Shown here: positions 1 through 64,000 of the stretch, piece after piece | Layout of the letters: the number at the start of each line of letters is the position of its first letter | Position numbering within the stretch: the stretch's first letter is position 1 | Assembly: GCF_000021985.1 (NCBI RefSeq) | Contig: NC_011901.1 | Span: 2,480,001-2,544,000, forward strand | DNA length: 64,000 bases | DNA from: Thioalkalivibrio sulfidiphilus HL-EbGr7 | Lineage (GTDB): Bacteria; Pseudomonadota; Gammaproteobacteria; Ectothiorhodospirales; Ectothiorhodospiraceae | Direction of reading: 5' to 3' | Made by a program: the position numbers and the translations under genes | The notes under the pieces: generated by a model | Databases searched by the model: none | Told to the model about the DNA's origin: nothing | Seen by the model: the letters and a program-made list of their open reading frames with translations, nothing else

Positions 1-1275
1 GCCGAAATGCCCTGGCGGACGATTGGGCGTGCGGCGTGGGGAAGCACAAATCGAAGCTCGCCAAATCCCTCCGAGGCCGCTCGCGCAGGTGATACGGTTA
101 TCATCAGGGCAGGCACCTATTCCACTACCGGTACAGGTGTCCGCTACGACCCTGCCTACAATCCAGCGAATAGCGGAACAGCCTCGAACCCGATTGTCTT
201 CCAGGCAGAAGGCACTGTGATCTTGACTCAAACCGGACGGGGACCGCTGATTGGTGCTAACGGTAATTATGGAGCCAGAGACTACATCTCCTGGAAAGGA
301 TTCACGATTAACGAAATCGATGCACTATCAACATCCGATACCGGGCCAGTTGTGTTGTGGTCAACGACTGGCTCTACGATCGAAGATTGTGTCATCAATG
401 GATACGACAATGGCGTGAACGGAGATAATCACAATGGAATCCGTTTGGAAAATACCACCAACGTCGTGCTTAGGAACAATCGCATATTCAATGTCCTAAA
501 CTTCGGCAACGTACACCACAATGGCGCAGGTATAATGGCTTATTTCAGCCGAGGCGCGCTGATCGAAAACAATGAAATCTACGACTCTGGCGCTGGAATT
601 TTCGTAAAAGGCGGTGATAACCGAGACTTTACAATACGCAATAATCTGTTACGCAACAATGGCAAAGGTATACTCACCATGTACACCCATCCTGATGGTG
701 AGCACCGCATCCATCAGAACATTGCCATCAATAACGGAAGCGGCATATCCATAGAACTCAATTCCAAGAATGTTAGCGTGGTCAACAACACGCTAGTTGG
801 TAACGGAAATGGACTCCGGATCGGATGGTGTGGCGACACCATGAGTAATGTGAGATTTAGAAACAACATCATCGCACATTCTCAAACAGAGGGTTTTTCT
901 GCAGGAGAATGTGGTTCGACGAACCCCTTCAATATCGACCACAATATCTATCACAACAATCCGCGTGGTTGGAGCATAGCCGGCACACGATACACCAGCA
1001 TAGAAGCATGGCGCGCAGCACTCGGCGGCAAAGAACTAAGCAGCTTTACAAGCGATCCGCGATTTCAGGACATAAGTACGTTGAATTACCGTCTCCAATC
1101 CAGTTCTCCCGCATTTGGAGCAGGCATCGATGTTCTGGACCTCAATAACAACAGTATCACATCCGATGCAATTACAATTGGCGCATATATTACGGGAACA
1201 GAATCCATTGGACTCCTGAGCGGGACAGCTCCCGCCAGTGCACCAAGCGCGCCGCAATCACTAACGTTGCGGTGA
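1..1275 (+). CDS. Right-handed parallel beta-helix protein, 5' end cut by the window
   Basis: The frame is already open at base 1, so the true start lies outside the window; the Met at base 7 is internal or accidental. The protein shows repeated short beta-strand turns rich in Asn and Gly (IENNEIYDSGAGIFVKG, IRNNLLRNNGKG, VVNNTLVGNGNG), the pattern of pectate-lyase-like parallel beta-helix repeats (about residues 25-400). The opening ARAGDTVIIRAGTY is the usual entry strand of this fold. Such proteins bind, cleave or epimerise polysaccharides and are common beside exopolysaccharide loci, but no catalytic residues can be named here. It ends in PSAPQSLTLR with no PEP-CTERM or other sorting tail. 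It converges on the minus-strand GT2 across a strong hairpin. Base composition is AT-richer than in the 8-30 kb region. Confidence 0.85.
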   Translation, partial: AEMPWRTIGRAAWGSTNRSSPNPSEAARAGDTVIIRAGTYSTTGTGVRYDPAYNPANSGTASNPIVFQAEGTVILTQTGRGPLIGANGNYGARDYISWKGFTINEIDALSTSDTGPVVLWSTTGSTIEDCVINGYDNGVNGDNHNGIRLENTTNVVLRNNRIFNVLNFGNVHHNGAGIMAYFSRGALIENNEIYDSGAGIFVKGGDNRDFTIRNNLLRNNGKGILTMYTHPDGEHRIHQNIAINNGSGISIELNSKNVSVVNNTLVGNGNGLRIGWCGDTMSNVRFRNNIIAHSQTEGFSAGECGSTNPFNIDHNIYHNNPRGWSIAGTRYTSIEAWRAALGGKELSSFTSDPRFQDISTLNYRLQSSSPAFGAGIDVLDLNNNSITSDAITIGAYITGTESIGLLSGTAPASAPSAPQSLTLR

Positions 1276-1332
1276 CCAACTCGCTCACATCTTAATGTGA
1301 CTAACTTGGTAGAAACTCTACAAGACTATAGA

Positions 1333-1367
1333 AAATGCCCGTGGTAACAACCTAGCCACGGGCATTT
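1333..1367. terminator. Bidirectional hairpin terminator between convergent genes
   Basis: AAATGCCCGTGG (1333-1344) pairs perfectly over 12 bp with CCACGGGCATTT (1356-1367) around an 11-nt loop. An A-rich edge on the left and a T-rich edge on the right let it work in both directions. It sits between the beta-helix gene (+) and the GT2 gene (-). Confidence 0.8.
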
Positions 1368-1381
1368 CATTGGACTCTGTA

Positions 1382-2344
1382 TTAATTCATGCGCCAAGGA
1401 TACTTAATAGGTGACATTGCGCGAATAATGTCCGCCGCATTAACACATCGGCACAACTGAACATTGCGACGCTGACTCAGCATAACAGGAAGTGATTTTA
1501 ACGCGTCAGTTTTCGCTTTCAGTATTACTTTCCCGCGTCCGCGCATGACAAATAATACAATCGATGCAAAATTGACAAATACATGAAAAGGAAGGTAGTA
1601 CCAGAAATAACGACCAGGCATATTCTTAACATATGTCCAGACCATGTTTCGATGGGCGTAATAGACAGAAAAATCACTACCTTTGCCACTGCTAGCAGAT
1701 CCGACGTGCCTCACGATGGCATTCGGAATATACATACACCGGCACCCCCGTAGACGCATCCGGAACCCAAAATCCACATCCTCGTGATAACAAAAATAAT
1801 TTACATCAAAGCCGCCGAGGTCAAGGAATACTCGTCTTCGGATCAGTGCCGCACCCCCGCATGGTGAAAATACTTCCTCCTCCTTCAGACCGTAGACGTC
1901 TGCTGGCATACCCTGAAACCTCGGCCACACCCTGCCATCGACTTTATATGAATCGCCTGCCCCATCAATAATAGTCGCGTCCTGCTCACTTAACATCTTC
2001 GATGCAAATGAATCATGTGCAGGATATTGAACCGTCGCGCGCATGAGAGTTTGTAACCATTTTTTTTCTGGGAAAGCATCAGGATTGAGTAAAGCGATCC
2101 AATCACAGTCTGCCAGCATGTCAGCAGCTATGTTATTAGCCTTGGCGAAGCCAACATTATGATCCATACGCACAACTTGCAATGATGGCAGAATTCCTTC
2201 AACTCCCACCAAAGAACCATCATGGCTTGCATTGTCTAGCACTAATACTCGACTTGGAGAAACCGTCTGACGACTAACGTGCTCTAAACACTTCCGCAGT
2301 AACGCACCAGAATTGTAATTTACGATGATTACACCGATACGCAT
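1382..2344 (-). CDS. Glycosyltransferase family 2 (rhamnosyltransferase-like)
   Basis: A predicted GT-A fold transferase adding a sugar to the growing surface glycan at the cytoplasmic membrane. The N-terminus MRIGVIIVNYNSGALLRKCL is the GT2 nucleotide-binding strand. LVLDNASHDGS and LLNPDAF follow, the latter standing in for the DXD metal site, and GGAALIRRRVFLDLGGFD with YHEDVDFGFRMRLRG is the typical acceptor-side block. The start is placed at 2344 (320 residues) because AGGAAG lies about 7 nt upstream; a longer in-frame extension to 2401 has no such site. It is the last gene of the left minus-strand group and is followed by a hairpin. Sugar specificity cannot be read from sequence. Confidence 0.9.
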   Translation of the reverse strand: MRIGVIIVNYNSGALLRKCLEHVSRQTVSPSRVLVLDNASHDGSLVGVEGILPSLQVVRMDHNVGFAKANNIAADMLADCDWIALLNPDAFPEKKWLQTLMRATVQYPAHDSFASKMLSEQDATIIDGAGDSYKVDGRVWPRFQGMPADVYGLKEEEVFSPCGGAALIRRRVFLDLGGFDVNYFCYHEDVDFGFRMRLRGCRCMYIPNAIVRHVGSASSGKGSDFSVYYAHRNMVWTYVKNMPGRYFWYYLPFHVFVNFASIVLFVMRGRGKVILKAKTDALKSLPVMLSQRRNVQLCRCVNAADIIRAMSPIKYPWRMN

Positions 2345-2698
2345 TCTACACTTCCTGTTGATGGACAAGTGAGCAGCGATTAAAAGCAAAAATTCCACCA
2401 CACGATCAGCACATCCACATACGGTCGCTGCGCTGCATCATGTCAACGAACTCGGTTTCTAAAGACAATTCTGGCCATATTGAAACTCTACCTTGCTCAG
2501 CATCTCCGATGCGCTTTATTAAGCCAGAGCTCTAACACACCATTGCACAAATTGATTATTCACTCCACTTTGATATCTGACCAGCTAATTCTCTCAACCC
2601 AGGCGCAATGTGAAATAACATTGGCCGCCATGTAAAGCTAATCAGACTAATTTTCATATTCATCAAATATCGTATGTAATACTAAATGTTTTCTGCGC
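2345..2698. other. 354-bp AT-rich intergenic stretch, no gene seen
   Basis: This lies between the ABC transporter stop and the GT2 start. It is visibly AT-rich and stop-dense in all frames. I see no RNA gene, strong hairpin or copy of the dispersed repeat. It may hold a promoter for the GT2 gene, but no convincing -35/-10 pair stands out. Confidence 0.5.
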
Positions 2699-4510
2699 CT
2701 ATTCAATGGTCACAACCATTTCACGAAACTTAGGACTAGACTCTATAAGTTCATCATAGTTGCCAGACCCGACAACACATCCCTGATCCATAACAAATAT
2801 TTTATCGGATTGACGCACCGTGCTCAGACGATGAGCGATAATGATAATTGTCTTTTTACGTGCTAGCGAATGTATCGCTTCCATGACACCATGCTCAGTT
2901 ACGTTATCAAGCGCGCTGGTTGCCTCGTCAAATATGAGAACATTCGGATCATGGTAAAGCGCCCGGGCTATACCAATCCTCTGTCTCTGTCCACCAGACA
3001 ATCTGACACCACGCTCACCTATCTCGGTCTGATATCCATATTTAAGTTGATGAACGACAAAATCATGGAGATTAGCCATCCTTGCCGCTCTTTCAACGGC
3101 GTCAATATCAATCTTCTCAGCAGGAATCCCAAAGGCAATATTCGCTGCGATTGTGTCATCCGCCAGAAATATGGTTTGCGGAACATAGCCCACGCTTTTC
3201 TGCCAGGATGCGACATTATTCTGATTGATAACACAGCCATCCACGAGCAAGGAACCGCTTGACGGCTTGATAAGTCCAAGGATGATATCAACAACGGTGG
3301 TCTTTCCTGAGCCCGTTGTACCGACGAGCCCAATCGTCGAATATGCAGGGATATGCATCGTTACGCCGTCCAGCGCCAATTTGTCAGTCCCTGGATAACT
3401 GAACCGCACATCACGCAGCTCAATACTGCTGTTGAGCGGCAATGGAGTAATCGGAGATATATTGTCTGTCACCGGATAATTACGCCTTGAATCCTGAATC
3501 TCCAGCAAATCAGAATGGAGTGATTCAGTGGCCGGCATCATGACTTTGAGCTGCGTAATGCCACGATAGATACCTTGAAGCGCAGGCATAAGCCTGTAAC
3601 CAGCTAATGCGTAGAGCGCAATCAAAGGCAAGGCCCCTTCTACGCCTCCATGCACGGAAATAAGATAAAGCAACACAACGATCATGCCACCGAACACAAG
3701 CCCCTGCATCGCAAATGATGGAAACTCCGATATGATCATGGATGAGATGCTTCGTCGCGCCATATCGAGCGATGGCTTTTTGAATCTCCGAAGAAATTCG
3801 TGCTCGTGCCCTCCGATCTTGATGTCCTTGATTCCACCAAAGGCCTCGCTTACCGCCCGATAGCGCCCCTGGTTTGCAACCATGCGCTCATGGCCGAGTC
3901 TCGCAAGATAATGTCTTGCAATCACATACACCAGCAGATAAACCCCACACAGAATGACAGCCATACTAATAGCTAGAACAGGATCCACTACAAGCAATAA
4001 TGCCAGCAAGAATGCGGCTACAAAAAGATTCGACACAAGCACCATTGCGGTGAAAAAAGCACCCTGAATCACATATCCGACTTCGGAGAGAATGTTAGCA
4101 GAGAGCTTGGATGTGTGACGACCCAGATACCAGGAATACGGTTGCTTCAGATATCCACCAACAAGGCGCAAGCCAAGTGAATGATTCTGCAGATGCATGA
4201 ATCGAAGCTGGGCCCATAACGTAAGCGCCCGTAGCAGGATGCTGAACATCAGCAAGAGGAATGTTGCCGACCCAAGGAAAAACAGAAATTCACTTCTGTC
4301 CTCAAAATTCAGATATGAGTAAACAGCAAACAAGTATTGGTTGCTTTCCACGACACCTGGATTTGAAAGTACGGCGATGAATGGCATGATGGATGCCACA
4401 CCCATGGTTTCAACCAATGCCATAATAAGCGTTAGCAGGAATACAAACATGGCCCGGCGCCTTTCCTTTCGCTCAAGCATGTCATACATCGTTTTGAATA
4501 TCGCTATCAC
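2699..4510 (-). CDS. ABC transporter, fused permease-ATPase, PglK/MsbA-like flippase
   Basis: Half-transporter of 603 residues with the membrane domain first and the nucleotide-binding domain second, the layout of lipid-linked oligosaccharide flippases such as PglK and of MsbA. About six membrane segments lie in residues 20-320; VETMGVASIMPFIAVL (33-48) is typical of the PglK-like subgroup. ATPase motifs are complete: Walker A GTTGSGKT (397-404), Q-loop YVPQ (442-445), signature LSGGQRQ (504-510) and Walker B/D-loop FDEATSALD (527-535). The start codon is GTG at 4510, with AGGATAGG just upstream. It lies between glycosyltransferase genes, so moving an undecaprenyl-linked glycan across the inner membrane is the likely job. 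No Wzx-type flippase was recognised elsewhere in the window. Confidence 0.9.
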   Translation of the reverse strand: MIAIFKTMYDMLERKERRRAMFVFLLTLIMALVETMGVASIMPFIAVLSNPGVVESNQYLFAVYSYLNFEDRSEFLFFLGSATFLLLMFSILLRALTLWAQLRFMHLQNHSLGLRLVGGYLKQPYSWYLGRHTSKLSANILSEVGYVIQGAFFTAMVLVSNLFVAAFLLALLLVVDPVLAISMAVILCGVYLLVYVIARHYLARLGHERMVANQGRYRAVSEAFGGIKDIKIGGHEHEFLRRFKKPSLDMARRSISSMIISEFPSFAMQGLVFGGMIVVLLYLISVHGGVEGALPLIALYALAGYRLMPALQGIYRGITQLKVMMPATESLHSDLLEIQDSRRNYPVTDNISPITPLPLNSSIELRDVRFSYPGTDKLALDGVTMHIPAYSTIGLVGTTGSGKTTVVDIILGLIKPSSGSLLVDGCVINQNNVASWQKSVGYVPQTIFLADDTIAANIAFGIPAEKIDIDAVERAARMANLHDFVVHQLKYGYQTEIGERGVRLSGGQRQRIGIARALYHDPNVLIFDEATSALDNVTEHGVMEAIHSLARKKTIIIIAHRLSTVRQSDKIFVMDQGCVVGSGNYDELIESSPKFREMVVTIE

Positions 4511-4605
4511 AAATACCTATCCTAACCAGGTCAATTGGAGAGAAATGCCAGGGCCAGAAAATGGGGTCAAATAATTCAAAATCGCAGAGACGCACGATTA
4601 ATCAT

Positions 4606-5832
4606 TTATGATTTAATCACGCCCTCGTAGACAGCCTGTATTGATTGAGCATTGACTTCGGCAGTGAATCTGCTTTTGACATGGACGATACCAGCCTCAC
4701 CAAGACGATGCCTGAGCCCTGGATCCCGGATCAGCGCCACCAGCTTATCCGCAAGATCAACATGATCTCCCGAGCGAAACAGCATGCCGGTCTCACCTGG
4801 AATAACGGTTTCTTTTGGCCCACCGAGATCAGCTGCAACCACCGGACGTCCCTTTCCCATGGCCTCGAGAACGACCAGACCAAATGGTTCTGCTTCCACC
4901 GACGCATGGACGACTACGTCCATGATGTCCATCAGGTCTGTCGCGTCCTTGCGATAACCCGTAAATATGATCTTCCTTGCCACACCCAAGGAGTCAGCAA
5001 GGTCGAGAATTCGATCGTAATAATTATTGTCCGCGACCTTGCCAACGAACACGCATCTCAAGTCAGGAAAAGACTCGACCACTGCAGGTAGAGATCTGAT
5101 TAGAACCTCTTGTCCCTTCCACCACTTGATATTGCCAAGCATTCCGACTACTGGAACGCCCTCATCAATGCCCAAAGAATGCCTTAATCCAACGGGATCG
5201 GCGCTGTTTCTCAAACGCTCTGTTTCAATGCCATCATAGATTCGAATCAATTTTCCTGGCGATACACCACGTCTCTGAAGATCATCTTTAACCATATCCG
5301 AAACACTAATGATCCGATGGATCAACTTCGTACCGAAATATGACATACGCCCAAAATCGGGCGGAAAGCCTCTCTGGTGGGCGATAACAGTTAGCCCAAG
5401 CATTCTGGCCGCAAGTATGAGGTCCAGATCCCCTCCACTCGAATTATTTAGATGCACGATACTGACTTTCTCTCGGCGCAAAATACGCAACCATTTGTAT
5501 GTATTCAAAATCAGTACACGCACGAAATTCACAGCGGACTGCAACAATCTGGTGATAACGGCAAACCATCTGAGCTTTGGTGACGGCAGGATGATAGGTT
5601 TCGGCGTATCCAGGACCATCACTCGCGCACCTGAAGCGACGAAGTCGTCTTTGATCTCAGTGTTTTCATAGAAGCAAACGATCGGCTGATAATTCTCCCG
5701 GTCCAGATGACGGCATATCGCCAGTAGGCATACGTGCGACCCGCCCACTGTGCCATCCGTGTTGTGTTCAAGATACAGCACCTTATTATTCAAAATGCTC
5801 ACCATGGAGAACGTTCGGCGCATTGCCTGCAT
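4606..5832 (-). CDS. Glycosyltransferase family 4
   Basis: A GT-B fold sugar transferase. The acceptor domain has the glycine loop NTDGTVGGSHVCLL near the N-terminus. The donor domain has VVGMLGNIKWWKGQEVLIRSL and the E-x7-E block of GT4 enzymes, EPFGLVVLEAMGKGRPVVAADLGG, which binds the nucleotide sugar. Length (408) is normal. Met codons at 5832, 5823 and 5805 are all possible starts; none has a clear ribosome site, so the N-terminus is uncertain. It is 95 bp from the flippase gene and probably co-transcribed with it. The substrate is unknown. Confidence 0.87.
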   Translation of the reverse strand: MQAMRRTFSMVSILNNKVLYLEHNTDGTVGGSHVCLLAICRHLDRENYQPIVCFYENTEIKDDFVASGARVMVLDTPKPIILPSPKLRWFAVITRLLQSAVNFVRVLILNTYKWLRILRREKVSIVHLNNSSGGDLDLILAARMLGLTVIAHQRGFPPDFGRMSYFGTKLIHRIISVSDMVKDDLQRRGVSPGKLIRIYDGIETERLRNSADPVGLRHSLGIDEGVPVVGMLGNIKWWKGQEVLIRSLPAVVESFPDLRCVFVGKVADNNYYDRILDLADSLGVARKIIFTGYRKDATDLMDIMDVVVHASVEAEPFGLVVLEAMGKGRPVVAADLGGPKETVIPGETGMLFRSGDHVDLADKLVALIRDPGLRHRLGEAGIVHVKSRFTAEVNAQSIQAVYEGVIKS

Positions 5833-5958
5833 CAGCCATTACTGGCAACCACACACTCATTATCATCCATCCGCCGCATAGCTTTATGTTTATTACACAG
5901 CGCGCACTGATCATGAGTTCCCGCAGGGCGTTAGGCTCTTACACAACAGCCTGAAGCA

Positions 5959-7044
5959 TCAGCCTCTGAGCGCCTCCCTGACCATTTTCGTGTAATGACA
6001 AGGAAGATGCGCATTCGCGATTCTTCGTCGCGCATTTGTACCCAGTCGCTCGTACAGATCGTGGTCAGCATTGAGCAATCGGATCATGTCCTTGAGGGCT
6101 TGAGGATCCTTGTGCCGCACCAGCAAACCATCCACCATGTGATCGATATAATCCACTGTACCTGCCGTTTTTGTTGCAATGACCGCCTTACCCAAAGCCA
6201 TTGCCTGGAGCACCACGCTCTGACCCGTGGATATAGATCTGTGTTCAAGTGGTACGATTACCGCACGCGCGCGCAGAATAAGCAGTTCAAGCTCATTGAC
6301 CGGGATATTCTCCAGTACAGTCACGTTGTCATTCCTGGGTAAACTGTCAGCGGTACCTGTTCCACCAACGATCACAAGCCTGATCTCCGTTCCCGAAACA
6401 GCCTTGATCAGTGTGTAGTAGTCCCGAAATGACCTTCCGGCAGCAATAATGTAGCCCTCAACCTGATCTACTGTTTTCTCCAAAAGTACAGGCGATGTGT
6501 GCAGAGGCACATACGCCAGCTTGTCTTTTGACCAGCCAAACACATGACTGTAATAGTTGATCTCGTGTCTTGATGAGACGATTACACGTTCAACCGAGGA
6601 CAGCAGAAGTCGCATCAACGAATATTTGACCCTGGATCTAAACGTCGGCTGCTTCTCCCTCATGATGAACTGTAATATGACATGCTTCGGACGCCTCATG
6701 CCTGTCAGGGACTGCCAAAAGGCGATGGACAGACCGACAAGGTCGCACTCGAACGTGAATACATATTCGTAGCGACGCCTCCAACCGATCAGATGCCACA
6801 AAACCTTCAGCATCACCCAGGGCAGTTCCAGTGTGGAGATCGTTTGGGAGTGTTTGCCCTTGTAGGTCAGGCGTTCATAATCCAGGGCACAGAGGTCCTT
6901 GTCAGCATCCAGATGCGTCCACCACCAGGGCTTATCGTGCCATGGCCCCAGCGTGACCACGAGTGAACGGGGCCGCTTATCCGCTGCCTGCCGGCCTGTC
7001 TTCTTTCGTCGCTCAACAGACATCATGCATGCCTTTGCGGCCAT
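5959..7044 (-). CDS. Glycosyltransferase, GT-B fold (GT1/GT4-like)
   Basis: The C-terminal half has a Rossmann donor domain: YIIAAGRSFRDYYTLIKAV, LVIVGGTG and the donor-binding block GQSVVLQAMALGKAVIATKTAG, in which the first Glu of the usual E-x7-E is replaced (QSVVLQAM). The N-terminal acceptor half is divergent and Trp-rich (PWHDKPWWWTHLDAD). The start is uncertain: Met 7 (base 7026) has AAGG at suitable spacing, while the longest frame starts at 7044. It is likely part of the surface glycan assembly operon with the GT4 and ABC genes downstream. The substrate is unknown. Confidence 0.82.
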   Translation of the reverse strand: MAAKACMMSVERRKKTGRQAADKRPRSLVVTLGPWHDKPWWWTHLDADKDLCALDYERLTYKGKHSQTISTLELPWVMLKVLWHLIGWRRRYEYVFTFECDLVGLSIAFWQSLTGMRRPKHVILQFIMREKQPTFRSRVKYSLMRLLLSSVERVIVSSRHEINYYSHVFGWSKDKLAYVPLHTSPVLLEKTVDQVEGYIIAAGRSFRDYYTLIKAVSGTEIRLVIVGGTGTADSLPRNDNVTVLENIPVNELELLILRARAVIVPLEHRSISTGQSVVLQAMALGKAVIATKTAGTVDYIDHMVDGLLVRHKDPQALKDMIRLLNADHDLYERLGTNARRRIANAHLPCHYTKMVREALRG

Positions 7045-7087
7045 GGATCTCTACTGGGTTTTGTGGCAACGGAATCCAGATCATTAA

Positions 7088-9175
7088 TTAGTCTGCGGTG
7101 GCAGGTGAGCGATGCTCGGCACCGATCCCGGCAACATTTCCAGATCCAATCCCCTCCTGTTCACGGGCCTTGCGGATGACGGTTTCTGCCAGATTTGTCT
7201 GATATCGCTCACTGGCAAAGGCCGAATAGAGATCGAGCGGCGCCTTTCCCGGCTTGAGGAGCCTAAGGACCACCTTGAGCATCCCGCCCAGCATCCTGAT
7301 CACAGTGAACGGCAACCACATGAAGCGCAAGTCAGGACGCGCTTCGCGTAAACGGCGTACCAGGTCACGTCGGCGGGGAGGCGGTGCCTCGACCAGGTTC
7401 ACGACCGAAGGCGCCTCATCGAAGCGTTCTACCAGGTAGCGGATCACCTGCGCCGCCGTGGTGACGTCACACACGCTCAGCTCACTGGAAGGCGTGCCGG
7501 CGGCGACGAACAGCGGACCCACTTCCCGCCCCAGGCGTCCGGGTGGCGTGAAGTGACGATAGTCCACCAGCGGCCCAAGCCGGACTGTGCGCGTCCCGAA
7601 TCCATGGGCCTTGCCCAGCTCGCGGGCGATGCGCTCCGCCTCGGCCTTGGCCCAGACATAGGGTCCTCGCCCGAGATTGCCCTCATCCACCGGATCGCTT
7701 TCGCTCAGGGGGTGCCCCACCTCACTGCTGGGCTTGTGCACCGCGATGCTGCTGGTATCGATGACCTTGCGGATACCCAGCCGGCCTGCGGTATCCAGCA
7801 CGTTGCGGGTCGCACGGATGGTGTTACGCTCGTGGGCCTCCTTGCCGCCCACGGTCTCCGCGGCCAGGTGCACGACCGCCTCAACGTCCGTGAAGGCCTG
7901 CTCGGGCAACTCGCCCACCAGGTCCGCCTCGATGTACTCGACACCGGGCACCCGCTGGGCAAATGCAGGCATGCGGCGGGCCAGCACCCGCACCGACCAG
8001 CCACGTCCACGCAGCTCGGTCACCACCTCGCGGCCCAGGAAGCCGGTGCCTCCGGTCACCAGGATCGCCTTGCGGCCAGATTCGGGCGGGGCAAGGGCGG
8101 CCTCCGCCTGTCGCAGGGCCTCGGCAGCCTCCACCTCGGCCTGCCGCTCGGCCTCCATCAGCCTGTCACCGATCTGCTCGCAGAGTTTCACCGTCTGGAT
8201 GATGCTCTCCCGGGTGACGGGCACGCTGCCTTCGCCATGGATACTGGCATAAAAACCCTGCAACAGGTCGGCGAGGCCCGGATAACTCTTGTGGCGCCGG
8301 AAGAACATCTTGAACAGGGTTGCCAGGGAACCGAACACCATCTGTCTCGCCTGGCTGAAGGGCCTCAGGACGACGGCGGGGGCCGAGGCGCCGGGCCCGG
8401 GAAGCCTGGTGACCCCAGCCAGGATGAAATCCGCATTGATGGAGCCGTTGGTGGCCACGATCTTCAGATAGGACTCGATGGGTCTGCCCCGCAGGGTGAC
8501 CACCAGCATGGCGGGTCGGCCCTGGATCGACACCAGCGCCCGCACCTCGCCTTGCGGGGAGACATCGAGGGACCGTAATTCCATCTCCGGTGTAACGCCA
8601 TCCTTCTCAAAGGCACTCAACAACAGGTAGACCGGATGCGGCAGGATATCGATCAGCTGTTCAACCGGCGTGACACTGCCCTTGCCATCGGCGCGCCGAC
8701 GCACGGTCTTGAAGGAAAAATAGCTCTCCACATGGACCACGTCGCCGATCAGGTGCATGTAGTCCCGGTACTTGCGACCGGAATCCTGGAACAGGACCTG
8801 ATGGGCCGCACAGGCCTTGAGACCCTTTTCATCCGCCAGCTGGAGCACTGCGCGGGCATCGTCCTCAGACAGGGCAAAGGGCTTCTCGACGTATACATGG
8901 GCGCCATGCTCCAGTGCCAGGCGGGCCAGATCCACGTGGGTCGCCGGTGGTGTGACCACGTGTACGACATCGGGGTCGGCCTCCTTGAGCAGTGTCTCGG
9001 CATCCCTGTAAAAGCCCACGCCGGCACCAAAACGCGTCTTCAGATCCTCCTCCGGAATCAGCGGATCGGCAACGGCCACGAGCCGAGCATTCTTCAGGGT
9101 GGCGATGGCGGCGGCATGCTGGCCTGCCATCTTGCCGCCACCGAGTATTGCGATCTTCAACACCTTGTCAGTCAT
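7088..9175 (-). CDS. Bifunctional Gfo/Idh/MocA oxidoreductase - SDR epimerase/dehydratase fusion
   Basis: Two NAD(P)-dependent enzymes in one chain of 695 residues. Residues 1-350 are a Gfo/Idh/MocA oxidoreductase with dinucleotide loop ILGGGKMAG (10-18) and the EKPF motif (97-100) holding the catalytic Lys. An Ala/Glu/Gln-rich linker (about 340-365) leads to an extended SDR domain with GGTGFLG (375-381), a DTSS catalytic segment (473-476) and YVWAK (506-510, YxxxK). Together they would oxidise and epimerise or reduce a nucleotide sugar. The start at 9175 is chosen over 9295 because the extra 40 residues are read through an intergenic repeat copy and AGGGA precedes the ATG at 9175. Separate enzymes are the norm, so the fusion is noteworthy. 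Confidence 0.88.
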   Translation of the reverse strand: MTDKVLKIAILGGGKMAGQHAAAIATLKNARLVAVADPLIPEEDLKTRFGAGVGFYRDAETLLKEADPDVVHVVTPPATHVDLARLALEHGAHVYVEKPFALSEDDARAVLQLADEKGLKACAAHQVLFQDSGRKYRDYMHLIGDVVHVESYFSFKTVRRRADGKGSVTPVEQLIDILPHPVYLLLSAFEKDGVTPEMELRSLDVSPQGEVRALVSIQGRPAMLVVTLRGRPIESYLKIVATNGSINADFILAGVTRLPGPGASAPAVVLRPFSQARQMVFGSLATLFKMFFRRHKSYPGLADLLQGFYASIHGEGSVPVTRESIIQTVKLCEQIGDRLMEAERQAEVEAAEALRQAEAALAPPESGRKAILVTGGTGFLGREVVTELRGRGWSVRVLARRMPAFAQRVPGVEYIEADLVGELPEQAFTDVEAVVHLAAETVGGKEAHERNTIRATRNVLDTAGRLGIRKVIDTSSIAVHKPSSEVGHPLSESDPVDEGNLGRGPYVWAKAEAERIARELGKAHGFGTRTVRLGPLVDYRHFTPPGRLGREVGPLFVAAGTPSSELSVCDVTTAAQVIRYLVERFDEAPSVVNLVEAPPPRRRDLVRRLREARPDLRFMWLPFTVIRMLGGMLKVVLRLLKPGKAPLDLYSAFASERYQTNLAETVIRKAREQEGIGSGNVAGIGAEHRSPATAD

Positions 9176-9256
9176 ATTCCCTGGCCCTTGATTTCTTGAT
9201 GGATTGTTGGTCAGCCTGAATCGTGATCGCTCGAAGCGCTCAAAGTCAGGAAAAGC

Positions 9257-9292
9257 TTTTCTCTCGCGGAGGCGCGGAGGCGCGGAGAAAAT
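9257..9292 (+). repeat. Dispersed GC-rich repeat, copy 1 (forward)
   Basis: A TTCTCTCGCGGAGG core continues as CGCGGAGG repeated with 8-bp periodicity and closes with CGGAGAAAAT. The ends (TTCTC...GAGAA) are inverted, so a hairpin is possible. It lies between the asparagine synthase and oxidoreductase-fusion genes. Confidence 0.85.
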
Positions 9293-9409
9293 CAATTAAC
9301 ACCAGGCTCGATTCAGTTTCGATGCGCGGATGTGCCGAGTGTATCGGGACATCGGTTACAGCAGATACCCACATGCAAGTCTTATACGAATTGGTCGGGT
9401 ATAACAGGA

Positions 9410-11269
9410 TCATGCCGCTTCCCGCAGTCCGTTGGTCACATTGAACGCCTTGCGCCAGAGGGCAAGATTCAGGGCGGCCCAGAGGACATCGCTGTGGTCG
9501 GCCTGACCCTGCCGGTGTTCATCATGCAGTCCACGGAGGGTTGCACGACCGAACACTTCGGTCACCAGATCATCCTGATGCAGCACACTCACCAGGTCAC
9601 CCAGGCCCTCGGAAGCCCTGAACCAGTCGGCCAGCGGCACGCCGAAGCCGGATTTTCGTCGCTTGATCACCTCGGCGGGCAGGTGTCTCAGCGCCAGGGC
9701 CTTGACCACCCGCTTGTTGTCCATGCGACCCTGCTTGTAGGCGGTGGGCAAGCTGAGAGCGAAACGCACGACCCGGGGATCCAGGAAGGGCACGCGGGAT
9801 TCGATGCTGGTGGCCATGCTCATCTTGTCCTGACGATTCAGGATCGAGACCAGATAGGTCTGCTGATCCAGCAGCGACAGCCGGCGGACGACGTCCCCTT
9901 GGGTGGCTTCGAAGGCCGCTCGCCGGTATGGCGAGACAGCCTGGGCCAGCTCCACCGGGGTGCGCAGCCTGTCCGGGTCGGTGGCCGCGGAATTCATCAG
10001 CACGTCCCACCCCTGCGGCAGGTCGCTGAAACGGTCGAGCTTCTGCACCCGATGATCACCCAGCAGACGCGCCGTGGAGCGCAACAGGGCACGAGCCGGC
10101 CCTGGCACGCTGCGCCAGCGCCGCAATAGAACCGGGATCTGGTAGCGGGGATAACCCGCAAAGAGTTCATCTGCCCCCTCCCCCGTCAGGACCACCGTGA
10201 CATGCTTACGGGCCAGTTGGCTGACTGCATGGATATGTACCGAATTGGGAAAATGCAGCGGCTCATCGTTGTGCCAGATGAGTCGTTCCAGGTCATCGGT
10301 GAAGGCCTGGTTGGACAATCGGATCTCATGGTGCCGGGTGCCGCAGCGGGCCGAGACCAGGCGGGCATACTGACTTTCGTCAAAGGCCGATTCGTCAAAA
10401 CCCACCGAGAAGGTGTTGATCGGCGCAGAGGCATGTCGGGATGCAAGCGCGGTAATCAGGCTGGAATCAACGCCGCCGCTGCAGAACGTGCCAAGCGGAA
10501 CATCACTGACCATCTGCATGTGCACTGCGTCGTCCAGCAGAACCTCGAGGGCATCCACCGCCGCCTCGAAACCGCCGGCAAAGGGCTCAGCCTCGGGAGC
10601 CTGAAGGGTCCAGTAGCGATGCATGACAGGGCTTCCGCCCGAGAAGGTCAGACGATGGCCCGGCAGCAGCCGACGCACATTTCTGAACAGGGTACGCTCA
10701 CCGGAAACGTCTCGAAACAGCAGGTATTCCGGTAACGCTTCAGCCTCCATCTCCGGTTGGACCAGGCCGGTGGCGAGGAGCGTCTTGATCTCGGATGCAA
10801 ACACCAGGCCCCCGGGCGACTCCGCATAGTACAGGGGCTTGATGCCCATCTGATCCCGGACCAGGTGCAACTCGCCCGAACGCCGGTCCCAGATGGCAAA
10901 AGCAAAGATCCCGTTGAGCCGTTCAAATGCGGATACGCCCTCTTCCAGGTAGAGATGCAGGATCACCTCGGTGTCGGAATGGGAGCGGAACTGATGTCCC
11001 TTGGCCTCCAGTTCCTTCCTGAGCTCCCGGAAGTTGTAGATCTCGCCGTTGAATACGATCCAGACGGCATCATCGGCAGCCGACATGGGTTGATGCCCGC
11101 CGCCCAGATCGATGATGCTCAGACGGCGATGCCCCAGCATCACGGGGCCATCCTGGTAGAAACCGCCGTCATCGGGTCCGCGATGGGTCATGGTGTCGCG
11201 CGCGCGCAGAAACACCTCCCGGTCCAGGGGCTGTCCGTCGCGACCGACGACTCCGACAATTCCGCACAT
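9410..11269 (-). CDS. asnB: Asparagine synthase-like amidotransferase (exosortase A-associated type)
   Basis: Glutamine-dependent amide-forming ligase of 619 residues. The N-terminal class II glutaminase domain starts MCGIVGVV, so Cys2 becomes the N-terminal nucleophile after Met removal; MTHRGPDDGG and FNGEIYNFRELR follow. The C-terminal PP-loop synthetase domain carries FCSGGVDSSLI. In XrtA loci such proteins are thought to amidate a sugar acid or related group rather than make free asparagine (family knowledge and context). The start is fixed by the obligatory MCG at 11269; the longer frame to 11356 is read through a repeat copy. A second paralogue is at 40197-42164. Dispersed repeats occupy the gaps on both sides of the gene. 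Confidence 0.9.
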   Translation of the reverse strand: MCGIVGVVGRDGQPLDREVFLRARDTMTHRGPDDGGFYQDGPVMLGHRRLSIIDLGGGHQPMSAADDAVWIVFNGEIYNFRELRKELEAKGHQFRSHSDTEVILHLYLEEGVSAFERLNGIFAFAIWDRRSGELHLVRDQMGIKPLYYAESPGGLVFASEIKTLLATGLVQPEMEAEALPEYLLFRDVSGERTLFRNVRRLLPGHRLTFSGGSPVMHRYWTLQAPEAEPFAGGFEAAVDALEVLLDDAVHMQMVSDVPLGTFCSGGVDSSLITALASRHASAPINTFSVGFDESAFDESQYARLVSARCGTRHHEIRLSNQAFTDDLERLIWHNDEPLHFPNSVHIHAVSQLARKHVTVVLTGEGADELFAGYPRYQIPVLLRRWRSVPGPARALLRSTARLLGDHRVQKLDRFSDLPQGWDVLMNSAATDPDRLRTPVELAQAVSPYRRAAFEATQGDVVRRLSLLDQQTYLVSILNRQDKMSMATSIESRVPFLDPRVVRFALSLPTAYKQGRMDNKRVVKALALRHLPAEVIKRRKSGFGVPLADWFRASEGLGDLVSVLHQDDLVTEVFGRATLRGLHDEHRQGQADHSDVLWAALNLALWRKAFNVTNGLREAA

Positions 11270-11300
11270 TGCTATGAATGCTCCATGTCTGAAAATCCAC

Positions 11301-11334
11301 TCTCTCGCGGAGGCGCGGAGGCGCGGAGAAAATC
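11301..11334 (+). repeat. Dispersed GC-rich repeat, copy 2 (forward)
   Basis: TCTCTCGCGG start, three 8-bp CGCGGAG(G/A) units and GAGAAAATC end; nearly identical to copy 1 about 2 kb away. It sits just upstream of the asparagine synthase start. Confidence 0.85.
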
Positions 11335-11371
11335 GAAACTCATACAAGTAATCCAAAATGCCAAGAAAAGC

Positions 11372-11404
11372 TTTTCTCTCGCGGAGGCGCGGGGACGCAG
11401 GACA
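11372..11404 (+). repeat. Dispersed GC-rich repeat, copy 3 (forward, degenerate right half)
   Basis: The left half, TTTTCTCTCGCGGAGGCGCG, is intact. The right half has drifted (GGGACGCAGGACAAG). Copies 2, 3 and 4 fill much of the 310-bp gap 11270-11579, which holds no gene. Confidence 0.75.
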
Positions 11405-11532
11405 AGAGTGTCAATATCTGGATGCATTATCCTTCTTTGCCCTGCTGTTATATTGCTAGAGACGAAAATCATCGTATTCGCAGATCTCGCCTCGACAATC
11501 ATCCGGCAACAACACGGTTTCATCCAATCAAC

Positions 11533-11566
11533 TTTTTCTCCGCGGCTCTGCGCCTCCGCGAGAGGA
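11533..11566 (-). repeat. Dispersed GC-rich repeat, copy 4 (reverse)
   Basis: On the plus strand it reads TTTTTCTCCGCGG...CGCCTCCGCGAGAG, the reverse complement of copies 1-3. It lies 13 bp beyond the stop codon of the AMP-ligase C-terminal half. Confidence 0.8.
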
Positions 11567-11579
11567 GACACGCCGTTCC

Positions 11580-12461
11580 TCATGTGACCTGTACACTGCC
11601 CTTTACCTTCGAGATCACCCATTTGAACTTGCCGCTCCGGGAGCGCTCCAGTTCGGAAACCTGCGTGACCCGCACCCTCACCCCCTCGCCCAGGCGTTGT
11701 TTGAACTCCCGCAGCAGGTGCTGGGTGTCTGCATCGCTGTAGCCGGGGCCCGGGACGACACGGATCTCGATGCTGTCGTGGTCGTCCTGGACGATCTGGC
11801 TGGCCTCCACCGTGTGCATGGGCTTGAACGGATGGGTCAGCACCGACGGGGAGATCATCCGGCCGTCTGACAGGGCCAGGATGTCCTCGGCCTTGGTGGT
11901 CACATCCTCCATCAGGGGCAGCCCGCGGCCGCAGGAGCAGGTGACGGTTTTCATGGCCGACACGTCGTTGCTGACATAGCGGATCAGCGGCATGCCGCGA
12001 TTGTGCAGGGTGGTGCAGACCAGCTTGCCGGGCTGTCCGGCTGGAACGGCGGCACCGTCCTCTCCGATGAACTCGGAAACACCGTATTCGAGGCACAGGT
12101 GGTGACCTTCGTGCCGGTCGCATTCAGCGCTGAACACCACCCGCTCGGCTGCAGCCAGGTAGTCGAACACCCGGCACTGGAAGGCCTGTTCGATCGCCTC
12201 GCGCTGGAAGTCGTAAAGGGTCTCGGACGCGGAGATCACGGCCTTGAGCGGGAGCCTCTCTCCGCTGGAGAGCACAAAACGGGCAAGGACATAGAGCGTC
12301 GAGGGATAACCGTCCAGTACAGCCGCCCCGAAATCCCGGATCGCCGCCAGGTATTGCGGCAGATTGGCATTGGACATGTGGAACGCCGAGAGCAGCAGCT
12401 GGTTGTGGTAGCGGTTGTGACGCCAGAAGGGCGGGCGCTTCTGCTCAAGGGGCACGATCAC
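11580..12461 (-). CDS. PaaK-like AMP-dependent ligase, C-terminal half (frameshifted gene)
   Basis: Opens with VIVPLEQKRPPFW at a GTG codon overlapping the stop of the upstream half (GTGA). It holds the rest of a phenylacetate-CoA-ligase-like adenylating enzyme: the ATP-site region AVISASETLYD, FDYLAAAERVVFSAEC, RYVSNDV, and the small C-terminal domain ending in SRSGKFKWVISKVKG with the probable catalytic Lys. Joined to 12458-12994 it gives about 470 residues, the normal family length. Adding one G to a GGG run near 12465-12468 restores an RGNVIVP junction. So this is one gene broken by a 1-bp deletion, or a sequencing error. Substrate unknown; acyl activation for glycan decoration is inferred from context. 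Confidence 0.8.
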   Translation of the reverse strand: MIVPLEQKRPPFWRHNRYHNQLLLSAFHMSNANLPQYLAAIRDFGAAVLDGYPSTLYVLARFVLSSGERLPLKAVISASETLYDFQREAIEQAFQCRVFDYLAAAERVVFSAECDRHEGHHLCLEYGVSEFIGEDGAAVPAGQPGKLVCTTLHNRGMPLIRYVSNDVSAMKTVTCSCGRGLPLMEDVTTKAEDILALSDGRMISPSVLTHPFKPMHTVEASQIVQDDHDSIEIRVVPGPGYSDADTQHLLREFKQRLGEGVRVRVTQVSELERSRSGKFKWVISKVKGSVQVT

Positions 12462-12994
12462 GTTACCCGCAGCACCGCCACCCGATCGCCCCCGTGTCCG
12501 AAATTGACCCCTGCCCAGCGATACTGGCGATCCAGCATGGCATAGGTCAGCTGGGTGGTGTCGGCATCGTACAGCACCTCCAGGGGCGAACCGGTGGTGC
12601 CGCTGGTATGGCCCAGTTGCAGTGAACGCCGGCTGACGTTACGGGCGATCAGATCGTCGAAGTGCTCGATGATGTCCTTGCGTGTGAGCAGGGGCAGCTT
12701 GTGCAGATCGTCCCGGGACTGGATATCTTCGGGTCGTAGACCGTAGTCCGCGAAGCGCCGCTGGTAAAAGGGCACCTGTTCAAAGGCATGCCTGACGATG
12801 TCGCGCAGGCGCTCATCCTGCCACACCCCGAGCTGTTCAGGTGACCACCACTGGCTCTCTTCCAGGAATGACTGGTACTCGCGGAAACGCCCGCCGTAAC
12901 GCTTGCGGTCAAGCCACCATCCAAAGCCACTCACCACGGCATTCTGGAGCGGGGCCGGGAGGCCGTCATAGACCTGTCTGACGAGTGGATTCAT
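12458..12994 (-). CDS. PaaK-like AMP-dependent ligase, N-terminal half (frameshifted gene)
   Basis: Contains the start of the family: WWSPEQLGVWQDERLRDIVRHAFEQVPFY, then LPLLTRKDII and the AMP-binding P-loop LGHTSGTTGSPLEV (residues about 128-141). It ends early with VAVLRVT because of the frameshift described for the C-terminal half. The start at 12994 overlaps the upstream GT4 stop by ATGA, as expected in this tightly packed operon. If the shift is real the two halves are unlikely to fold as an enzyme unless re-coupled; if it is an error the gene runs 11580-12994. Confidence 0.8.
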   Translation of the reverse strand: MNPLVRQVYDGLPAPLQNAVVSGFGWWLDRKRYGGRFREYQSFLEESQWWSPEQLGVWQDERLRDIVRHAFEQVPFYQRRFADYGLRPEDIQSRDDLHKLPLLTRKDIIEHFDDLIARNVSRRSLQLGHTSGTTGSPLEVLYDADTTQLTYAMLDRQYRWAGVNFGHGGDRVAVLRVT

Positions 12995-14232
12995 GCGGCG
13001 CGCTCCGACCTGCCCTGATGACGCCGGATGGCGTCTTCATAGGCCGTGATCAGACGCCCCCCTATAGGCCCCCAGGCATAGCGCGATACCGCCAGATCCC
13101 GGCCCCTGTCACCCAGCGAGCGGCGACGCTCCGGATCATTGAGGAGTGACACCACCAGGCGGGCGAAGGCCTGCGGGTCATCCTCGATGAGGATATCCTT
13201 GTCGTGGGTCACCTGGATGCCCTCGCAACCCACAGCGGTGGACACGATGGCCTTTCCCTGGGCCAGGGCATCCAGCACCTTGAGGCGCGTGCCGCCGCCG
13301 ACCCGGATCGGCACCACGTAGACTGCCGCCTTTCTCACCAGTGGACGGACGTCATCGAGGTAACCGTGAACGCGCAGACCACTATCCGCGCGGGCGCGCT
13401 CCAGCAACTCCGGCTGAGGGTCCTGTCCCACGATGTCAAAGCGTGCATCGGGCCGGGCCGCCTTGACCAGGGGCCAGATGTGATCGACGAAATGCATCAC
13501 CGCGTCGCGATTGGCGAACATGTTCATGCCGCCGGTGTAGATCATCGCCGGTTCCTCGGGCTCATTGCCCGGCACGAAGTAGTCCACGTCCACACCATTG
13601 GGCACGACCGCGGTTTCAACGCCCGGTGCGATCTTTCGCAGGGCGCTGGCATCCACATCAGACATCATCACGTTGACATCGAACCGGGGACTCATGGACG
13701 CCTCGTAGGCCAGGAGCTTGCGGGTCTGCATGGATAGGTAGGCGCTGGCCGGCCAGCGTTCCACGGCCGCGCGTCTGTCCATGAGCTGGGATTCGATATT
13801 GTGGTGGGTCAGCACCGAGGGCAGTCCCGGGGCGCTCCCCATGAAGCGTGCCAGGGCGATGGTGTCGTAGTGAATCACATCGATGCCCCGCTCCTGAACG
13901 ATGTCTCGGATACGCCGGCCGAAGGCGGGAGAACGATGGGCGATGACGCTGAAGGGCTCGGGCAGTGCCAGGCCTGCCCCGATGGCCAGCAGCTTGTCCA
14001 GTTGTGACCGCTTGGGCCAGAGGTCGAAGTATTCCACGGATTCACAGAAACTCCCCAGCACCCGGCGGCTGTGCTCCACCTCCTCGGGCGTCTTGAGGAT
14101 GTCCCGGTGCACGAAGGCCAGCAGATGCAGCTCGTGACGATTCGCGACCTCGCGGACGATGTTGAATCCCCGCTGCAGGACACCGCCATGGGGTGGATAG
14201 GGGACGATCTGGCTCAGAAACAGGACTTTCAT
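12991..14232 (-). CDS. Glycosyltransferase family 4, similar to XrtA-associated Stp1-type sugar transferases
   Basis: GT-B transferase of 413 residues. The N-terminus KVLFLSQIVPYPPHGGVLQRGFNIVREV resembles the PEP-CTERM/EpsH1-associated sugar transferases. THHNIESQLMDRRA, PNGVDVDYF and the donor-binding GGTRLKVLDALAQGKAIVSTAVGCEGI follow. Here Leu-Lys-Val-Leu-Asp replaces the E-x7-E glutamates, as in this subgroup. It is translationally coupled to its neighbours: ATGA overlaps at both ends (12991-12994 and 14229-14232). The substrate is unknown. Confidence 0.88.
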   Translation of the reverse strand: MKVLFLSQIVPYPPHGGVLQRGFNIVREVANRHELHLLAFVHRDILKTPEEVEHSRRVLGSFCESVEYFDLWPKRSQLDKLLAIGAGLALPEPFSVIAHRSPAFGRRIRDIVQERGIDVIHYDTIALARFMGSAPGLPSVLTHHNIESQLMDRRAAVERWPASAYLSMQTRKLLAYEASMSPRFDVNVMMSDVDASALRKIAPGVETAVVPNGVDVDYFVPGNEPEEPAMIYTGGMNMFANRDAVMHFVDHIWPLVKAARPDARFDIVGQDPQPELLERARADSGLRVHGYLDDVRPLVRKAAVYVVPIRVGGGTRLKVLDALAQGKAIVSTAVGCEGIQVTHDKDILIEDDPQAFARLVVSLLNDPERRRSLGDRGRDLAVSRYAWGPIGGRLITAYEDAIRRHQGRSERAA

Positions 14233-15527
14233 GATGATGTATGCCTCTTGCGCCTGGTTGCCCGACCCGACGAAGCCCTGGACCGCCGCGCTTCACGAGG
14301 GCTGACAGGGACAGCCTCCACGGCATTCTCACCCGTCTTCGGACAATCCAGCAGATAGACCCGGCGTGCGGCGAAAATGATGCCCGCGATCACATAGAGA
14401 TGGGGGTAGTACAGAACCGACAGGAATCCGCCCGCAACAGCGAAGGCGATCAGGCTGCCCGTCACGGCCACCATGAGGCGCCTGTACTCCAGTTTCACCG
14501 GGTCCCCGTCAAGGGGGATGGCTTTGATCGTTCGCTGGTTGTCCCGGAACAGGGTCCAGAGCAACCAGAGCAGCAAGAGCAGGCCCGGGTAGCCCAGCTC
14601 CCCCAGCGTCAGAAAGTAGACGGAATGGGCTGTCAGGGGCGGCCAGCCGGGCGGTGCGTAGCGGCTACCGAAGGCGATGGAAAAAGTACCCGGCCCCATG
14701 CCCGTTAGGGGGCGGTCATTGGCCATCTGTATTCCACCTTTCCAGGCGGTAATGCGCCCCATGGCCGAGCCATCCTCCTGATAGGTGGTAAGGGTCTGCA
14801 TCCGGGTGATGTAGGTCTCGGAGGCCACGGCCATGACCACCAGAAGACCTCCGACGATCATCACCACACCAACGCCCTTCTTCTGGGACAGGGTCCAGAG
14901 ATAGAACACGATGGCAATGATCGCCAGGGCGGCCCCACGCGACTGGGTTCCCATGACTGCGCCGAGAAGCACGATCGCGGCCATGACCCAGATCAGCTTG
15001 CCCAGAAAACTCCGTGAGGACTGGAAAAGGTACAGGCACATGGGCAGGGCGATGGCCACCGACAGGGAAAAATCATTCCCGTCACCCAGGAAGGTGACAT
15101 TGCGGACATAGGTTCGTTGGTTCGGGTCGGTAAGAAGGGCTGGGTTTTGAAATATGAGCCAGACATGGACGCCGATGATGACGACGAACAGCCATTTGAT
15201 CTTATTCACATCATCACAAAGCTTGGCCACCATGAAGAACAAAAACATATACCCGAGCAATGCCTTCCAAATCAGCCAGGATTGATCCTTGTTGATTGAA
15301 AACATCATGGACACTGTCGCCAACAGCAGAAGCGCAATAAAAAGCTTCCCCTGTTGAGAACCCAGGATGTCTCCATTGGGATTCCGCGATTCAACGATCA
15401 GGCTCGCGGCAAACACACTCAACGGAATCAGGGAGTAGAGCTTGAGCTGGATAATAAACGGGAAAAACTGATCCGGGCGAGTGTAATCCAGGACGAAGAC
15501 CAGCAATAAGCCAACGAAAAGCATCAA
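14229..15527 (-). CDS. O-antigen ligase/polymerase-like membrane protein (exosortase A-associated type)
   Basis: Polytopic inner-membrane protein of 432 residues with about ten hydrophobic segments. Its longest hydrophilic loop (about 215-305) carries the signature GMGPGTFSIAFGSRYAPPGWPPLTAHSVYFLTLGELG, described here in parts: GPG, AHS and LGELGYPG are Wzy/WaaL landmarks. This family transfers or polymerises undecaprenyl-linked glycans on the periplasmic side; the XrtA-linked members are annotated as probable O-glycosylation ligases. The C-terminus is Arg-rich (REARRSRASSGRATRRKR) and cytoplasmic by prediction. It overlaps both neighbours by 4 bp. It is the best candidate for the polymerase or ligase step in this locus. 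Confidence 0.85.
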   Translation of the reverse strand: MMLFVGLLLVFVLDYTRPDQFFPFIIQLKLYSLIPLSVFAASLIVESRNPNGDILGSQQGKLFIALLLLATVSMMFSINKDQSWLIWKALLGYMFLFFMVAKLCDDVNKIKWLFVVIIGVHVWLIFQNPALLTDPNQRTYVRNVTFLGDGNDFSLSVAIALPMCLYLFQSSRSFLGKLIWVMAAIVLLGAVMGTQSRGAALAIIAIVFYLWTLSQKKGVGVVMIVGGLLVVMAVASETYITRMQTLTTYQEDGSAMGRITAWKGGIQMANDRPLTGMGPGTFSIAFGSRYAPPGWPPLTAHSVYFLTLGELGYPGLLLLLWLLWTLFRDNQRTIKAIPLDGDPVKLEYRRLMVAVTGSLIAFAVAGGFLSVLYYPHLYVIAGIIFAARRVYLLDCPKTGENAVEAVPVSPREARRSRASSGRATRRKRHTSS

Positions 15528-16723
15528 CGCCCACCCTGCGGGAGACCGGCATGCGCTCTGTATACGCTAACAAGACGTTCAACGCGACGCCGGTGATCAA
15601 ACCGATCCAGAACGTCACTCCTGCCACGACGAGCCATATCAGCAAAGCGGTTCCGCTGCCTGACAAAATCTGAGATGGCATTCACGAGCGAAGCATGTTC
15701 CCCCGGGGGGATCAGTATGCCGGTCTCGCCATCTTTCACCACCTCGCCGGTCCCTCCCACGGACGTGGCGATGACCGGCACCTCCATCAGCAGGGCCTCA
15801 AGGATGACATTGGGCATCCCCTCCGTGTATGAGGATTGCACGACCAGATCAATTTCGTTGTAGATTTGATCCATGTCCGTGCGATACCCCGCAAAGATCA
15901 CAGCTTCACCCATATCATGCTGATCAACAAAGTCTTCAAGCAGACACTGGTCAGGACCAGTACCAAACAATACAAATCTCAGCCCATCATGCTGTTCCAG
16001 CAATACCCGCGCAGCTTCCAGGAAAGGCATCTGCCCCTTTTCCGGACTCAGTCTTCCTATGTTGGCGATCAATATCTCGCCATCTTCAATACCGTTGCTG
16101 GAACGAAATAGCCCCCGCCCTTTCTGCGGATGGTATTTTTCCGTTCGTAATGCATTTGAAATCACAGTGCATCGATCTTCGCGAGCCCATTTACCCAGCC
16201 TTCTGCGGGTCTCATCGGAAACGGAAATGATATGGCTGGAAAACCGCAACAGGACTTGATCAAGACGCGTGCTGAGCCGGCCTTTTGGGGTATTGGCAAT
16301 CCACCCATGGACAGTGGATACCAAGGGCTTGCCGAGCAGCTTCGCAGCAAGCAGGCCGAAAAGATCTGTTCTGAAATCATGGCTATGCAAAATATCCGCA
16401 TCATGCTTCTTAACCAGATCCAGGATCTGCTTCAGCACTCGCGCATCCAAAGATCGGCGCTCATGGATACGCTCGACAAGCAAACCTCGCCGACGCGCTT
16501 CCTCCTCGTAGGACGTTCCATCCTGTAGACCGCCATCAAAGGCACAGACCACAATCCGACAGACAGTCGGATCAATCGTCTCAGCACAATCGAGAATGGT
16601 TCGACCCGGTCCATCCACCCAGGGGGAATCTCTCAGATCCAGCACAGTGATAGGCTTTCCGGCATCGGAATCCGATACTTCGCTGGACGGCAGAATAGCG
16701 TATTCCGGCATCTCAGATCTCAT
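15524..16723 (-). CDS. Glycosyltransferase family 4
   Basis: GT-B transferase of 399 residues. ADILHSHDFRTDLFGLLAAKLLGKPLVSTVHG lies in the acceptor domain (given here as a landmark region around residue 110), ANIGRLSPEKGQ opens the donor domain, and EGMPNVILEALLMEVPVIATSVGG is the E-x7-E donor site. It overlaps the O-ligase gene (ATGA at 15524-15527) and the GT2 gene (16720-16723). It lies inside a chain of coupled minus-strand genes. Donor and acceptor are unknown. Confidence 0.88.
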   Translation of the reverse strand: MRSEMPEYAILPSSEVSDSDAGKPITVLDLRDSPWVDGPGRTILDCAETIDPTVCRIVVCAFDGGLQDGTSYEEEARRRGLLVERIHERRSLDARVLKQILDLVKKHDADILHSHDFRTDLFGLLAAKLLGKPLVSTVHGWIANTPKGRLSTRLDQVLLRFSSHIISVSDETRRRLGKWAREDRCTVISNALRTEKYHPQKGRGLFRSSNGIEDGEILIANIGRLSPEKGQMPFLEAARVLLEQHDGLRFVLFGTGPDQCLLEDFVDQHDMGEAVIFAGYRTDMDQIYNEIDLVVQSSYTEGMPNVILEALLMEVPVIATSVGGTGEVVKDGETGILIPPGEHASLVNAISDFVRQRNRFADMARRGRSDVLDRFDHRRRVERLVSVYRAHAGLPQGGR

Positions 16724-17754
16724 GAGCCACCATGAGCCATTGAAACAAGTCGGCGGGTCGCACGGAATCCATCAGCCAACCAGCGCGTCAGAACTTCCGG
16801 AAAATAAGACCAGACCATGATTCCGAACAACGCGAGATCCATGTTTTTAAATTCAAGGGATTGCTGCGCAGCCTGTCGCGCGAGCGCATGATTTCCCGCT
16901 AACAACCTGACACGTGCCAGATGCCTGTAGATGACCGACAGGCGCTGACGCACAACAGACTCGCCTAGCCGTTTCCCTGCTACATCAGCAATTCTCGTTA
17001 CCACTCGTGCCGAGTTTTCAGCGACCAAAGCTGCATTACCCAATGATGTCAGCTGCCCGGGCCTGCGCCGCACATCGACCAACGGCATGTTCAGATATGC
17101 CATGGGTTGTTCCAAAGAGACCTTGAGCCACAGATCATAGTCTTCTTCCGTTGTGAGCGACGCATCAAAGGCCCCTGTATTCTGGATACAATCACGGCGA
17201 ATCATGACGGTGGATGTCTTGATGAAATTTCCGAGGAAAAGTGACTTAAAACAATTTCCGTAATACATGACCGCATCATCCGAGGTCGTTACCATCTGTC
17301 CGAATATATCCGACCATTCAAGATCATGACGACGGAACACACCGTAGTAGGATTTGGCCGCCGCGTCGACAAGGCAGCACTCCTCTTCATCCACCAGCCT
17401 GAAATCAGTAAATATCAAACCTGCATCCGGGAACTGGCTTTCCGCACGCAACTGATTTTTGATCTTGTTGGCGTGCCAGACATCATCTGCATCCAGGAAA
17501 GCAAGCCATCGCCCACGAGCAACTGCAATGCCCCTGTTCCTTGCCATGGCCACACCCTGATTGCTTTGCTGGATAAGCCGAATACGGGAATTGTACGCCC
17601 CAAGAATCGAGGGCGTGTCATCGGTAGAACCATCATCCACGACGATGACCTCTACAGTTTCATCAGACTGCGCCAACACGGAATCAAGCGCGCGGCGGAT
17701 GAAGGCGCCACAATTGTAAGCGGGAATGATCACGCTTACCGACGGCTCATTCAC
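16720..17754 (-). CDS. Glycosyltransferase family 2
   Basis: GT-A transferase of 344 residues: PSVSVIIPAYNCGAFIRRAL, VIVVDDGSTDDT, NRGIAVARGRWLAFLDADD (metal-binding DXD as DADD) and TEEDYDLWLKVS. The start is GTG at 17754. The ancestral junction with the upstream hydrolase appears to have been a GTGA overlap, now altered by a 20-bp duplication. The C-terminal 80 residues are a basic helical extension. It is likely to add one sugar of the repeat unit. Confidence 0.88.
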   Translation of the reverse strand: MNEPSVSVIIPAYNCGAFIRRALDSVLAQSDETVEVIVVDDGSTDDTPSILGAYNSRIRLIQQSNQGVAMARNRGIAVARGRWLAFLDADDVWHANKIKNQLRAESQFPDAGLIFTDFRLVDEEECCLVDAAAKSYYGVFRRHDLEWSDIFGQMVTTSDDAVMYYGNCFKSLFLGNFIKTSTVMIRRDCIQNTGAFDASLTTEEDYDLWLKVSLEQPMAYLNMPLVDVRRRPGQLTSLGNAALVAENSARVVTRIADVAGKRLGESVVRQRLSVIYRHLARVRLLAGNHALARQAAQQSLEFKNMDLALFGIMVWSYFPEVLTRWLADGFRATRRLVSMAHGGS

Positions 17755-18751
17755 TGCAGTGTTCCTCTACCCTTTGCAGTGTTCCTCTACCCTTCATGGA
17801 AGAATCCCTGCCGTGACAAAAGTGACGTAGAAGCCAGTCATCAGACAATTCCTGCATTTCATTACGCCATTGGGGATCCGACAGGATGTGGTTGGCATGG
17901 GCAATGGTGTGCATCTCGTAGTGATTCCCCAGGCCCGCAAGACGACCGGCATAGGGCTGAGCAAATTTCTCCTCAAACTCCCAGGCAAGACGGTCAGCGC
18001 CGCTGAACACCAACAGCAGGTGCCCGCCCGCACTGAGGAAATCGAAAAACGCGGGGGGTACCAAAGGGTTGAGATTGGACACCTGCGGCTCACTGGCCGT
18101 CACCGGTTTGGGCGCGGTCTTTTGCTTACCCAGCAATCGGCGCTGCACCGCCCTGAAAAGCAGACGGTAGTCACTTTTGAAGGTGAGCAGGCGCCACCAG
18201 GCGTGCGGGTTGAATAGCTTGCTCAGGTAAGTGCTGCCCAGATCCTCCAGCTGACCCTGTGTCATGAAGCGGGAAGGATCGGTCTCGCGCCCATCCAGGG
18301 CCACCGGGAGACCCAGTCCGAGCACGCCACACACACGCCGATCGCGGCCGGCAGCAAACAGCCCGGTCAAGGCCCCACCACACAAACCGGCCAGGATGAA
18401 CTGTCGCACCCCGAGCCGCTGCTCCAGCCAGTCCATGGCACACAGGGTGTCGTCCAGGTAACGCCCATCCTGCACCGAGGCATACAGGTCGACCAGTTGC
18501 GTTTCCGGCAACTCGCCTTCGGAATCGCCAAGCCCGTAGAAATCAAAGCGCAGCACAGGAAACCCGAGCTTGAGCACCGATTCGGTCATCTTGTTGTAGA
18601 GACGGTGGGGGGCCACCCGGGTCTTGACCCCCGGGGACAGGAAGATCACTGCCACATCGCCACGTTCGGCAACACCCCCCGGCCGATGCAGGACACCGAA
18701 CAGGCGCAAACCGTCCCGGTTGGGGAAAACCACCGCCTCGCGCTCAGCCAT
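17747..18751 (-). CDS. Alpha/beta hydrolase, exosortase A-associated hydrolase 1-like
   Basis: Alpha/beta hydrolase fold of 334 residues: VIFLSPGVKTRVAPHRLY (oxyanion region), LRFDFYGLGDSEGE and the nucleophile elbow FILAGLCGGALTG with Cys124 where Ser is usual. His is probably in HTIAHANHIL near the C-terminus. GLCxG elbows are typical of the hydrolase-1 family found beside XrtA. The start at 18751 follows GGGAG at good spacing; the longer frame begins at 18781. The C-terminal residues RVEEHCSE result from a 20-bp tandem duplication. Role unproven; acyl or thioester hydrolysis in glycan decoration is a guess. Confidence 0.82.
   Translation of the reverse strand: MAEREAVVFPNRDGLRLFGVLHRPGGVAERGDVAVIFLSPGVKTRVAPHRLYNKMTESVLKLGFPVLRFDFYGLGDSEGELPETQLVDLYASVQDGRYLDDTLCAMDWLEQRLGVRQFILAGLCGGALTGLFAAGRDRRVCGVLGLGLPVALDGRETDPSRFMTQGQLEDLGSTYLSKLFNPHAWWRLLTFKSDYRLLFRAVQRRLLGKQKTAPKPVTASEPQVSNLNPLVPPAFFDFLSAGGHLLLVFSGADRLAWEFEEKFAQPYAGRLAGLGNHYEMHTIAHANHILSDPQWRNEMQELSDDWLLRHFCHGRDSSMKGRGTLQRVEEHCSE
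17755..17794. repeat. Perfect 20-bp tandem duplication at a gene junction
   Basis: TGCAGTGTTCCTCTACCCTT occurs twice back to back (17755-17774 and 17775-17794). It covers the 3' end of the hydrolase gene. With a single copy the hydrolase would stop at 17751-17753, overlapping the GT2 GTG start as GTGA. Confidence 0.95.
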
Positions 18752-19586
18752 GGGCCTGCTCCCGGACATCGCATGGGGCATCCAGCCAGCTCAGTGTCGC
18801 CGCGGACAGGGCTTCGGCCCGCTGGTAGAAAGGCTTGATTTCCCGCCAGAACGGCTCCTCGACCAGGGCTTCCAGATGGGCGTCGGGATAGCCTTCCGCG
18901 AGCGATACCAGTTCCTTGCGAGGTGGCTGTCCGGGCTTGCCCGCCTGAAGTATCAACACCTGGCCGCTGAAGCTGCCGGCCCTCGCCAGCAGGTCAATGG
19001 ACGAGGCCTGCTCGTAGAAGGCAAGCCCCAGTTCGTAGCCATCGACGTTGATGGGCTTGCCAGCCTGCAGGGATTCGACCAGGGCCTTGCGGTCCTGGAG
19101 GACCCGCCCGTAGGCTGCCATCTGTGATGTGAGATTGCCGCGCAGCACCTCCTGCATGTAGCGGCCGCCCTCCACGACGGGCTCCCAGAGCACGAGGCGA
19201 TCGATGTCCTCCCTGCGGGTGGCCGCGAGCGCCGCGAAGGTCGCCCCCAGGCGCAGCCCGAACAGATTGATCCGATTCAGCCCCGCCACGGACTCGCGCA
19301 GTCGCTCAACGGCTGCGGAGATGTCGCTCAGATGCGTCTCCACCGAGGCAGCCACAAATTCGCCGTCACTGTCGCCATGCCCCATGTGATCAAAGCGCAA
19401 CACCGCATGCCCACGTGCCGCCAGGTCCCGGGCGAGACTCACATAGACCCGGTGAGCCCAGAGCTTCTCCTCGGCGAACGGGTGGCAAAAGACAAAACCG
19501 CATCCCGTCGCCGCTGACTCGGGGCGATGCAGGACACCGAACAGCTCACAGGCACCGTTGGGGAAGAAGAATGGCGTTTCATTCAT
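18744..19586 (-). CDS. Alpha/beta hydrolase-like, exosortase A-associated hydrolase 2-like
   Basis: Alpha/beta hydrolase fold of 280 residues, starting MNETPFFFPNGACELFGVLH. CHPFAEEKLWAHRVY, LRFDHMGHGDSDGE and the elbow INLFGLRLGATFAAL follow. The usual nucleophile Ser is Arg112 in GLRLG, as I recall for the hydrolase-2 family of XrtA loci, so normal serine-hydrolase chemistry is unlikely. The ATG at 19586 was chosen because the upstream 125 residues have no family likeness and run into the neighbouring GT2 gene. It overlaps the next hydrolase gene by 8 bp; the pair is probably a functional unit. Confidence 0.82.
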   Translation of the reverse strand: MNETPFFFPNGACELFGVLHRPESAATGCGFVFCHPFAEEKLWAHRVYVSLARDLAARGHAVLRFDHMGHGDSDGEFVAASVETHLSDISAAVERLRESVAGLNRINLFGLRLGATFAALAATRREDIDRLVLWEPVVEGGRYMQEVLRGNLTSQMAAYGRVLQDRKALVESLQAGKPINVDGYELGLAFYEQASSIDLLARAGSFSGQVLILQAGKPGQPPRKELVSLAEGYPDAHLEALVEEPFWREIKPFYQRAEALSAATLSWLDAPCDVREQAHG

Positions 19587-19615
19587 CGCGACATCACACC
19601 GACAGCACAGGGGCA

Positions 19616-20752
19616 TCACACACGCCGGGAGGGCTCCCAGAGTTCCTGGCGGGTCCCCATGAAGAACTTGCCCCAGGCCCAGGCGACCGCCAGATTGGCG
19701 GCGCTGAAGTAGAGCGGCACCTTGCCGTAGATGCGATCCTGAACGTTTGAGACCTGTTGCCAGGCCAGTACGGCAAGACCATAGAACAGCAACTGCAACA
19801 GGAAGATGACGGCGTAGAAAGGATGACCGACCAGGGCAAGATTGGTGATGAAGACGGCCAGGAGGAACAGCGGCACCAGCCAGCGCATGGCCTTGTGGGA
19901 GAACAATACCCAGGCAAACAGACCAAAGCGTAGCGGGTTGAGCAGACTGCGCTTGACCCACAGGGTGGTCATGCCACGGAGCAGGGTGCGTACCTTGCGG
20001 CGAAATTCATCGCCGGGGTGCTTGACGGCAGCCATGTATCCGAATGCCGCGGGCTCTGTGATTGCCCTGAAACCCGCCTCCACGGTGTTGAGGACCGACA
20101 GGAAGTCCGGCGCCAGACCATCCACGAAAGGTTCGCACAACTCACGACGCTGGGCGTAGAAGGACCCGCTGGCCCCGACGATGGAACCGATGGCGGACTC
20201 CCGGTTGCGCAGGAACAACTCGTAGCGCCCGTAGAGCCCCTCGCCGCCACCCTCGGGGATGTGATCTTCGCCGGAGACGCAGCCCACCTCCGGATCCGCA
20301 AAGGGACGCACGATTTCCCGCAGCGCCCGGGCGTCCAGCATGATGGATGAGTCGGAGAACACGACGATCTCGCCGGTTGCCCGGCTGAGCCCCTGATTGA
20401 GCGCGTTGGCCTTGCCCCGGCGCTCAGGGAGCAGCACTGCCGTGAGGCGCGCGTCCCGCGCAGCGTCTTCGAGCAGGGCATTGGTGCCGTCGGTGGAGCC
20501 GTCGGAGACCACGATGATCTGCAGGGCGTCGGACGGATAGTCCAGGCTGAGGAGGTTGTCCAGCTTTTTACCGATCACCGCTGCTTCGTTGTAGGCGGGA
20601 ACCAGCACCGTAATCCTGGGCGTGTACGACGCATCTCCGCGGACAACCGGACATCTGACCAACTTGCCAAGCAGCATGAGCAGCAATGGATAGCCCATAT
20701 AGGCATACCCTACTGCAAACAGAGATACCCAGAAGGCAAGTTCCATGGCCAT
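19616..20752 (-). CDS. Membrane glycosyltransferase family 2
   Basis: Processive-type GT2 of 378 residues: an N-terminal membrane helix (5-25), the GT-A domain with ITVLVPAYNEAAVIGKKL, VVSDGSTDGT and VVFSDSSIMLD, then hydrophobic segments near the C-terminus (about 285-365). This is the layout of membrane-embedded exopolysaccharide glycosyltransferases. It is first in the minus-strand operon that runs down to about 11.6 kb. It faces the plus-strand femAB operon across a 423-bp gap holding a CRP-type palindrome. Initiation at 20752 or 20746 cannot be separated. Confidence 0.88.
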   Translation of the reverse strand: MAMELAFWVSLFAVGYAYMGYPLLLMLLGKLVRCPVVRGDASYTPRITVLVPAYNEAAVIGKKLDNLLSLDYPSDALQIIVVSDGSTDGTNALLEDAARDARLTAVLLPERRGKANALNQGLSRATGEIVVFSDSSIMLDARALREIVRPFADPEVGCVSGEDHIPEGGGEGLYGRYELFLRNRESAIGSIVGASGSFYAQRRELCEPFVDGLAPDFLSVLNTVEAGFRAITEPAAFGYMAAVKHPGDEFRRKVRTLLRGMTTLWVKRSLLNPLRFGLFAWVLFSHKAMRWLVPLFLLAVFITNLALVGHPFYAVIFLLQLLFYGLAVLAWQQVSNVQDRIYGKVPLYFSAANLAVAWAWGKFFMGTRQELWEPSRRV

Positions 20753-20918
20753 TCACACTCGGGTTCGCGGGCGCAACGACGGGAGGATCGCCCGGGATGC
20801 GGGCGTCCCTCGCCACATGACCATGATCCCACAGATCCCCTGAGGTAAACCATGGCCGGAAGGACACCGGCCGCGGAAGCCAAACCCACCGCCTCTGACC
20901 GGAGAATCCTGTAGGGTG

Positions 20919-20934
20919 TATCCTAGCAAGGATA
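20919..20934. promoter_or_regulatory. Inverted repeat abutting the CRP-type site
   Basis: TATCCT-AGCA-AGGATA, a 6-bp perfect inverted repeat with a 4-nt spacer, sharing its last base with the CRP-type palindrome. It could be an operator half-pair for a second regulator. The regulator is unknown. Confidence 0.35.
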
Positions 20935-20955
20935 AATGTGATTTTCATCACATTT
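20934..20955. promoter_or_regulatory. CRP-type palindrome
   Basis: AAATGTGA-N6-TCACATTT: both 8-bp arms match the E. coli CRP consensus exactly, with spacer TTTTCA. It lies about 190 bp upstream of the minus-strand GT2 start and 220 bp upstream of femAB, so it could control both directions. Binding by a CRP/Clp-family protein is inferred. Confidence 0.65.
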
Positions 20956-21175
20956 TATGGCCCTGTCACGATGCGACCGATATGATTGTGACCTGCCGTC
21001 GGCAGCCTGCTGCAAGGTGCCTCCACCGCCTGACCCGGTGCACCTGCAGTGGTCAAGCCGAGGAGCGCGGCCGTAGAATCGTGGCCACGGGTCAACCGCA
21101 TACGGATAGCCTGCTTAGTGCAGGCACCGCCCTGCGGTCGGGCCAGGACGAACATCGAGAGGCGATGGGACTCAC

Positions 21176-22282
21176 ATGCAATATTCCGCGACGGACAACG
21201 CGCTCCACCCCATGGACGGCAAGCCCGCCCCGGCCGACAGCGATGCAGCCCCCCTGCTGGTAGAGGACATCGGCGACGATCAGGGTGCCGCCTGGGATGC
21301 ATTCCTTGGCACCCAGCCACGGGGCTCCTTCTATCACCTGCATGGCTGGCGCGGGATCAACCAGACCCAGTTCGGTCACCGTTGTCATTACCTCGCTGCC
21401 AGGCGGCAGGGCCGGATCGAGGGGGTGCTGCCGCTGGTCCTGCTGAGCAGCCGTCTGTTCGGACGCATCCTCTGCACCCTGCCCTTCGTCAATTTCGGCG
21501 GTATCGTGGCGGCCAACGGCCAGGCCGAGTCCTCCCTGCTGCGCGAGGCGGCAGCCACCGCCGACCGGCTTGACGCCGATTACCTGGAGATCCGGGCCGC
21601 GAACCCGCTCGACACGGATATGGCCGCCTCGCTGCACAAGGTCAGTATGACCATCCACCTGGACCCGGATCCGGACACCCTGTGGAAGGCCTTCGCTTCC
21701 AAGCACCGCACCAACGTGCGGCGGGTCTACAAACACGACGTCCAGGTCCATGCCGGCGGCATGGACCTGCTGGATGAATTCTACGACGTGCTGGCGGAAT
21801 CCTGGCGCAACCTGGGCACGCCCATCTATCGCAAGGCCTACTTTCGGGAGATTCTGTCCCGTTTCCCTGACAAAACACGGATTTTCGTCTGCCGGCAAGG
21901 GGACAAGCCCATCTCCGTGGCCTTCAACGGCGAATACAATGGCGTGGTGGAGGGCATGTGGCTGGGCTCCCGTCCAGAGGCGCGACAACTGCAGGCCAGC
22001 TACGCCCTGTACTGGGAAATGATCAAGGACGCCTGCGAACGGGGCTTTTCACGCTTTCACCTGGGCCGGTCCACGGTGGATTCGGGCGGTGAAGGCTTCA
22101 AGAAGAAATGGAACGCCGAGGCAACCCAGCTTTACTGGTATCACTACATGCCCAAGGGCGGTCCCGCACCCCAACTCAACGTGGACAATCCGAAATTCCG
22201 CCTGGCCATTGCCGCCTGGCGGCGGATGCCACTCAAGGCCACCACCCTGATCGGCCCGCTGATCTCACGGAGCATCCCGTGA
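21176..22282 (+). CDS. FemAB-family acyltransferase, XrtA/PEP-CTERM-associated
   Basis: Protein of 368 residues with two GNAT-like halves. FYHLHGWRGINQTQFGH and FVNFGGIVAANG are typical of the XrtA-associated FemAB family. WKAFASKHRTNVRRVYKHDVQV, AESWRNLGTPIYRKAYF and FHLGRSTVDSGGEGFKKKWNAE mark the second half. FemAB enzymes use aminoacyl-tRNA to build peptide bridges; here an acyl or aminoacyl group is probably transferred to a glycan or lipid-linked sugar (inference). First gene of the plus-strand operon. The next gene starts at the GTGA overlapping its stop. Confidence 0.9.
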   Translation: MQYSATDNALHPMDGKPAPADSDAAPLLVEDIGDDQGAAWDAFLGTQPRGSFYHLHGWRGINQTQFGHRCHYLAARRQGRIEGVLPLVLLSSRLFGRILCTLPFVNFGGIVAANGQAESSLLREAAATADRLDADYLEIRAANPLDTDMAASLHKVSMTIHLDPDPDTLWKAFASKHRTNVRRVYKHDVQVHAGGMDLLDEFYDVLAESWRNLGTPIYRKAYFREILSRFPDKTRIFVCRQGDKPISVAFNGEYNGVVEGMWLGSRPEARQLQASYALYWEMIKDACERGFSRFHLGRSTVDSGGEGFKKKWNAEATQLYWYHYMPKGGPAPQLNVDNPKFRLAIAAWRRMPLKATTLIGPLISRSIP

Positions 22283-23514
22283 GTTATCTCGCCCCGGCGG
22301 GAACACCCATCGTGGCCAGTGATCTGTGGCAGTGGCTGCGCGGCCTGCCTGACGCAAACAAAGGACTTGAGCGGTTTCGGGACGCCCTCATGGAACGGTT
22401 CCAGCTGCGTGGCTGCGAGTTCGTCTCCTCCGGCCGGGCCGGCATGACATTGCTCCTGCAGACCCTTTATCGATTCCGGGGCGAGCCACAGAGAACCGAG
22501 GTCATCATTCCCGGCTACACCTGTTATTCAGTACCGGCTTCCATCGAGCGGGCAGGCCTGCGCGTGCGCGTCTGCGACGTGAGCCCGGACACCCTGAGCT
22601 ATGACCTGCGACGCCTGGACAACTTCGATTTTTCCCGGGTGCTTGCGGTGGTCAGCGCCAACCTGTACGGCCTCCCCAACGACCTGCCGGCCATCGAGGC
22701 CCTGGCCCGCAAGCACGGGGTTTTCATGGTGGACGATGCCGCCCAGGCCCTGGGCGCTACCCATGGCGGCCGGTCCGTGGGCAGCTTTGGTGATGCCGGG
22801 ATCTTCAGCCTCGACAAGGGCAAGAACATCACCTCCATGCAGGGCGGCATCCTGGTGACCCGGTCCGCGGAGATTGCCGAAGCCCTGAAGGAGAGCGCGG
22901 ACGCCCTGCCGCCGCCGGCGCTGCGAGACACCGGCCTGCAGGTGGCCAAGATGCTGATTTACGCTGCCCTTCTGCCGCCGGCGAGATATGGCATCACCCG
23001 CAAGCTGCCTTTTCTGGGCCTGGGCCGCACCCCGTACCAGACCTACAGCCCCCTGACGCGCTACAGCCCGGCGCTGGGGGCGATGGCACATGTGCTATAC
23101 AGCCGGCTGGACGCCCTGGCCGGGCAACGGCGGGATAACGCCCGGCGGCTCCTGGATGCCGTTGCCAGGCATTCCCCGCTCAGGGCAATCAGCCCGCTGC
23201 CCGACACCACGCCGGTCTACGTCAGATTGCCCCTGCTTGCCCAGGACCGGCAAAGCCGGGACAGCCTCCTCCAGACCCTGGACGCCGCGGGCGTGGGCGC
23301 CACGGCATCCTACCCCACCGCGGTTACCGACATCCCGGAACTGAGGGCGCGCCTGTTGGCGGAGGACCTGGACTCCTGTCCCGGGGCGCGCGAGGTGGCC
23401 GAGCGGATTGTTACACTGCCGACGCATCCCTACGTCAGCTCATCGGATATCGAACGGATCTCATCGGTACTACAGGGCCTGAACCCTGATGTACCCGCCA
23501 CCCGGTGCGGGTAA
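22279..23514 (+). CDS. DegT/DnrJ/EryC1/StrS-type aminotransferase
   Basis: PLP-dependent sugar aminotransferase of 411 residues. The substrate/PLP region is SSGRAGMTLLLQTLY (50-64); IPGYTCYSVPASIERAGLRV, the Asp that contacts PLP in MVDDAAQALGA (150-160) and the Schiff-base Lys182 in LDKGKNITSMQGG follow. It would put an amino group on a keto-sugar, giving an amine that the neighbouring acyltransferases could use (inference). The start is GTG at 22279, forming GTGA with the femAB stop; the frame upstream of it lies inside femAB. Confidence 0.88.
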   Translation: MSYLAPAGTPIVASDLWQWLRGLPDANKGLERFRDALMERFQLRGCEFVSSGRAGMTLLLQTLYRFRGEPQRTEVIIPGYTCYSVPASIERAGLRVRVCDVSPDTLSYDLRRLDNFDFSRVLAVVSANLYGLPNDLPAIEALARKHGVFMVDDAAQALGATHGGRSVGSFGDAGIFSLDKGKNITSMQGGILVTRSAEIAEALKESADALPPPALRDTGLQVAKMLIYAALLPPARYGITRKLPFLGLGRTPYQTYSPLTRYSPALGAMAHVLYSRLDALAGQRRDNARRLLDAVARHSPLRAISPLPDTTPVYVRLPLLAQDRQSRDSLLQTLDAAGVGATASYPTAVTDIPELRARLLAEDLDSCPGAREVAERIVTLPTHPYVSSSDIERISSVLQGLNPDVPATRCG

Positions 23515-24644
23515 ACCGGAATCCCTGGGCGCTTGTCATGGACGTACATGTAGCAGACAGCCTGGAAGACCTTCCCTTCTCCCATCTGGAATGGGACCGG
23601 CTCGTGGCCGAGGATCCCCGCGCCACGGTATTCCAGAGCCGCCCCTGGATAGAGGCCTGGTGGGCCAGCTTCGGTTCAAGCTACAGGCTGAGTCTGATTT
23701 CCCTCACTGAAGGGGGTCGGCTGACCGGCCTCCTTCCCCTGATTCAGGACAAGCATGCGCCCCAGGCGCCACTGCAGTTCCTTGGCCAGGGTCAAGCCGA
23801 TTACCTGGACCTGATCGCCCGGTCCGAGGACCGTGTCCGGGGGCTGGAGGCGGCCCTGGCCCGAATGACCCGGGAACCGGGCTGGACGGAACTGCGATTG
23901 CGCAATATCCCGGGCGACAGTGAGACCGCGCGGGCATTGCCGATCCTCTGCGAGAAACTGGGGCTGTGGCCGTTGCGGGGGGATGACGAAGTCTGCCCCA
24001 CCCTGTGCCGTGACGGTCCGGCGCCCAGCCCGGCTACCCTGCTGCAGAAGTACCGGGTACGCAGGGCATCCAGGTACTTCGCACGGCAGGGCAGGCTGGC
24101 GGTACGAGACCTCTCGGACCCCCAGGAGGCGCGTGCCCACTTGAGCCGTTTCTTCGAGCAGCACGTCCGCCGCTGGCAGGGGACACCGACCCCGAGCCTG
24201 TTCGACCGTCCTGAAAAGCGCGCCTTTTACGAGCGCCTGGTGGAGTCCCTGCTGCCCGCCGGGCACCTGTTGTTCACGGTCGCCGAACTGGATGGCGAGC
24301 CCATCGCCTACCACTTCGGCTTCGACTTCAAGGACCGGGTCATCTGGTATAAGCCCTCCTTCGAGCCACGCCTGGCCCGGCACTCGCCGGGCACCATCCT
24401 TATCGAGCACCTGCTCAGGCACGTGGTTCGCAACAACCGCCTGGAGCTCGATTTCACCATCGGCGCGGAGGCCTTCAAGGACCGTTACTGCAACCTCAGG
24501 CGCAGCAACGCACAGTTCAGACTCTTTCGCACGCCTGCCCAGTATCACCGGGCGCGGGCACTGGATCTCGGCTATCGGGGCGCCCGTGCCGTGGTGCGCA
24601 GACTCGGGATCGCCCCCTGGCTGCGCGGGAGGTATCCACGATGA
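23505..24644 (+). CDS. CelD/GNAT-like acyltransferase (first of three)
   Basis: GNAT fold protein of the CelD/BcsL type, 379 residues from GTG 23505, or 368 from ATG 23538; neither start has a strong ribosome site. Landmarks: FQSRPWIEAWWASFG, LLQKYRVRRASRYFARQGRLAV, AYHFGFDFKDRVIWYKPSFEP and LDFTIGAEAFKDRYCN, the last forming the acyl-CoA-like domain end. It shares its layout with the proteins at 25780 and 26922. Probable role: acylation of an amino sugar in the glycan. Overlaps GT2 at 24641-24644 (ATGA). Confidence 0.85.
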   Translation: MRVNRNPWALVMDVHVADSLEDLPFSHLEWDRLVAEDPRATVFQSRPWIEAWWASFGSSYRLSLISLTEGGRLTGLLPLIQDKHAPQAPLQFLGQGQADYLDLIARSEDRVRGLEAALARMTREPGWTELRLRNIPGDSETARALPILCEKLGLWPLRGDDEVCPTLCRDGPAPSPATLLQKYRVRRASRYFARQGRLAVRDLSDPQEARAHLSRFFEQHVRRWQGTPTPSLFDRPEKRAFYERLVESLLPAGHLLFTVAELDGEPIAYHFGFDFKDRVIWYKPSFEPRLARHSPGTILIEHLLRHVVRNNRLELDFTIGAEAFKDRYCNLRRSNAQFRLFRTPAQYHRARALDLGYRGARAVVRRLGIAPWLRGRYPR

Positions 24645-25780
24645 AGGTCTCCGTGGTGATACCCACACACAATCGCGCCAGCATGATCACCGGCGCGATC
24701 GAGAGCGTGCTGGCGCAATCCATGAGCGATCTGGAGATCATCGTGGTGGACGATGGCTCGAGCGATGGCACATTCGAGGCGCTGGCGCCTTATCGGGACC
24801 GGATCGTGTACCTGCGACAGCCCAACGGCGGCGTCTCCCGTGCCCGCAATACGGGCATGCAGGCCGCACAAGGGGAGTACATCGCCTGGCTCGACTCCGA
24901 TGATCGCTATCAACCCTACAAGCTGGCGCTGCAATGCGGACTGCTGGATCAGCACCCGGAGATTGGCATGGTCTACTCCGAATTCTCCGGCTTTGATGAC
25001 GAGGGCTTTTTCGACGAATGGCATTTGCGCCGCTACCATGAATCGGCCTACCTGAGGGGCGGCATAGAGTACGAGCAATTGTTCACCCACAGCCGCCTGC
25101 TGGAGGAAACGGACTATGGCCGGGAGGCGCTCTCCGGCACTCGGCCGGAATGGCTGATGCGCCGAGCCTGGTTTGGCGAGCTGTACGAGGCCTACCTTTT
25201 CAACACCATCGTGTTCACCAACAGCATGGTATTTCGCCGTGAGTTATTCCAGCAGGTGGGCGCGATCGCCCCGCACTTCAGGAGATTCGCGGATCTCGAA
25301 TTCGCCATGCGACTCTGCCGCGCCGCACCCGCGGCCTTTGTGGACGTGCCCACCTATCAGCTCCGCTATCATCCAGGCCAGGTATCCAGCACATCAGGCC
25401 CGTCCGGCACACGCATGCACCTCACCAAACAGCGTGACCTGCTCAGGGTTTTCCGTTTCCATACACACCCCGAGCGCAGGATCCCGCAACTCGACCAGCA
25501 GCGCGTGGATCAGCAGACCGCCCGGCTCTGCCGTGCCGTCGCCCTGCCGATGCTGTCTATCAACGAGGGCAGTGCGCATTCAGACCGATATTATCCCCGT
25601 CGTGCCCGCCGCTATCTGGGCGCCTGTGTCCGGGCGGGCCGACCTGAGCGCCTGCTGCGGATACTGTCTTTCATGCCCCACCCCGCACGCCGGGTGGGCT
25701 TCAAGCTCATGGCGCTGGGCGGCGCCTTACGTCAGAGCCTGGGCCAGCGGAAGGGCCAGCGACCGGGTACCGGCCGCTGA
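24641..25780 (+). CDS. Glycosyltransferase family 2
   Basis: GT-A transferase of 379 residues: KVSVVIPTHNRASMITGAI, IIVVDDGSSDGTFEAL, NTGMQAAQGEYIAWLDSDD (DXD site DSDD), and FADLEFAMRLCRAAPAAF toward the end of the catalytic domain. The C-terminal 100 residues are basic and helical. It sits between two CelD-like acyltransferase genes with 4-bp and 1-bp overlaps, so the sugar it adds may be the one they modify (inference). Confidence 0.88.
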   Translation: MKVSVVIPTHNRASMITGAIESVLAQSMSDLEIIVVDDGSSDGTFEALAPYRDRIVYLRQPNGGVSRARNTGMQAAQGEYIAWLDSDDRYQPYKLALQCGLLDQHPEIGMVYSEFSGFDDEGFFDEWHLRRYHESAYLRGGIEYEQLFTHSRLLEETDYGREALSGTRPEWLMRRAWFGELYEAYLFNTIVFTNSMVFRRELFQQVGAIAPHFRRFADLEFAMRLCRAAPAAFVDVPTYQLRYHPGQVSSTSGPSGTRMHLTKQRDLLRVFRFHTHPERRIPQLDQQRVDQQTARLCRAVALPMLSINEGSAHSDRYYPRRARRYLGACVRAGRPERLLRILSFMPHPARRVGFKLMALGGALRQSLGQRKGQRPGTGR

Positions 25781-26925
25781 TGGAATTCGCACTGCATGCC
25801 GAGCCGGAAGACCTGTCCCTGTTCGCGGCAGACTGGGAGCGGCTCTACCTTGCCCGTTCCCATGAACCCTCCGTCTCACTGGAATGGACCGAGGCATTAC
25901 GCAACCATCACCTGAGAGGCGCGGAACGGTTTCACCTGTTATCAGGTCAGGAACACGGCAGGACCCGCCTGCTCGTGCCGCTGGTATCCGAACGACTGAG
26001 TGTGGGCGGCTTGCCGCTTCGCAGCCTGCGGGCCCTGTCGGAGCTTTCCAACACCCACAGCGACCTGCTGTGCGACAGTCTGGACGATGTCATCGGCGAG
26101 AGCCTGGTCGATGCCCTGCGCCAACGGGTGCCCGACTGGGACATCCTGCGCTTTGCACGCGTTCTGGAGGATTCGACGCTTGACAGGGTCCTGACCCGGG
26201 CAGTCGCGCATTCAGCTCTGCCTGCCCGATTCAGGCTGGAGGCGCCGTCCTTCTTTCTGGCTCTGCCGGACAACTTCGACACCTATCTACGGGGGCGGAG
26301 TGCCAAATTCCGCAACTACCTGCGACGCATGGAGAAACACCTGTCCGCCAGGGGCACACTGCGTTTCCTCAAGGTGGATTGCGCGGCAGACTTCTCCGAC
26401 GCGTACCAGACCCTGCTGGAGGTGGAGAGGACGAGCTGGAAACATGATCACGGGACCGCGATCAGCGCAGTTCCGCATCAGACCGGCTTCTACCGCCAGA
26501 TGGCTGCCGGTGCTCTCGATGCCGGACGCCTGCATCTCACCTTCTTGTATCTGGATGACATTCCCGTGGCCTACAACCTCGGCCTTCTCTCCCACGGGAA
26601 CTATCACTACCTCAAGACCAGCTTCCACGAGGCCTATCGCCGGGACGGGGTCGCCACCGTGGCCCGTGCACGCCTGATTCGCATGCTCGTTGAGGAAGGC
26701 GTCCGGGTTTTCGATTTCCCGGGGGAGCCCTACGAATGGGAAACCCAGTGGACACAGGACCTGCGCTGGCACCGTTCCGTGGTTATCTGCAACAACACCG
26801 CCATGGGGCGCATGTATCACATGCTGAGCAGCCTGCGAGACCGCCTGCGCCCCCGCGGCCAGGAGCGGTCCGTGACCTATTGTGACCCCAGGGCCCTGAA
26901 GGCACCCCGGGATGCCCGACCATGA
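25780..26925 (+). CDS. CelD/GNAT-like acyltransferase (second of three)
   Basis: 381 residues; the start ATG shares one base with the preceding stop (TGATG). Landmarks: HEPSVSLEWTEALRNHHL, LRGRSAKFRNYLRRMEKHL (equivalent to YRVRRASRYFARQG in the first copy), YLDDIPVAYNLGLLSHGNYHYLKTSF and VRVFDFPGEPYEWETQW. This is the GNAT fold used by CelD, FemAB-like and mycobacterial glycan acyltransferases. Substrate unknown. The next gene overlaps by ATGA (26922-26925). Confidence 0.85.
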   Translation: MEFALHAEPEDLSLFAADWERLYLARSHEPSVSLEWTEALRNHHLRGAERFHLLSGQEHGRTRLLVPLVSERLSVGGLPLRSLRALSELSNTHSDLLCDSLDDVIGESLVDALRQRVPDWDILRFARVLEDSTLDRVLTRAVAHSALPARFRLEAPSFFLALPDNFDTYLRGRSAKFRNYLRRMEKHLSARGTLRFLKVDCAADFSDAYQTLLEVERTSWKHDHGTAISAVPHQTGFYRQMAAGALDAGRLHLTFLYLDDIPVAYNLGLLSHGNYHYLKTSFHEAYRRDGVATVARARLIRMLVEEGVRVFDFPGEPYEWETQWTQDLRWHRSVVICNNTAMGRMYHMLSSLRDRLRPRGQERSVTYCDPRALKAPRDARP

Positions 26926-28001
26926 CACGGATCGAAGTCATCACAAACCTGGAGGGACTGCATGCCCTGGCACCCGACTGGAAGTCGCTCGGCGCCCGGT
27001 TCCCGACCCCGCTGCTGCAGTACGAATGGTTCCTCAGCTGCGCAGAGGCACTCTACCCCGGTGGTGAGCTTCGCGTGGTCACCCTGGAGGAAGATGGACG
27101 GCTGACCGCCCTCGCCCCCCTCGCCCAGGTGCGACGCAGACACGGGCGATGGCTGGAAATCATGGGTGTTTCAAAACTGCACGAGCCCGCCGGGCTGCTC
27201 TATGAGAATCCGGCAGCACTGGAGAGACTCATGCAGGCGCTGACGCGTCTGGGCCATCCCCTGGACCTGGGACGACTGCCCGGAAGCTCCCCACTGCTCA
27301 CGGGCCCCGGCATCCACATCGATGCGAGGGGACTATGGCTGCGCAGACCCGGGGCGGACCGTTGTGTCCTGGACCTTCAGGAGGGATGGGACGGGGTCTG
27401 GTCTGCCATGCGCAAGAGCCGGCGCACGGACTTCCGCCGTCTCGAACGTCGGGCACGGGACCAGGGCGGTTTTCAACTGCAGGTGGAGAAACCGGTACCG
27501 GCCCAGGTGGACGACCTGCTGGAACAGGCAATGGACATTGAGGCGGCAGGCTGGAAGGCCTCGCGGGGTAACACCCTGAGGCAAGACCCGATCCTGGCCG
27601 ATTTTTTTCACCGCTATTGCCGTCGCATGGCTGAACACGGCGCGCTCCATCTCTACTACCTGCGCCTTGGCGGGCATACCGTTGCCATGCATGTCACCGT
27701 ATCATTCGCCAGCGTCCTCTGGGTACTCAAGATCGGCTACGACGAGCGCTGGCGCAACCTTTCGCCCGGCCTCTACCTGGCGCTGGAAACCATCCGGCAC
27801 GCCGCCCAGAATGGCCTGTCTGCCTATGAATTCCTGGGCTCTGCGGAGGACTGGCAAGGGGCATGGCCTACCCGCCGGGAGTCCCACGGGACGCGGATCT
27901 GTCTGCCCTTGAGTGCCGAGGGCATGCGCGGCCTTCTGGATCTGGCAAGCACCAGACTCGGTCGCCATACAAGCCGGCCAGACCGGGCCGCTCCAGCTTG
28001 A
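26922..28001 (+). CDS. CelD/GNAT-like acyltransferase (third of three)
   Basis: 359 residues with the same order of blocks: LLQYEWFLSCAEALYPGGEL, VWSAMRKSRRTDFRRLERRAR, LGGHTVAMHVTVSFASVLWVLKIGYD and YEFLGSAEDWQGAW. Divergence from the other two copies suggests distinct substrates rather than recent duplication. It ends the tightly overlapping part of the operon; a 104-bp gap follows. Confidence 0.85.
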   Translation: MTRIEVITNLEGLHALAPDWKSLGARFPTPLLQYEWFLSCAEALYPGGELRVVTLEEDGRLTALAPLAQVRRRHGRWLEIMGVSKLHEPAGLLYENPAALERLMQALTRLGHPLDLGRLPGSSPLLTGPGIHIDARGLWLRRPGADRCVLDLQEGWDGVWSAMRKSRRTDFRRLERRARDQGGFQLQVEKPVPAQVDDLLEQAMDIEAAGWKASRGNTLRQDPILADFFHRYCRRMAEHGALHLYYLRLGGHTVAMHVTVSFASVLWVLKIGYDERWRNLSPGLYLALETIRHAAQNGLSAYEFLGSAEDWQGAWPTRRESHGTRICLPLSAEGMRGLLDLASTRLGRHTSRPDRAAPA

Positions 28002-28105
28002 GCCGGGCGCCATGATCCGGTCCGGCGGGATAGTTTATGATGAGCGTTTGCCATGGTCATGATGCGCTTCCGCCGCCAGCACCGCCTTACCGGGAACACA
28101 CAGAC

Positions 28106-29140
28106 ATGACGCCGTCCCTCATCAAAGCCCGTATCAAACGAGCCGCCGCCGCCCTGCTCTACGGCACGGGTCTGCTCTGGCTTCTAGCAAGCCGCCGCCT
28201 GAGAAACCGGGCAGTCGTGTTGATGTACCACCGGGTCCTGCCCCGTGACGAGGCAAGCAAATCCTTCTCCCACCCGGGCATCGTCGTCACACCGGAGACC
28301 TTTGCACGCCATCTGGACATCCTGAAACGCCATTTCCGACCACTGTCGCTCCCGGAATTCCTGTCATACATGGACTCGGGACAAGGCTTCCCACCCAAAT
28401 CATGCCTGATCACCTTCGACGACGGCTGGGCGGACAATCATCGCTATGCCATGCCACTGCTGCGTGAACGCGCTCTACCTGCCGTGGTCTTTGCCGCCAC
28501 CGATTACATCGGCACCACCCGCACATTCTGGCAGGAGCAACTCGGTCATCTGCTCTACGAGGCAACCCGGCATGGCGTCGGTTCAGCCACCCTGGCTGCA
28601 CGGGAGATCCACCTGGAACCATCCAGGGACGAGCACACCCTGCGCACAGACATTGCGCGCGTGGTTGACCGCTTCCGCAGAGAAACCTACGACAATATCC
28701 AGGCCCTCATGGCAGACCTGAGCGATGATCTTCGGGAAGGGGGATTCGAGGATGCCCTGAGACCGCCCGACCGGTTCATGGACTGGCGACAACTGGGAGA
28801 CTTGTCTGACAACGGTATCAGCATTGCTTCCCACACCTGTTCACACCGCATCCTCACCCGTCTGGACAGCACCGCCATGGGAAAAGAACTGGAGCAATCC
28901 AGGCGTCTGCTGGAATCCCGCCTGGGCGGAGCCGTCGTTACAGTGGCCTATCCCAATGGAGATTTCGATCCAACCGTGGAGGCGACCACCAGGGCTTGCG
29001 GTTATAAACTGGCATTTACCACCCAACCCGGATATGCGTCAGCGGACATGCCACCGCTGGTGCTGCCGCGCATGAATATCCACGAGACGGCCACTGATAC
29101 GAAACCTTTATTTCTCTGTCGCACCCTGGGGATCCTTTAA
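28106..29140 (+). CDS. Polysaccharide deacetylase (NodB/CE4 fold)
   Basis: 344 residues. An N-terminal hydrophobic segment (about 13-32) anchors it or exports it. The NodB domain shows AVVLMYHRVLP, the Asp-Asp metal/base motif CLITFDDGWADNH, SIASHTCSHRIL (metal-binding His pair) and VTVAYPNGDFDPT. It removes N-acetyl or similar groups from the glycan, probably in the periplasm. The start ATG 28106 was chosen over 28037 because the family-like sequence and hydrophobic segment follow it and a GGGA is upstream. The stop overlaps the ATP-grasp start (TAATG). Confidence 0.87.
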   Translation: MTPSLIKARIKRAAAALLYGTGLLWLLASRRLRNRAVVLMYHRVLPRDEASKSFSHPGIVVTPETFARHLDILKRHFRPLSLPEFLSYMDSGQGFPPKSCLITFDDGWADNHRYAMPLLRERALPAVVFAATDYIGTTRTFWQEQLGHLLYEATRHGVGSATLAAREIHLEPSRDEHTLRTDIARVVDRFRRETYDNIQALMADLSDDLREGGFEDALRPPDRFMDWRQLGDLSDNGISIASHTCSHRILTRLDSTAMGKELEQSRRLLESRLGGAVVTVAYPNGDFDPTVEATTRACGYKLAFTTQPGYASADMPPLVLPRMNIHETATDTKPLFLCRTLGIL

Positions 29141-30354
29141 TGACCGGGGGCACAAAACTGCGCATCCTGGTGACTGACGGAGACAACCGGTCGGCACTGG
29201 CCGCGACAAGATCCCTCGGGCGAGCGGGCTACCATGTAGCCGTTGCCCACCATCATCACCCGGCCCTGGCATCCTCATCACGCTACTGTCGAGCGCGTAT
29301 CCAGACGCCCGATCCTCAAAAGGACCCGGAGGCCTTCTGCACAGCCATCGTCGAGGCAGTACGCACGCATCGCTTGGATGCCGTGATGCCCATGTCGGAC
29401 ATCACGACACTGACACTCGCACGCGCCATGCAGGATGGCCTGTTGGACTGCCGGATGTGTGCACCACCTCTGGACAAACTTGAGGCGGCTGCAGACAAGC
29501 GGACCACGCTTGAACTGGCCATGCAGCTCGGTGTCCCGGTGCCGCGCAGCATCGTGCTTGAACAGCATCGTGACGCCGAGCGCGACCTGGATCTGCCCTA
29601 CCCCCTGGTGATCAAACCCGCACGGTCCCGGGTCTGGTACAAGGGAAAATGGCTGTTCAACGCGGTCTCCTATGCACGCACGCCGGAAGAACTCCAGGCA
29701 ACATTGCGCGAATTTGTACCCGCACAGTTTCCCGTATTGCTTCAGGAACGCATTGAAGGACCGGGAGTCGGAGTATTCGCCTGCTACGACAGGGGTCGAC
29801 TGGTTGCGCTATTCAGCCACAGACGCCTCAGGGAAAAACCCCCTTCAGGCGGGGTCAGCGTATTGAGGGAGTCCGTGCCGGTAGACCCCGCTGCCGATGC
29901 TCACGCACAGGCATTGCTGGGCGCATTGGCATGGCATGGCCCGGCCATGGTGGAGTTCAAGATGGACCAGAGGGACAACTCCCTGAAACTGATGGAGATC
30001 AACGGCCGGCTCTGGGGATCACTGCAGCTTGCCATTGATGCTGGAGTGGACTTCCCCAGACTGATGGCAAGGATCATGGCCGAAGACAATGTCACCCCGG
30101 TTCTCTCATACCGAATCGGTGTGCGCACACGGTGGTTGTGGGGTGATGTAGATTCTATCCTGGCTTTGTTTCTCAAATCCCGGGAAGAACTTAACCTCCC
30201 GCCCGATCATCCAGGCCGCTGGCGTACACTGCTTGATTTTCTTGTCCCGTGGAGCAGGGGTCTGCGCTACGAAGTACTTTCTCTCGAAGACCCTCGCCCC
30301 TGGATATACGAGAGCCGACACTGGTTGTTTCCGAAACGATCAAAGTCACATTAG
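29140..30354 (+). CDS. ATP-grasp enzyme
   Basis: 404 residues. The pre-ATP-grasp domain opens with RILVTDGDNRSALAATRSLGRAGYHVAVA. The ATP-grasp core has PYPLVIKPARSRVWYKGKW (ATP-binding Lys), LLQERIEGPGVGVFACYDRG, and the metal-binding end MVEFKMDQRDNSLKLMEINGRLWGSLQLA. Members couple ATP to ligation of a carboxylate to an amine or thiol through an acyl phosphate. Next to four acyltransferases and an aminotransferase, it may attach an amino acid or carboxylate to the amino sugar (inference). Confidence 0.85.
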   Translation: MTGGTKLRILVTDGDNRSALAATRSLGRAGYHVAVAHHHHPALASSSRYCRARIQTPDPQKDPEAFCTAIVEAVRTHRLDAVMPMSDITTLTLARAMQDGLLDCRMCAPPLDKLEAAADKRTTLELAMQLGVPVPRSIVLEQHRDAERDLDLPYPLVIKPARSRVWYKGKWLFNAVSYARTPEELQATLREFVPAQFPVLLQERIEGPGVGVFACYDRGRLVALFSHRRLREKPPSGGVSVLRESVPVDPAADAHAQALLGALAWHGPAMVEFKMDQRDNSLKLMEINGRLWGSLQLAIDAGVDFPRLMARIMAEDNVTPVLSYRIGVRTRWLWGDVDSILALFLKSREELNLPPDHPGRWRTLLDFLVPWSRGLRYEVLSLEDPRPWIYESRHWLFPKRSKSH

Positions 30355-30453
30355 GATTTCCGTATGTGATAAGCAAGAGTGCAGAAGCAATAATCCGTTA
30401 CTGTTGGGCCATGTTTGATCTTTGTCCCACCCTTGGTAATCGGGCAAAAACAA

Positions 30454-31020
30454 ATGCCAATCACAAATCGCGATGACTACAAGGATTACCTCACGGCAGA
30501 CCTGGCTGCGGCAGGCCTGACAAAGTGGCGATGGCACTACAGATTCAGACATGATGTCCTTTATTTCATTCGCCTGCTCAGAAAAGCCGAATACCTGACG
30601 AATTGCACTGCCGGCAACCTGTCCTCGCTTCACCTGAAAATCGTCAAGTGGCGCCTCAAAAAGCATGGTCGTTACCTTGGTCTGGAAATTCCCACAAACG
30701 TATTTGGCAAAGGACTGGCTGTTGTCCATCCATGCGGAATAGTCGTCAGCCGCAAAGCCAGTATTGGAATGAATTGCAGGATACACGCAGGCGTGAATAT
30801 CGGTGAACACAGAGGAGACGCCCCCAGGCTCGGAAACAGCGTCTACATCGGACCTGGCGCCAAGATCGTGGGTGGTGTGAACATTGGAGACGCTGCGGTT
30901 ATTGGCGCTAACGCAGTGGTTGTTAAAGACGTACCGCCAGGCATAACAGTGGGTGGCGTTCCAGCCAGATTTCTGGCAAATCGTGATTCGAGGTACCTCA
31001 TTACACAAGCTGAACGATAA
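30454..31020 (+). CDS. Serine acetyltransferase-like (CysE/left-handed beta-helix)
   Basis: 188 residues from ATG 30454; a longer frame from a TTG at 30415 has no support. A helical N-terminus is followed by hexapeptide repeats making a left-handed beta-helix: GKGLAVVHPCGIVVSRKASIG, NCRIHAGVNIGEHRGDAPRLG, GPGAKIVGGVNIGDAAVIGANAVVVKDVPPG. The catalytic His is probably in VVHPCG. CysE-type acetyltransferases in polysaccharide loci usually acetylate a sugar or make O-acetylserine. It begins an AT-richer block that runs to about 34.5 kb. Confidence 0.82.
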   Translation: MPITNRDDYKDYLTADLAAAGLTKWRWHYRFRHDVLYFIRLLRKAEYLTNCTAGNLSSLHLKIVKWRLKKHGRYLGLEIPTNVFGKGLAVVHPCGIVVSRKASIGMNCRIHAGVNIGEHRGDAPRLGNSVYIGPGAKIVGGVNIGDAAVIGANAVVVKDVPPGITVGGVPARFLANRDSRYLITQAER

Positions 31021-31152
31021 GGGCTAGAAAAGACACTATGTAGCATCTGGCATCGTCACCCAGCGATCCGGGAACGCCATGATGCAATAGCATACGCGGA
31101 TTCAGACACCTCAAAGAATCTCTATAACGACAAATTGTATACAGGAAATAAC

Positions 31153-31974
31153 GTGGACACCGAACTCAAGGATTACATAGAACGTGGAATCTACGAAGTC
31201 CATGGATGGCTTGAACCATACAGCGCGCTATTCATTGCGGATCTTATCGAAATCCTGCGGGAATCCGGCACAAAGGGCGCATATGGAGAAATTGGCGTAC
31301 ACCACGGCAAGCTGTTTATTCTATTAAAGCTCGCGACTCAGAATGCGCAGGGTTTTGCAATAGATGTATTCGACGATCAACATCTGAACCTTGACCACTC
31401 AGGGTTAGGAAATATCGATAAATTTAAAAGCAACATAATAAAGTGGTCAAAGTCGCTGAATCATGTCCATGTTATCAAGAGATCATCGCTCGATGTTCAA
31501 CCCGAAGAGCTATTGAACCTGGTTGGCAAGTGCCAGTTCATATCTATTGACGGCGGACATACCGAGATATGCACACTGTCTGATCTTAAACTAGCCGAGA
31601 AGGTACTACTGCCAGATGGTGTTGTTGTTATCGATGACTGCTTCAATGAACAATGGCCTGACGTGGCAACCGGCATTGCGAGATATTGCACTGACGACGC
31701 TACCCTGCTCCGCCCTTTTGCCATCAGCCCTAACAAGCTATATCTGGCGAGAGAGGACGTTCATCAGAAAATTCTTTCCAATATCAAACCCAGTCACACG
31801 AAACACTTGTCACGTGAAAACAGGATGTTTGGTCATAACGTATGGATTTTTCATCCCAACACGGTTGTAGCGCCCCCTGGCACGGAAACAATGGATGAAG
31901 TATTACGCCTTGTCCGGGCATACCCCATGAGGTTCTTAAAACATGCAATACGACGCATCCCGCTATTTAAATGA
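31153..31974 (+). CDS. Class I SAM-dependent methyltransferase-like protein
   Basis: 273 residues. YGEIGVHHGKLFILL is the SAM-binding glycine loop; IDVFDDQ, ISIDGGHTEICTLSDLKLAEKVLLPDGVVVIDD is the DGxH-type segment seen in sugar and small-molecule O-methyltransferases. The start is taken as GTG 31153 because AGGA lies 6 nt upstream; the longer frame uses a TTG at 31135 without a good site. Low GC compared with 21-30 kb. A cap-like or tailoring methylation of the glycan is possible. The stop lies inside a 20-bp palindrome. Confidence 0.78.
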   Translation: MDTELKDYIERGIYEVHGWLEPYSALFIADLIEILRESGTKGAYGEIGVHHGKLFILLKLATQNAQGFAIDVFDDQHLNLDHSGLGNIDKFKSNIIKWSKSLNHVHVIKRSSLDVQPEELLNLVGKCQFISIDGGHTEICTLSDLKLAEKVLLPDGVVVIDDCFNEQWPDVATGIARYCTDDATLLRPFAISPNKLYLAREDVHQKILSNIKPSHTKHLSRENRMFGHNVWIFHPNTVVAPPGTETMDEVLRLVRAYPMRFLKHAIRRIPLFK

Positions 31975-31982
31975 TTAAATAG
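31963..31982. terminator. Small AT-rich hairpin over the methyltransferase stop codon
   Basis: CTATTTAA-ATGA-TTAAATAG, an 8-bp perfect stem with a 4-nt loop that contains the TGA stop. It lies in the 50-bp gap between convergent genes. The stem is weak, so termination is only suggested. Confidence 0.35.
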
Positions 31983-32024
31983 ATCAATGACCGGCATACC
32001 TTCTAGAGGCAGAAGCAATGTAAT

Positions 32025-33086
32025 TCATATATTTCTCTTGGGACACACACTCATATTCCGTTGATGCCTGATTGAAAGAAAAGCTCTCGCCGGCCTCTCG
32101 ACAAGATAATGCGTCATATATGAGTAAAATATTAACATTGACAAATATGTCAGCAGAGGGAAGATGGGATTATCGTTATATTGTGAAAATATACGCTCGA
32201 CAACCATGATCATCATCGCTTGATTAAGATAAATCGAGTAGGACAGCATAGACCAACCGCTAAGCTGAGCCACCAAAGCCGACAAATAACCATTCTCAGT
32301 CGCAAATACAGCTATTCCGGTCATAAACAGAAATGGTGCAAAAAAATCCAGTTTGCTGACAACATCCGTACGGCCGAACACCACCAAGAGAATTGCCAGG
32401 AGAATCAACATCTCAAGTCGGTTTGACTCAAACCTGGACCAGACTGTTTTGCGATAACGCAAAAAGATCGCGTAAGACATTATGCCCAATAAAAACGCTG
32501 ACAATCCGCGCAATAGGCCGGCATTTAAGAATCCGCTGATGTTCTGGTACGTTCCCGACAGATTCCCGACCGCCAGATACATTACGAGCAGGCAGACAAG
32601 AGATATGGACAAAAGCACTCTCAACCTCAAACCCGCGCTCACTAGAAAAAAAGCTGCCGCGCCGACCCAAAGCTCGACTGATATGGCCCAGCTCGGGTAG
32701 TTCCATGTCAGACCATGGGGATTCAGACCGATACCGTGCATCATGAATAAATGACTGACGAAGCTCGTGAGTGTCCCATCCGCGTAGGAAGGGAGACCCC
32801 CATCGATTAGCCAGTACACAAGTACGAATACAACAAGGGAGAATAGATGCATAGGATACAACCTTGCAAAGCGCCGTTGAGCGTAGCTCCGCAATGTCAG
32901 TACTTTATTTCGCGACAAGTATCCATGTGCGAACAAGAAGCCACTCAGCATGAAGAAGAACTCCACCGCCAAGTAGCCGGCCCATTGGTCATAAAAATGA
33001 AACACTGCAATACTGAGCGCCGCGACGACACGCAATCCATCCAACGATTGGAAGTAAATGTGTGATTGACTTGATTCAGTTTGCAC
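32025..33086 (-). CDS. Acyltransferase family 3 (OafA/YrhL-like)
   Basis: Polytopic membrane protein of 353 residues with about ten helices. The N-terminal YFQSLDGLRVVAALSIAVFHF carries the conserved Arg and His of the family, followed by FFFMLSGFLFAHGY and RRFARLYPMHLFSL. It uses cytoplasmic acetyl-CoA or another acyl-CoA to O-acylate surface glycans. The start is GTG at 33086. The region is AT-rich like its plus-strand neighbour. Its partner glycan is presumably the product of this locus. Confidence 0.88.
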   Translation of the reverse strand: MQTESSQSHIYFQSLDGLRVVAALSIAVFHFYDQWAGYLAVEFFFMLSGFLFAHGYLSRNKVLTLRSYAQRRFARLYPMHLFSLVVFVLVYWLIDGGLPSYADGTLTSFVSHLFMMHGIGLNPHGLTWNYPSWAISVELWVGAAAFFLVSAGLRLRVLLSISLVCLLVMYLAVGNLSGTYQNISGFLNAGLLRGLSAFLLGIMSYAIFLRYRKTVWSRFESNRLEMLILLAILLVVFGRTDVVSKLDFFAPFLFMTGIAVFATENGYLSALVAQLSGWSMLSYSIYLNQAMMIMVVERIFSQYNDNPIFPLLTYLSMLIFYSYMTHYLVERPARAFLSIRHQRNMSVCPKRNI

Positions 33087-33242
33087 AGGCTATTTGTCCA
33101 GTTTTGATGTGTCCATGCATCTACTCAGATGCGCATTTCACTACAGACTTGTGGGTTACTTTCTACGGAATAAACCTTAGCGGATGATGAGAAACACATT
33201 AGACGCATCGTGAGCCATACTGTTTCGCGCTTACCGCTTCGC

Positions 33243-34397
33243 CTACCTGTCGACCTTGATATCTGCCCCGCGAATCACATTCAAATACATAGCTTCGTAG
33301 TCTAGGCACATCCGTGAGGCCGTGTAATTAGCTTCATAATCGCGCCTCGCCTGTTCGGCAAACCGCATGCGCATTTCAGAATCACCGATCAGGACACAAA
33401 GACTCGCCGCCAGCTCTTTCGGCGCATTCGAGGAGACCAGGGCACCGCTCTGGCCATCTCGTATTACATAGGGATTGTCTCCCACTGTAGTGGCAACCAC
33501 AGCACATCGACATGACATGGCCTCCAGGACCACCATGGACATCGCCTCCCAGAGTGAACTCTGGACGAAGATATCCAGCCATGGGAGTACACGACTAGCC
33601 GCATCTTCTATCCAGCCAAGGAACTCTACATAACCGTTGAGATTGAGTTCCCGAGCATAGGCCTCGAGCGCGCCACGGAGATGTCCATCCCCGACAATCA
33701 CCAGACGGAATTTCAGGCCTTGGTCCGCGAGTATTCTCGCCGCCTTCAACAGATCATCGATTCCCTTCTGCTCGATGAGCGTGCTTATACTGCCGATCAC
33801 AACATCGGCTCCCTGCCTCACCCTGTCCTTGTCCTCAATCCGTGCCCGACGATAAGAATCAGTGACTCCGTTCCGTATAACGGACAAGGCTTCCGATTCA
33901 AGATGGTAAGTTTGCGCAATTGATTGTCGCTGTACTTCACCAACCGCAATCAAACGATCTGGGAACCGGTGAAAGAATTTTTCGAGGTAGTGGTAGCGTC
34001 TGTTGTTTCGTGGGTAGTTCCCATAGTGGAATGTCGTTACATGCTTGATATGTGGCAGCGTCATGACACTCAGACTGGCATCGACCATCGCATGAATATC
34101 CTGCGTATGCACCAATTGAACACGGCGCTCTGCCATCAAATGACGAAGCTTTAAGAAGGTCAGCAGGTCACGCCTCCCGGATTTTCTCGGGGGCAGACCG
34201 ATCACTTCGTAACCTTCACGCTCGAGATCTTTAGCAATCTGCCCATGTCCTTTCAAGTGAACGACAGAGATGTCAAAAAGGTTCCTGTTCAAACCACGAC
34301 ACAAAGCTGCCGTTACATTTTCTGCGCCCCCGATGTAGAGCGCAGAGTTCACGATCATCACCCTGTACTTCTCGCCGATATTCGCCTGAACTGTCAC
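33243..34397 (-). CDS. Glycosyltransferase family 4
   Basis: GT-B transferase of 384 residues: LYIGGAENVTAALCRGL (acceptor-domain glycine loop), LVHTQDIHAMVDASLSV, IGSISTLIEQKGIDDLLKAARIL and the donor site EAMSMVVLEAMSCRCAVVATTVGDN. The start is a GTG at 34397 without a clear ribosome site; an internal Met at residue 14 is an alternative. It is separated by about 155 bp from the acyltransferase gene and 99 bp from the phosphatase gene. Substrate unknown. Confidence 0.86.
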   Translation of the reverse strand: MTVQANIGEKYRVMIVNSALYIGGAENVTAALCRGLNRNLFDISVVHLKGHGQIAKDLEREGYEVIGLPPRKSGRRDLLTFLKLRHLMAERRVQLVHTQDIHAMVDASLSVMTLPHIKHVTTFHYGNYPRNNRRYHYLEKFFHRFPDRLIAVGEVQRQSIAQTYHLESEALSVIRNGVTDSYRRARIEDKDRVRQGADVVIGSISTLIEQKGIDDLLKAARILADQGLKFRLVIVGDGHLRGALEAYARELNLNGYVEFLGWIEDAASRVLPWLDIFVQSSLWEAMSMVVLEAMSCRCAVVATTVGDNPYVIRDGQSGALVSSNAPKELAASLCVLIGDSEMRMRFAEQARRDYEANYTASRMCLDYEAMYLNVIRGADIKVDR

Positions 34398-34496
34398 TTA
34401 ATGGATTCTCTTGAAGAACATTATCTGAAAATTTGTTGGTATGAAAAGGTACAGAGAATCGGGCATCATCAGCATTCAAGAGCACAGGCGCATCAA

Positions 34497-35072
34497 TTAG
34501 TGGATTTTCTGCGATGACTCGCTCACAGCATCCAGAATTTTCGCCGACATGGACTCTGCCGCCCGCACAGCCATACCCACCAATTCAAGGACCCGCTGCA
34601 CGTCTTGTCCGTATGGATCATCAACCTCCAGCGGACCACCAGGCAAGAATGCCCCCAGCCATACCACCTTCGCCTCGTACACTCGACCCAGACCAGTTAT
34701 GGCATGCCAGTTATGACGATCCATAATGACAATCGAATCTGCCCACTCAAGGTCACTCTGTTCAATCACTCTGGATTTATGCTGGCTTAGGTCAAGGCCT
34801 GTGAGACACCTGACGTGGCCCACATAATCATCTGGAGACCGGCGACCGGGCTTCGGATGAAAACCTGCGGAGCGGATTTCGATTCCATCCTGACCTGACA
34901 ATGATCGTCTCAGGTACGCAGCCACAAGTGGACTACGATAGATATTGCCGTAACACATCACCAGGATACGTCTGAATCCCAGTTGAGCAGCGCGTTCAAG
35001 TGTCTGACACCTTGCTGATCGCAGGGCACGGTATGTAGCGAATCTCAGCTGCACTTTCTGAAGAAGCCCCAT
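34497..35072 (-). CDS. Low-molecular-weight protein-tyrosine phosphatase
   Basis: 191 residues. The active-site P-loop is C40-YGNIY-R46-S, fitting C-x5-R-S, and VDDPYG supplies the general-acid Asp. In capsule systems this enzyme (Wzb) reverses autophosphorylation of the tyrosine kinase; the partner here is the autokinase at 44567-45421. Start 35072 is preferred because AAGGTG lies 6 nt upstream; a longer frame begins at a TTG (35102) overlapping the nadE-like stop. An N-terminal extension of about 30 residues precedes the usual PTP start. C-x-G-N-I-x-R is slightly unlike the common C-x-G-N-I-C-R. Confidence 0.85.
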   Translation of the reverse strand: MGLLQKVQLRFATYRALRSARCQTLERAAQLGFRRILVMCYGNIYRSPLVAAYLRRSLSGQDGIEIRSAGFHPKPGRRSPDDYVGHVRCLTGLDLSQHKSRVIEQSDLEWADSIVIMDRHNWHAITGLGRVYEAKVVWLGAFLPGGPLEVDDPYGQDVQRVLELVGMAVRAAESMSAKILDAVSESSQKIH

Positions 35073-35098
35073 TTGCTGCACCTTGACAGTCGCTGGAA

Positions 35099-36103
35099 TC
35101 AATCCATACCCGTGCCGACTCCAGACGCCGCCGTAGGCGATCCCACCATTGCCGGCCTGGCATGCAAATAACGGGTAGTGCGCCGCTTGGCCTCAATGTC
35201 ACGGTAGATCCATTCCGCCTGCCTGGTTTCGCAGCCGAGCACAGCAGCCAATTCTTCGGCGGGAACCTGGTGGTTCAGGGACCAGAGCGCCAGGTCCATC
35301 TTGTCGTAGGGGAGTGCGAAGTAGAACTCGTCCTGGCCCTGGGGCAGGCTGTAGGTGTCGGTGGTGGGCTTGGCGGTGCAGATCTCCTCGGGCAGGCCCA
35401 GGTGACGGGCGAGCTGGTAGACCTGGGTCTTGTAGAGATGGGCGATGGGTTTGACATCCGCCGAGCCGTCGCCGTTCTTGACGAAAAAGCCCTGGTCATA
35501 TTCCAGGCGGTTGGGGGTACCCACCACGGCGTAATTGAGCCGGTCGGCGTGGAAGTACTCCAGGGTCTTGCGGATGCGCTGTTTGAAGTTGGTGGCAGCG
35601 ACGATCTGCAGGTAGCTCTTGAGATCCAGGCGTTCCTCGGCCAGTTCTCCATTAGGCTTCTGCACAACAAGGGCGAAGCGGTTGATCTGCCCCTGCTGAC
35701 CGCCCTGGATGACCAGCTTGTTCTTCCAGGTCCCATCGTAGTCCGGGAACACGCTGCGGATGGCATCGTCCCGCCAGCGGTAGCAGCCGATGGCCTCAAG
35801 CGTCGGAGCAATATCTTCCACGGTGTACTCGATACCCAGTTGCTCGGCCACCATGCGTCCCAGGCGCACGCTGTTGGAAGAGGAGTCCCGCTCCGGCAGC
35901 AGCAGTCCGAAGACCTTGCCCGGCCCCAGCGCCTTGACGCACAGTGCCGCGCAGACGGCACTGTCCACGCCACCGGAAATGGCGATGATCAGCCCGCGAC
36001 GGTTAAGGTCCTTGCGCAGGATCTCCCGCAGGGCCGCGCTGATGCGCTCGACCTCCGCTTCGGCGTCGATCTTGAGGACATCCGGGCTTAGTTTCTGAGA
36101 CAT
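35099..36103 (-). CDS. nadE: NAD(+) synthase-like PP-loop amidotransferase
   Basis: 334 residues. The PP-loop AISGGVDSAVCAALC (43-48 for SGGVDS) binds ATP; FGLLLPERDSSSNSVRLGRMVAEQLG, VVGTPNRLEYDQGFFVKNGDGSADVKPIAHLYKTQVYQLARHLG and the PTTDTYSLPQGQDEFYF region follow the NadE pattern. It lacks a nitrilase/glutaminase domain, so it would be ammonia-dependent. Start 36103 has GGAG at ideal spacing. Location inside a glycan locus, next to the LMW-PTP, suggests either a housekeeping copy caught here or a specialised amide-forming enzyme; sequence alone does not decide. Confidence 0.82.
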   Translation of the reverse strand: MSQKLSPDVLKIDAEAEVERISAALREILRKDLNRRGLIIAISGGVDSAVCAALCVKALGPGKVFGLLLPERDSSSNSVRLGRMVAEQLGIEYTVEDIAPTLEAIGCYRWRDDAIRSVFPDYDGTWKNKLVIQGGQQGQINRFALVVQKPNGELAEERLDLKSYLQIVAATNFKQRIRKTLEYFHADRLNYAVVGTPNRLEYDQGFFVKNGDGSADVKPIAHLYKTQVYQLARHLGLPEEICTAKPTTDTYSLPQGQDEFYFALPYDKMDLALWSLNHQVPAEELAAVLGCETRQAEWIYRDIEAKRRTTRYLHARPAMVGSPTAASGVGTGMD

Positions 36104-36136
36104 CTTGTTCTCCATGAACTGAGGTTCAAATCGTTG

Positions 36137-36163
36137 TTCTCTCGCGAAGACGCTAAGAAAATC
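36137..36163 (+). repeat. Dispersed GC-rich repeat, copy 5 (forward, short form)
   Basis: TTCTCTCGCGAAGACGCTAA with GAAAATC end; one 8-bp unit shorter than the full repeat. First of five copies in 36137-36380, which fill most of the 317-bp gap upstream of the nadE-like gene. Confidence 0.75.
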
Positions 36164-36172
36164 AAAATCATG

Positions 36173-36206
36173 TTCTCTCGCAGAGGCGCTGAGGCGCGGA
36201 GAAAGT
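36173..36206 (+). repeat. Dispersed GC-rich repeat, copy 6 (forward)
   Basis: TTCTCTCGCAGAGGCGCTGA then GGCGCGGAGAAAGT; full length. Confidence 0.8.
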
Positions 36207-36217
36207 CAAAATCATGA

Positions 36218-36251
36218 TCTCTCGCGAAGGCGCAAAGACGCTAAGAGAAAA
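36218..36251 (+). repeat. Dispersed GC-rich repeat, copy 7 (forward)
   Basis: TCTCTCGCGAAGGCGCAAAG then ACGCTAAGAGAAAA; an A-richer variant of the family. Confidence 0.75.
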
Positions 36252-36265
36252 GCACTTAAAAATTG

Positions 36266-36300
36266 TTTCCTTGGCGTCTTCGCGCCTTCGCGAGAGAAAA
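36266..36300 (-). repeat. Dispersed GC-rich repeat, copy 8 (reverse)
   Basis: On the plus strand TTTCCTTGGCGTCTTCGCG ... CGAGAGAAAA. It is opposite in direction to copy 7 only 14 bp away, so copies 7 and 8 can pair into a long hairpin. Confidence 0.78.
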
Positions 36301-36343
36301 GGTTTTTGTGATTTTGGTGCCTTTACGAATAACCATGATTTTT

Positions 36344-36380
36344 GATTTTCTCCGCGTCTCAGCGCCTCCGCGAGAGAATC
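36344..36380 (-). repeat. Dispersed GC-rich repeat, copy 9 (reverse)
   Basis: On the plus strand GATTTTCTCCGCGTCTCAGC then GCCTCCGCGAGAGAATC; it matches copy 6 in reverse. It lies just past the 3' end of the HemK-type methyltransferase gene. Confidence 0.8.
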
Positions 36381-36420
36381 GCTTTTGAATTTCCTTGCAC
36401 CGTCGCAGGAGGATGGCTGC

Positions 36421-37311
36421 TCAATGACCGCGCCGGGCCGCGAGGGCGCGGACGTCGCCTTGGTAATCAGCGAAGGTTTCCACCTGGTCGAAGGCGTCAT
36501 TGCGCTCCAGGCGATGTTTCATGGGCTCGCCCTGGCCCAGGCCGACTTCGAACAGCAGCCAGCCGCCCGGTTTGAGCAGGCGCGGGGCGTCATTGATCAG
36601 GCGCTGGATGATCTTGATGCCGAAGGGACCACCATCGAAGGCCATGTGGGGTTCATGGCCGGAGATCTCCTCGGGCAGCTGCTCCACCTTGGCACTGGAG
36701 ATATAGGGCGGGTTACAGGTGAGCAGATCCATGCGGCCCAGGAAGTCGTCATTGTCGAAGGGGGCCGCCAGATCGCCGGCCATGAAGCTCACGTCGGGAC
36801 GTCCGATGAACGCCGCGTTCTCCCGGGCCAGGGCGACGGCCTCTTCGGAAAGGTCGCTGCCCCAGACGCGGGCCCGGGGGGCGCTCACGGCCATGGCCAG
36901 GGCCAGATTGCCGCAGCCGGTGCACAGATCCACCACCCTGGGGCTTTCCCCTTCCACGTCCGCCAGTTTGCCGATGGCGGCACGACCCAGGATCTCGGTC
37001 TCGCGTCGGGGCACCAGGGCCGCCTCGGAGGACTTGAGCACCAGACCCATGAAGTCCTGCCGACCGGTCAGATGCGAAAGCGGCGTGCCTGCAAGGCGCT
37101 TGTCTACCAGGGTGTTCAACAGCCCCTCGGCAGCCTGATCAAGATCAGCGATTACCGCATCCCGCACCTGGCTCAGCGCCAGCGGTTGGCCGGCAGCCAG
37201 GGCCCAGAGACAGTCCAGGGTATTGCGCGGTGTCTCGTCCGGCTTGTCGGGCAGGACCTGGAGATCCTGTTCCAGTCGCGCCAGCAGCTGCAGATAGAGG
37301 GGATGGTTCAT
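36421..37311 (-). CDS. N5-glutamine methyltransferase family protein (HemK/PrmB/PrmC-like)
   Basis: 296 residues. A helical N-terminal domain (1-90) is followed by the linker LVPRRETE (99-106), SAM-binding VVDLCTGCGNLALAMA (127-140), and the family signature NPPY (200-203). EVGLGQGEPMKHRLE is near the end. Family members methylate the Gln of release factors or ribosomal protein L3. No release factor or ribosomal gene is adjacent, so the target here is open. It is bracketed by repeat copies 9 and 10 that face outward from it. High GC. Confidence 0.83.
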   Translation of the reverse strand: MNHPLYLQLLARLEQDLQVLPDKPDETPRNTLDCLWALAAGQPLALSQVRDAVIADLDQAAEGLLNTLVDKRLAGTPLSHLTGRQDFMGLVLKSSEAALVPRRETEILGRAAIGKLADVEGESPRVVDLCTGCGNLALAMAVSAPRARVWGSDLSEEAVALARENAAFIGRPDVSFMAGDLAAPFDNDDFLGRMDLLTCNPPYISSAKVEQLPEEISGHEPHMAFDGGPFGIKIIQRLINDAPRLLKPGGWLLFEVGLGQGEPMKHRLERNDAFDQVETFADYQGDVRALAARRGH

Positions 37312-37387
37312 GAGGTCGTCACTTGTTCACCGTGAATAGAACTTCGAATCATTCCTTTCTCCCGATGGCGCTTAAAACACCAAATCC

Positions 37388-37423
37388 TTCTCTCTCGCGG
37401 AGGCGCTGAGGCGCGGAGAAAAG
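37388..37423 (+). repeat. Dispersed GC-rich repeat, copy 10 (forward)
   Basis: TTCTCTCTCGCGGAGGCGCT then GAGGCGCGGAGAAAAG; in the 275-bp gap between the HemK-type and acyl-ligase genes. Confidence 0.82.
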
Positions 37424-37523
37424 CAACATATTATTTGCCCCTAGATGCCAAAGCCCCTAAGAAATGCGTTCTCATCATTAATTGCTTCGTGCCTTGCTGC
37501 CTTCATACAAAATCATGATTGTG

Positions 37524-37557
37524 ACTTTCTCCGCGTCCCAGCGCCTCCGCGAGAAAA
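37524..37557 (-). repeat. Dispersed GC-rich repeat, copy 11 (reverse)
   Basis: On the plus strand ACTTTCTCCGCGTCCCAGCG then CCTCCGCGAGAAAA; inverted relative to copy 10, about 100 bp apart. Confidence 0.8.
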
Positions 37558-37586
37558 CCGCATTTGATCTTCTTTGCACATATCAG

Positions 37587-39155
37587 TCATATGCCAACCA
37601 GGTCCTTCTTGTTGATCTTGCCGTTGGCGGACTTGGGCAGGCTGTCCACCAGCAGGATGTCCCTGGGCACCATGAAGTTCTCAAGCCTTGAAGTGAGTTC
37701 CTTTCTGAGCCGCCGCTCGTCCAACTCACAACCCGCGGTGAGCACGACGTAGGCACGCACCGCCTGCCCCAGCAGGTCGTCGGTCACGCCAATGACGGCC
37801 GCCTCCTCCACCCCCGGGATGGCATAGAGTGCGTTCTCCACTTCCACCGGGCTGACCTTCTCGCCCCGAGTCTTGATGATGTCGTCGCTGCGGCCCTCGA
37901 AGTACAGGCAGCCGTCCTCGTCCATGTGGAACCAGTCGCCGGTGCGCAGCACCTTCTCGCCGGGATAGGGGCCATCCTTGAGCATCTCGGCGCTTTTCTC
38001 CGGCAGGTTCCAGTAACCGCGCATCAGGTGCGGGCCACGCACGTGGAGAATGCCTGGCTGGCCAGGCGGCACGGGCTCGCCCTCGGGACTCAGCAGATAG
38101 ACCTCGGTGCCCGGGATCGCCTTGCCGACGGAGCGCGGCTTGACCTCGGCCAGTTCCGGTTCCAGGTAACTCACCCGCTTGCACTCGGTCAGTCCGTACA
38201 TCTTGAAGATCAGGGCGTTGGGGAAGACCTCCTTCAAGCGCGGTACGTAATCCGCCGGCAGCGCGGCGGCGGTGTTGGTGATGCGTTTGATGGAGGGGAA
38301 ACACAAGGGCTTGCGGCCGTGGGCCGCGAGGATCATGGAGTAGATGGTGGGCACGCCGGGGAAGGCGGTCACGCCATGCTGATCCATGCGATTGAACACC
38401 TCCGCCGGGTAGGTGAAGGAGCGCTCCAGCACCAGCGTGGCGCCCATCTGCACACTCATGAGCAGCTGGTAGAGACCGTAATCAAAGGCCATGGGCAGGA
38501 CGTTGATGATCACTTCCTGCTCGTCCATGCGCAGGTATTCGATCAGGCTCTGGGCGGCGAACAGCATGGACTGGTGGGTGTGCATCACCCCCTTGGGATT
38601 GCCCGTGCTGCCGGAGGTGTAGATGAGCGAGGCCAGGTCCAGGGCGATGGTGCCCGGATCGAAGACCTCGGCCGGGGCGCCTTCGACCACGGTCTCGAAC
38701 ACCTCTGCTGCAGGGGATAGACCCTCACACTGCTCCGCCACCTTATCGCCGCCGGAGACGATCAGATGGGTGAGGCTGGGCACATCCGGCAGCACTTCCC
38801 GGAACACGAAGGCCAGGTGAGCATCGGTGATCAGGTGACGCACCGTGCAGTCGTTGAGCACGTAGGCAAGCTTGTCGTGCTTGGTCTGGGGGTTGACCAC
38901 CAGGAAGGTGGCGCCCGCCCGGAGCACGGCATAGATGCTGACCACGCAGGGCCAGGTGTTGTCCATGTAGATGGCGACCCGGTCGCCACGCCCGAGCCCG
39001 CGTTGCTGCAGGGCCGCGGCGAGGCGGGCGCTCTGGTCTTCCAGTTGCGCGTAGGTATAGGACTCCCCACCGACGACAACCGCCACCTTGTCCGGGAGGT
39101 TCCGGGCATGGAGCGGCAGGATCTCGTGGAGCAGTCGTTGGGGCTTGATCGGCAT
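37587..39155 (-). CDS. Acyl-CoA ligase (AMP-forming), exosortase A-associated type
   Basis: 522 residues. Adenylate-forming enzyme with the P-loop LIYTSGSTGNPKGVMHTH, MYGLTECKRVSYLEPE (A5 motif), the A7/A8 region LRTGDWFHMDEDGCLYFEGRSDDIIKTRGEKVSPVEVE, here quoted in part, and the C-terminal catalytic Lys in KSANGKINKKDL. It activates an acyl acid and most likely loads the ACP encoded 28 bp upstream. ATG 39155 is used since the longer frame overlaps the ACP gene. GGGAAAGGA precedes it. Substrate unknown; the family is a regular partner of exosortase A loci. Confidence 0.88.
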   Translation of the reverse strand: MPIKPQRLLHEILPLHARNLPDKVAVVVGGESYTYAQLEDQSARLAAALQQRGLGRGDRVAIYMDNTWPCVVSIYAVLRAGATFLVVNPQTKHDKLAYVLNDCTVRHLITDAHLAFVFREVLPDVPSLTHLIVSGGDKVAEQCEGLSPAAEVFETVVEGAPAEVFDPGTIALDLASLIYTSGSTGNPKGVMHTHQSMLFAAQSLIEYLRMDEQEVIINVLPMAFDYGLYQLLMSVQMGATLVLERSFTYPAEVFNRMDQHGVTAFPGVPTIYSMILAAHGRKPLCFPSIKRITNTAAALPADYVPRLKEVFPNALIFKMYGLTECKRVSYLEPELAEVKPRSVGKAIPGTEVYLLSPEGEPVPPGQPGILHVRGPHLMRGYWNLPEKSAEMLKDGPYPGEKVLRTGDWFHMDEDGCLYFEGRSDDIIKTRGEKVSPVEVENALYAIPGVEEAAVIGVTDDLLGQAVRAYVVLTAGCELDERRLRKELTSRLENFMVPRDILLVDSLPKSANGKINKKDLVGI

Positions 39156-39183
39156 ATTCCTTTCCCGTCCGGGCAGTGGCCCT

Positions 39184-39435
39184 TCAGGCCGTGGCCTTCT
39201 TGCGCTGCACGAAGGCCACCAGGTTGGCCACGGAGTCCAGGTTCTCGGGGACCATTTCATCGTCGTCGACGGTGACGCCGAATTCGTCTTCCAGGAACAT
39301 GATGACTTCCAGGATGCCGGTGGAGTCGATGATGCCCCGCTCCAGCAGGGAGTCCCCGCTGGCGAGCTGGGACTCGTCGTCGGTGAAGAGGTAATTCTCG
39401 AGGATGTAGCCCTTTATCTTTTTTTCCAGTTCCAT
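39184..39435 (-). CDS. Acyl carrier protein
   Basis: 83 residues, acidic, all-helical. The phosphopantetheine site is Ser38 in IIDSTGILEVIMFLE (D-S-x-x shape of carrier proteins). Paired with the AMP-forming ligase just downstream, it should hold an acyl or aminoacyl thioester for transfer to the glycan by one of the locus acyltransferases (inference). Its own stand-alone gene and ligase argue against a role in fatty acid synthesis. Confidence 0.88.
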   Translation of the reverse strand: MELEKKIKGYILENYLFTDDESQLASGDSLLERGIIDSTGILEVIMFLEDEFGVTVDDDEMVPENLDSVANLVAFVQRKKATA

Positions 39436-39466
39436 TTTTTACCCCAAGTCAGAAAATCAAAGACTA

Positions 39467-39525
39467 TTCTCTCGCGGAGGCGCAGAGACGCGGAGAAAAC
39501 CCTTTATAGGGCGGGCCGTGCCCGC
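39467..39525 (+). repeat. Dispersed GC-rich repeat, copy 12 (forward) with extended tail
   Basis: The 34-bp core (39467-39500) is followed by TATAGGGCGGGCCGTGCCCGC, of which GCGGGC-CGT-GCCCGC (39511-39525) is a hairpin. The whole 59-bp unit recurs 88 bp further on as copy 13. Confidence 0.82.
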
Positions 39526-39554
39526 GAAAATGCCCAAGCAAAACACAAAAATCG

Positions 39555-39613
39555 TTCTCTCGCAGAGGCGCAGGGGCGCGGAGAAAACCGGTTATAGGGC
39601 GGGCCGTGCCCGC
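39555..39613 (+). repeat. Dispersed GC-rich repeat, copy 13 (forward) with extended tail
   Basis: The core (39555-39589) and the same hairpin tail as copy 12 (GCGGGCCGTGCCCGC at 39599-39613). Forms the left flank of the GxxExxY gene, with copy 14 inverted on the right. Confidence 0.82.
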
Positions 39614-39660
39614 CGAATAATTCAACATCTCTTAATGCCGCCCAATCTATGCCAAACGAA

Positions 39661-40053
39661 TCAAGCCCCGGGTTCTGCAAGACCATTAACAACTCGCACG
39701 ATGCCCCTCTTCATGAGGGCTTCACCGAAATTCAACAAATAGCCCAATCTTCTTTCAGTCAGTCTAAGGTAAGTCAGAAGCTGTTTTTTGTGTGCGTCAT
39801 TAAGACGCTCCACGCATTTCAGCTCAAGTATCACCTTGTCCTCGACAACAATGTCCGCACGGAAACCTTCCTCAAACCTCAATCCGCGATACTCGATCGC
39901 GATGGGAACCTGGCGCTCCACACGCAGGCCCAAGCCACACAATTCATATTCCAAGACGGTCTCATAGACCGACTCCATCAAGCCCGGTCCAAGATCACGA
40001 TGAACCTGAATTGCCACCTCGACCACATAGTCGCCGATCTGATTCTCGGTCAT
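39661..40053 (-). CDS. GxxExxY family protein, PD-(D/E)XK nuclease-like
   Basis: 130 residues. The name-giving motif is G24-L-M-E27-S-V-Y30. Asp67, Glu77 and Lys79 in FRADIVVEDKVILELK fit a PD-(D/E)XK nuclease core, and Gln91/Tyr95 in KQLLTYL fit the common QxxxY helix. The start at 40053 has a strong AGGGAGGTG site. No role in polysaccharide synthesis is known for this family; biochemical function is unproven. The gene is bracketed by inverted copies of the dispersed repeat (13 and 14) and interrupts an otherwise coherent exopolysaccharide operon, which fits a mobile or selfish insertion (inference). Confidence 0.85.
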   Translation of the reverse strand: MTENQIGDYVVEVAIQVHRDLGPGLMESVYETVLEYELCGLGLRVERQVPIAIEYRGLRFEEGFRADIVVEDKVILELKCVERLNDAHKKQLLTYLRLTERRLGYLLNFGEALMKRGIVRVVNGLAEPGA

Positions 40054-40146
40054 TCCAGACACCTCCCTGTGCCCACCCATCATCAAGCTGACATTGCAAT
40101 CAAAGAGCTTGATATACCAACCTGACTACCCATCAATTATCTTGCC

Positions 40147-40180
40147 TTCCTCCGCGCCCCTGCGCCTCCGCGAGAGAATA
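40147..40180 (-). repeat. Dispersed GC-rich repeat, copy 14 (reverse)
   Basis: On the plus strand TTCCTCCGCGCCCCTGCGCC then TCCGCGAGAGAATA. It is inverted relative to copies 12 and 13 and lies between the GxxExxY gene and the second asparagine synthase gene. Confidence 0.8.
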
Positions 40181-40196
40181 CGCTTTTGATGTTTTC

Positions 40197-42164
40197 TCAG
40201 CCCAGTCCCCGAACCAATCCCGACCCATCCACACGGAAATTCTCATGGAAACGCTCAACGAAATGGTAATGCCAGAGCTGGGTGGAGAGGATACCCACTA
40301 AGGCCATGTTGTCCTTGTAACCGATGGCCCTGCCCCGTTCGATTTTTTGGTACAGACGCTGCACCTTGGCGGCGTCGAAATAGCCGTACCGGGACACCAC
40401 TTCCGGACTGAGCAACTCCCGCACGTACTCAGTTTTGCCGCCGCTGAAGAAGGCCGGGATGTCGGGGGCCCGGTAGGGCTGCTTGTGGCGGGCAACGATG
40501 GCTTCGGGGAGATAGGGCCTCATGACTCGCTTGAGCAGGTATTTCTCGTTGAGCACCCGCATCTTGTGGCGGGGATGCAGCTGGTTGGCGAATTCGATGA
40601 CCCGGTGATCCAGGAACGGGAAACGGCCTTCCACGGAGTTGGCCATGAGCATTCGGTCGCCCTGGGAGCACAGCAGGTAGCCCGACATGAGGGTGTGCGC
40701 CTCCACGTACTGGCCCCGGTTGAAGGGGTGCCAACGCTGTATGCCTTCCGGAAGACCACCCGCCAGCCGCTCCACGGCGTCTCCCCGCAACTGCGCGCCC
40801 AGTTCTTCGGAGAAGAAGACCTTGCACTGGGCGGTGGACTGCCAGCGGGTCATGTGGCTGAAGAAGGGGGATTCGGGCTGATCCAGGCCGGTACCGAAGA
40901 AGCTCTTCAGATAAGTCAGCCCCTGGGCCTGGGTCAGGTTCAGGTAGGGGTACAGGCGCTTGATGAGCAGGGGGCGCCAGCTGGAATCGGCGTTGCGCGC
41001 CCAGAACTGGCGGATCTTGCCTTCCTTGAACAGATCGTAACCGCCCAGCACCTCGTCGGAACCCTCGCCGGTCAGCACCACCTTGTAGCCCTGCTCCCGC
41101 ACCAGGCCAGAGAGCAGGGACATGGGTACCGGCGCGGTGCGCAGCACCGGGGCCTCGGTACGCAATATCGTATCGAAGAAGGCCTCTCCGACCCGGGCCG
41201 TGTCGCAGCGGATGCTGCTGTGGTCGGCATTCACGTGGCGGATCATCTGCTGCTGGAAACCCGACTCGTCCAGGCCCTCATCCTCGAAGCCGATGGAGAA
41301 GGTGCGAAGTCGCGCGGTGCCCTGGCGGTGGATCATCGAAACCAGGGCCGAGGAATCCAGGCCGCCGGAAAGATAGGCCCCCACGGGCACGTCTGCTCGC
41401 AGCCGGATGCGCGTGGCATCGACGAGCAGTTCGCCCAGTTCGGCGGCCAGTTCGTCCTCGGTTCCTTGCCGATAACGGCCATCAATGGGGAAAGACCAGT
41501 CCCAGTAGGTTTCGCGGGTGATGTGCCCGTTCTGCACCACGATACGCTGCCCGGGCGAGACCTCCTCGATGCCCTCGAACAGGGTGTGGGGCGTGAGTGG
41601 CGCCCAGAAGGTCATGAGTTCGTCCAGGGCGGTGGCGTTGAGTCGCGGCGCAGCATCCAGGAGCGGCAGGATGGCCTTGATCTCCGAGGCGAACAGCAGG
41701 CGTCCGTTTTGCAGGGTATAGAACAGGGGCAGGATACCCACCCGGTCGCGGACCAGCACCAGGCGCTTGCGGGGGATGTCCCACAGGGCGATGGCGAACT
41801 GGCCGTTCAGGTGGTGGACGAGGTCGTCGCCGTATTCCTCGTAGAGGTGGACGATGACCTCGGTGTCCGACTGGGTGGCGAAGCGATGGCCCCGGGCGAT
41901 GAGCTCGGCGCGCAGTTCCAGGTAGTTGAAGATCTCGCCGTTGAACACCACCCACACCGAGGCATCCTCGTTGTGCAGGGGCTGACGGCCACCCTCGAGA
42001 TCGATGATGCTCAGGCGGGCATGGCCAAGACCCACATGGGCATCCCGGTAGAAGCCATGGCCGTCCGGACCCCGGTGATACAGACGATCCACCATGGATT
42101 CCAGCTCACGCTGTTCGACGGCCGGTCCGCCGTTCAGGTTCAGGATGCCTGCGATGCCGCACAT
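40197..42164 (-). CDS. asnB: Asparagine synthase-like amidotransferase, second copy
   Basis: 655 residues. MCGIAGILNLNGG gives the Cys2 glutaminase nucleophile; LYHRGPDGHGFY, FNGEIFNYLELRAEL and the PP-loop AYLSGGLDSSALVSM follow. HKQPYRAPDIPAFF and GEGSDEVLGGYDLFKE are synthetase landmarks. It is clearly diverged from the copy at 9410-11269, implying a separate amidation target. It sits 9 bp from the XrtA-type deacetylase gene upstream, as is common in exosortase A loci. Confidence 0.9.
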   Translation of the reverse strand: MCGIAGILNLNGGPAVEQRELESMVDRLYHRGPDGHGFYRDAHVGLGHARLSIIDLEGGRQPLHNEDASVWVVFNGEIFNYLELRAELIARGHRFATQSDTEVIVHLYEEYGDDLVHHLNGQFAIALWDIPRKRLVLVRDRVGILPLFYTLQNGRLLFASEIKAILPLLDAAPRLNATALDELMTFWAPLTPHTLFEGIEEVSPGQRIVVQNGHITRETYWDWSFPIDGRYRQGTEDELAAELGELLVDATRIRLRADVPVGAYLSGGLDSSALVSMIHRQGTARLRTFSIGFEDEGLDESGFQQQMIRHVNADHSSIRCDTARVGEAFFDTILRTEAPVLRTAPVPMSLLSGLVREQGYKVVLTGEGSDEVLGGYDLFKEGKIRQFWARNADSSWRPLLIKRLYPYLNLTQAQGLTYLKSFFGTGLDQPESPFFSHMTRWQSTAQCKVFFSEELGAQLRGDAVERLAGGLPEGIQRWHPFNRGQYVEAHTLMSGYLLCSQGDRMLMANSVEGRFPFLDHRVIEFANQLHPRHKMRVLNEKYLLKRVMRPYLPEAIVARHKQPYRAPDIPAFFSGGKTEYVRELLSPEVVSRYGYFDAAKVQRLYQKIERGRAIGYKDNMALVGILSTQLWHYHFVERFHENFRVDGSGLVRGLG

Positions 42165-42173
42165 GATGGACGA

Positions 42174-43097
42174 TCAGCCCTGGGCGGTCGCAGCGCCCAC
42201 GGGCGCCGAAGATTCGCCAGGCACCAGCTCCATGGACGCCAGCACGTCGCGCATGGGGGCGAAACGGAAATCATTTAACAGCCTGCGCAACCTGGATTCA
42301 CAGCGGTGCAGGTTGTTGTAGTGCCGAAACCGCGACAGGGCCTTGGCCTTGATGCGCGGCTGCCCGGGGTCCACCTCCCAAGGGTGCAGGTAGAACACGA
42401 AGGGTTTGCCGGCGCCCTGGTTGATGTTGCGAAAACCGGCCCGGCTCAGGGCATAGGGGTAGAGCCGGAAATAACCACCGCCGGCCATGGGCAGGGTCAT
42501 GCCGGCCCAGCGCACCGTGGAGAGGGGGAACTCCACCAGGCGCCGGCCTTCATTGAGGGTCATCTCGTGGGGCCAACGACCGGCGCCCGGGATGCCATAG
42601 CGATCGTGACGCACCGGGAAGATGCTGGAGTCGTACTCAAAACCGGCCTCGCCCAGGATATCCAGGGCCCACTGGGAGCGGCGGGTGATGGAGTAGCTGG
42701 CCGCGCGATAGCCGCGCACGGGCACCTGGCCCGCCTGCTCCAGGAGATCCTTGGAGCGGAAGGTCTCCTCCCGGAACAGTTCAGGCGTCTGGTTGTAGAC
42801 CAGCTGGTGGCTGTAGCCGTGGCAGGCCAGCTCGTGCCCGCGCTCGACGATCTCGCGTACCAGCCCCGGCTCCCGCTCAGCCACCCAGCCCAGCACGAAG
42901 AAGGTGGACTTCACACCCTGTCCGTCGAACAGGTCCAGCAGGCGATGGGTATTGGCCACCACCCGGGACGGCATGTCATGCCAGTCGGCGCGGTCGATGG
43001 CATCGGCGAAGGCGGAGACGTGGAAGTAGTCCTCCACATCGACGGTCATGGCGTTGACAATGTGCCCGCTGCTGGACGAAACCGACATCTGCTTCAC
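42174..43097 (-). CDS. Polysaccharide deacetylase, XrtA/PEP-CTERM-associated
   Basis: About 305 residues. AMTVDVEDYFHVSAF carries the catalytic Asp and metal-site Asp near the N-terminus, typical of this XrtA-linked subgroup; STFFVLGWVAER, HELACHGYSHQLVYNQTP (metal His pair) and VRGYRAASYSITRRS follow, with the DUF3473-like tail FRHYNNLHRCESRLRRLL. Unlike the deacetylase at 28106 it has no signal or membrane anchor. The longest frame starts with GTG 43097; ATG 43088 is equally possible. It follows the beta-barrel gene by 6 bp. Confidence 0.9.
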   Translation of the reverse strand: MKQMSVSSSSGHIVNAMTVDVEDYFHVSAFADAIDRADWHDMPSRVVANTHRLLDLFDGQGVKSTFFVLGWVAEREPGLVREIVERGHELACHGYSHQLVYNQTPELFREETFRSKDLLEQAGQVPVRGYRAASYSITRRSQWALDILGEAGFEYDSSIFPVRHDRYGIPGAGRWPHEMTLNEGRRLVEFPLSTVRWAGMTLPMAGGGYFRLYPYALSRAGFRNINQGAGKPFVFYLHPWEVDPGQPRIKAKALSRFRHYNNLHRCESRLRRLLNDFRFAPMRDVLASMELVPGESSAPVGAATAQG

Positions 43098-43103
43098 TCG
43101 AGG

Positions 43104-44522
43104 TCAGAAAGTGGCAATCAGACGGGCAGCCACGGAATGTTCACGGTACTCCCGCTCAGGAAGATCCGACTTCACATCGGTTCTGCGCAGGAACAGCGTG
43201 CCCGACAGTCGTCGCCCAAGTTGCTGTTGCACACCCGCACTCACCAGGGTCAACTCGTCTGGCGTGTCGATACCCAGCAACCTGGATTCCTGAACGCCAG
43301 CGGAGAGCAGCACTGTTGTGCGAGGCCGTAGCGCCCAGTTCCAGGTCAGATCGAAGCCCTTGAGGGTCTCCTCACGATCCGTGGTCTGATAAAGACGCCG
43401 TTCGTTGTATACACGCGCCGTCGTGGTGGTTCTGGCGGTGTTCAAAGCCAGCTCCAACTGCCCAAGCTCCCTCAGATAGACCTCGCCGACCGCGGTACCC
43501 AGCGCGGGGCCGGGCAGAATTGACTCTGGTGACCGGGGATCAAACTCCAGTCGTGTCTGCGCATAGGTGACAAAGTCCTCGTCGTACAGGGCCTGCGTGC
43601 GCCAGCGGCGCCCTTCCTGTACCCAGCGCAGACTGTAGGTGTCCCCGAACGAGCGTTCCCCGACCAATGCCTCAAACTCGTACCGGCCGGCCCGCTGGGA
43701 CCGGATGCCAATGGCCCAGAGGGTGTCATCCGGCGCATCGCTGCCGTCGGTCAACTCGAATTCGTTGCGCTCAGCGCCCCCGATTACCACCAGTCGTGCC
43801 TGAGTGGTAATAGGAATGCCGAGTTCAACGGTGGCCTGCTCCAGAGTGATGCTGTCCTGATCTTCGTAATCCACCCTGGAGAGCCGATAGCGTGCGGCCC
43901 AATACAAGCGGTCTGCCACGGAGGTATTCTCGACCTGGGCTGCAACGGCATGTTGCACGCTGTCATCGAGCGTGTTGTCGTCATAGCTCACCATTCCGAT
44001 GGCGTAGCGCAGGTCTGCCCGTACCGTATCTGTGAGTTGTGTGCGCCAATGCGGACTGATGTAGGCAGTGTATTCGTCGGTAAGATTGCCGGCCCCGGCG
44101 ATCGTCCCTGTCGGCACCGGGGCACTGGCATCGATGACCTGCTGACGCACCGCAAGACCGCCATCCAGATAGAATGTCTCATCGGACAATTCGGCAGTTC
44201 CACGGGCGGAGAGCTGGTGAAACACCTCGTCCAGATCTGAATTGTCGCGATAAAAATAGCTTTGGAGTCGGTAGCGGATATCTGCATCCACACGCCGCCC
44301 ATCAAAGCTGGCATCAATGCCCGGGGTGACCTCCATCACCAGGTCAGCGTTCTCCTGACCACGGGGCTCAAGATTGATGTTGTCTGAATAGATAACACCC
44401 ACCGCTACAGACGGGGTCAATTCCCAGTTTGCGCTGCAGACAGGGGCAACAATGACGGCACAGCAAAACAACACAACGAGCCCGACTCGGTGGATACAAC
44501 TGTGTGACGCCGCCACTTTCAT
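43104..44522 (-). CDS. Outer-membrane beta-barrel, PEP-CTERM system type
   Basis: 472 residues. A signal peptide covers about residues 1-30 (VGLVVLFCCAVIVAPVCSA). The rest is alternating amphipathic strands with many aromatic ends, such as YRLQSYFYRDNSDLDEV, WAARYRLSRVDYEDQ and VAARLIATF; a C-terminal Phe ends the barrel as in outer-membrane proteins. It belongs by sequence style and position to the TIGR03016-like barrels that export XrtA-type polysaccharide. ATG 44522 fits the signal peptide; the upstream 15 residues overlap the kinase gene. Confidence 0.87.
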   Translation of the reverse strand: MKVAASHSCIHRVGLVVLFCCAVIVAPVCSANWELTPSVAVGVIYSDNINLEPRGQENADLVMEVTPGIDASFDGRRVDADIRYRLQSYFYRDNSDLDEVFHQLSARGTAELSDETFYLDGGLAVRQQVIDASAPVPTGTIAGAGNLTDEYTAYISPHWRTQLTDTVRADLRYAIGMVSYDDNTLDDSVQHAVAAQVENTSVADRLYWAARYRLSRVDYEDQDSITLEQATVELGIPITTQARLVVIGGAERNEFELTDGSDAPDDTLWAIGIRSQRAGRYEFEALVGERSFGDTYSLRWVQEGRRWRTQALYDEDFVTYAQTRLEFDPRSPESILPGPALGTAVGEVYLRELGQLELALNTARTTTTARVYNERRLYQTTDREETLKGFDLTWNWALRPRTTVLLSAGVQESRLLGIDTPDELTLVSAGVQQQLGRRLSGTLFLRRTDVKSDLPEREYREHSVAARLIATF

Positions 44523-44566
44523 GGGAATGTTCCGCCATGTACGGTGAAGATGGCAACCTGCAGACA

Positions 44567-45421
44567 TCAGCCCTCCCGGTCCTCAGACCCGCCATAATAT
44601 CCGCCGTAGTAGGACGATCCCTTGCTACGCCCGCAATAATTGAGGACCATCCCGACCACGTCATTCTCTTCGAGCATATCCAATGCCTCGTCAATGGCGG
44701 ATTGGGGCGTTTTCCCCTCGCGGACGACCATGAGAGTTTGTCCCACCAGGTGGGTGAGAATCTGAGCCTGGCTCGTGGAGAGCAGCGGGGGTGTATCCAG
44801 CAGGATAATCCGATCGTCATACCGGGCAGCCAGTTCCGCCATGAGTGATTCCATCTGCTCACTGGCCATCAATTCGGTCACATCGGGCGAGGGGGAACCT
44901 GCAGGGATGACCCTGAGCTTGGGAATATTAGTTCGGTTGATCACGTCCGACAGACTCACGTCATCGCCTTTGAGTACATCTATCAGCCCCTTGGCCTGAT
45001 CCAGCCCCAGCAGGTGGCTCAGTGACCGCTTGGAGAGATCAGCATCGATCAGCAAAACGGTTCTGTCTTGCTCCTGTGAAATGCTCATGGCCAGATTGAG
45101 CGACGTAAACGTCTTGCCATCTCCGGGCAGCGCGCTGGTGACTGCTACCAGATTGCCCCTTTCAATAAGTTCACTGCCTTTACCGAAGGCATTCATGAGC
45201 ACCGGCCTTTTGAGCAGTCGGTATTCTTCGGCCTGGCGTGTCTGTGTCCTGCCCGGCGTCAGATAGCCGGACTTGTGCAGGGACTCAAGATCTATACGGC
45301 ACTCCACACCCTGCCTGTCGTTAGCCTCCTGCTCACGGGCAAGAGGCAGCTTGACTGGCTTTGCAACGCGGGGTGATACAGCATCGCCGGCGTTATTCAC
45401 AGCGCGTTCGAAGATATCCAT
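44567..45421 (-). CDS. XrtA-associated protein-tyrosine autokinase
   Basis: 284 residues, cytoplasmic BY-kinase. Walker A SALPGDGKT (96-104), Walker A' VLLIDADLS (122-130) and Walker B IILLDTPPLL bind ATP. The C-terminal tail SKGSSYYGGYYGG holds the tyrosine cluster for autophosphorylation. It is separate from its membrane activator, the chain-length protein of the next gene, with which it shares one base (TAATG at 45421). The kinase-phosphatase cycle with the LMW-PTP sets chain length or export in capsule systems. Confidence 0.92.
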   Translation of the reverse strand: MDIFERAVNNAGDAVSPRVAKPVKLPLAREQEANDRQGVECRIDLESLHKSGYLTPGRTQTRQAEEYRLLKRPVLMNAFGKGSELIERGNLVAVTSALPGDGKTFTSLNLAMSISQEQDRTVLLIDADLSKRSLSHLLGLDQAKGLIDVLKGDDVSLSDVINRTNIPKLRVIPAGSPSPDVTELMASEQMESLMAELAARYDDRIILLDTPPLLSTSQAQILTHLVGQTLMVVREGKTPQSAIDEALDMLEENDVVGMVLNYCGRSKGSSYYGGYYGGSEDREG

Positions 45422-47013
45422 TACACAAGGCCCCCCAGTGATGTCACCGCAGCCATGAGGCTGCGGCCCGTCAGCTGCATGTACACAGCCATCAGGAAGG
45501 CCGGAATCATCAAGGCGATAACCGTAGCAAACGCCGCAAAATCAAGACGCATCATCCAGCGTGCCCGAGGCGTCAATACCCTGGTTACAGCACCGAATAC
45601 GGGCCGCCCGCTCAAGTCACCAAGCATGCGTCGGCCGTGGACCACCGGAAACAGCTGGGACATGAGCAATGCAACGCCGGCTCCGGCGCCAAGGCCCATC
45701 AGCAGGATGGCCGCGGAAAATTTGAGCCTGCCAGGAAAGATGGGGGTGGCCGGTGTACGAGGTGGTTCAATGACGCGGAAACGCACATCCTGGCCCGTCT
45801 GCTCCACGTCCTCAGATATCCGGGCAGACTCACGACGGGCAACAAGGGAATTGTACTGATCGCGGTAGATTTCATAGTTGCGATCCAGACGCCGCAGTTC
45901 CGCCTCAACCTGGGGAATGATCTCCAGCTGCTGCTGCAATCGCTGGACACGCGTGCTGAACTCATCGCGACGCACCCTGAGCGCGGCGATCTCGCCTTCC
46001 ACCTCTCCGAGGGCAAGTCGCAACTGCTGGTGCAGCGGATTGGCCACCGCTGAGCTACTGGAAGCGGGATCTATGCCCGAGAGTTCTCGATCGCGCTGCA
46101 CTTCCAGGGCTTCGATACTGCGGCGCGTCTGGACGACGTCCGGGTGGTTCTCCGTGAAACGAAGAAGCAACTCGTCCAAGCGTCTCTGCAGAGTAAGCAA
46201 GCGCTCTTCCGTGGGCGTCTGCACAAGAGCGCCGTCAGCTGACAAGCCGCGCTGCGTGGAAGGAGTTCCCTCAAGCTGACGACGCAATTCGTCGCGACGG
46301 AAATTGGCCTCGCGTAACGCAAGCTCCACTGCCTCAAGGTTAGACCTTGCTGCCTGCAGTCGGCCATAGTAATTGGCTTCCTGATCAGGAAGCACGTCGA
46401 TATGCTCGCGCTTGAACTCTCTGAGTCGGTCTTCCGCCTCGACCAGACGGGATTCATACTCTGCAATCTGTTGGACAAGAAACTGTTGGGCAACATCGCT
46501 ACGCTGCCGTCTCTCTCCAGCGGTTTCATCCACAAAGGTCGAAAGTAACGCTTCGACGATTCTGCGTGCCATCTCCGGATCTTTGTGACGCGAACTGATC
46601 ACATAGAGGTCCGGGCTCCTGGGTGCCAGGGGCCGGGCGGCGTGCGTCTGTTGCAGATTGACGTTGCGCGTGAGGTCTTGAAGGATCCGCTCCTGTGCTG
46701 CGGGCGTAGTCGCACCATGATCCAGATCGGTCATACGGATGACCTTCTCAAGATTGGGGCGACTCAGGAGCTGGCGACTCATGAGGCCCAGCTTCTCACC
46801 CACATTGATATCCACCGCCAGCCCCCGCAGCAGCGGACGTAGCATAGAGTCGGTATCGACGTACACCGTGGCACTCGCCTCATAGACATTATCCACCTTG
46901 GAGAGTCCGTACCATCCTGCTATGCAGACCAGCCACGCGACGAGGATTCCATACCAACGGAATCGCCACATTCCGCGTATCAGTAACAACAGCTTTTCGA
47001 TCAACTTCTGCAT
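45421..47013 (-). CDS. Chain-length determinant (Wzz/PCP-2 type), XrtA-associated
   Basis: 530 residues. An N-terminal Wzz domain starts with MWRFRWYGILVAWLVCIAGWYGL (first membrane helix about 15-38, described here in outline), then ASATVYVDTDSMLRPLLRGL. A long coiled-coil (about 185-390) is full of Arg/Glu heptads. A second helix (about 425-450) follows the PPRTPATPIFPGRLKF motif. A third hydrophobic segment lies near 495-520. It controls polymer length in the periplasm and activates the tyrosine kinase encoded next to it. Confidence 0.9.
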   Translation of the reverse strand: MQKLIEKLLLLIRGMWRFRWYGILVAWLVCIAGWYGLSKVDNVYEASATVYVDTDSMLRPLLRGLAVDINVGEKLGLMSRQLLSRPNLEKVIRMTDLDHGATTPAAQERILQDLTRNVNLQQTHAARPLAPRSPDLYVISSRHKDPEMARRIVEALLSTFVDETAGERRQRSDVAQQFLVQQIAEYESRLVEAEDRLREFKREHIDVLPDQEANYYGRLQAARSNLEAVELALREANFRRDELRRQLEGTPSTQRGLSADGALVQTPTEERLLTLQRRLDELLLRFTENHPDVVQTRRSIEALEVQRDRELSGIDPASSSSAVANPLHQQLRLALGEVEGEIAALRVRRDEFSTRVQRLQQQLEIIPQVEAELRRLDRNYEIYRDQYNSLVARRESARISEDVEQTGQDVRFRVIEPPRTPATPIFPGRLKFSAAILLMGLGAGAGVALLMSQLFPVVHGRRMLGDLSGRPVFGAVTRVLTPRARWMMRLDFAAFATVIALMIPAFLMAVYMQLTGRSLMAAVTSLGGLV

Positions 47014-47056
47014 TAGGGCACTGCCTCACTGGCGGGACGATCCTCACCCGGTTTTT

Positions 47057-47689
47057 TCAGAACCAGGATTCCGGAATGATCAGGACGTCGCCCGGCTGCA
47101 TGGGTACATTGGCTGAGATATCACCCCGTGTCACAAGATCCGACAATCGGACGCGAAATGCCTGCTGCGCCCCCGTTGGCCCCCGGATAATGGTCGCCCG
47201 GTTGCCTGCGGCGAACTCTGTGAGCCCTCCCACCTCGATGATCACGTCCAGCACGGTCATGCCCACACGGTAGGGAATGGAACGGGGCTGTACGGCCTGA
47301 CCGATCACCCGGATCTGTTCGGTAGAGGTGCCCACAAAATTGGTGACCGTCACGGTTACAATCGGGTTCTGTACATAGTGGGCCAGACTTTGCTCGATGT
47401 CCCGGGCAAGTTCCGTGGGCGTCTTGCCACTGGCCTGAACATCTTCCACCAGAGGCGTCGTGATCCTGCCATCGGGTCGGACCGGCACTGTCACGGTCAG
47501 GTCCGGGTTACCCCAGACAAAAACGTTGAGCTGGTCACCGGGCCCGATGGTATAGCGGGGTTCCGCCTGTGCAGCCGGCGCCTCGCTCAAGGGCACATCA
47601 GGTCCCGCCGCACAAGCACCCAACAACATCACAACCAGCACCAGACCACTCCAGCGCAGCCACTTACTCACATACATTGACTTGAGCAT
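47057..47689 (-). CDS. Polysaccharide export lipoprotein (Wza-like), XrtA-associated
   Basis: 210 residues. Lipobox LLGAC (Cys26) marks an outer-membrane lipoprotein. The Poly_export domain is YTIGPGDQLNVFVWGNPDLT, with SLBB-type segments (IRVIGQAVQPRSIPYRVGMTVLDVIIEVGGLTEFA, about 120-165) and MQPGDVLIIPESWF at the end. It forms the channel or periplasmic neck for glycan secretion together with the beta-barrel. Start 47689 has AAGGAG at 7-nt spacing. Short, as is usual for the XrtA-linked family, lacking the C-terminal Wza helix. Confidence 0.9.
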   Translation of the reverse strand: MLKSMYVSKWLRWSGLVLVVMLLGACAAGPDVPLSEAPAAQAEPRYTIGPGDQLNVFVWGNPDLTVTVPVRPDGRITTPLVEDVQASGKTPTELARDIEQSLAHYVQNPIVTVTVTNFVGTSTEQIRVIGQAVQPRSIPYRVGMTVLDVIIEVGGLTEFAAGNRATIIRGPTGAQQAFRVRLSDLVTRGDISANVPMQPGDVLIIPESWF

Positions 47690-47845
47690 TTCCCTTCTCC
47701 TTGCCACCATGCGTTTTTGTATCTAATCCAGCGCATCCTCAAAAATGGATCGCCTGGGAGCCTGCCAGGACAATCGCCACGCTGGACGCAGAATGCCCGG
47801 GCTGACCCTTGCCTGTCATTCTTGCTCGCCGTCGCAATCCAGGTA

Positions 47846-50680
47846 CTACTGCAGACTCCGGTAAAGGGCCTCTGCCTCGGTGCGCTGTTGGAATTGAGCG
47901 TGTTCGCCCAGCAACTGGCCAAGCACCTGGCGTGCCCGTGGGTCATCTCCGGCCCGGGTCAAAGCAACTGCCAGGCGGTATCTCACCTCCGGAATCGGGG
48001 CCGCCTCTGCCGCCGATTCAATCAGGGACAGCCCACTGGCCACATCACCACTTTCGACCAGCATCCAGCCATAGGTGTGCGAGGTTGCAGCGCCCGGCTG
48101 AAGCTCATAGGCCTTGCGTGCCATTTCCAGTGCCCTGCTGTCCTGCCGCTCATGATAGAGCCAGGCGAGATTGTTCAGGGCCGCCACCTGATCGGGGTCA
48201 AAGGTCAGCACTTGTCCATAGAGCACCTCCGCCTCGTTGCGACGTCCATGTCGCTGGTGCAGCATGGCAAGATTGAGCATGGCCGAAACATCTTGTGGAC
48301 TCGTTTCCAGCCAATCCTGCAGCACCTCAAGCGCCTGTCGCTCGTCACCGGCGCGCTCCGCCATTTGCGCCAGACGGCGGGCGCTCAGCGAGGCAGGCAA
48401 GACGCGATGGGCCCGGGCGTAAGCATCACGTGCCTGTTCATGCCGCCCGGCACTTACAAGGGCATCAGCCTCCAGCATCCATCCGACCGGGGAAGACGGG
48501 TAGGACTCGCGCGCCTGACGCGCATAGGCGAGGCTCGCATCCACCTGGCCCAGGATCAGCTCGACCCTGCCAGCCTGTTCCAGTACACGCAGATCCCGTG
48601 GAGCCACTTCAAGGGCGGCATTGATGTGCTGACGAGCCTCCCCCTCCCTGCCCTGCTGCGCCGCGATGCCTGCCAGGGCCAACCGGCCGGTCAGATCATC
48701 GGGAACCACATTGATGAGCATGCCATAGGTATCCGCCGCGCCATCAAGATCACCGTTTCGAGCCTGCAACTCGGCCAGCAGGCCAAGCGCGCGTGGATCC
48801 CGGGGTGAGGCAGCCACGGCCTCACGGGCCGTGCTGATGGCAGCATCCGCATTGCCTGACTGCGCATGAAAACGACTTAACCAGAGCCGGGGCAGAACAG
48901 CGTCCGGATTGGCCTCGACTGCCCGTTGCAGCCAGGATTCCGCCGTGGAAACATCACCGCGCCGCACGGCTGACTCGGCAAGCCCGAGCATGGCCAGACC
49001 ATGGCGTGGCTCAATTCGCAGCACCGCATTGAAGTATCGCTCAGCAGAGGCCTGATTGCCTTCTTCGAGCCCCAGGCGACCCAAGGCGAGCAGGGCCGGA
49101 AGATATGCATCATCCACGTTCAAAGCATTGATGAGGCTTGCTCGACCTTGCGTTCGTTCACCTTGCTGTAATTGAATCAGGCCCACCAAGGTGTGCCACT
49201 CGGGACGGTCAGGACTGCGCTCCGCAAGGGCCCGCGCCTGACTCAAGGCCAGCGCCACGTTGCCACTGGCCACCAGCGTGCGCACCAGGAACAGTTCTGC
49301 GGCGGCATCCCCTTCCCTGACCAGGGCGGAAAGCTGATCAATCGCCTCATCGTAGCGACCCTGGGCGGCATGCAGCCGCGCCAGGTCCCCACGCAAGGCT
49401 GGATCCCCCGGAGATGCGGCCAATGCCTCCCTGAAGGCACTTTCTGCTGTCTCAAATTCTCCTGAGACCGTGGCGGAGCGGCCAATCATGGCCAGCAATG
49501 CGACACTTTCGGCATCCTGACCGCCCGCGCGCAAGGGCTCAAGGACGGCCATGGCATCACCGTGACGCCCCAGCCGGGCTTGAGCAGCAGCCAGCAACCG
49601 GCGGGCGGCGTCATTGGATGGCACCACGGCCAGATAGCGGCGCAACTGACGGGATGCCTCTTCGTACTCATTCAACGCAAAGGCCGTACCTCCCGCAAGC
49701 AACCTGGCCTGATGATGCTCGGGCCTGCGTTGAAGCGTATCCCGTAGCGAATCCCGCGCCACCCCAAAATTACCCTGACGATAGGCAACCAGACCTTTCA
49801 GATAGCTGAGCTCAGGGATGTCACCGAGCAGCGACTCAAGTTCAACGATAACCGCCTCGGCCTCTGAGGTCTTGCCCTGCCCCAAACGGGCTTCAACCAG
49901 CAGCAGATTGGCACGGGTGAGATCAGAATCATTGGCACGAGCACGTGCAGCGCGCGTGGATTCCAGCAACGCTGATTCCGCTTCCTGGAACAGTGCCTGC
50001 CTCAGGGCAAGCCAGCCATGCGTGAAAGCGGTTCGCGGGTCATCGGGGTCGGCCCGCGCGGCCTTGCGGGCCAGATTCAGCGCGGCAGCAGAATCACCTT
50101 GGTGGTTAGCGAACTGGGCCTGAGCCATCCACACGCGGGCCTGCTCGACACCGTAATCGGCGATCGCGTCCAGATCAGTTGATAGTTCATCGTATCGCCC
50201 CAGACCCAGGTTCGCCTCAACCCGGCGCAACAGCCATCGGGCGGTAGATGCATTGTCTGCAGAGAGCAGGGAGGAAACTTCTGAAAGTGCATCGGCAAAC
50301 CGCTCCTGGATCAGGAGTGCGTCAATCAGCCAGGGCATCACCTCATCGCCCGGAATACCCAGTTCCAGCGCCCTTCGTAATTCACGCTGTGCGGCGTCGC
50401 CTCGTGCGGCCAGGACATTTAAGCGCCCTAGGCCAAAGCGTGCCTGAGCATGGTCCGGATCATCCTGAAGGATGCGCCGCAGTTCAAAGGCGGCGGCTCG
50501 CACGTCGCCCGCAGCCTCCAGCGTTTGCGCCCTTTCCAGGCGAGTGGCGCTGTCCTCTCCCGGGGAACAACCCAGCAGGTTTGCAAGCACAAGAAGCAGT
50601 ATCGCCCCAACGAACGCACGCAGAGTACGACCAGCCGATCCGTCGTTTCCATACACCATGGGCATCATGTCTCTGAACAT
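47846..50680 (-). CDS. prsT: PrsT: TPR-repeat lipoprotein of the PEP-CTERM system
   Basis: About 944 residues. A membrane segment FVGAILLLVLANLLGC ends in a lipobox with Cys38. The remainder is roughly 22-25 tetratricopeptide repeats, such as DVRAAAFELRRILQDDPDHAQARFGLGRL, here named by its ends, and GRRNEAEVLYGQVLTFDPDQ. It is the standard giant TPR lipoprotein of exosortase A clusters. It may gather export or sorting partners; exact role unproven. ATG 50680 was chosen over 50761, which overlaps the exosortase gene. Confidence 0.9.
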   Translation of the reverse strand: MFRDMMPMVYGNDGSAGRTLRAFVGAILLLVLANLLGCSPGEDSATRLERAQTLEAAGDVRAAAFELRRILQDDPDHAQARFGLGRLNVLAARGDAAQRELRRALELGIPGDEVMPWLIDALLIQERFADALSEVSSLLSADNASTARWLLRRVEANLGLGRYDELSTDLDAIADYGVEQARVWMAQAQFANHQGDSAAALNLARKAARADPDDPRTAFTHGWLALRQALFQEAESALLESTRAARARANDSDLTRANLLLVEARLGQGKTSEAEAVIVELESLLGDIPELSYLKGLVAYRQGNFGVARDSLRDTLQRRPEHHQARLLAGGTAFALNEYEEASRQLRRYLAVVPSNDAARRLLAAAQARLGRHGDAMAVLEPLRAGGQDAESVALLAMIGRSATVSGEFETAESAFREALAASPGDPALRGDLARLHAAQGRYDEAIDQLSALVREGDAAAELFLVRTLVASGNVALALSQARALAERSPDRPEWHTLVGLIQLQQGERTQGRASLINALNVDDAYLPALLALGRLGLEEGNQASAERYFNAVLRIEPRHGLAMLGLAESAVRRGDVSTAESWLQRAVEANPDAVLPRLWLSRFHAQSGNADAAISTAREAVAASPRDPRALGLLAELQARNGDLDGAADTYGMLINVVPDDLTGRLALAGIAAQQGREGEARQHINAALEVAPRDLRVLEQAGRVELILGQVDASLAYARQARESYPSSPVGWMLEADALVSAGRHEQARDAYARAHRVLPASLSARRLAQMAERAGDERQALEVLQDWLETSPQDVSAMLNLAMLHQRHGRRNEAEVLYGQVLTFDPDQVAALNNLAWLYHERQDSRALEMARKAYELQPGAATSHTYGWMLVESGDVASGLSLIESAAEAAPIPEVRYRLAVALTRAGDDPRARQVLGQLLGEHAQFQQRTEAEALYRSLQ

Positions 50681-50711
50681 ACGGCGTTTCCCGTCACCCT
50701 TGCCCCTTGGC

Positions 50712-52289
50712 TCAGCACCATGATGAGGCATGGATCCGCTGTGACAATGTCTGTACGGCATCCGTCAATGGCATCCCGCCAGCATACAGAAATTCAGCCA
50801 GCAACACTCGATCGCGTTCGGCTCCCGCAGAACCCAGTGGAGTGATCACCCACATAGCCCCGTCGGGTCTTCCACACAGGGCGCCGAGCATACCCGTCAT
50901 CAACGCAGACCGATCGCTCGCAGACGTACGACCGGCCAATTGGTACCAGGACCACACCAGACGCTGGCCGTGCTGAGCAGAACTCAAGAGATCTTCACGG
51001 ACCACAGCGGGCTGCGTGTCCGTTGAAACGCTGTGGCGATTCCAATCTTGCTGATGCCAAAGCGCTGGATCAAAAGCACGATTGTCCCAAGACACCAGTT
51101 TGCGCTCTTCCCTTTGTGTCTGGAACCAGGCCACGTGGACCTGCACCCGTGCCCCGTCCTCGCGTCGATAGACCACCTGACCTTGCAGGTCCGGGTCGCG
51201 AAACCGCCCAGCCAATATCGGCTTCCAGGCACCGGTCTCCATGCGCCAGGGCCCAAACGCCTCGGGCAATGACAACCCATGCCCGGCCAAACCATCGACT
51301 TCAGAGACGCTGCGATTGACGCCCAGCGGCACGGCAAGGGCGATGGCAATGGTCAGGATGACCAAAAGGCTTGCAGCAGGCCGGGTAGTAGCGGGCGACT
51401 CGGGACGTGCGGGGGGCGTCGTGCTGTCAGCACGGTACCAGCGCTCAGGCATCAGCCGTCCGGCAAGAAAAAAGAAACCGGCCATACCAATACCGAACAG
51501 GACCCAGCCCAGAGTCACGTGATCCTCACGCACCAGATAATGCTGCATGTCGGTCATCACGCCAGCCATGACGACGATGTAGATGCGCAGGGTATTCATG
51601 GCGAATGACAGCACAATGGCGGAGACAAACACCACCACGCCATAGATCGGCCGCAGGCTCACCCATGCGGCATACAACAGGGCAAGCGGCATCGCCACTA
51701 CAAGCTGGCGCAGTCCGGTGCAGTTGTCATCCACATAGAAACTGCCGGGGACCACACCTATGATCGCCCCCTCAAGAATATTGGGAACACCGGTTGCGGC
51801 GAGCAATAGGCTGACTGCATGGGCCGTCAAGAGCCTCAGAGGCTCATTGATAAAGAACCACATGGGTATGGCAAACACCACCAGCCCTAATGGCAGGGCG
51901 AGCCGACGCAGACCCTGCATGCCGAAGGCTGCCCAGACAGTTCCCACGACAATCATCCAGGCACTCAACATGGCGCCCACTTTGACCACCATGAGCGTTG
52001 AAAGCATCCACAGCGACACCGCCGCGATCAGAACCAGGCCACCGGAGTAACTGGGCGCCCAACGAAGCGCAGCCGGGTCACGCCAAAGCGTATGTGCCGC
52101 AATACCCACCGATAGGGCCAACAACATGGTTCCGTGGGAGTAGGTGAAGTCATCCGGACTGAGCCAAAGGCTCCACAATCCGGCGAACACATCCCGGTAG
52201 ACCAGTAGCACAAGCCCCAACAACAGCATCAGCAAGAACGACGGCAACACCATGCTGGAGATACGACCGCCCAGTGCAGCAGTGTTCAT
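50712..52289 (-). CDS. xrtA: Exosortase A fused to EpsI
   Basis: 525 residues. About eight membrane helices in residues 12-285 carry the exosortase triad: Cys190 in [10 protein letters not shown], Arg235 in NTLRIY and His257 in [13 protein letters not shown]. The usual CSGLR reads CTGLR and the flanking acidic DD differs from the common (V/E)A. After a Pro/Thr-rich linker (288-305) and a further helix comes the EpsI domain (about 310-525; [25 protein letters not shown]). EpsI is often a separate gene or a fusion; both occur. It would cleave and attach PEP-CTERM proteins in the inner membrane. The start overlaps prsR by ATGA. Confidence 0.88.
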
Positions 52290-53254
52290 GTCACCCCCAG
52301 CTTGCGCATGAGGTCGTAGAGAGAGGGGCGACTTACGCCAAGCAGACTGGCCGCCCTGGATATATTGCCTTCGCAATACGCCAAGGCCTTGCGTACGGCA
52401 CGCTCCTCGGCCAGGCGGCGCACATGACGCAATTTGAAACTCTCCTCGGGGATTTTTGCCCCGCTCAACTCCAGATCCTGGGGCGTGATTTCCATCTTGT
52501 CGCAAAGAATGACCGCACGGCGCACGCGGTTCTCCAACTCGCGGACATTGCCGGGCCAGTCGTATTCCTCCAACGCCGCCAATGCCTGATGACTGAAACC
52601 ACGTAGTGGCCGAGCGAGTTCAGCGCTGTATTGATCCAAAAATCTCTTCGCCAGAAGCAGGACCTCGCCACTGCGATCGCGCAATGGCGGGATAGTGAAG
52701 GTGATTTCGCTGAGCCGGTAGTACAGATCCTGACGGAAGCTTGCTTCAGAGATCATGCCCTGAAGATCACGGTGGGTAGCACAGAGAATCCTTGTGTTGA
52801 CGGGTATTTCGGTCCTGCCCCCGACACGCTCGATCGTTCGCTCCTGCAGAAAACGCAGCAATTTGGCCTGAAGCGACAGGGGCAGATCTCCGATTTCGTC
52901 CAGGAAAAGCGTGCCCTCATGAGCCAGTTCGATCTTTCCACGGGTGCGCTGACCCGCATCCGTAAAGGCACCCTTCTCGTACCCGAACAGTTCACTTTCA
53001 AGAAGACTGTCTGGAATAGCGGCGCAGTTGATGGCCACGAACCGGCCGTTGCTGTAGGCACTTAAGCGGTGCACCGCCCGGGCTAACAACTCCTTGCCCG
53101 TGCCGCTCTCTCCGAGCAGCATGATTGATGCATCGGTACTCGCGACACGTTCCGCTGCCTCACAGACACGCAGCATCTCTGGACTGCCAGCCCAAATGCC
53201 TTCCAAAGGCACCTTCAGGCGAGCACCATCAACCATCGCGTGCGAATTCCTCAT
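52286..53254 (-). CDS. prsR: PrsR-like sigma-54 activator lacking the receiver domain
   Basis: 322 residues. AAA+ core with Walker A GESGTGKE (48-55), the sigma-54 contact loop GAFTDA (95-100; common variant of GAFTGA), Walker [11 protein letters not shown] (114-123) and the R-finger region. C-terminal Fis-type HTH is [19 protein letters not shown]. PrsR is normally about 450 residues with an N-terminal CheY-like receiver; here the chain starts right at the receiver-AAA linker, and only 288 bp separate it from the next gene, too few for a receiver of about 120 residues. ATG 53254 is used; the frame also has a TTG at 53263. Expected target is RpoN promoters of the PEP-CTERM regulon. Confidence 0.87.
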
Positions 53255-53439
53255 GCGGCTCAATCCGTGAATTGCTAAGTTGCACTGTGCGCCAGAGGCG
53301 ACGCAACTCCAACCAGTGACTGTCGAAATAATTTACACAATTATGGTCGATAATCACCTAAGGTGACGACTCAATTTACAGTTGATGGGCTTCACATTTC
53401 AAGGATTTTCTTATTGACACTAGGGGAGGCAGATGGCAA

Positions 53440-53456
53440 GGCAATCCTTGTGCCAA
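53440..53456 (-). promoter_or_regulatory. Sigma-54-type promoter upstream of prsR
   Basis: On the minus strand TTGGCACAAGGATTGCC: GG and GC spaced for -24/-12, close to the TGGCAC-N5-TTGC consensus. It reads toward prsR, whose start lies about 186 bp downstream. Autoregulation of the prsR-xrtA-prsT operon is inferred. Confidence 0.65.
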
Positions 53457-53542
53457 CATGCATCACCGGGAGGCACAGGCACTGAAGTGTCAGAAGACAG
53501 AGAGACGAAGATGCATCTTGCCGAGATACTCGCCGCTCAAAT

Positions 53543-54826
53543 TCAGCTGGGGGAGGAACTCACCCGGGTCTGTTGCAGTCGATCTGGGAAACCTCGCTCG
53601 GCGGTAATGGTGTCTTCTTGCACGCTGTTGCGCGGGACCGTGATGCCGGCAGCCAGATGGAATGTCATCTGGTAGCAGCCAACACCTATCCGATCCCCAT
53701 CCCTGAGTTGATGCCGGACAACAGGTTCCCCGTTAACCTTGACACCATTCAAGCTGTTGAAATCAACTAGATAAAAGTGCTGGTCCACATGGAGTATCGC
53801 TGCATGATGCCGGCTGACGGACATGTGGGCCAGTTGGATACGGTTATCGGTAATGCGCCCAATGCTCTCCACTGGCTCGGTGAGCATATGAGTTGAGAGC
53901 ACCCGGTCTTTGAGGCTCACGACCAGTCTGGCACCAGTGGCGGCAGCTGGCCTTATAGCCTCGGAAGATACAGTCTCTGCTTCCTCCGTCACAGGGAGAA
54001 TCGCACGCCTCTGCTCGAAAGGCACCCATTGAAGCTCCTCAATGGACGACTCGACGAGCTCGCGTGATACTTCCCTGGTTTCCTCAATGAAAGCGGCAAG
54101 CAAGACCGTGTCACACAAGACGTTAATCAGGCGGGGAATACCACCGGTATAGTGGTGTATAAGTTCCACAGCATGATCATCAAACAGATCAGCGCCCTGC
54201 CACCCCGCGACCTCCAGTCGATGGCGAATATACTCCCCGATCTCGCCCACATTCAGTGGCCGAAGATGGAATCGCAAACGGATACGCTGCTCAAGCTGCT
54301 CCAGGACAGGGTCGTCAAGCCGGTCGGCCAGTTCCGGCTGCCCCACCAGAATGACACTGAGCACCTTGTTGCGGGATGATTCGCCATCGCTGAGCAAACG
54401 AATCTCCTCCAGCGCAGTAACTCCCAGATTCTGCGACTCATCCACCACCAGCAACACACTACGGCGCCGCCGGCCCTGATCGGCCAGGTACCGATTGAGC
54501 TTCTCAATCAGCTCGACCTTGGTACCCTGGGGTGACTTGATCCCGAGTATGGTGGCCAGGTGCTGGAGAAACTCCACCTCGGAGAGTTGGGTCTGGTGGA
54601 TCCGGGCGACAGTCACCGAGTCATCCAGGGAGTCCAGCAACCGCTCCAGAACGATAGTCTTGCCCGAACCGATTTCCCCGGTAACGACCGCGAAACCGTC
54701 CCGATTGAGTACTGTGTACTTCATGTATGCCAGCGCCCGAGCATGGGGCTTGCTCATGTAGAGAAAGCCCGAATCAGGCGCGAGTTGAAACGGCGGCCTG
54801 TCCAGGTTGAAGAATTCAAGGTACAT
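53543..54826 (-). CDS. XrtA-associated ATPase with C-terminal FHA domain
   Basis: 427 residues. The ExeA/GspA-like AAA domain opens with MYLEFFNLDRPPF and has Walker A GEIGSGKT (50-57), Walker B VLLVVDESQNL (125-134) and sensor-1 region SVILVGQPEL. The typical XrtA-linked ATPase ends near residue 280. Here residues 300-392 form an FHA domain with Gly323-Arg324, Ser338-Arg339-His340 and Asn360-Gly361, the phosphothreonine-binding pattern. It may read phosphorylation of a locus protein (inference). It lies upstream of prsR in the same direction, with a sigma-54-type promoter between them. Confidence 0.88.
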   Translation of the reverse strand: MYLEFFNLDRPPFQLAPDSGFLYMSKPHARALAYMKYTVLNRDGFAVVTGEIGSGKTIVLERLLDSLDDSVTVARIHQTQLSEVEFLQHLATILGIKSPQGTKVELIEKLNRYLADQGRRRRSVLLVVDESQNLGVTALEEIRLLSDGESSRNKVLSVILVGQPELADRLDDPVLEQLEQRIRLRFHLRPLNVGEIGEYIRHRLEVAGWQGADLFDDHAVELIHHYTGGIPRLINVLCDTVLLAAFIEETREVSRELVESSIEELQWVPFEQRRAILPVTEEAETVSSEAIRPAAATGARLVVSLKDRVLSTHMLTEPVESIGRITDNRIQLAHMSVSRHHAAILHVDQHFYLVDFNSLNGVKVNGEPVVRHQLRDGDRIGVGCYQMTFHLAAGITVPRNSVQEDTITAERGFPDRLQQTRVSSSPS

Positions 54827-54957
54827 GGGTATTTGGCTACATGAAGGGTTGTGGGGAAGCGATCCGAATAAGCATATTGGCAGGTGTGCCGCGTCACCTG
54901 CAAGTCCTCCGTACAGCCCAGGAACGGGATCAGACTAGGCCAGGCCAGGTCGACAAC

Positions 54958-55710
54958 TCAGTGCGAACCTGGGTCCTCGCCACGCCCATCAAGACCTCGC
55001 CAGCGATACCAAACCAGGGCGATGTACTCATGAATGGCCAGATCAGACAGCAGCAGGTTTCCCGGCTTGGCCATAATTTGCGCTGACCAGATATCTGCGA
55101 AAGACAGATAATCAGTCGGGGCTGGAATGGGTTCCAGCCCCTGTCCCCGGAAGACCATCATGGCACGGGACATATGACCCGCTGATGTAACCAGCGCAAA
55201 ACGCTGATCCTTGAGTTCGGCCTGCAGATGTAACGCACTCTCAAAGGTATTGCTGGAGAGCGCTTCAACCCGGATCCTGCTCTCGGGCACCCCTAGCACG
55301 ATGAGGACATCCGCCATCAATTTTGGCACCTCCCCACCACCAGTGACCGTCAGAATCGCTTCAGGATGCTCGCGCGCCAGCAGTGAAGCCTCCACCAGCC
55401 TGATCAAGGCATGACTGTTGACCTGATTGATGACAGAAACCCTTGGATCATGGGCTCCATAAGCGGCAAGCACCACAATATGGTCGAGTTCAGGCATGTT
55501 CTCCGGTGCCGGATATCGGTACTCGAGGCCCCCAAGCAGGGCATGAGCGACGGGGCCGGATCCAAAGACAAGATAAATCACCGCAGCGAGCGCCACCAAT
55601 CCCGCAGCCCCCGGCCTCATACGCCGCCAGGGAGACAGTACCAGCGCACCCGCCAGACAGAGCACCAAGAGGCCAGAGGGCAACACCAGAAACTGGAGCA
55701 TGGCTTCCAT
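54958..55710 (-). CDS. YdcF/ElyC-like membrane protein (DUF218)
   Basis: About 250 residues with two N-terminal membrane helices (about 5-25 and 33-60) and a DUF218 domain: HIVVLAAYGAHDPR, EASLLAREHPEAILTVTGGGEVPKLMADVLIVLGVPESRIRVE (spanning about 105-150), ALSSNTFESALHL and FALVTSAGHMSRAMMVFRGQGL. Related proteins act in envelope biogenesis such as enterobacterial common antigen or peptidoglycan control. Start is uncertain: ATG 55710 or 55701 place the helix correctly, the frame is open to 55764. Role here unknown; probably linked to the envelope polysaccharide. Confidence 0.82.
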   Translation of the reverse strand: MEAMLQFLVLPSGLLVLCLAGALVLSPWRRMRPGAAGLVALAAVIYLVFGSGPVAHALLGGLEYRYPAPENMPELDHIVVLAAYGAHDPRVSVINQVNSHALIRLVEASLLAREHPEAILTVTGGGEVPKLMADVLIVLGVPESRIRVEALSSNTFESALHLQAELKDQRFALVTSAGHMSRAMMVFRGQGLEPIPAPTDYLSFADIWSAQIMAKPGNLLLSDLAIHEYIALVWYRWRGLDGRGEDPGSH

Positions 55711-55802
55711 AGGGAACGGTTTAAGTTGTGGAGACTCGTAATGGTAAATTGCTGCGCATGACAAGCAGCACGAGCGCCTTGAAGAGATGACTCATGTTGA
55801 AG

Positions 55803-56552
55803 TCAGGGTACAGGTGACATGAACTCTGGCCATTTTTCCAGGACATAGTCATTCAAGGCCTGGTAGCCCGCAGGACTGATATGACTTCCATCTTCCGTAG
55901 CGAAATGCTGTTTACGCCAGCCGTCTCCTCCTGACAACGCACTCTCAAAATCCAGTAACGGAAGCTTGTTTTCCTCTGCGTAGGCACGCAACCAGGCATT
56001 CGTTTGCATCACGTGCTGATTGACTCTTTCGCCATAGGCTTGCTTGCCTCTCAATGCACCCACCCATGCCCTGAGTGCGTTCACCAGGCCCTGGGGTCGT
56101 GCCATCAAGATCTCGGTTGCAAGCACCGGTTGGATACCCTCGCCGCGCGCCATATCCACCATCTGCGCAATGTCCGCACGGGTGCGGGCCAAGCGGCTAT
56201 CTACCTGCTCTGGGTCACTGCGAAAGATATCATTAATGAATCCCCAGACAATCACGTACTGGGGATTGAGCGCAATCACATCGTTCGAAAATCGACCTAA
56301 AAGCTCATGACTTTCCTGACCACCCACACCCTTGTTTACGACAGAAATACCTTCGATGGCTGCGATTTCCCAGCCAGCAGCGTAAGACGCCCCGATAATG
56401 ACCACGCCCCGAAAATTCGTATCCAATGCGGCCCCTCCCACTTGCCCAGGAAGAATCATCAGAATTCCTGCAATCAGGATGACAACAGCCAGAAGCCGTT
56501 GAAAACATCCCTTGCCAGGCTCCGCCATTCCAGAATGAACAGACAGTCTCAT
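55803..56552 (-). CDS. SGNH/GDSL-type esterase, exported
   Basis: 249 residues. A hydrophobic segment (about 19-38) is a signal or anchor. SGNH blocks: VVIIGASYAAGW (Ser nucleophile), VNKGVGGQES (block II Gly), WGFINDIF (block III Asn) and DGSHISPAGY (block V Asp-His). Esterases of this kind remove O-acetyl groups from glycans. With the acyltransferase 3 and CysE-type genes in the locus it could tune acetylation (inference). A signal fits periplasmic or outer-surface action. Confidence 0.85.
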   Translation of the reverse strand: MRLSVHSGMAEPGKGCFQRLLAVVILIAGILMILPGQVGGAALDTNFRGVVIIGASYAAGWEIAAIEGISVVNKGVGGQESHELLGRFSNDVIALNPQYVIVWGFINDIFRSDPEQVDSRLARTRADIAQMVDMARGEGIQPVLATEILMARPQGLVNALRAWVGALRGKQAYGERVNQHVMQTNAWLRAYAEENKLPLLDFESALSGGDGWRKQHFATEDGSHISPAGYQALNDYVLEKWPEFMSPVP

Positions 56553-56664
56553 TGGGTCGACCTGTTGATATTATAGGAACCCAGTTAACCACGGGGCTTC
56601 CAAATTCAGCTGTTGCAGCCCATCAAGTATTGATAGGCAAAATAACACCAGATGCGGAAGAGCG

Positions 56665-58749
56665 TCATCGCGTCGCGTCTGTAATACCAGACCTATCTCC
56701 CACGTCGGAGGGCAGCTGGATTTGAATCTCAGTGCCCTTGCCAGGTTCACTCTTCACTTGAACATTGCCGCCGAGGAAACGCACTAGCTCACGGCATTCG
56801 TAAGCTCCGATACCCATCCCCGTCAACCCCTTTGTGGTATCAAATGGCTTGAACAAACGATTGCGAACAAAATCCGCATCCATACCGCACCCCGTATCCT
56901 TCACGGAAAGATATACTTGGTCCGCATCTCGCCATAGATATACCCGCACCTCCCCATCCGGCGGTGTTGCCTCCTGTGCATTCTGTATCAGATGATTGAT
57001 CACAGATAGCAACCTATCGCGGACTCCTCGTACGACAAACGGACCTCCTCCGACCTCAAGTTCAGGAACTGGCCTGTGCGTAGAGCGGCTATTAACGGCC
57101 TGGATGGACAGATCAACTAGATCGACGATCTGATACCTGGGCTCCACATCGCCGTTCCTGAGCTGCTCCATGAGCCGGTTCATGCGATTGACCGCGTTCT
57201 CCACCGTCGCAATGGCATCCTTCAGGAACGCAGGGTTGTCACCATGTCGCCTGGCATTGCTGACCACCAATGAAAGTTGGGCAATGAGATTCTTGAGATC
57301 ATGGAGCACATACGCCGAGAGGCGATTGAAGCCCTCGAATTGGCGGACCTCCGCGAGCGCACGAGACGCATCCAGTTGGGCCAGGTGCGTGGCCGCCTGT
57401 AGGCCCGCGGTCTTGAGCAGATCCCGCTCTTCCCAGGTCAAGCGGGATACGGAAAGCGACGGCATGAGCACCACGAAGCCCATCAGATCCTGGTCATGAA
57501 ACAGGGGCACGATGAGCCAAACGGCATCCTTATCGTCCAGCACGGACGGCAGTACCAGGTTCCCGTAGCGTTCTGGATACTGAAGATATTCAGGAAGATC
57601 CACGATCCATTCAGAGTCGTGCAGGAATACCGGCAATGGGTCGTCTATCGCAATCCCGGTCGCCACCTGCCCAGGCATACCAATGGCGCCCGCCAGCTGA
57701 TAGGTTCGGCCACCATCCCGCAACCAGATCTGCCCCCCGCCACTGTCCACGATATTGGCCAGCGCCCTGATCACCCGGACCGGTAGATCCTCGTGGCTAT
57801 CTGTGGCCGACATGGTGGCGATGAACCGCAGCCACTCGTCACGATAATCGAAGCGGTAACTGAAAAAGTGCTTGCTGACAAACACACGCAGCCGGGCACG
57901 CAGCCTCTCGGACAACAGTGCGCCGACCAGCACCATGAGGGCCGCGAACAGGAACACCACCTGCAGTACTGTGCCCCAGTCGCCGCCGAAGACACGCACG
58001 TAGTACCCGGCGGCGGCCATGATCACTAGATACAGACCTGCCGCCATCAGGGTCACGCCCTGGAACACCACACCTCGGGAGACGAACACGTCCAGCTCCC
58101 AGCGAGGATTGCGCGCGGCCGAGATGGCGATGAGCGGTGCCATCAGCGCGAAGATGTAACCGCGCGCATCCAGCATGTGCTGGGACATGCCGCCGAGCAT
58201 CAGCGCCTCGGCATGGATATAGAACTCGAAGACGTAGACGCACCCCAGACCGAGGGCCACGTACTTAACCTGCCACCGGTCTGCGGAACTGGTGGAACGC
58301 AGCAGATGCTCAATCATCACGAGCAGGCACAGGGCAAGGCCAAGCTTGCCAAGAAGCAACAAATCACGCAGCGGTTCATCGCTGACAATGGCAGGCGAGA
58401 TGACAAAGCGGACCACCAGCGCAAGGGCGATCACGCCCGCCACCAGACCGATGGCGGCCAGATACCGTCTGGCTCGATCCTCAGGCCCCGTGGCTTTCCA
58501 GTTCAACAGCCACAGGAAGCCGAGCCAGGCGCTGTCCCGGAACACCTCGATGATGAACAGGAAGCCGGGATTGAAGACGGGCCTGCTCCACTGCCAGGCG
58601 AACAGGACAGACCAGAGCACGCTGACGGCGACCGCCCACATCAAGACATGTCCCACGGGGCCCGGACGTCTCCAGCCGATCAGCAGGATTGCCAGCAGCG
58701 CCGAAAAGGCAATGGCGGACAGGAGGTAGCCGGTCAGGCCGATGTTCAT
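56665..58749 (-). CDS. prsK: PrsK: sensor histidine kinase of the PEP-CTERM system
   Basis: 694 residues. About eight or nine membrane helices in residues 1-280, a GAF-like domain (about 315-460), then DHp with His483 in AYVLHDLKNLIAQLSLV and the ATPase domain with N-box NHLIQNAQEAT, G1 VKDTGCGMD and G2 GMGIGAYECRELVRFLGG. It is the partner of PrsR in most XrtA clusters. Because this window's PrsR has no receiver domain, a phospho-accepting partner is missing locally. It is 112 bp from the SGNH gene and 213 bp downstream of the epsB-type gene. Confidence 0.9.
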   Translation of the reverse strand: MNIGLTGYLLSAIAFSALLAILLIGWRRPGPVGHVLMWAVAVSVLWSVLFAWQWSRPVFNPGFLFIIEVFRDSAWLGFLWLLNWKATGPEDRARRYLAAIGLVAGVIALALVVRFVISPAIVSDEPLRDLLLLGKLGLALCLLVMIEHLLRSTSSADRWQVKYVALGLGCVYVFEFYIHAEALMLGGMSQHMLDARGYIFALMAPLIAISAARNPRWELDVFVSRGVVFQGVTLMAAGLYLVIMAAAGYYVRVFGGDWGTVLQVVFLFAALMVLVGALLSERLRARLRVFVSKHFFSYRFDYRDEWLRFIATMSATDSHEDLPVRVIRALANIVDSGGGQIWLRDGGRTYQLAGAIGMPGQVATGIAIDDPLPVFLHDSEWIVDLPEYLQYPERYGNLVLPSVLDDKDAVWLIVPLFHDQDLMGFVVLMPSLSVSRLTWEERDLLKTAGLQAATHLAQLDASRALAEVRQFEGFNRLSAYVLHDLKNLIAQLSLVVSNARRHGDNPAFLKDAIATVENAVNRMNRLMEQLRNGDVEPRYQIVDLVDLSIQAVNSRSTHRPVPELEVGGGPFVVRGVRDRLLSVINHLIQNAQEATPPDGEVRVYLWRDADQVYLSVKDTGCGMDADFVRNRLFKPFDTTKGLTGMGIGAYECRELVRFLGGNVQVKSEPGKGTEIQIQLPSDVGDRSGITDATR

Positions 58750-58918
58750 GCTATCGATCCCGACGGCATATCAGGTCAGACATCCGTGGCTTCTCGTGAC
58801 TCGTGGCACGGATCGCAGGCAAGCGGGAGGTCTCACAGGTTTGGCGCATGGAACCAGGAAAACCGGTCGTCGGCAGGAATGATAGGACGATCCGGGATTC
58901 TGTACGCAGGAGACTGCG

Positions 58919-58954
58919 GGTCACCAGGTGACCATGCAAGCAAGGTCACCTGGT
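58919..58954. repeat. Strong inverted repeat between epsB-type gene and prsK
   Basis: ACCAGGTGACC (58923-58933) and GGTCACCTGGT (58944-58954) form an 11-bp perfect stem with a 10-nt loop. An additional GGTCACC at 58919-58925 makes a competing local palindrome GGTCACC-A-GGTGACC. No T-run follows on either strand, so it may be an attenuator, RNA-processing site or dyad operator rather than a terminator. Confidence 0.6.
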
Positions 58955-58962
58955 TGCCAAAG

Positions 58963-60552
58963 TTAGCGGGAACCCCTGCCCCACAGGACCACTTCAACGG
59001 TCTGGATGATGGTGAGCAGGTCCAGTGCGATGCTCTGGTTTTTCACATAGTAGAGATCGTACTGGAGCTTCTCGAAGGCATCCTTCTCGGAAGCGCCGTA
59101 GGGATAGTTGATCTGCGCCCAGCCGGTCAGGCCCGGCTTGACCCAGTGACGGTGATGGTAATAGGGCAGCTTGGCGGCCAGCTGTTCCACGAATTCCGGG
59201 CGTTCCGGACGCGGACCCACAAAGCTCATGTCACCCCGCAACACGTTGAACAGCTGCGGCAGTTCATCAAGGCGCGTCTTGCGCATGAAATTGCCAAAGC
59301 GGGTCACGCGCGGGTCCTGCTTCTGGGCCCAGCGGGCCACGCCATCCCCCTCGGCATCCATGACCATGCTGCGAAACTTGGTCAGGGTGAACGGCTTGCC
59401 GTTCTGCCCGACCCGCACCTGACGGAACAGCACTGACCCCTTGCCCCGGCTCTCGATCCAGATGCCCAGCGCCGTCAGCAGCATCAGGGGCCAGGCCAAT
59501 GCGAGCAGAACCAGACTGGTCGCAACATCCAGCATGCGCTTGGCGTAGTCCCGGTACAGGCACTGACGGAAGCCCCGGGAGAAGATCATGGTGCTCGGGC
59601 GCAGGATATCCAGCTTGAGGAACCCGCCCTCCCGTTCAAAGAAATCCGAGACATCCAGCACGTTGACCCCGTTCATCTTGCAGGCCATCAGTTCATCCAC
59701 CGGGAACCCGCCGCGAGGATCATCCATGGCGATGACCACATCATCGATCTGGTGGGCGCGCACGTACTGGTCCAGGGGCTGATCCAGATGCACCAGGCTG
59801 TCCTGTGGCACCAGACTCACTTCCTGAGCCTGGGGCACAAACCCGAAGAGCTCAAAACCGCGCCGATCACTGCGACGGCGCAGCCGGTTGAACAGGGTGG
59901 CGGTGTTCCCCGCACCCAGCACCAGCACCCGACGCTTGAGCGCGTCCAGATCCAGCAGACGCACACCGACCAGACGGGTCACGATCACGCCCGCAAAGGC
60001 ACCTGCCATGGCCAGCACCATGATGCCGCGACCGAACAGGAGCGAGGGAAAGGCATAGAACAGTGCAGCCAGCATCGCGGCACCCAGGGCGAACGCGCCG
60101 ACCACACGCAGGACCACCGCAAGGGTGGAATCCCGGAACCCGCGCCGGTAGAGACCCATGCTGAGCATGGCCAGCATGTTTACGGCGGCAAAGATCACCA
60201 GCTTCAGGCCCAGGCCATCAAAAACAACGGGGGCCGCGCCCTGGGGGAAACGAAACTGCACGGCGAGATAGAAGGCCGCCATGATGATCACGGCCTCGGC
60301 CATGGCCAGCACCACCAGGGGGGTGGAGAGTTCGCGCCCGAGGATCTGGACGTGACTGTGTTTGAGGCGGATGCCGCGTGGTTTCTGACGTCTTGCAGGC
60401 TCAGCGACCGGCAGCATGGTGACCGTACCGCCGCCATGCTCGGGCGCCTGGACGGATCCGCGTTCGCCTGCCCGCCTGCGATCCGGGCCGCTGAAGCCGG
60501 ACATGCCCGACTCACTGGGGACTGCGGCCTTGTATTCAGCTTTCTGCGTCAT
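58963..60552 (-). CDS. Undecaprenyl-phosphate sugar phosphotransferase, EpsB-type (TIGR03013-like)
   Basis: 529 residues. An N-terminal hydrophilic tail of about 65 residues, then membrane helices (about 75-210), a Rossmann-like CoA-binding part with RVLVLGAGNTATLFNRLRRRSD, and the C-terminal bacterial sugar transferase domain: KRMLDVATSLVLLALAWPLMLL, FRQVRVGQNGKPFTLTKFRSM, RKTRLDELPQLFNVLRGDMSFVGPRPERPEFV (named in outline) and KPGLTGWAQINYPYG. It starts glycan synthesis by moving a hexose-1-phosphate onto undecaprenyl phosphate at the inner membrane. ATG 60552 has AAGGAGG 10 nt upstream. First gene of the operon, with a CRP-type site upstream. Confidence 0.9.
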   Translation of the reverse strand: MTQKAEYKAAVPSESGMSGFSGPDRRRAGERGSVQAPEHGGGTVTMLPVAEPARRQKPRGIRLKHSHVQILGRELSTPLVVLAMAEAVIIMAAFYLAVQFRFPQGAAPVVFDGLGLKLVIFAAVNMLAMLSMGLYRRGFRDSTLAVVLRVVGAFALGAAMLAALFYAFPSLLFGRGIMVLAMAGAFAGVIVTRLVGVRLLDLDALKRRVLVLGAGNTATLFNRLRRRSDRRGFELFGFVPQAQEVSLVPQDSLVHLDQPLDQYVRAHQIDDVVIAMDDPRGGFPVDELMACKMNGVNVLDVSDFFEREGGFLKLDILRPSTMIFSRGFRQCLYRDYAKRMLDVATSLVLLALAWPLMLLTALGIWIESRGKGSVLFRQVRVGQNGKPFTLTKFRSMVMDAEGDGVARWAQKQDPRVTRFGNFMRKTRLDELPQLFNVLRGDMSFVGPRPERPEFVEQLAAKLPYYHHRHWVKPGLTGWAQINYPYGASEKDAFEKLQYDLYYVKNQSIALDLLTIIQTVEVVLWGRGSR

Positions 60553-60920
60553 GATCCACACGCCTCCTTGGCCGTGGGGGCAGCCGATCCGAGCCGATTT
60601 GAGACGGCTGCAGGACTGCCCAGATACAACATGATACCCCTTCCTGAACCAGGGGGCCCTGGGCCTGAGAGGCCCTTCACACCGGGGATTCAAGCGTCGG
60701 AACAAACCCTTGCAATGAAACCGGTTTTGGTCGGATTGGCCCATCAGGAAGAGGTGAGCCCCCGAGCCAGCAATGTGACACAGGTCACATTATGCATAGC
60801 ATAGTGTACGTTCAGAAGATTGCAAATGTTTTAAGGCACCGGGTCCTTGGCAAAGGCAGGGGAAACTCGGTCTCCGGGCTCGGATGGAGGATCCAGAGTC
60901 CCGGACGAGCTGCGCAATCG
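60553..60920. other. 368-bp control region upstream of the epsB-type gene
   Basis: No credible gene. It holds the CRP-type palindrome at 60772-60791 and lies between the exopolysaccharide operon and tRNA-Thr, both read to the left. No obvious -35/-10 pair; an activator-dependent promoter is plausible. Confidence 0.5.
60772..60791. promoter_or_regulatory. CRP-type palindrome upstream of the epsB-type gene
   Basis: AATGTGA-N6-TCACATT, 7-bp perfect arms with spacer CACAGG. It lies about 220 bp upstream of the epsB-type start. Same arms as the site at 20934-20955, pointing to one CRP/Clp-family regulator for both ends of the locus (inference). Confidence 0.65.
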
Positions 60921-60996
60921 TGGAGCTGGCGACAGGAGTCGAACCTGCGACCTACTGATTACAAATCAGCCGCTCTACCAACTGAGCTACGCCAGC
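60921..60996 (-). tRNA. tRNA-Thr(UGU)
   Basis: On the minus strand it begins GCTGGCGTAGCTCAGTTGGT, folds into a complete cloverleaf with anticodon TGT in CTGATTTGTAATCAG, has the TTCGACTC T-loop and ends GCCAGC-T-CCA with encoded CCA. In E. coli the matching thrU follows birA and heads thrU-tyrU-glyT-thrT-tufB; here the polysaccharide locus follows instead. Confidence 0.95.
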
Positions 60997-61041
60997 GCAA
61001 TCCGGTCGAGAAGTGTACTCCAGGGCGGGGACAGGCGCCAA

Positions 61042-61707
61042 TCAAGGCACCACAAGGGGCGGGCAGGCCCGCTCCATGCGGTTGACCCCATCGGGCAGGG
61101 TGACATCGGCGTAGGATTCCTCGGGTCCGGCCAGATCCAGCCAGTAGAGGGTCTGAGTGCGGGTACGCGCCTCGATACGTGGCCCGTAACCCATGGCCTC
61201 GACCTGCTCCACACGCCTTCTGGCCCGTTCGTGCTCGGAAAACAGGCCCAGGGAGATACCGTTGCGGTGCTCCCCCTCACCGATGACATAGAGATCCAGC
61301 AGACCGCGCCCGGCCAGGTCCCGGGCCAGGTTGAGCGCGGCCTCGCGGGTCGCCCGTGGCGGCAGGAATACCCAGTAACTGGAGACGATCTCCCGGCTGA
61401 CGCTGCGCAGGTCCCCCATCAGCCCCTGAGCCTCCAGCTGGGCGCTGAGGGTCTGGGCCTCCATCCGTGATACGAACGGTCCGACGGTTTCGCAATGCCA
61501 GCGCGGAGCAGTGCCGAGCGTTTCCGGGCTCGCCGGGGCTTCAGGCGCAGGCCCGGCAATACGTTCGGACAGGAGTACCAGCCGGGTGGCGTTACGGGTC
61601 TCGAGGCTCTCGACCGGGGTGCCGGCCTCCCGGGGCGGCTTGACCTGGGTCTGCCAGTACAGATACGCCCCGTTGAGCAGCACCAGAATCAGGACCAGGG
61701 TTCGCAT
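61042..61707 (-). CDS. SPOR domain protein
   Basis: 221 residues. One N-terminal membrane helix MRTLVLILVLLNGAYLYW anchors it in the inner membrane. A Pro/Ala-rich linker leads to the SPOR-like region (about 70-155): CETVGPFVSRMEAQTLSAQL, SSYWVFLPPRATREAALNLARDL and NGISLGLFSEHERARRRVEQV. SPOR domains bind denuded septal peptidoglycan. It sits downstream of coaX, overlapping it slightly, as in many Gammaproteobacteria. ATG 61707 starts right at the helix; the longer frame lies inside coaX. Confidence 0.85.
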   Translation of the reverse strand: MRTLVLILVLLNGAYLYWQTQVKPPREAGTPVESLETRNATRLVLLSERIAGPAPEAPASPETLGTAPRWHCETVGPFVSRMEAQTLSAQLEAQGLMGDLRSVSREIVSSYWVFLPPRATREAALNLARDLAGRGLLDLYVIGEGEHRNGISLGLFSEHERARRRVEQVEAMGYGPRIEARTRTQTLYWLDLAGPEESYADVTLPDGVNRMERACPPLVVP

Positions 61708-62450
61708 GCACGCCCCCCCGTCATCACGTCCAGCCCCTGCAGCACCAGCCAGGGACAGTATTCGTAACGGCCCTGGAGCTGACTCAGGATGCGCGGCGCA
61801 TCCCCGCCACAAAGAATGCGTCTCGGGGCATCTGACAGATTCGACTGAATGCGCTCGCAGAGTCCGTCCACCGCCGCAGCCGTACCATACAACGCCCCTC
61901 CCGCCACCGCGCCGGCGGTATTGTCCGCCAGCAGGGCCGGCGGCCCATCCGGCGTGTCACCCACCTGGGCAGTCCCCTGCCCCAGGGCGATCGCCATAAG
62001 CCTGAGGCCTGGCAGGATCACCCCCCCCAGGTGCGCACCATCGGGTGTGACCGCATCCAGGGTCAGGGCGGTGCCGCAGTCGATCACCACCAGACTGCCC
62101 TCGAACAGTTGCCGAGCGCCGACCATGGCCGCAAAGCGATCCGCACCCAAGCGCCCCGGGTCAGCGTAAGCGTTGCGGATGCCGTGCGCCTCGCGGACGG
62201 CCTGGTGCAACTGCGGCACCGGCCAGCCCCGTTGTGTGCAATAACTGCGGAATTCCGCGAAGAAACCCTCATCCCTGACACTGATCACGTGAATCGATTC
62301 CGGACCGGAATGGTGCGAAAGACCCCTGCCCAATGCCTCCAGGCCGTCGGCATCAGGGGACACGACACCCCGCGGCGGATCCTGCCCGGGAGCGCCGACC
62401 AGGGCCCACTTGATGCGACTATTGCCTGCATCCAGCAGGAGGCGTTTCAT
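61689..62450 (-). CDS. coaX: Type III pantothenate kinase
   Basis: 253 residues. LLLDAGNSRIKWAL is the acidic phosphate-1 motif, PGRLGADRFAAMVGA binds pantothenate and ATP, LVVIDCGTALTLDAV is phosphate 2, and HLGGVILPGL follows. It catalyses the first step of CoA synthesis. The start overlaps the birA stop by ATGA (62447-62450), a common coupling. Housekeeping gene flanking the island. Confidence 0.93.
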   Translation of the reverse strand: MKRLLLDAGNSRIKWALVGAPGQDPPRGVVSPDADGLEALGRGLSHHSGPESIHVISVRDEGFFAEFRSYCTQRGWPVPQLHQAVREAHGIRNAYADPGRLGADRFAAMVGARQLFEGSLVVIDCGTALTLDAVTPDGAHLGGVILPGLRLMAIALGQGTAQVGDTPDGPPALLADNTAGAVAGGALYGTAAAVDGLCERIQSNLSDAPRRILCGGDAPRILSQLQGRYEYCPWLVLQGLDVMTGGRACEPWS

Positions 62451-63388
62451 GGCAGCGCCCGCCTGACACTGACCTCGCCCGCATCCAGCAACCACTCGCG
62501 ATCCTGACCCACGACCCGCAACCGACCTTCTGAATCCACCCCACGGGCCACGCCCTCGAGCACCTCATCCATGGCTGAAGTCACCCTGACCGGAACCCCG
62601 GACAACACATCGTAGCGGGACCAGCGAGCCAGGAGGGTCTCGGCCGGTTGAGCGTAGAAATCGTCGAGTGCCCGGGAAAGGGCCTCAAGCAGATGACCCG
62701 CCAGTGCATTCCTCGGCGGCAGGCCAGTCCCCATGAGTCCGGCGAGGTCGATCCAGGGTTGATCGATGGCAGCATCCGCGGGCAATGCCAGATTGAGTCC
62801 CAGGCCGACTACCAACACAGAGCGCTGCTCCCGCCTGCGCAGTTCAACCAGGATACCGCCGAGCTTGCGGCCGCGGGCGACCAGATCATTGGGCCACTTC
62901 AAACCGATCTCGTCATGACCCAGCGCCTCGGCCAGAGCCACGCCCAGGGCGAGCGTCAGCCGTGGCGGCACCCCCGGCCAGTGGGAGACATCCCGACGCA
63001 GGCTCATGGCCAACCCGCCACCGAAGGGCATCTGCCACCCCCTGCCGCGCCGGCCCCGTCCGGCGCTCTGGTGTTCCGCGAAACAAGCGACATCGCCGCT
63101 ATCAGCATCCAGTCGCCCGAGCCAGACGCTGGTGGAATCCAGCTCCGGGAACACGTGCAGGCGCAATCTGGCACGCAGATCCTCGGAAAGCGCCTGGTAG
63201 ATACGCTCTTCCGCGAGGAGTTCGACGGGGCGTTGGAGCCGCAGCATACCGGCCTGGTCGCGCACGACACCAAGACCCCAGCGATCCAGTCGCTCAAGCG
63301 CGTCCTTGCGTCGAGACGCGTGCCAGGCGCCGGGAAGCGCTGTCGCGGGATGTGGCCGCCCGTCTGCCAGCGCCTGCAGCAGACACAT
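62447..63388 (-). CDS. birA: Biotin-[acetyl-CoA carboxylase] ligase / biotin repressor
   Basis: About 314 residues. N-terminal winged-helix part LLQALADGRPHPATALPGAWHASRRKDALERL, then the ligase core with HQSAGRGRRGRGWQ (biotinyl-AMP loop), GLKWPNDLVARGRKLGGILVE (catalytic Lys), and a C-terminal SH3-like domain. It attaches biotin to the carboxylase BCCP subunit and probably represses biotin genes. ATG 63388 has AGGA upstream and matches the usual length; the frame continues to 63523, so a slightly longer start is possible. Divergent from the lytic transglycosylase. Confidence 0.92.
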   Translation of the reverse strand: MCLLQALADGRPHPATALPGAWHASRRKDALERLDRWGLGVVRDQAGMLRLQRPVELLAEERIYQALSEDLRARLRLHVFPELDSTSVWLGRLDADSGDVACFAEHQSAGRGRRGRGWQMPFGGGLAMSLRRDVSHWPGVPPRLTLALGVALAEALGHDEIGLKWPNDLVARGRKLGGILVELRRREQRSVLVVGLGLNLALPADAAIDQPWIDLAGLMGTGLPPRNALAGHLLEALSRALDDFYAQPAETLLARWSRYDVLSGVPVRVTSAMDEVLEGVARGVDSEGRLRVVGQDREWLLDAGEVSVRRALP

Positions 63389-63524
63389 GGCATCCTGGAT
63401 CGCAGCCTGATCCCGAACCGAGAGCCCGTGAACGATTTGTGGATCAACGGTGCTGATGGGGTGACATCCTGTTCTGTCCGTCAAAGACTTTCGGCTATGA
63501 TCGTGGCAACAGGGAATGAACACA

Positions 63525-64000
63525 ATGTCACCATTTCACAGAACCTTCCTGAACTGTGCGCTGACCAGCGCCGTGTTTGTCGGCGCGGCTGCGCCAGCCG
63601 CGCTCATGGCGCAGGGCCAGATACATATCCATCGCAGCCCGGACGGCACCCAGTGGTTCACCGACCGGCGCAACATGGGGCCCGACTATACCTACGTGGG
63701 ATCCTACGGGCGACCGACCGCAAGTCACTCCTGTCATGGCATCACGCCGACCATCCTGGCGCAAAGGGCTGAACCCTATCTCACCACCGTGCGGCATTAT
63801 GCTACCCACTATGGCATCGATCCGAACCTGGTCCGTGCAGTCATCACGGTGGAGTCCTGCTTCGACCGCCAGGCGGTCTCCCGGGTCGGCGCCCAGGGGC
63901 TGATGCAGCTGATGCCGGCGACTGCGCGGGAGCTGGGAGTGCAGAACAGCTTCGATGCCCTCGACAACATCCGGGGCGGTATTCGCTATCTGCATCGGAT
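63525..64000 (+). CDS. Lytic transglycosylase (SLT family), 3' end cut by the window
   Basis: 158 codons seen. A signal peptide (about 1-29, SAVFVGAAAPAALMA) is followed by a short DUF4124-like stretch (IHRSPDGTQWFTDRRN) and the SLT domain: PNLVRAVITVESCFDRQAVSRVGAQ with catalytic Glu in VES, then GLMQLMPATARELGV and IRGGIRYLHR at the cut. It cleaves peptidoglycan glycan strands in the periplasm. AGGG lies 9 nt before ATG 63525; an ATG at 63516 is in frame. The frame runs off the window end. Confidence 0.9.
   Translation, partial: MSPFHRTFLNCALTSAVFVGAAAPAALMAQGQIHIHRSPDGTQWFTDRRNMGPDYTYVGSYGRPTASHSCHGITPTILAQRAEPYLTTVRHYATHYGIDPNLVRAVITVESCFDRQAVSRVGAQGLMQLMPATARELGVQNSFDALDNIRGGIRYLHR

Follow-up and report, generated by a model that had tools for sequence, protein, structure and literature searches.

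Insertion sequences and MITEs have terminal inverted repeats and gene-less derivatives, and the same is seen with the units described here. REP/REPIN sequences with their RAYT (TnpA-REP) gene are alike in combining a small gene, cognate inverted repeats and many gene-less extragenic hairpin pairs (PMC3116915). The intervening sequences of 23S rRNA genes are also alike, being about 0.4 kb long with one small ORF, terminal inverted repeats and no known transposase; the ORF is of the S23 family, the sequences have been called selfish, and a role for the ORF in mobility has been proposed (PMC4990558).

The window analyzed here is a 64,000-nucleotide stretch of the Thioalkalivibrio sulfidiphilus HL-EbGr7 genome (G000), in which a GxxExxY gene lies between two inverted repeat copies. 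An earlier note on this DNA proposed that gene and repeats form a selfish unit with a REP/RAYT-like layout. This stands on the strength of repeat enrichment and gene-less alleles elsewhere, but that the protein acts on the repeats remains an inference. We consider it probable that a single small selfish element, consisting of a GxxExxY gene and its cognate inverted arms, occupies 39555-40178, working in a REP/RAYT-like manner, with its recognition, cutting and movement inferred. The passages on GxxExxY in open-access PMC contained nothing on repeats (the family's own database text was outside this scope), and a search of open-access PMC with the repeat letters gave, among the matches listed, no paper whose title concerns repeats in bacterial genomes.

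The GxxExxY Gene and Its Product

The gene sits within a run of minus-strand XrtA/polysaccharide-type genes. Four neighbours were tested, all on the minus strand: an amidotransferase of the asparagine synthase type, an XrtA-system polysaccharide deacetylase, an acyl carrier protein and an exosortase-associated acyl-CoA ligase. Only the asn_synth_AEB and deacetylase models passed their NCBIfam cut-offs among them.

39661..40053, minus strand: GxxExxY gene, PD-(D/E)XK (PDDEXK_3), 130 aa, with the ATG at 40053 and the stop at 39661
40060..40068, minus strand: Shine-Dalgarno sequence AGGGAGGTG of the GxxExxY gene, read from the sequence
40197..42164, minus strand: host gene, amidotransferase of the asparagine synthase type (NCBIfam profile search)
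39184..39435, minus strand: host gene, acyl carrier protein (under the model cut-offs)

The strong ribosome site of its own that had been attributed to the gene is borne out by a good Shine-Dalgarno sequence six bases 5′ of the ATG. The 130-aa product meets the membership cut-offs of both Pfam PDDEXK_3 (PF13366; E 2e-41, 141.5 bits, cut-off 22) and NCBIfam GxxExxY (TIGR04256; E 1.2e-40, 138.5 bits, cut-off 35), and Asp67, Glu77 and Lys79, named earlier as its PD-(D/E)XK-like residues, are as placed. In an alignment of 70 relatives, E77, K79, H88, Q91 and Y95 are invariant and D67 is kept in at least 90%. Together these residues fit D-ExK-QxxxY, the RecB/Cas4 active-site pattern. Excluded from the alignment were 11 of the 80 tblastn spans with in-frame stops (L039, L040, L044, L052, L078, L095, L101, L111, L112, L115 and L116), which are either decaying copies or span-end effects.

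The AlphaFold model of the protein has a pLDDT of 93. Its top Foldseek match, and the only one at E ≤ 0.001, is SSO0001 (4ic1; E 5.2e-4), and with VIA the model matches a Cas4-type fold with a Z of 8.7 over 100 residues (rmsd 4.5), barely over the level that the tool calls common. Taken on fold and active-site residues, the test for the PD-(D/E)XK superfamily is met, with Cas4 and other restriction-like folds as the top structural matches. The best reading of this predicted structure is a RecB/Cas4-like PD-(D/E)XK fold, with nuclease activity inferred. No sequence relatives were found in the PDB up to E 1, and Pfam and NCBIfam profile searches found no transposase domain in the protein. PADLOC gave weak matches only, the best being Cas4 (E 6.1e-4, 18 bits); identity as a CRISPR Cas4 is not met, given this weak match and the absence of cas genes among the four neighbours tested.

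Repeat Copies in the Window and Genome

The claim that inverted repeat copies flank the gene was confirmed, with 39555-39586 (plus) and 40147-40178 (minus) being 94% complementary across 32 nt, though the sides had to be corrected: since the gene is on the minus strand, it is the "forward" copy that follows the stop and the "reverse" copy that precedes the start. Further copies, listed below with the flanking arms, lie elsewhere in the window.

40147..40178, minus strand: arm upstream of the GxxExxY gene, reading TTCTCTCGCGGAGGCGCAGGGGCGCGGAGGAA on the minus strand, 93 bp before the start
39555..39586, plus strand: inverted arm downstream of the GxxExxY gene, 74 bp past the stop
39467..39498, plus strand: extra repeat copy, its first part also present at the sister species' (G044) orthologous site
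39509..39525, plus strand: GGGCGGGCCGTGCCCGC, a second repeated palindrome attached to the repeat (repeat family D1)
39597..39613, plus strand: GGGCGGGCCGTGCCCGC again, joined to the downstream arm (repeat family D1)
37390..37557, plus at 37390 and minus at 37541: gene-less inverted repeat pair; the G044 junction has CAC- and CGC-type copies
36137..36378, three plus and two minus: five clustered gene-less copies; the G044 junction has a CAC-type inverted pair
11300..11566, plus, plus and minus: three more gene-less copies (core search of the window)
9259..9290, plus strand: lone gene-less copy (core search of the window)

The palindrome GGGCGGGCCGTGCCCGC is joined to both forward repeat copies. 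Allowing up to 3 mismatches, the core TTCTCTCGCGGAGGCGC has 14 copies in the window against 0.34 expected, a number reached by none of 100 shuffles, and exact TCTCGCRRAGRCGC is found 150 times in the genome (3.46 Mb, one contig), with no occurrence of the pattern read backwards. Chance or composition as the source of the repeats is ruled out by the window shuffles, the backwards pattern and the reversed-motif control given below. An Rfam search of 39400-40250, taken up to E 1, yielded nothing.

Repeats at GxxExxY Genes across Bacteria

We retrieved 80 named GxxExxY loci from many phyla by protein similarity alone, with a best-segment identity of 60-70% for 79 of them. The earlier note had called for repeat enrichment at GxxExxY genes elsewhere as a check, and this was found: the broadened core (one mismatch) lies within 150 bp of the gene in 71 of the 80 loci, at a density of 5.71 per kb near the gene versus 0.091 per kb beyond 1 kb (63-fold), and the reversed-motif control occurs near none of the 80 and only twice in 473 kb of far sequence. 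Upstream of the gene the core is in the "+" orientation at 55 and the "−" orientation at 16 of 78 loci, and downstream it is "−" at 35 and "+" at 20 of 77. The strict layout, with "+" upstream and "−" downstream within 150 bp, is met by only 22 of 75. At many loci the arm finishes a few bases from the start codon, with its inverted counterpart past the stop.

Arms were also sought free of any motif, by locally aligning the 250 nt upstream of the gene with the reverse-complemented 250 nt downstream of it, a score of at least 30 being a pass. With three of the 80 loci omitted for flanks that were too short, 56 of 77 passed; the corresponding numbers were 9 of 337 for neighbouring ORFs and 45 of 231 for mispaired flanks. 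In a sample of 29 distant GxxExxY loci, 28 were tested and 12 passed. Six matches from a plasmid collection scored 42, 36, 120, 24, 22 and 45, in stretches that reach slightly into the gene. By eye, the GxxExxY gene of one Fusobacteria plasmid (L252, CP102406.1) has a direct repeat of some 50 nt at its flanks in place of strong inverted arms. Of 398 genomes of the phylum, 55 have a GxxExxY match, and CACRGATRNACRCRGAT is present in 24 of them; among the 343 others it is present in 17 (Fisher p 4.5e-13). This association gets little weight because most such genomes fall in one family.

Arm Types and Their Proteins

Five GxxExxY genes are held by G000, all with inverted arms (scores 62, 53, 33, 37 and 48), and the arm sequence differs at each of them.

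Window site: TCTCGCGGAGGCGC
Site after trpE: AACGCAAAGGACGCAAAGACGC
Site between carA and carB: GTCCGCAAATAAACGCGAATGG
Site after aroC: CCGCGAAGGGCGCGAAGGG
Fifth site: GACAGGATTTACATGATTAAC

The names trpE, carA, carB and aroC were read from the sequences without a family search. By eye, each arm is made up of a few units repeated head to tail, each about 8-10 nt long, and two other GxxExxY proteins of this genome have arms of the GACAGGATT and GCAAATGAACGCG types. All 13 GxxExxY genes in the genus and family genomes pass the arm test, three of them orthologous to genes of G000 (L128 being counted as L008). At the trpE-linked unit of G000 (L002), the frame past the unit starts like trpG and stops after ten codons; the trpG-like start is longer in G044 and G045.

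The protein tree has 78 rows, made up of 76 of the 80 loci and two more rows; two of the 78 are unlabelled, and branch support is weak. On this tree the CGC/CAC arm type changes once over 74 labelled loci and twice over 76 when the window and L008 are included, and 300 shuffles of the 76 labels gave a mean of 25.3 changes and a minimum of 19. Within the named set, the CGC and CAC types separate in a single evolutionary event. The columns that tell the CGC clade from the CAC clade are mostly at the C-terminus, but they cannot be separated from ancestry because there is only one split. Host G+C as the cause of repeat type is ruled out by the equal locus G+C of the two types (medians 0.55 and 0.54). 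Arm similarity correlates with protein identity across 84 genes, among them close pairs (rho 0.51, the largest of 500 permutations being 0.22). A counter-example is L008, the sister species' gene at the window's site, which has CAC arms and a protein adjoining the window's on the tree. As protein subfamilies and arm sequences covary, specificity is directly testable. Host phylum takes 40 changes on the same tree, where the least possible is 19 and the shuffled mean 50.7, with a value as low in 0 of 200 shuffles; phyla are much mixed on the tree, yet not random.

Site Occupancy and Gene-Less Copies

At the window's junction, G044 has a GxxExxY that is 70.3% identical, with CAC arms and flanks 95% and 94% identical, and after trpE its GxxExxY is 56.0% identical, with an upstream flank 95.6% identical. 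The sister species has a diverged GxxExxY at two of the five G000 sites; at the other three (carA-carB, aroC and the fifth) the two genomes' proteins are 96.8-99.2% identical. No empty allele of the window's own site was found, the sole relative with the orthologous gene pair bearing another GxxExxY.

The carA-carB junction of G042 and G045 holds a gene-less inverted pair of the CACAGAGG type, and arms of this type bracket a GxxExxY elsewhere in both genomes (L125 and L124, respectively). In thirteen more of the resolved relatives the spacer is short and free of GxxExxY-type arms; 12 of the 30 junctions surveyed were left unresolved by the script and only some of these were read by eye. An arm covers the final codons of carA together with its stop in G000. 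The carA-carB spacers of G043 (L133) and G011 (L158) are gene-less and, by eye, carry TGAGGGGTAAGGGG-like words that resemble the four-helix-bundle arms described below. Sphingomonas parapaucimobilis has fabD-GxxExxY-fabG and S. paeninsulae and Rhizobium indigoferae have the junction without the gene, and likewise Bacteroides finegoldii has radA-GxxExxY-FAD gene and Parabacteroides distasonis lacks a GxxExxY there. The empty-site allele by which the selfish-unit proposal was to be judged thus exists in gene-less form at fabD-fabG, radA and carA-carB, but not at the window's own site. Since the named occupied and empty pairs are diverged, the insertion points can be placed only roughly and loss of the gene stays possible. 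Among 56 units, whose ends are uncertain, no clear target-site duplication was found (3-mers 42 vs 39.3 expected, 4-mers 17 vs 14.2, 6-mers 4 vs 0.8), so a classical cut-and-paste transposase is not implied.

Repeat-rich regions chosen from G000 and the window contain 233 arms, with neighbours within 120 nt inverted in 132 cases and direct in 39, at a spacing of about 60 nt. Two single arm pairs fold strongly as DNA (−38.1 kcal/mol, z −10.75; −25.2, z −5.2). Exact CTCTCGCGGAGGCGC is found 60, 43, 0, 1 and 0 times in G000, G044, G042, G043 and G045, and in none of six other family genomes; G042 does carry a GxxExxY whose arm is the variant CTCTCGCGAAGGCGC, invisible to the exact pattern. CTCTCACGGRGNCAC occurs 82 times in G000, 137 times in G044 and not at all in nine others. 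The counts for CCACAGAGGNCACAGAG are 46, 22, 79, 51 and 84 in G000, G044, G042, G043 and G045, with 0 in the six other family genomes, and it is commonest in G042 and G045, both of which have the matching gene. G000 and G044 hold CCACAGAGGNCACAGAG/CACAGAGG-type arms without a matching GxxExxY, which obliges us to leave room for remnants or for spread in trans. At L237-L242, L247 and L248, CGC+, CAC−, CAC+ and CGC− arms alternate in BIME-like composite arrays some 200 nt long.

Four-Helix-Bundle Genes

Four-helix-bundle genes (TIGR02436, S23) were intended as a negative control for the arm test. Outside rRNA, inverted tandem-unit arms were found at 17 of 30 in a phylum sample (L199-L228; score of at least 30) and at all three of those in the window's own genome (L229, L230 and L231, near 875321, 2928252 and 2670349). 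Their arms fall in other sequence classes, for example GTAGGCAGTAGGCAG and AGTGAGTAGTGAG. Each gene family has its own arm language, and the architecture is not unique to a nuclease; since similar arms occur at genes that encode no nuclease, the layout alone is no proof of nuclease action. The four-helix-bundle genes are possibly a second family of such elements.

Proposed Mechanism and Alternatives

There is good support for gene and arms forming one unit that is exchanged, and undergoes turnover, at gene junctions; recognition and cutting of the arms by the protein is our best inference and has not been shown. Under this proposal the protein would recognise its own arms, with the units as binding sites and the inverted arms or their hairpin as the putative substrate, and would nick or cut there; repair or replication may then copy the unit, or gene-less arm pairs in trans, into new intergenic sites. 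Evidence against it comes from the arms of the four-helix-bundle genes, the L008 mismatch, there being a single CGC/CAC split, and the low pass rates for the strict layout (22/75) and for distant genes (12/28). Further points against it are that G042 has no exact window-type copy, that 46 CACAGAGG-type arms in G000 have no GxxExxY of that type, that phylum is partly ordered on the tree, and that target-site duplications are not clearly seen.

Several of these points would also fit inverted tandem-unit arms that are a general bacterial repeat, spread by host or foreign machinery, with the GxxExxY and four-helix-bundle genes as mere cargo and no processing of arms by GxxExxY. An unrelated family sharing the architecture, CACAGAGG-type arms in G000 and G044 without the matching gene, and the arm/protein mismatch at L008 all speak for such passive carriage. 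We nevertheless hold it to be unlikely, as arm sequence tracks the protein, the two gene families differ in arm classes, and the active-site residues are invariant in the 70 aligned relatives (with the 11 of 80 stop-holding spans left out). Doubt is stronger for a homing-type drive without transposition, where the protein cuts an occupied or arm-bearing site, homologous repair from flanks or arms copies the unit in, and one allele thereby replaces another at a fixed site. Such replacement would suit the two of five sites where the G000 and G044 alleles are diverged and their arms different between flanks 94-96% identical, as well as the carA-carB and trpE junctions, which hold different units in different relatives, but homing to one site does not yield arms and gene-less pairs at many sites (60 exact CTCTCGCGGAGGCGC in G000), and no target sequence was seen in common among units with unlike arms.

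Positions near start and stop codons at gene junctions, and the strong hairpins formed by arm pairs, would be in keeping with RNA or regulatory hairpins that act on transcript ends or stability, as some REPs do, and are bound by GxxExxY as a host or defence gene with mobility only secondary. We find this very improbable: patchy presence, same-site replacement and phylum mixing are ill-suited to a fixed host function, 39400-40250 matches nothing in Rfam up to E 1, and the PADLOC matches are weak. Returning to the selfish element of gene and cognate arms, a wider claim, for which we see the chances as evenly balanced, is that GxxExxY genes head a large unrecognised class of such elements. In this class a minimal PD-(D/E)XK protein would read inverted arrays of units 8-10 nt long and, with no transposase involved, would spread them; many anonymous interspersed repeats, of the GAGGCGCAGAG, CACAAAGACAC, CACAGATGAACACAGAT, GACAGGATTAACAGG and other types, would be its gene-less progeny, and S23 genes would head a parallel class of like architecture. 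GxxExxY, a widespread family of unknown function, gains a testable role, and some common unexplained intergenic repeats gain a likely owner. If the protein does act on the arms, the spread and persistence of short hairpin repeats in bacteria would have, next to REP/RAYT, a second and independent explanation.

Comparison with Known Systems

GxxExxY resembles the Cas4/RecB-type PD-(D/E)XK nucleases in its fold and in the D-ExK-QxxxY pattern, and is unlike them in being only 130 aa, bracketed by arms and without cas genes among the four neighbours tested. Unlike insertion sequences, the unit has no transposase domain that we could find and no clear target-site duplication. The 23S rRNA intervening sequences differ in lying within rRNA genes, in being removed from the transcript by RNase III and in encoding an unrelated protein (PMC4990558). 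RAYT is a HUH (Y1) tyrosine transposase and GxxExxY has a PD-(D/E)XK fold, so on this criterion GxxExxY is no RAYT, because the enzyme is unrelated; its arms also differ from REP/RAYT repeats in being arrays of 8-10 nt units, with many unlike arm types per genome. A further REP/RAYT criterion, that the cognate repeat form inverted doublets both around the gene and in its absence, is fulfilled for GxxExxY.
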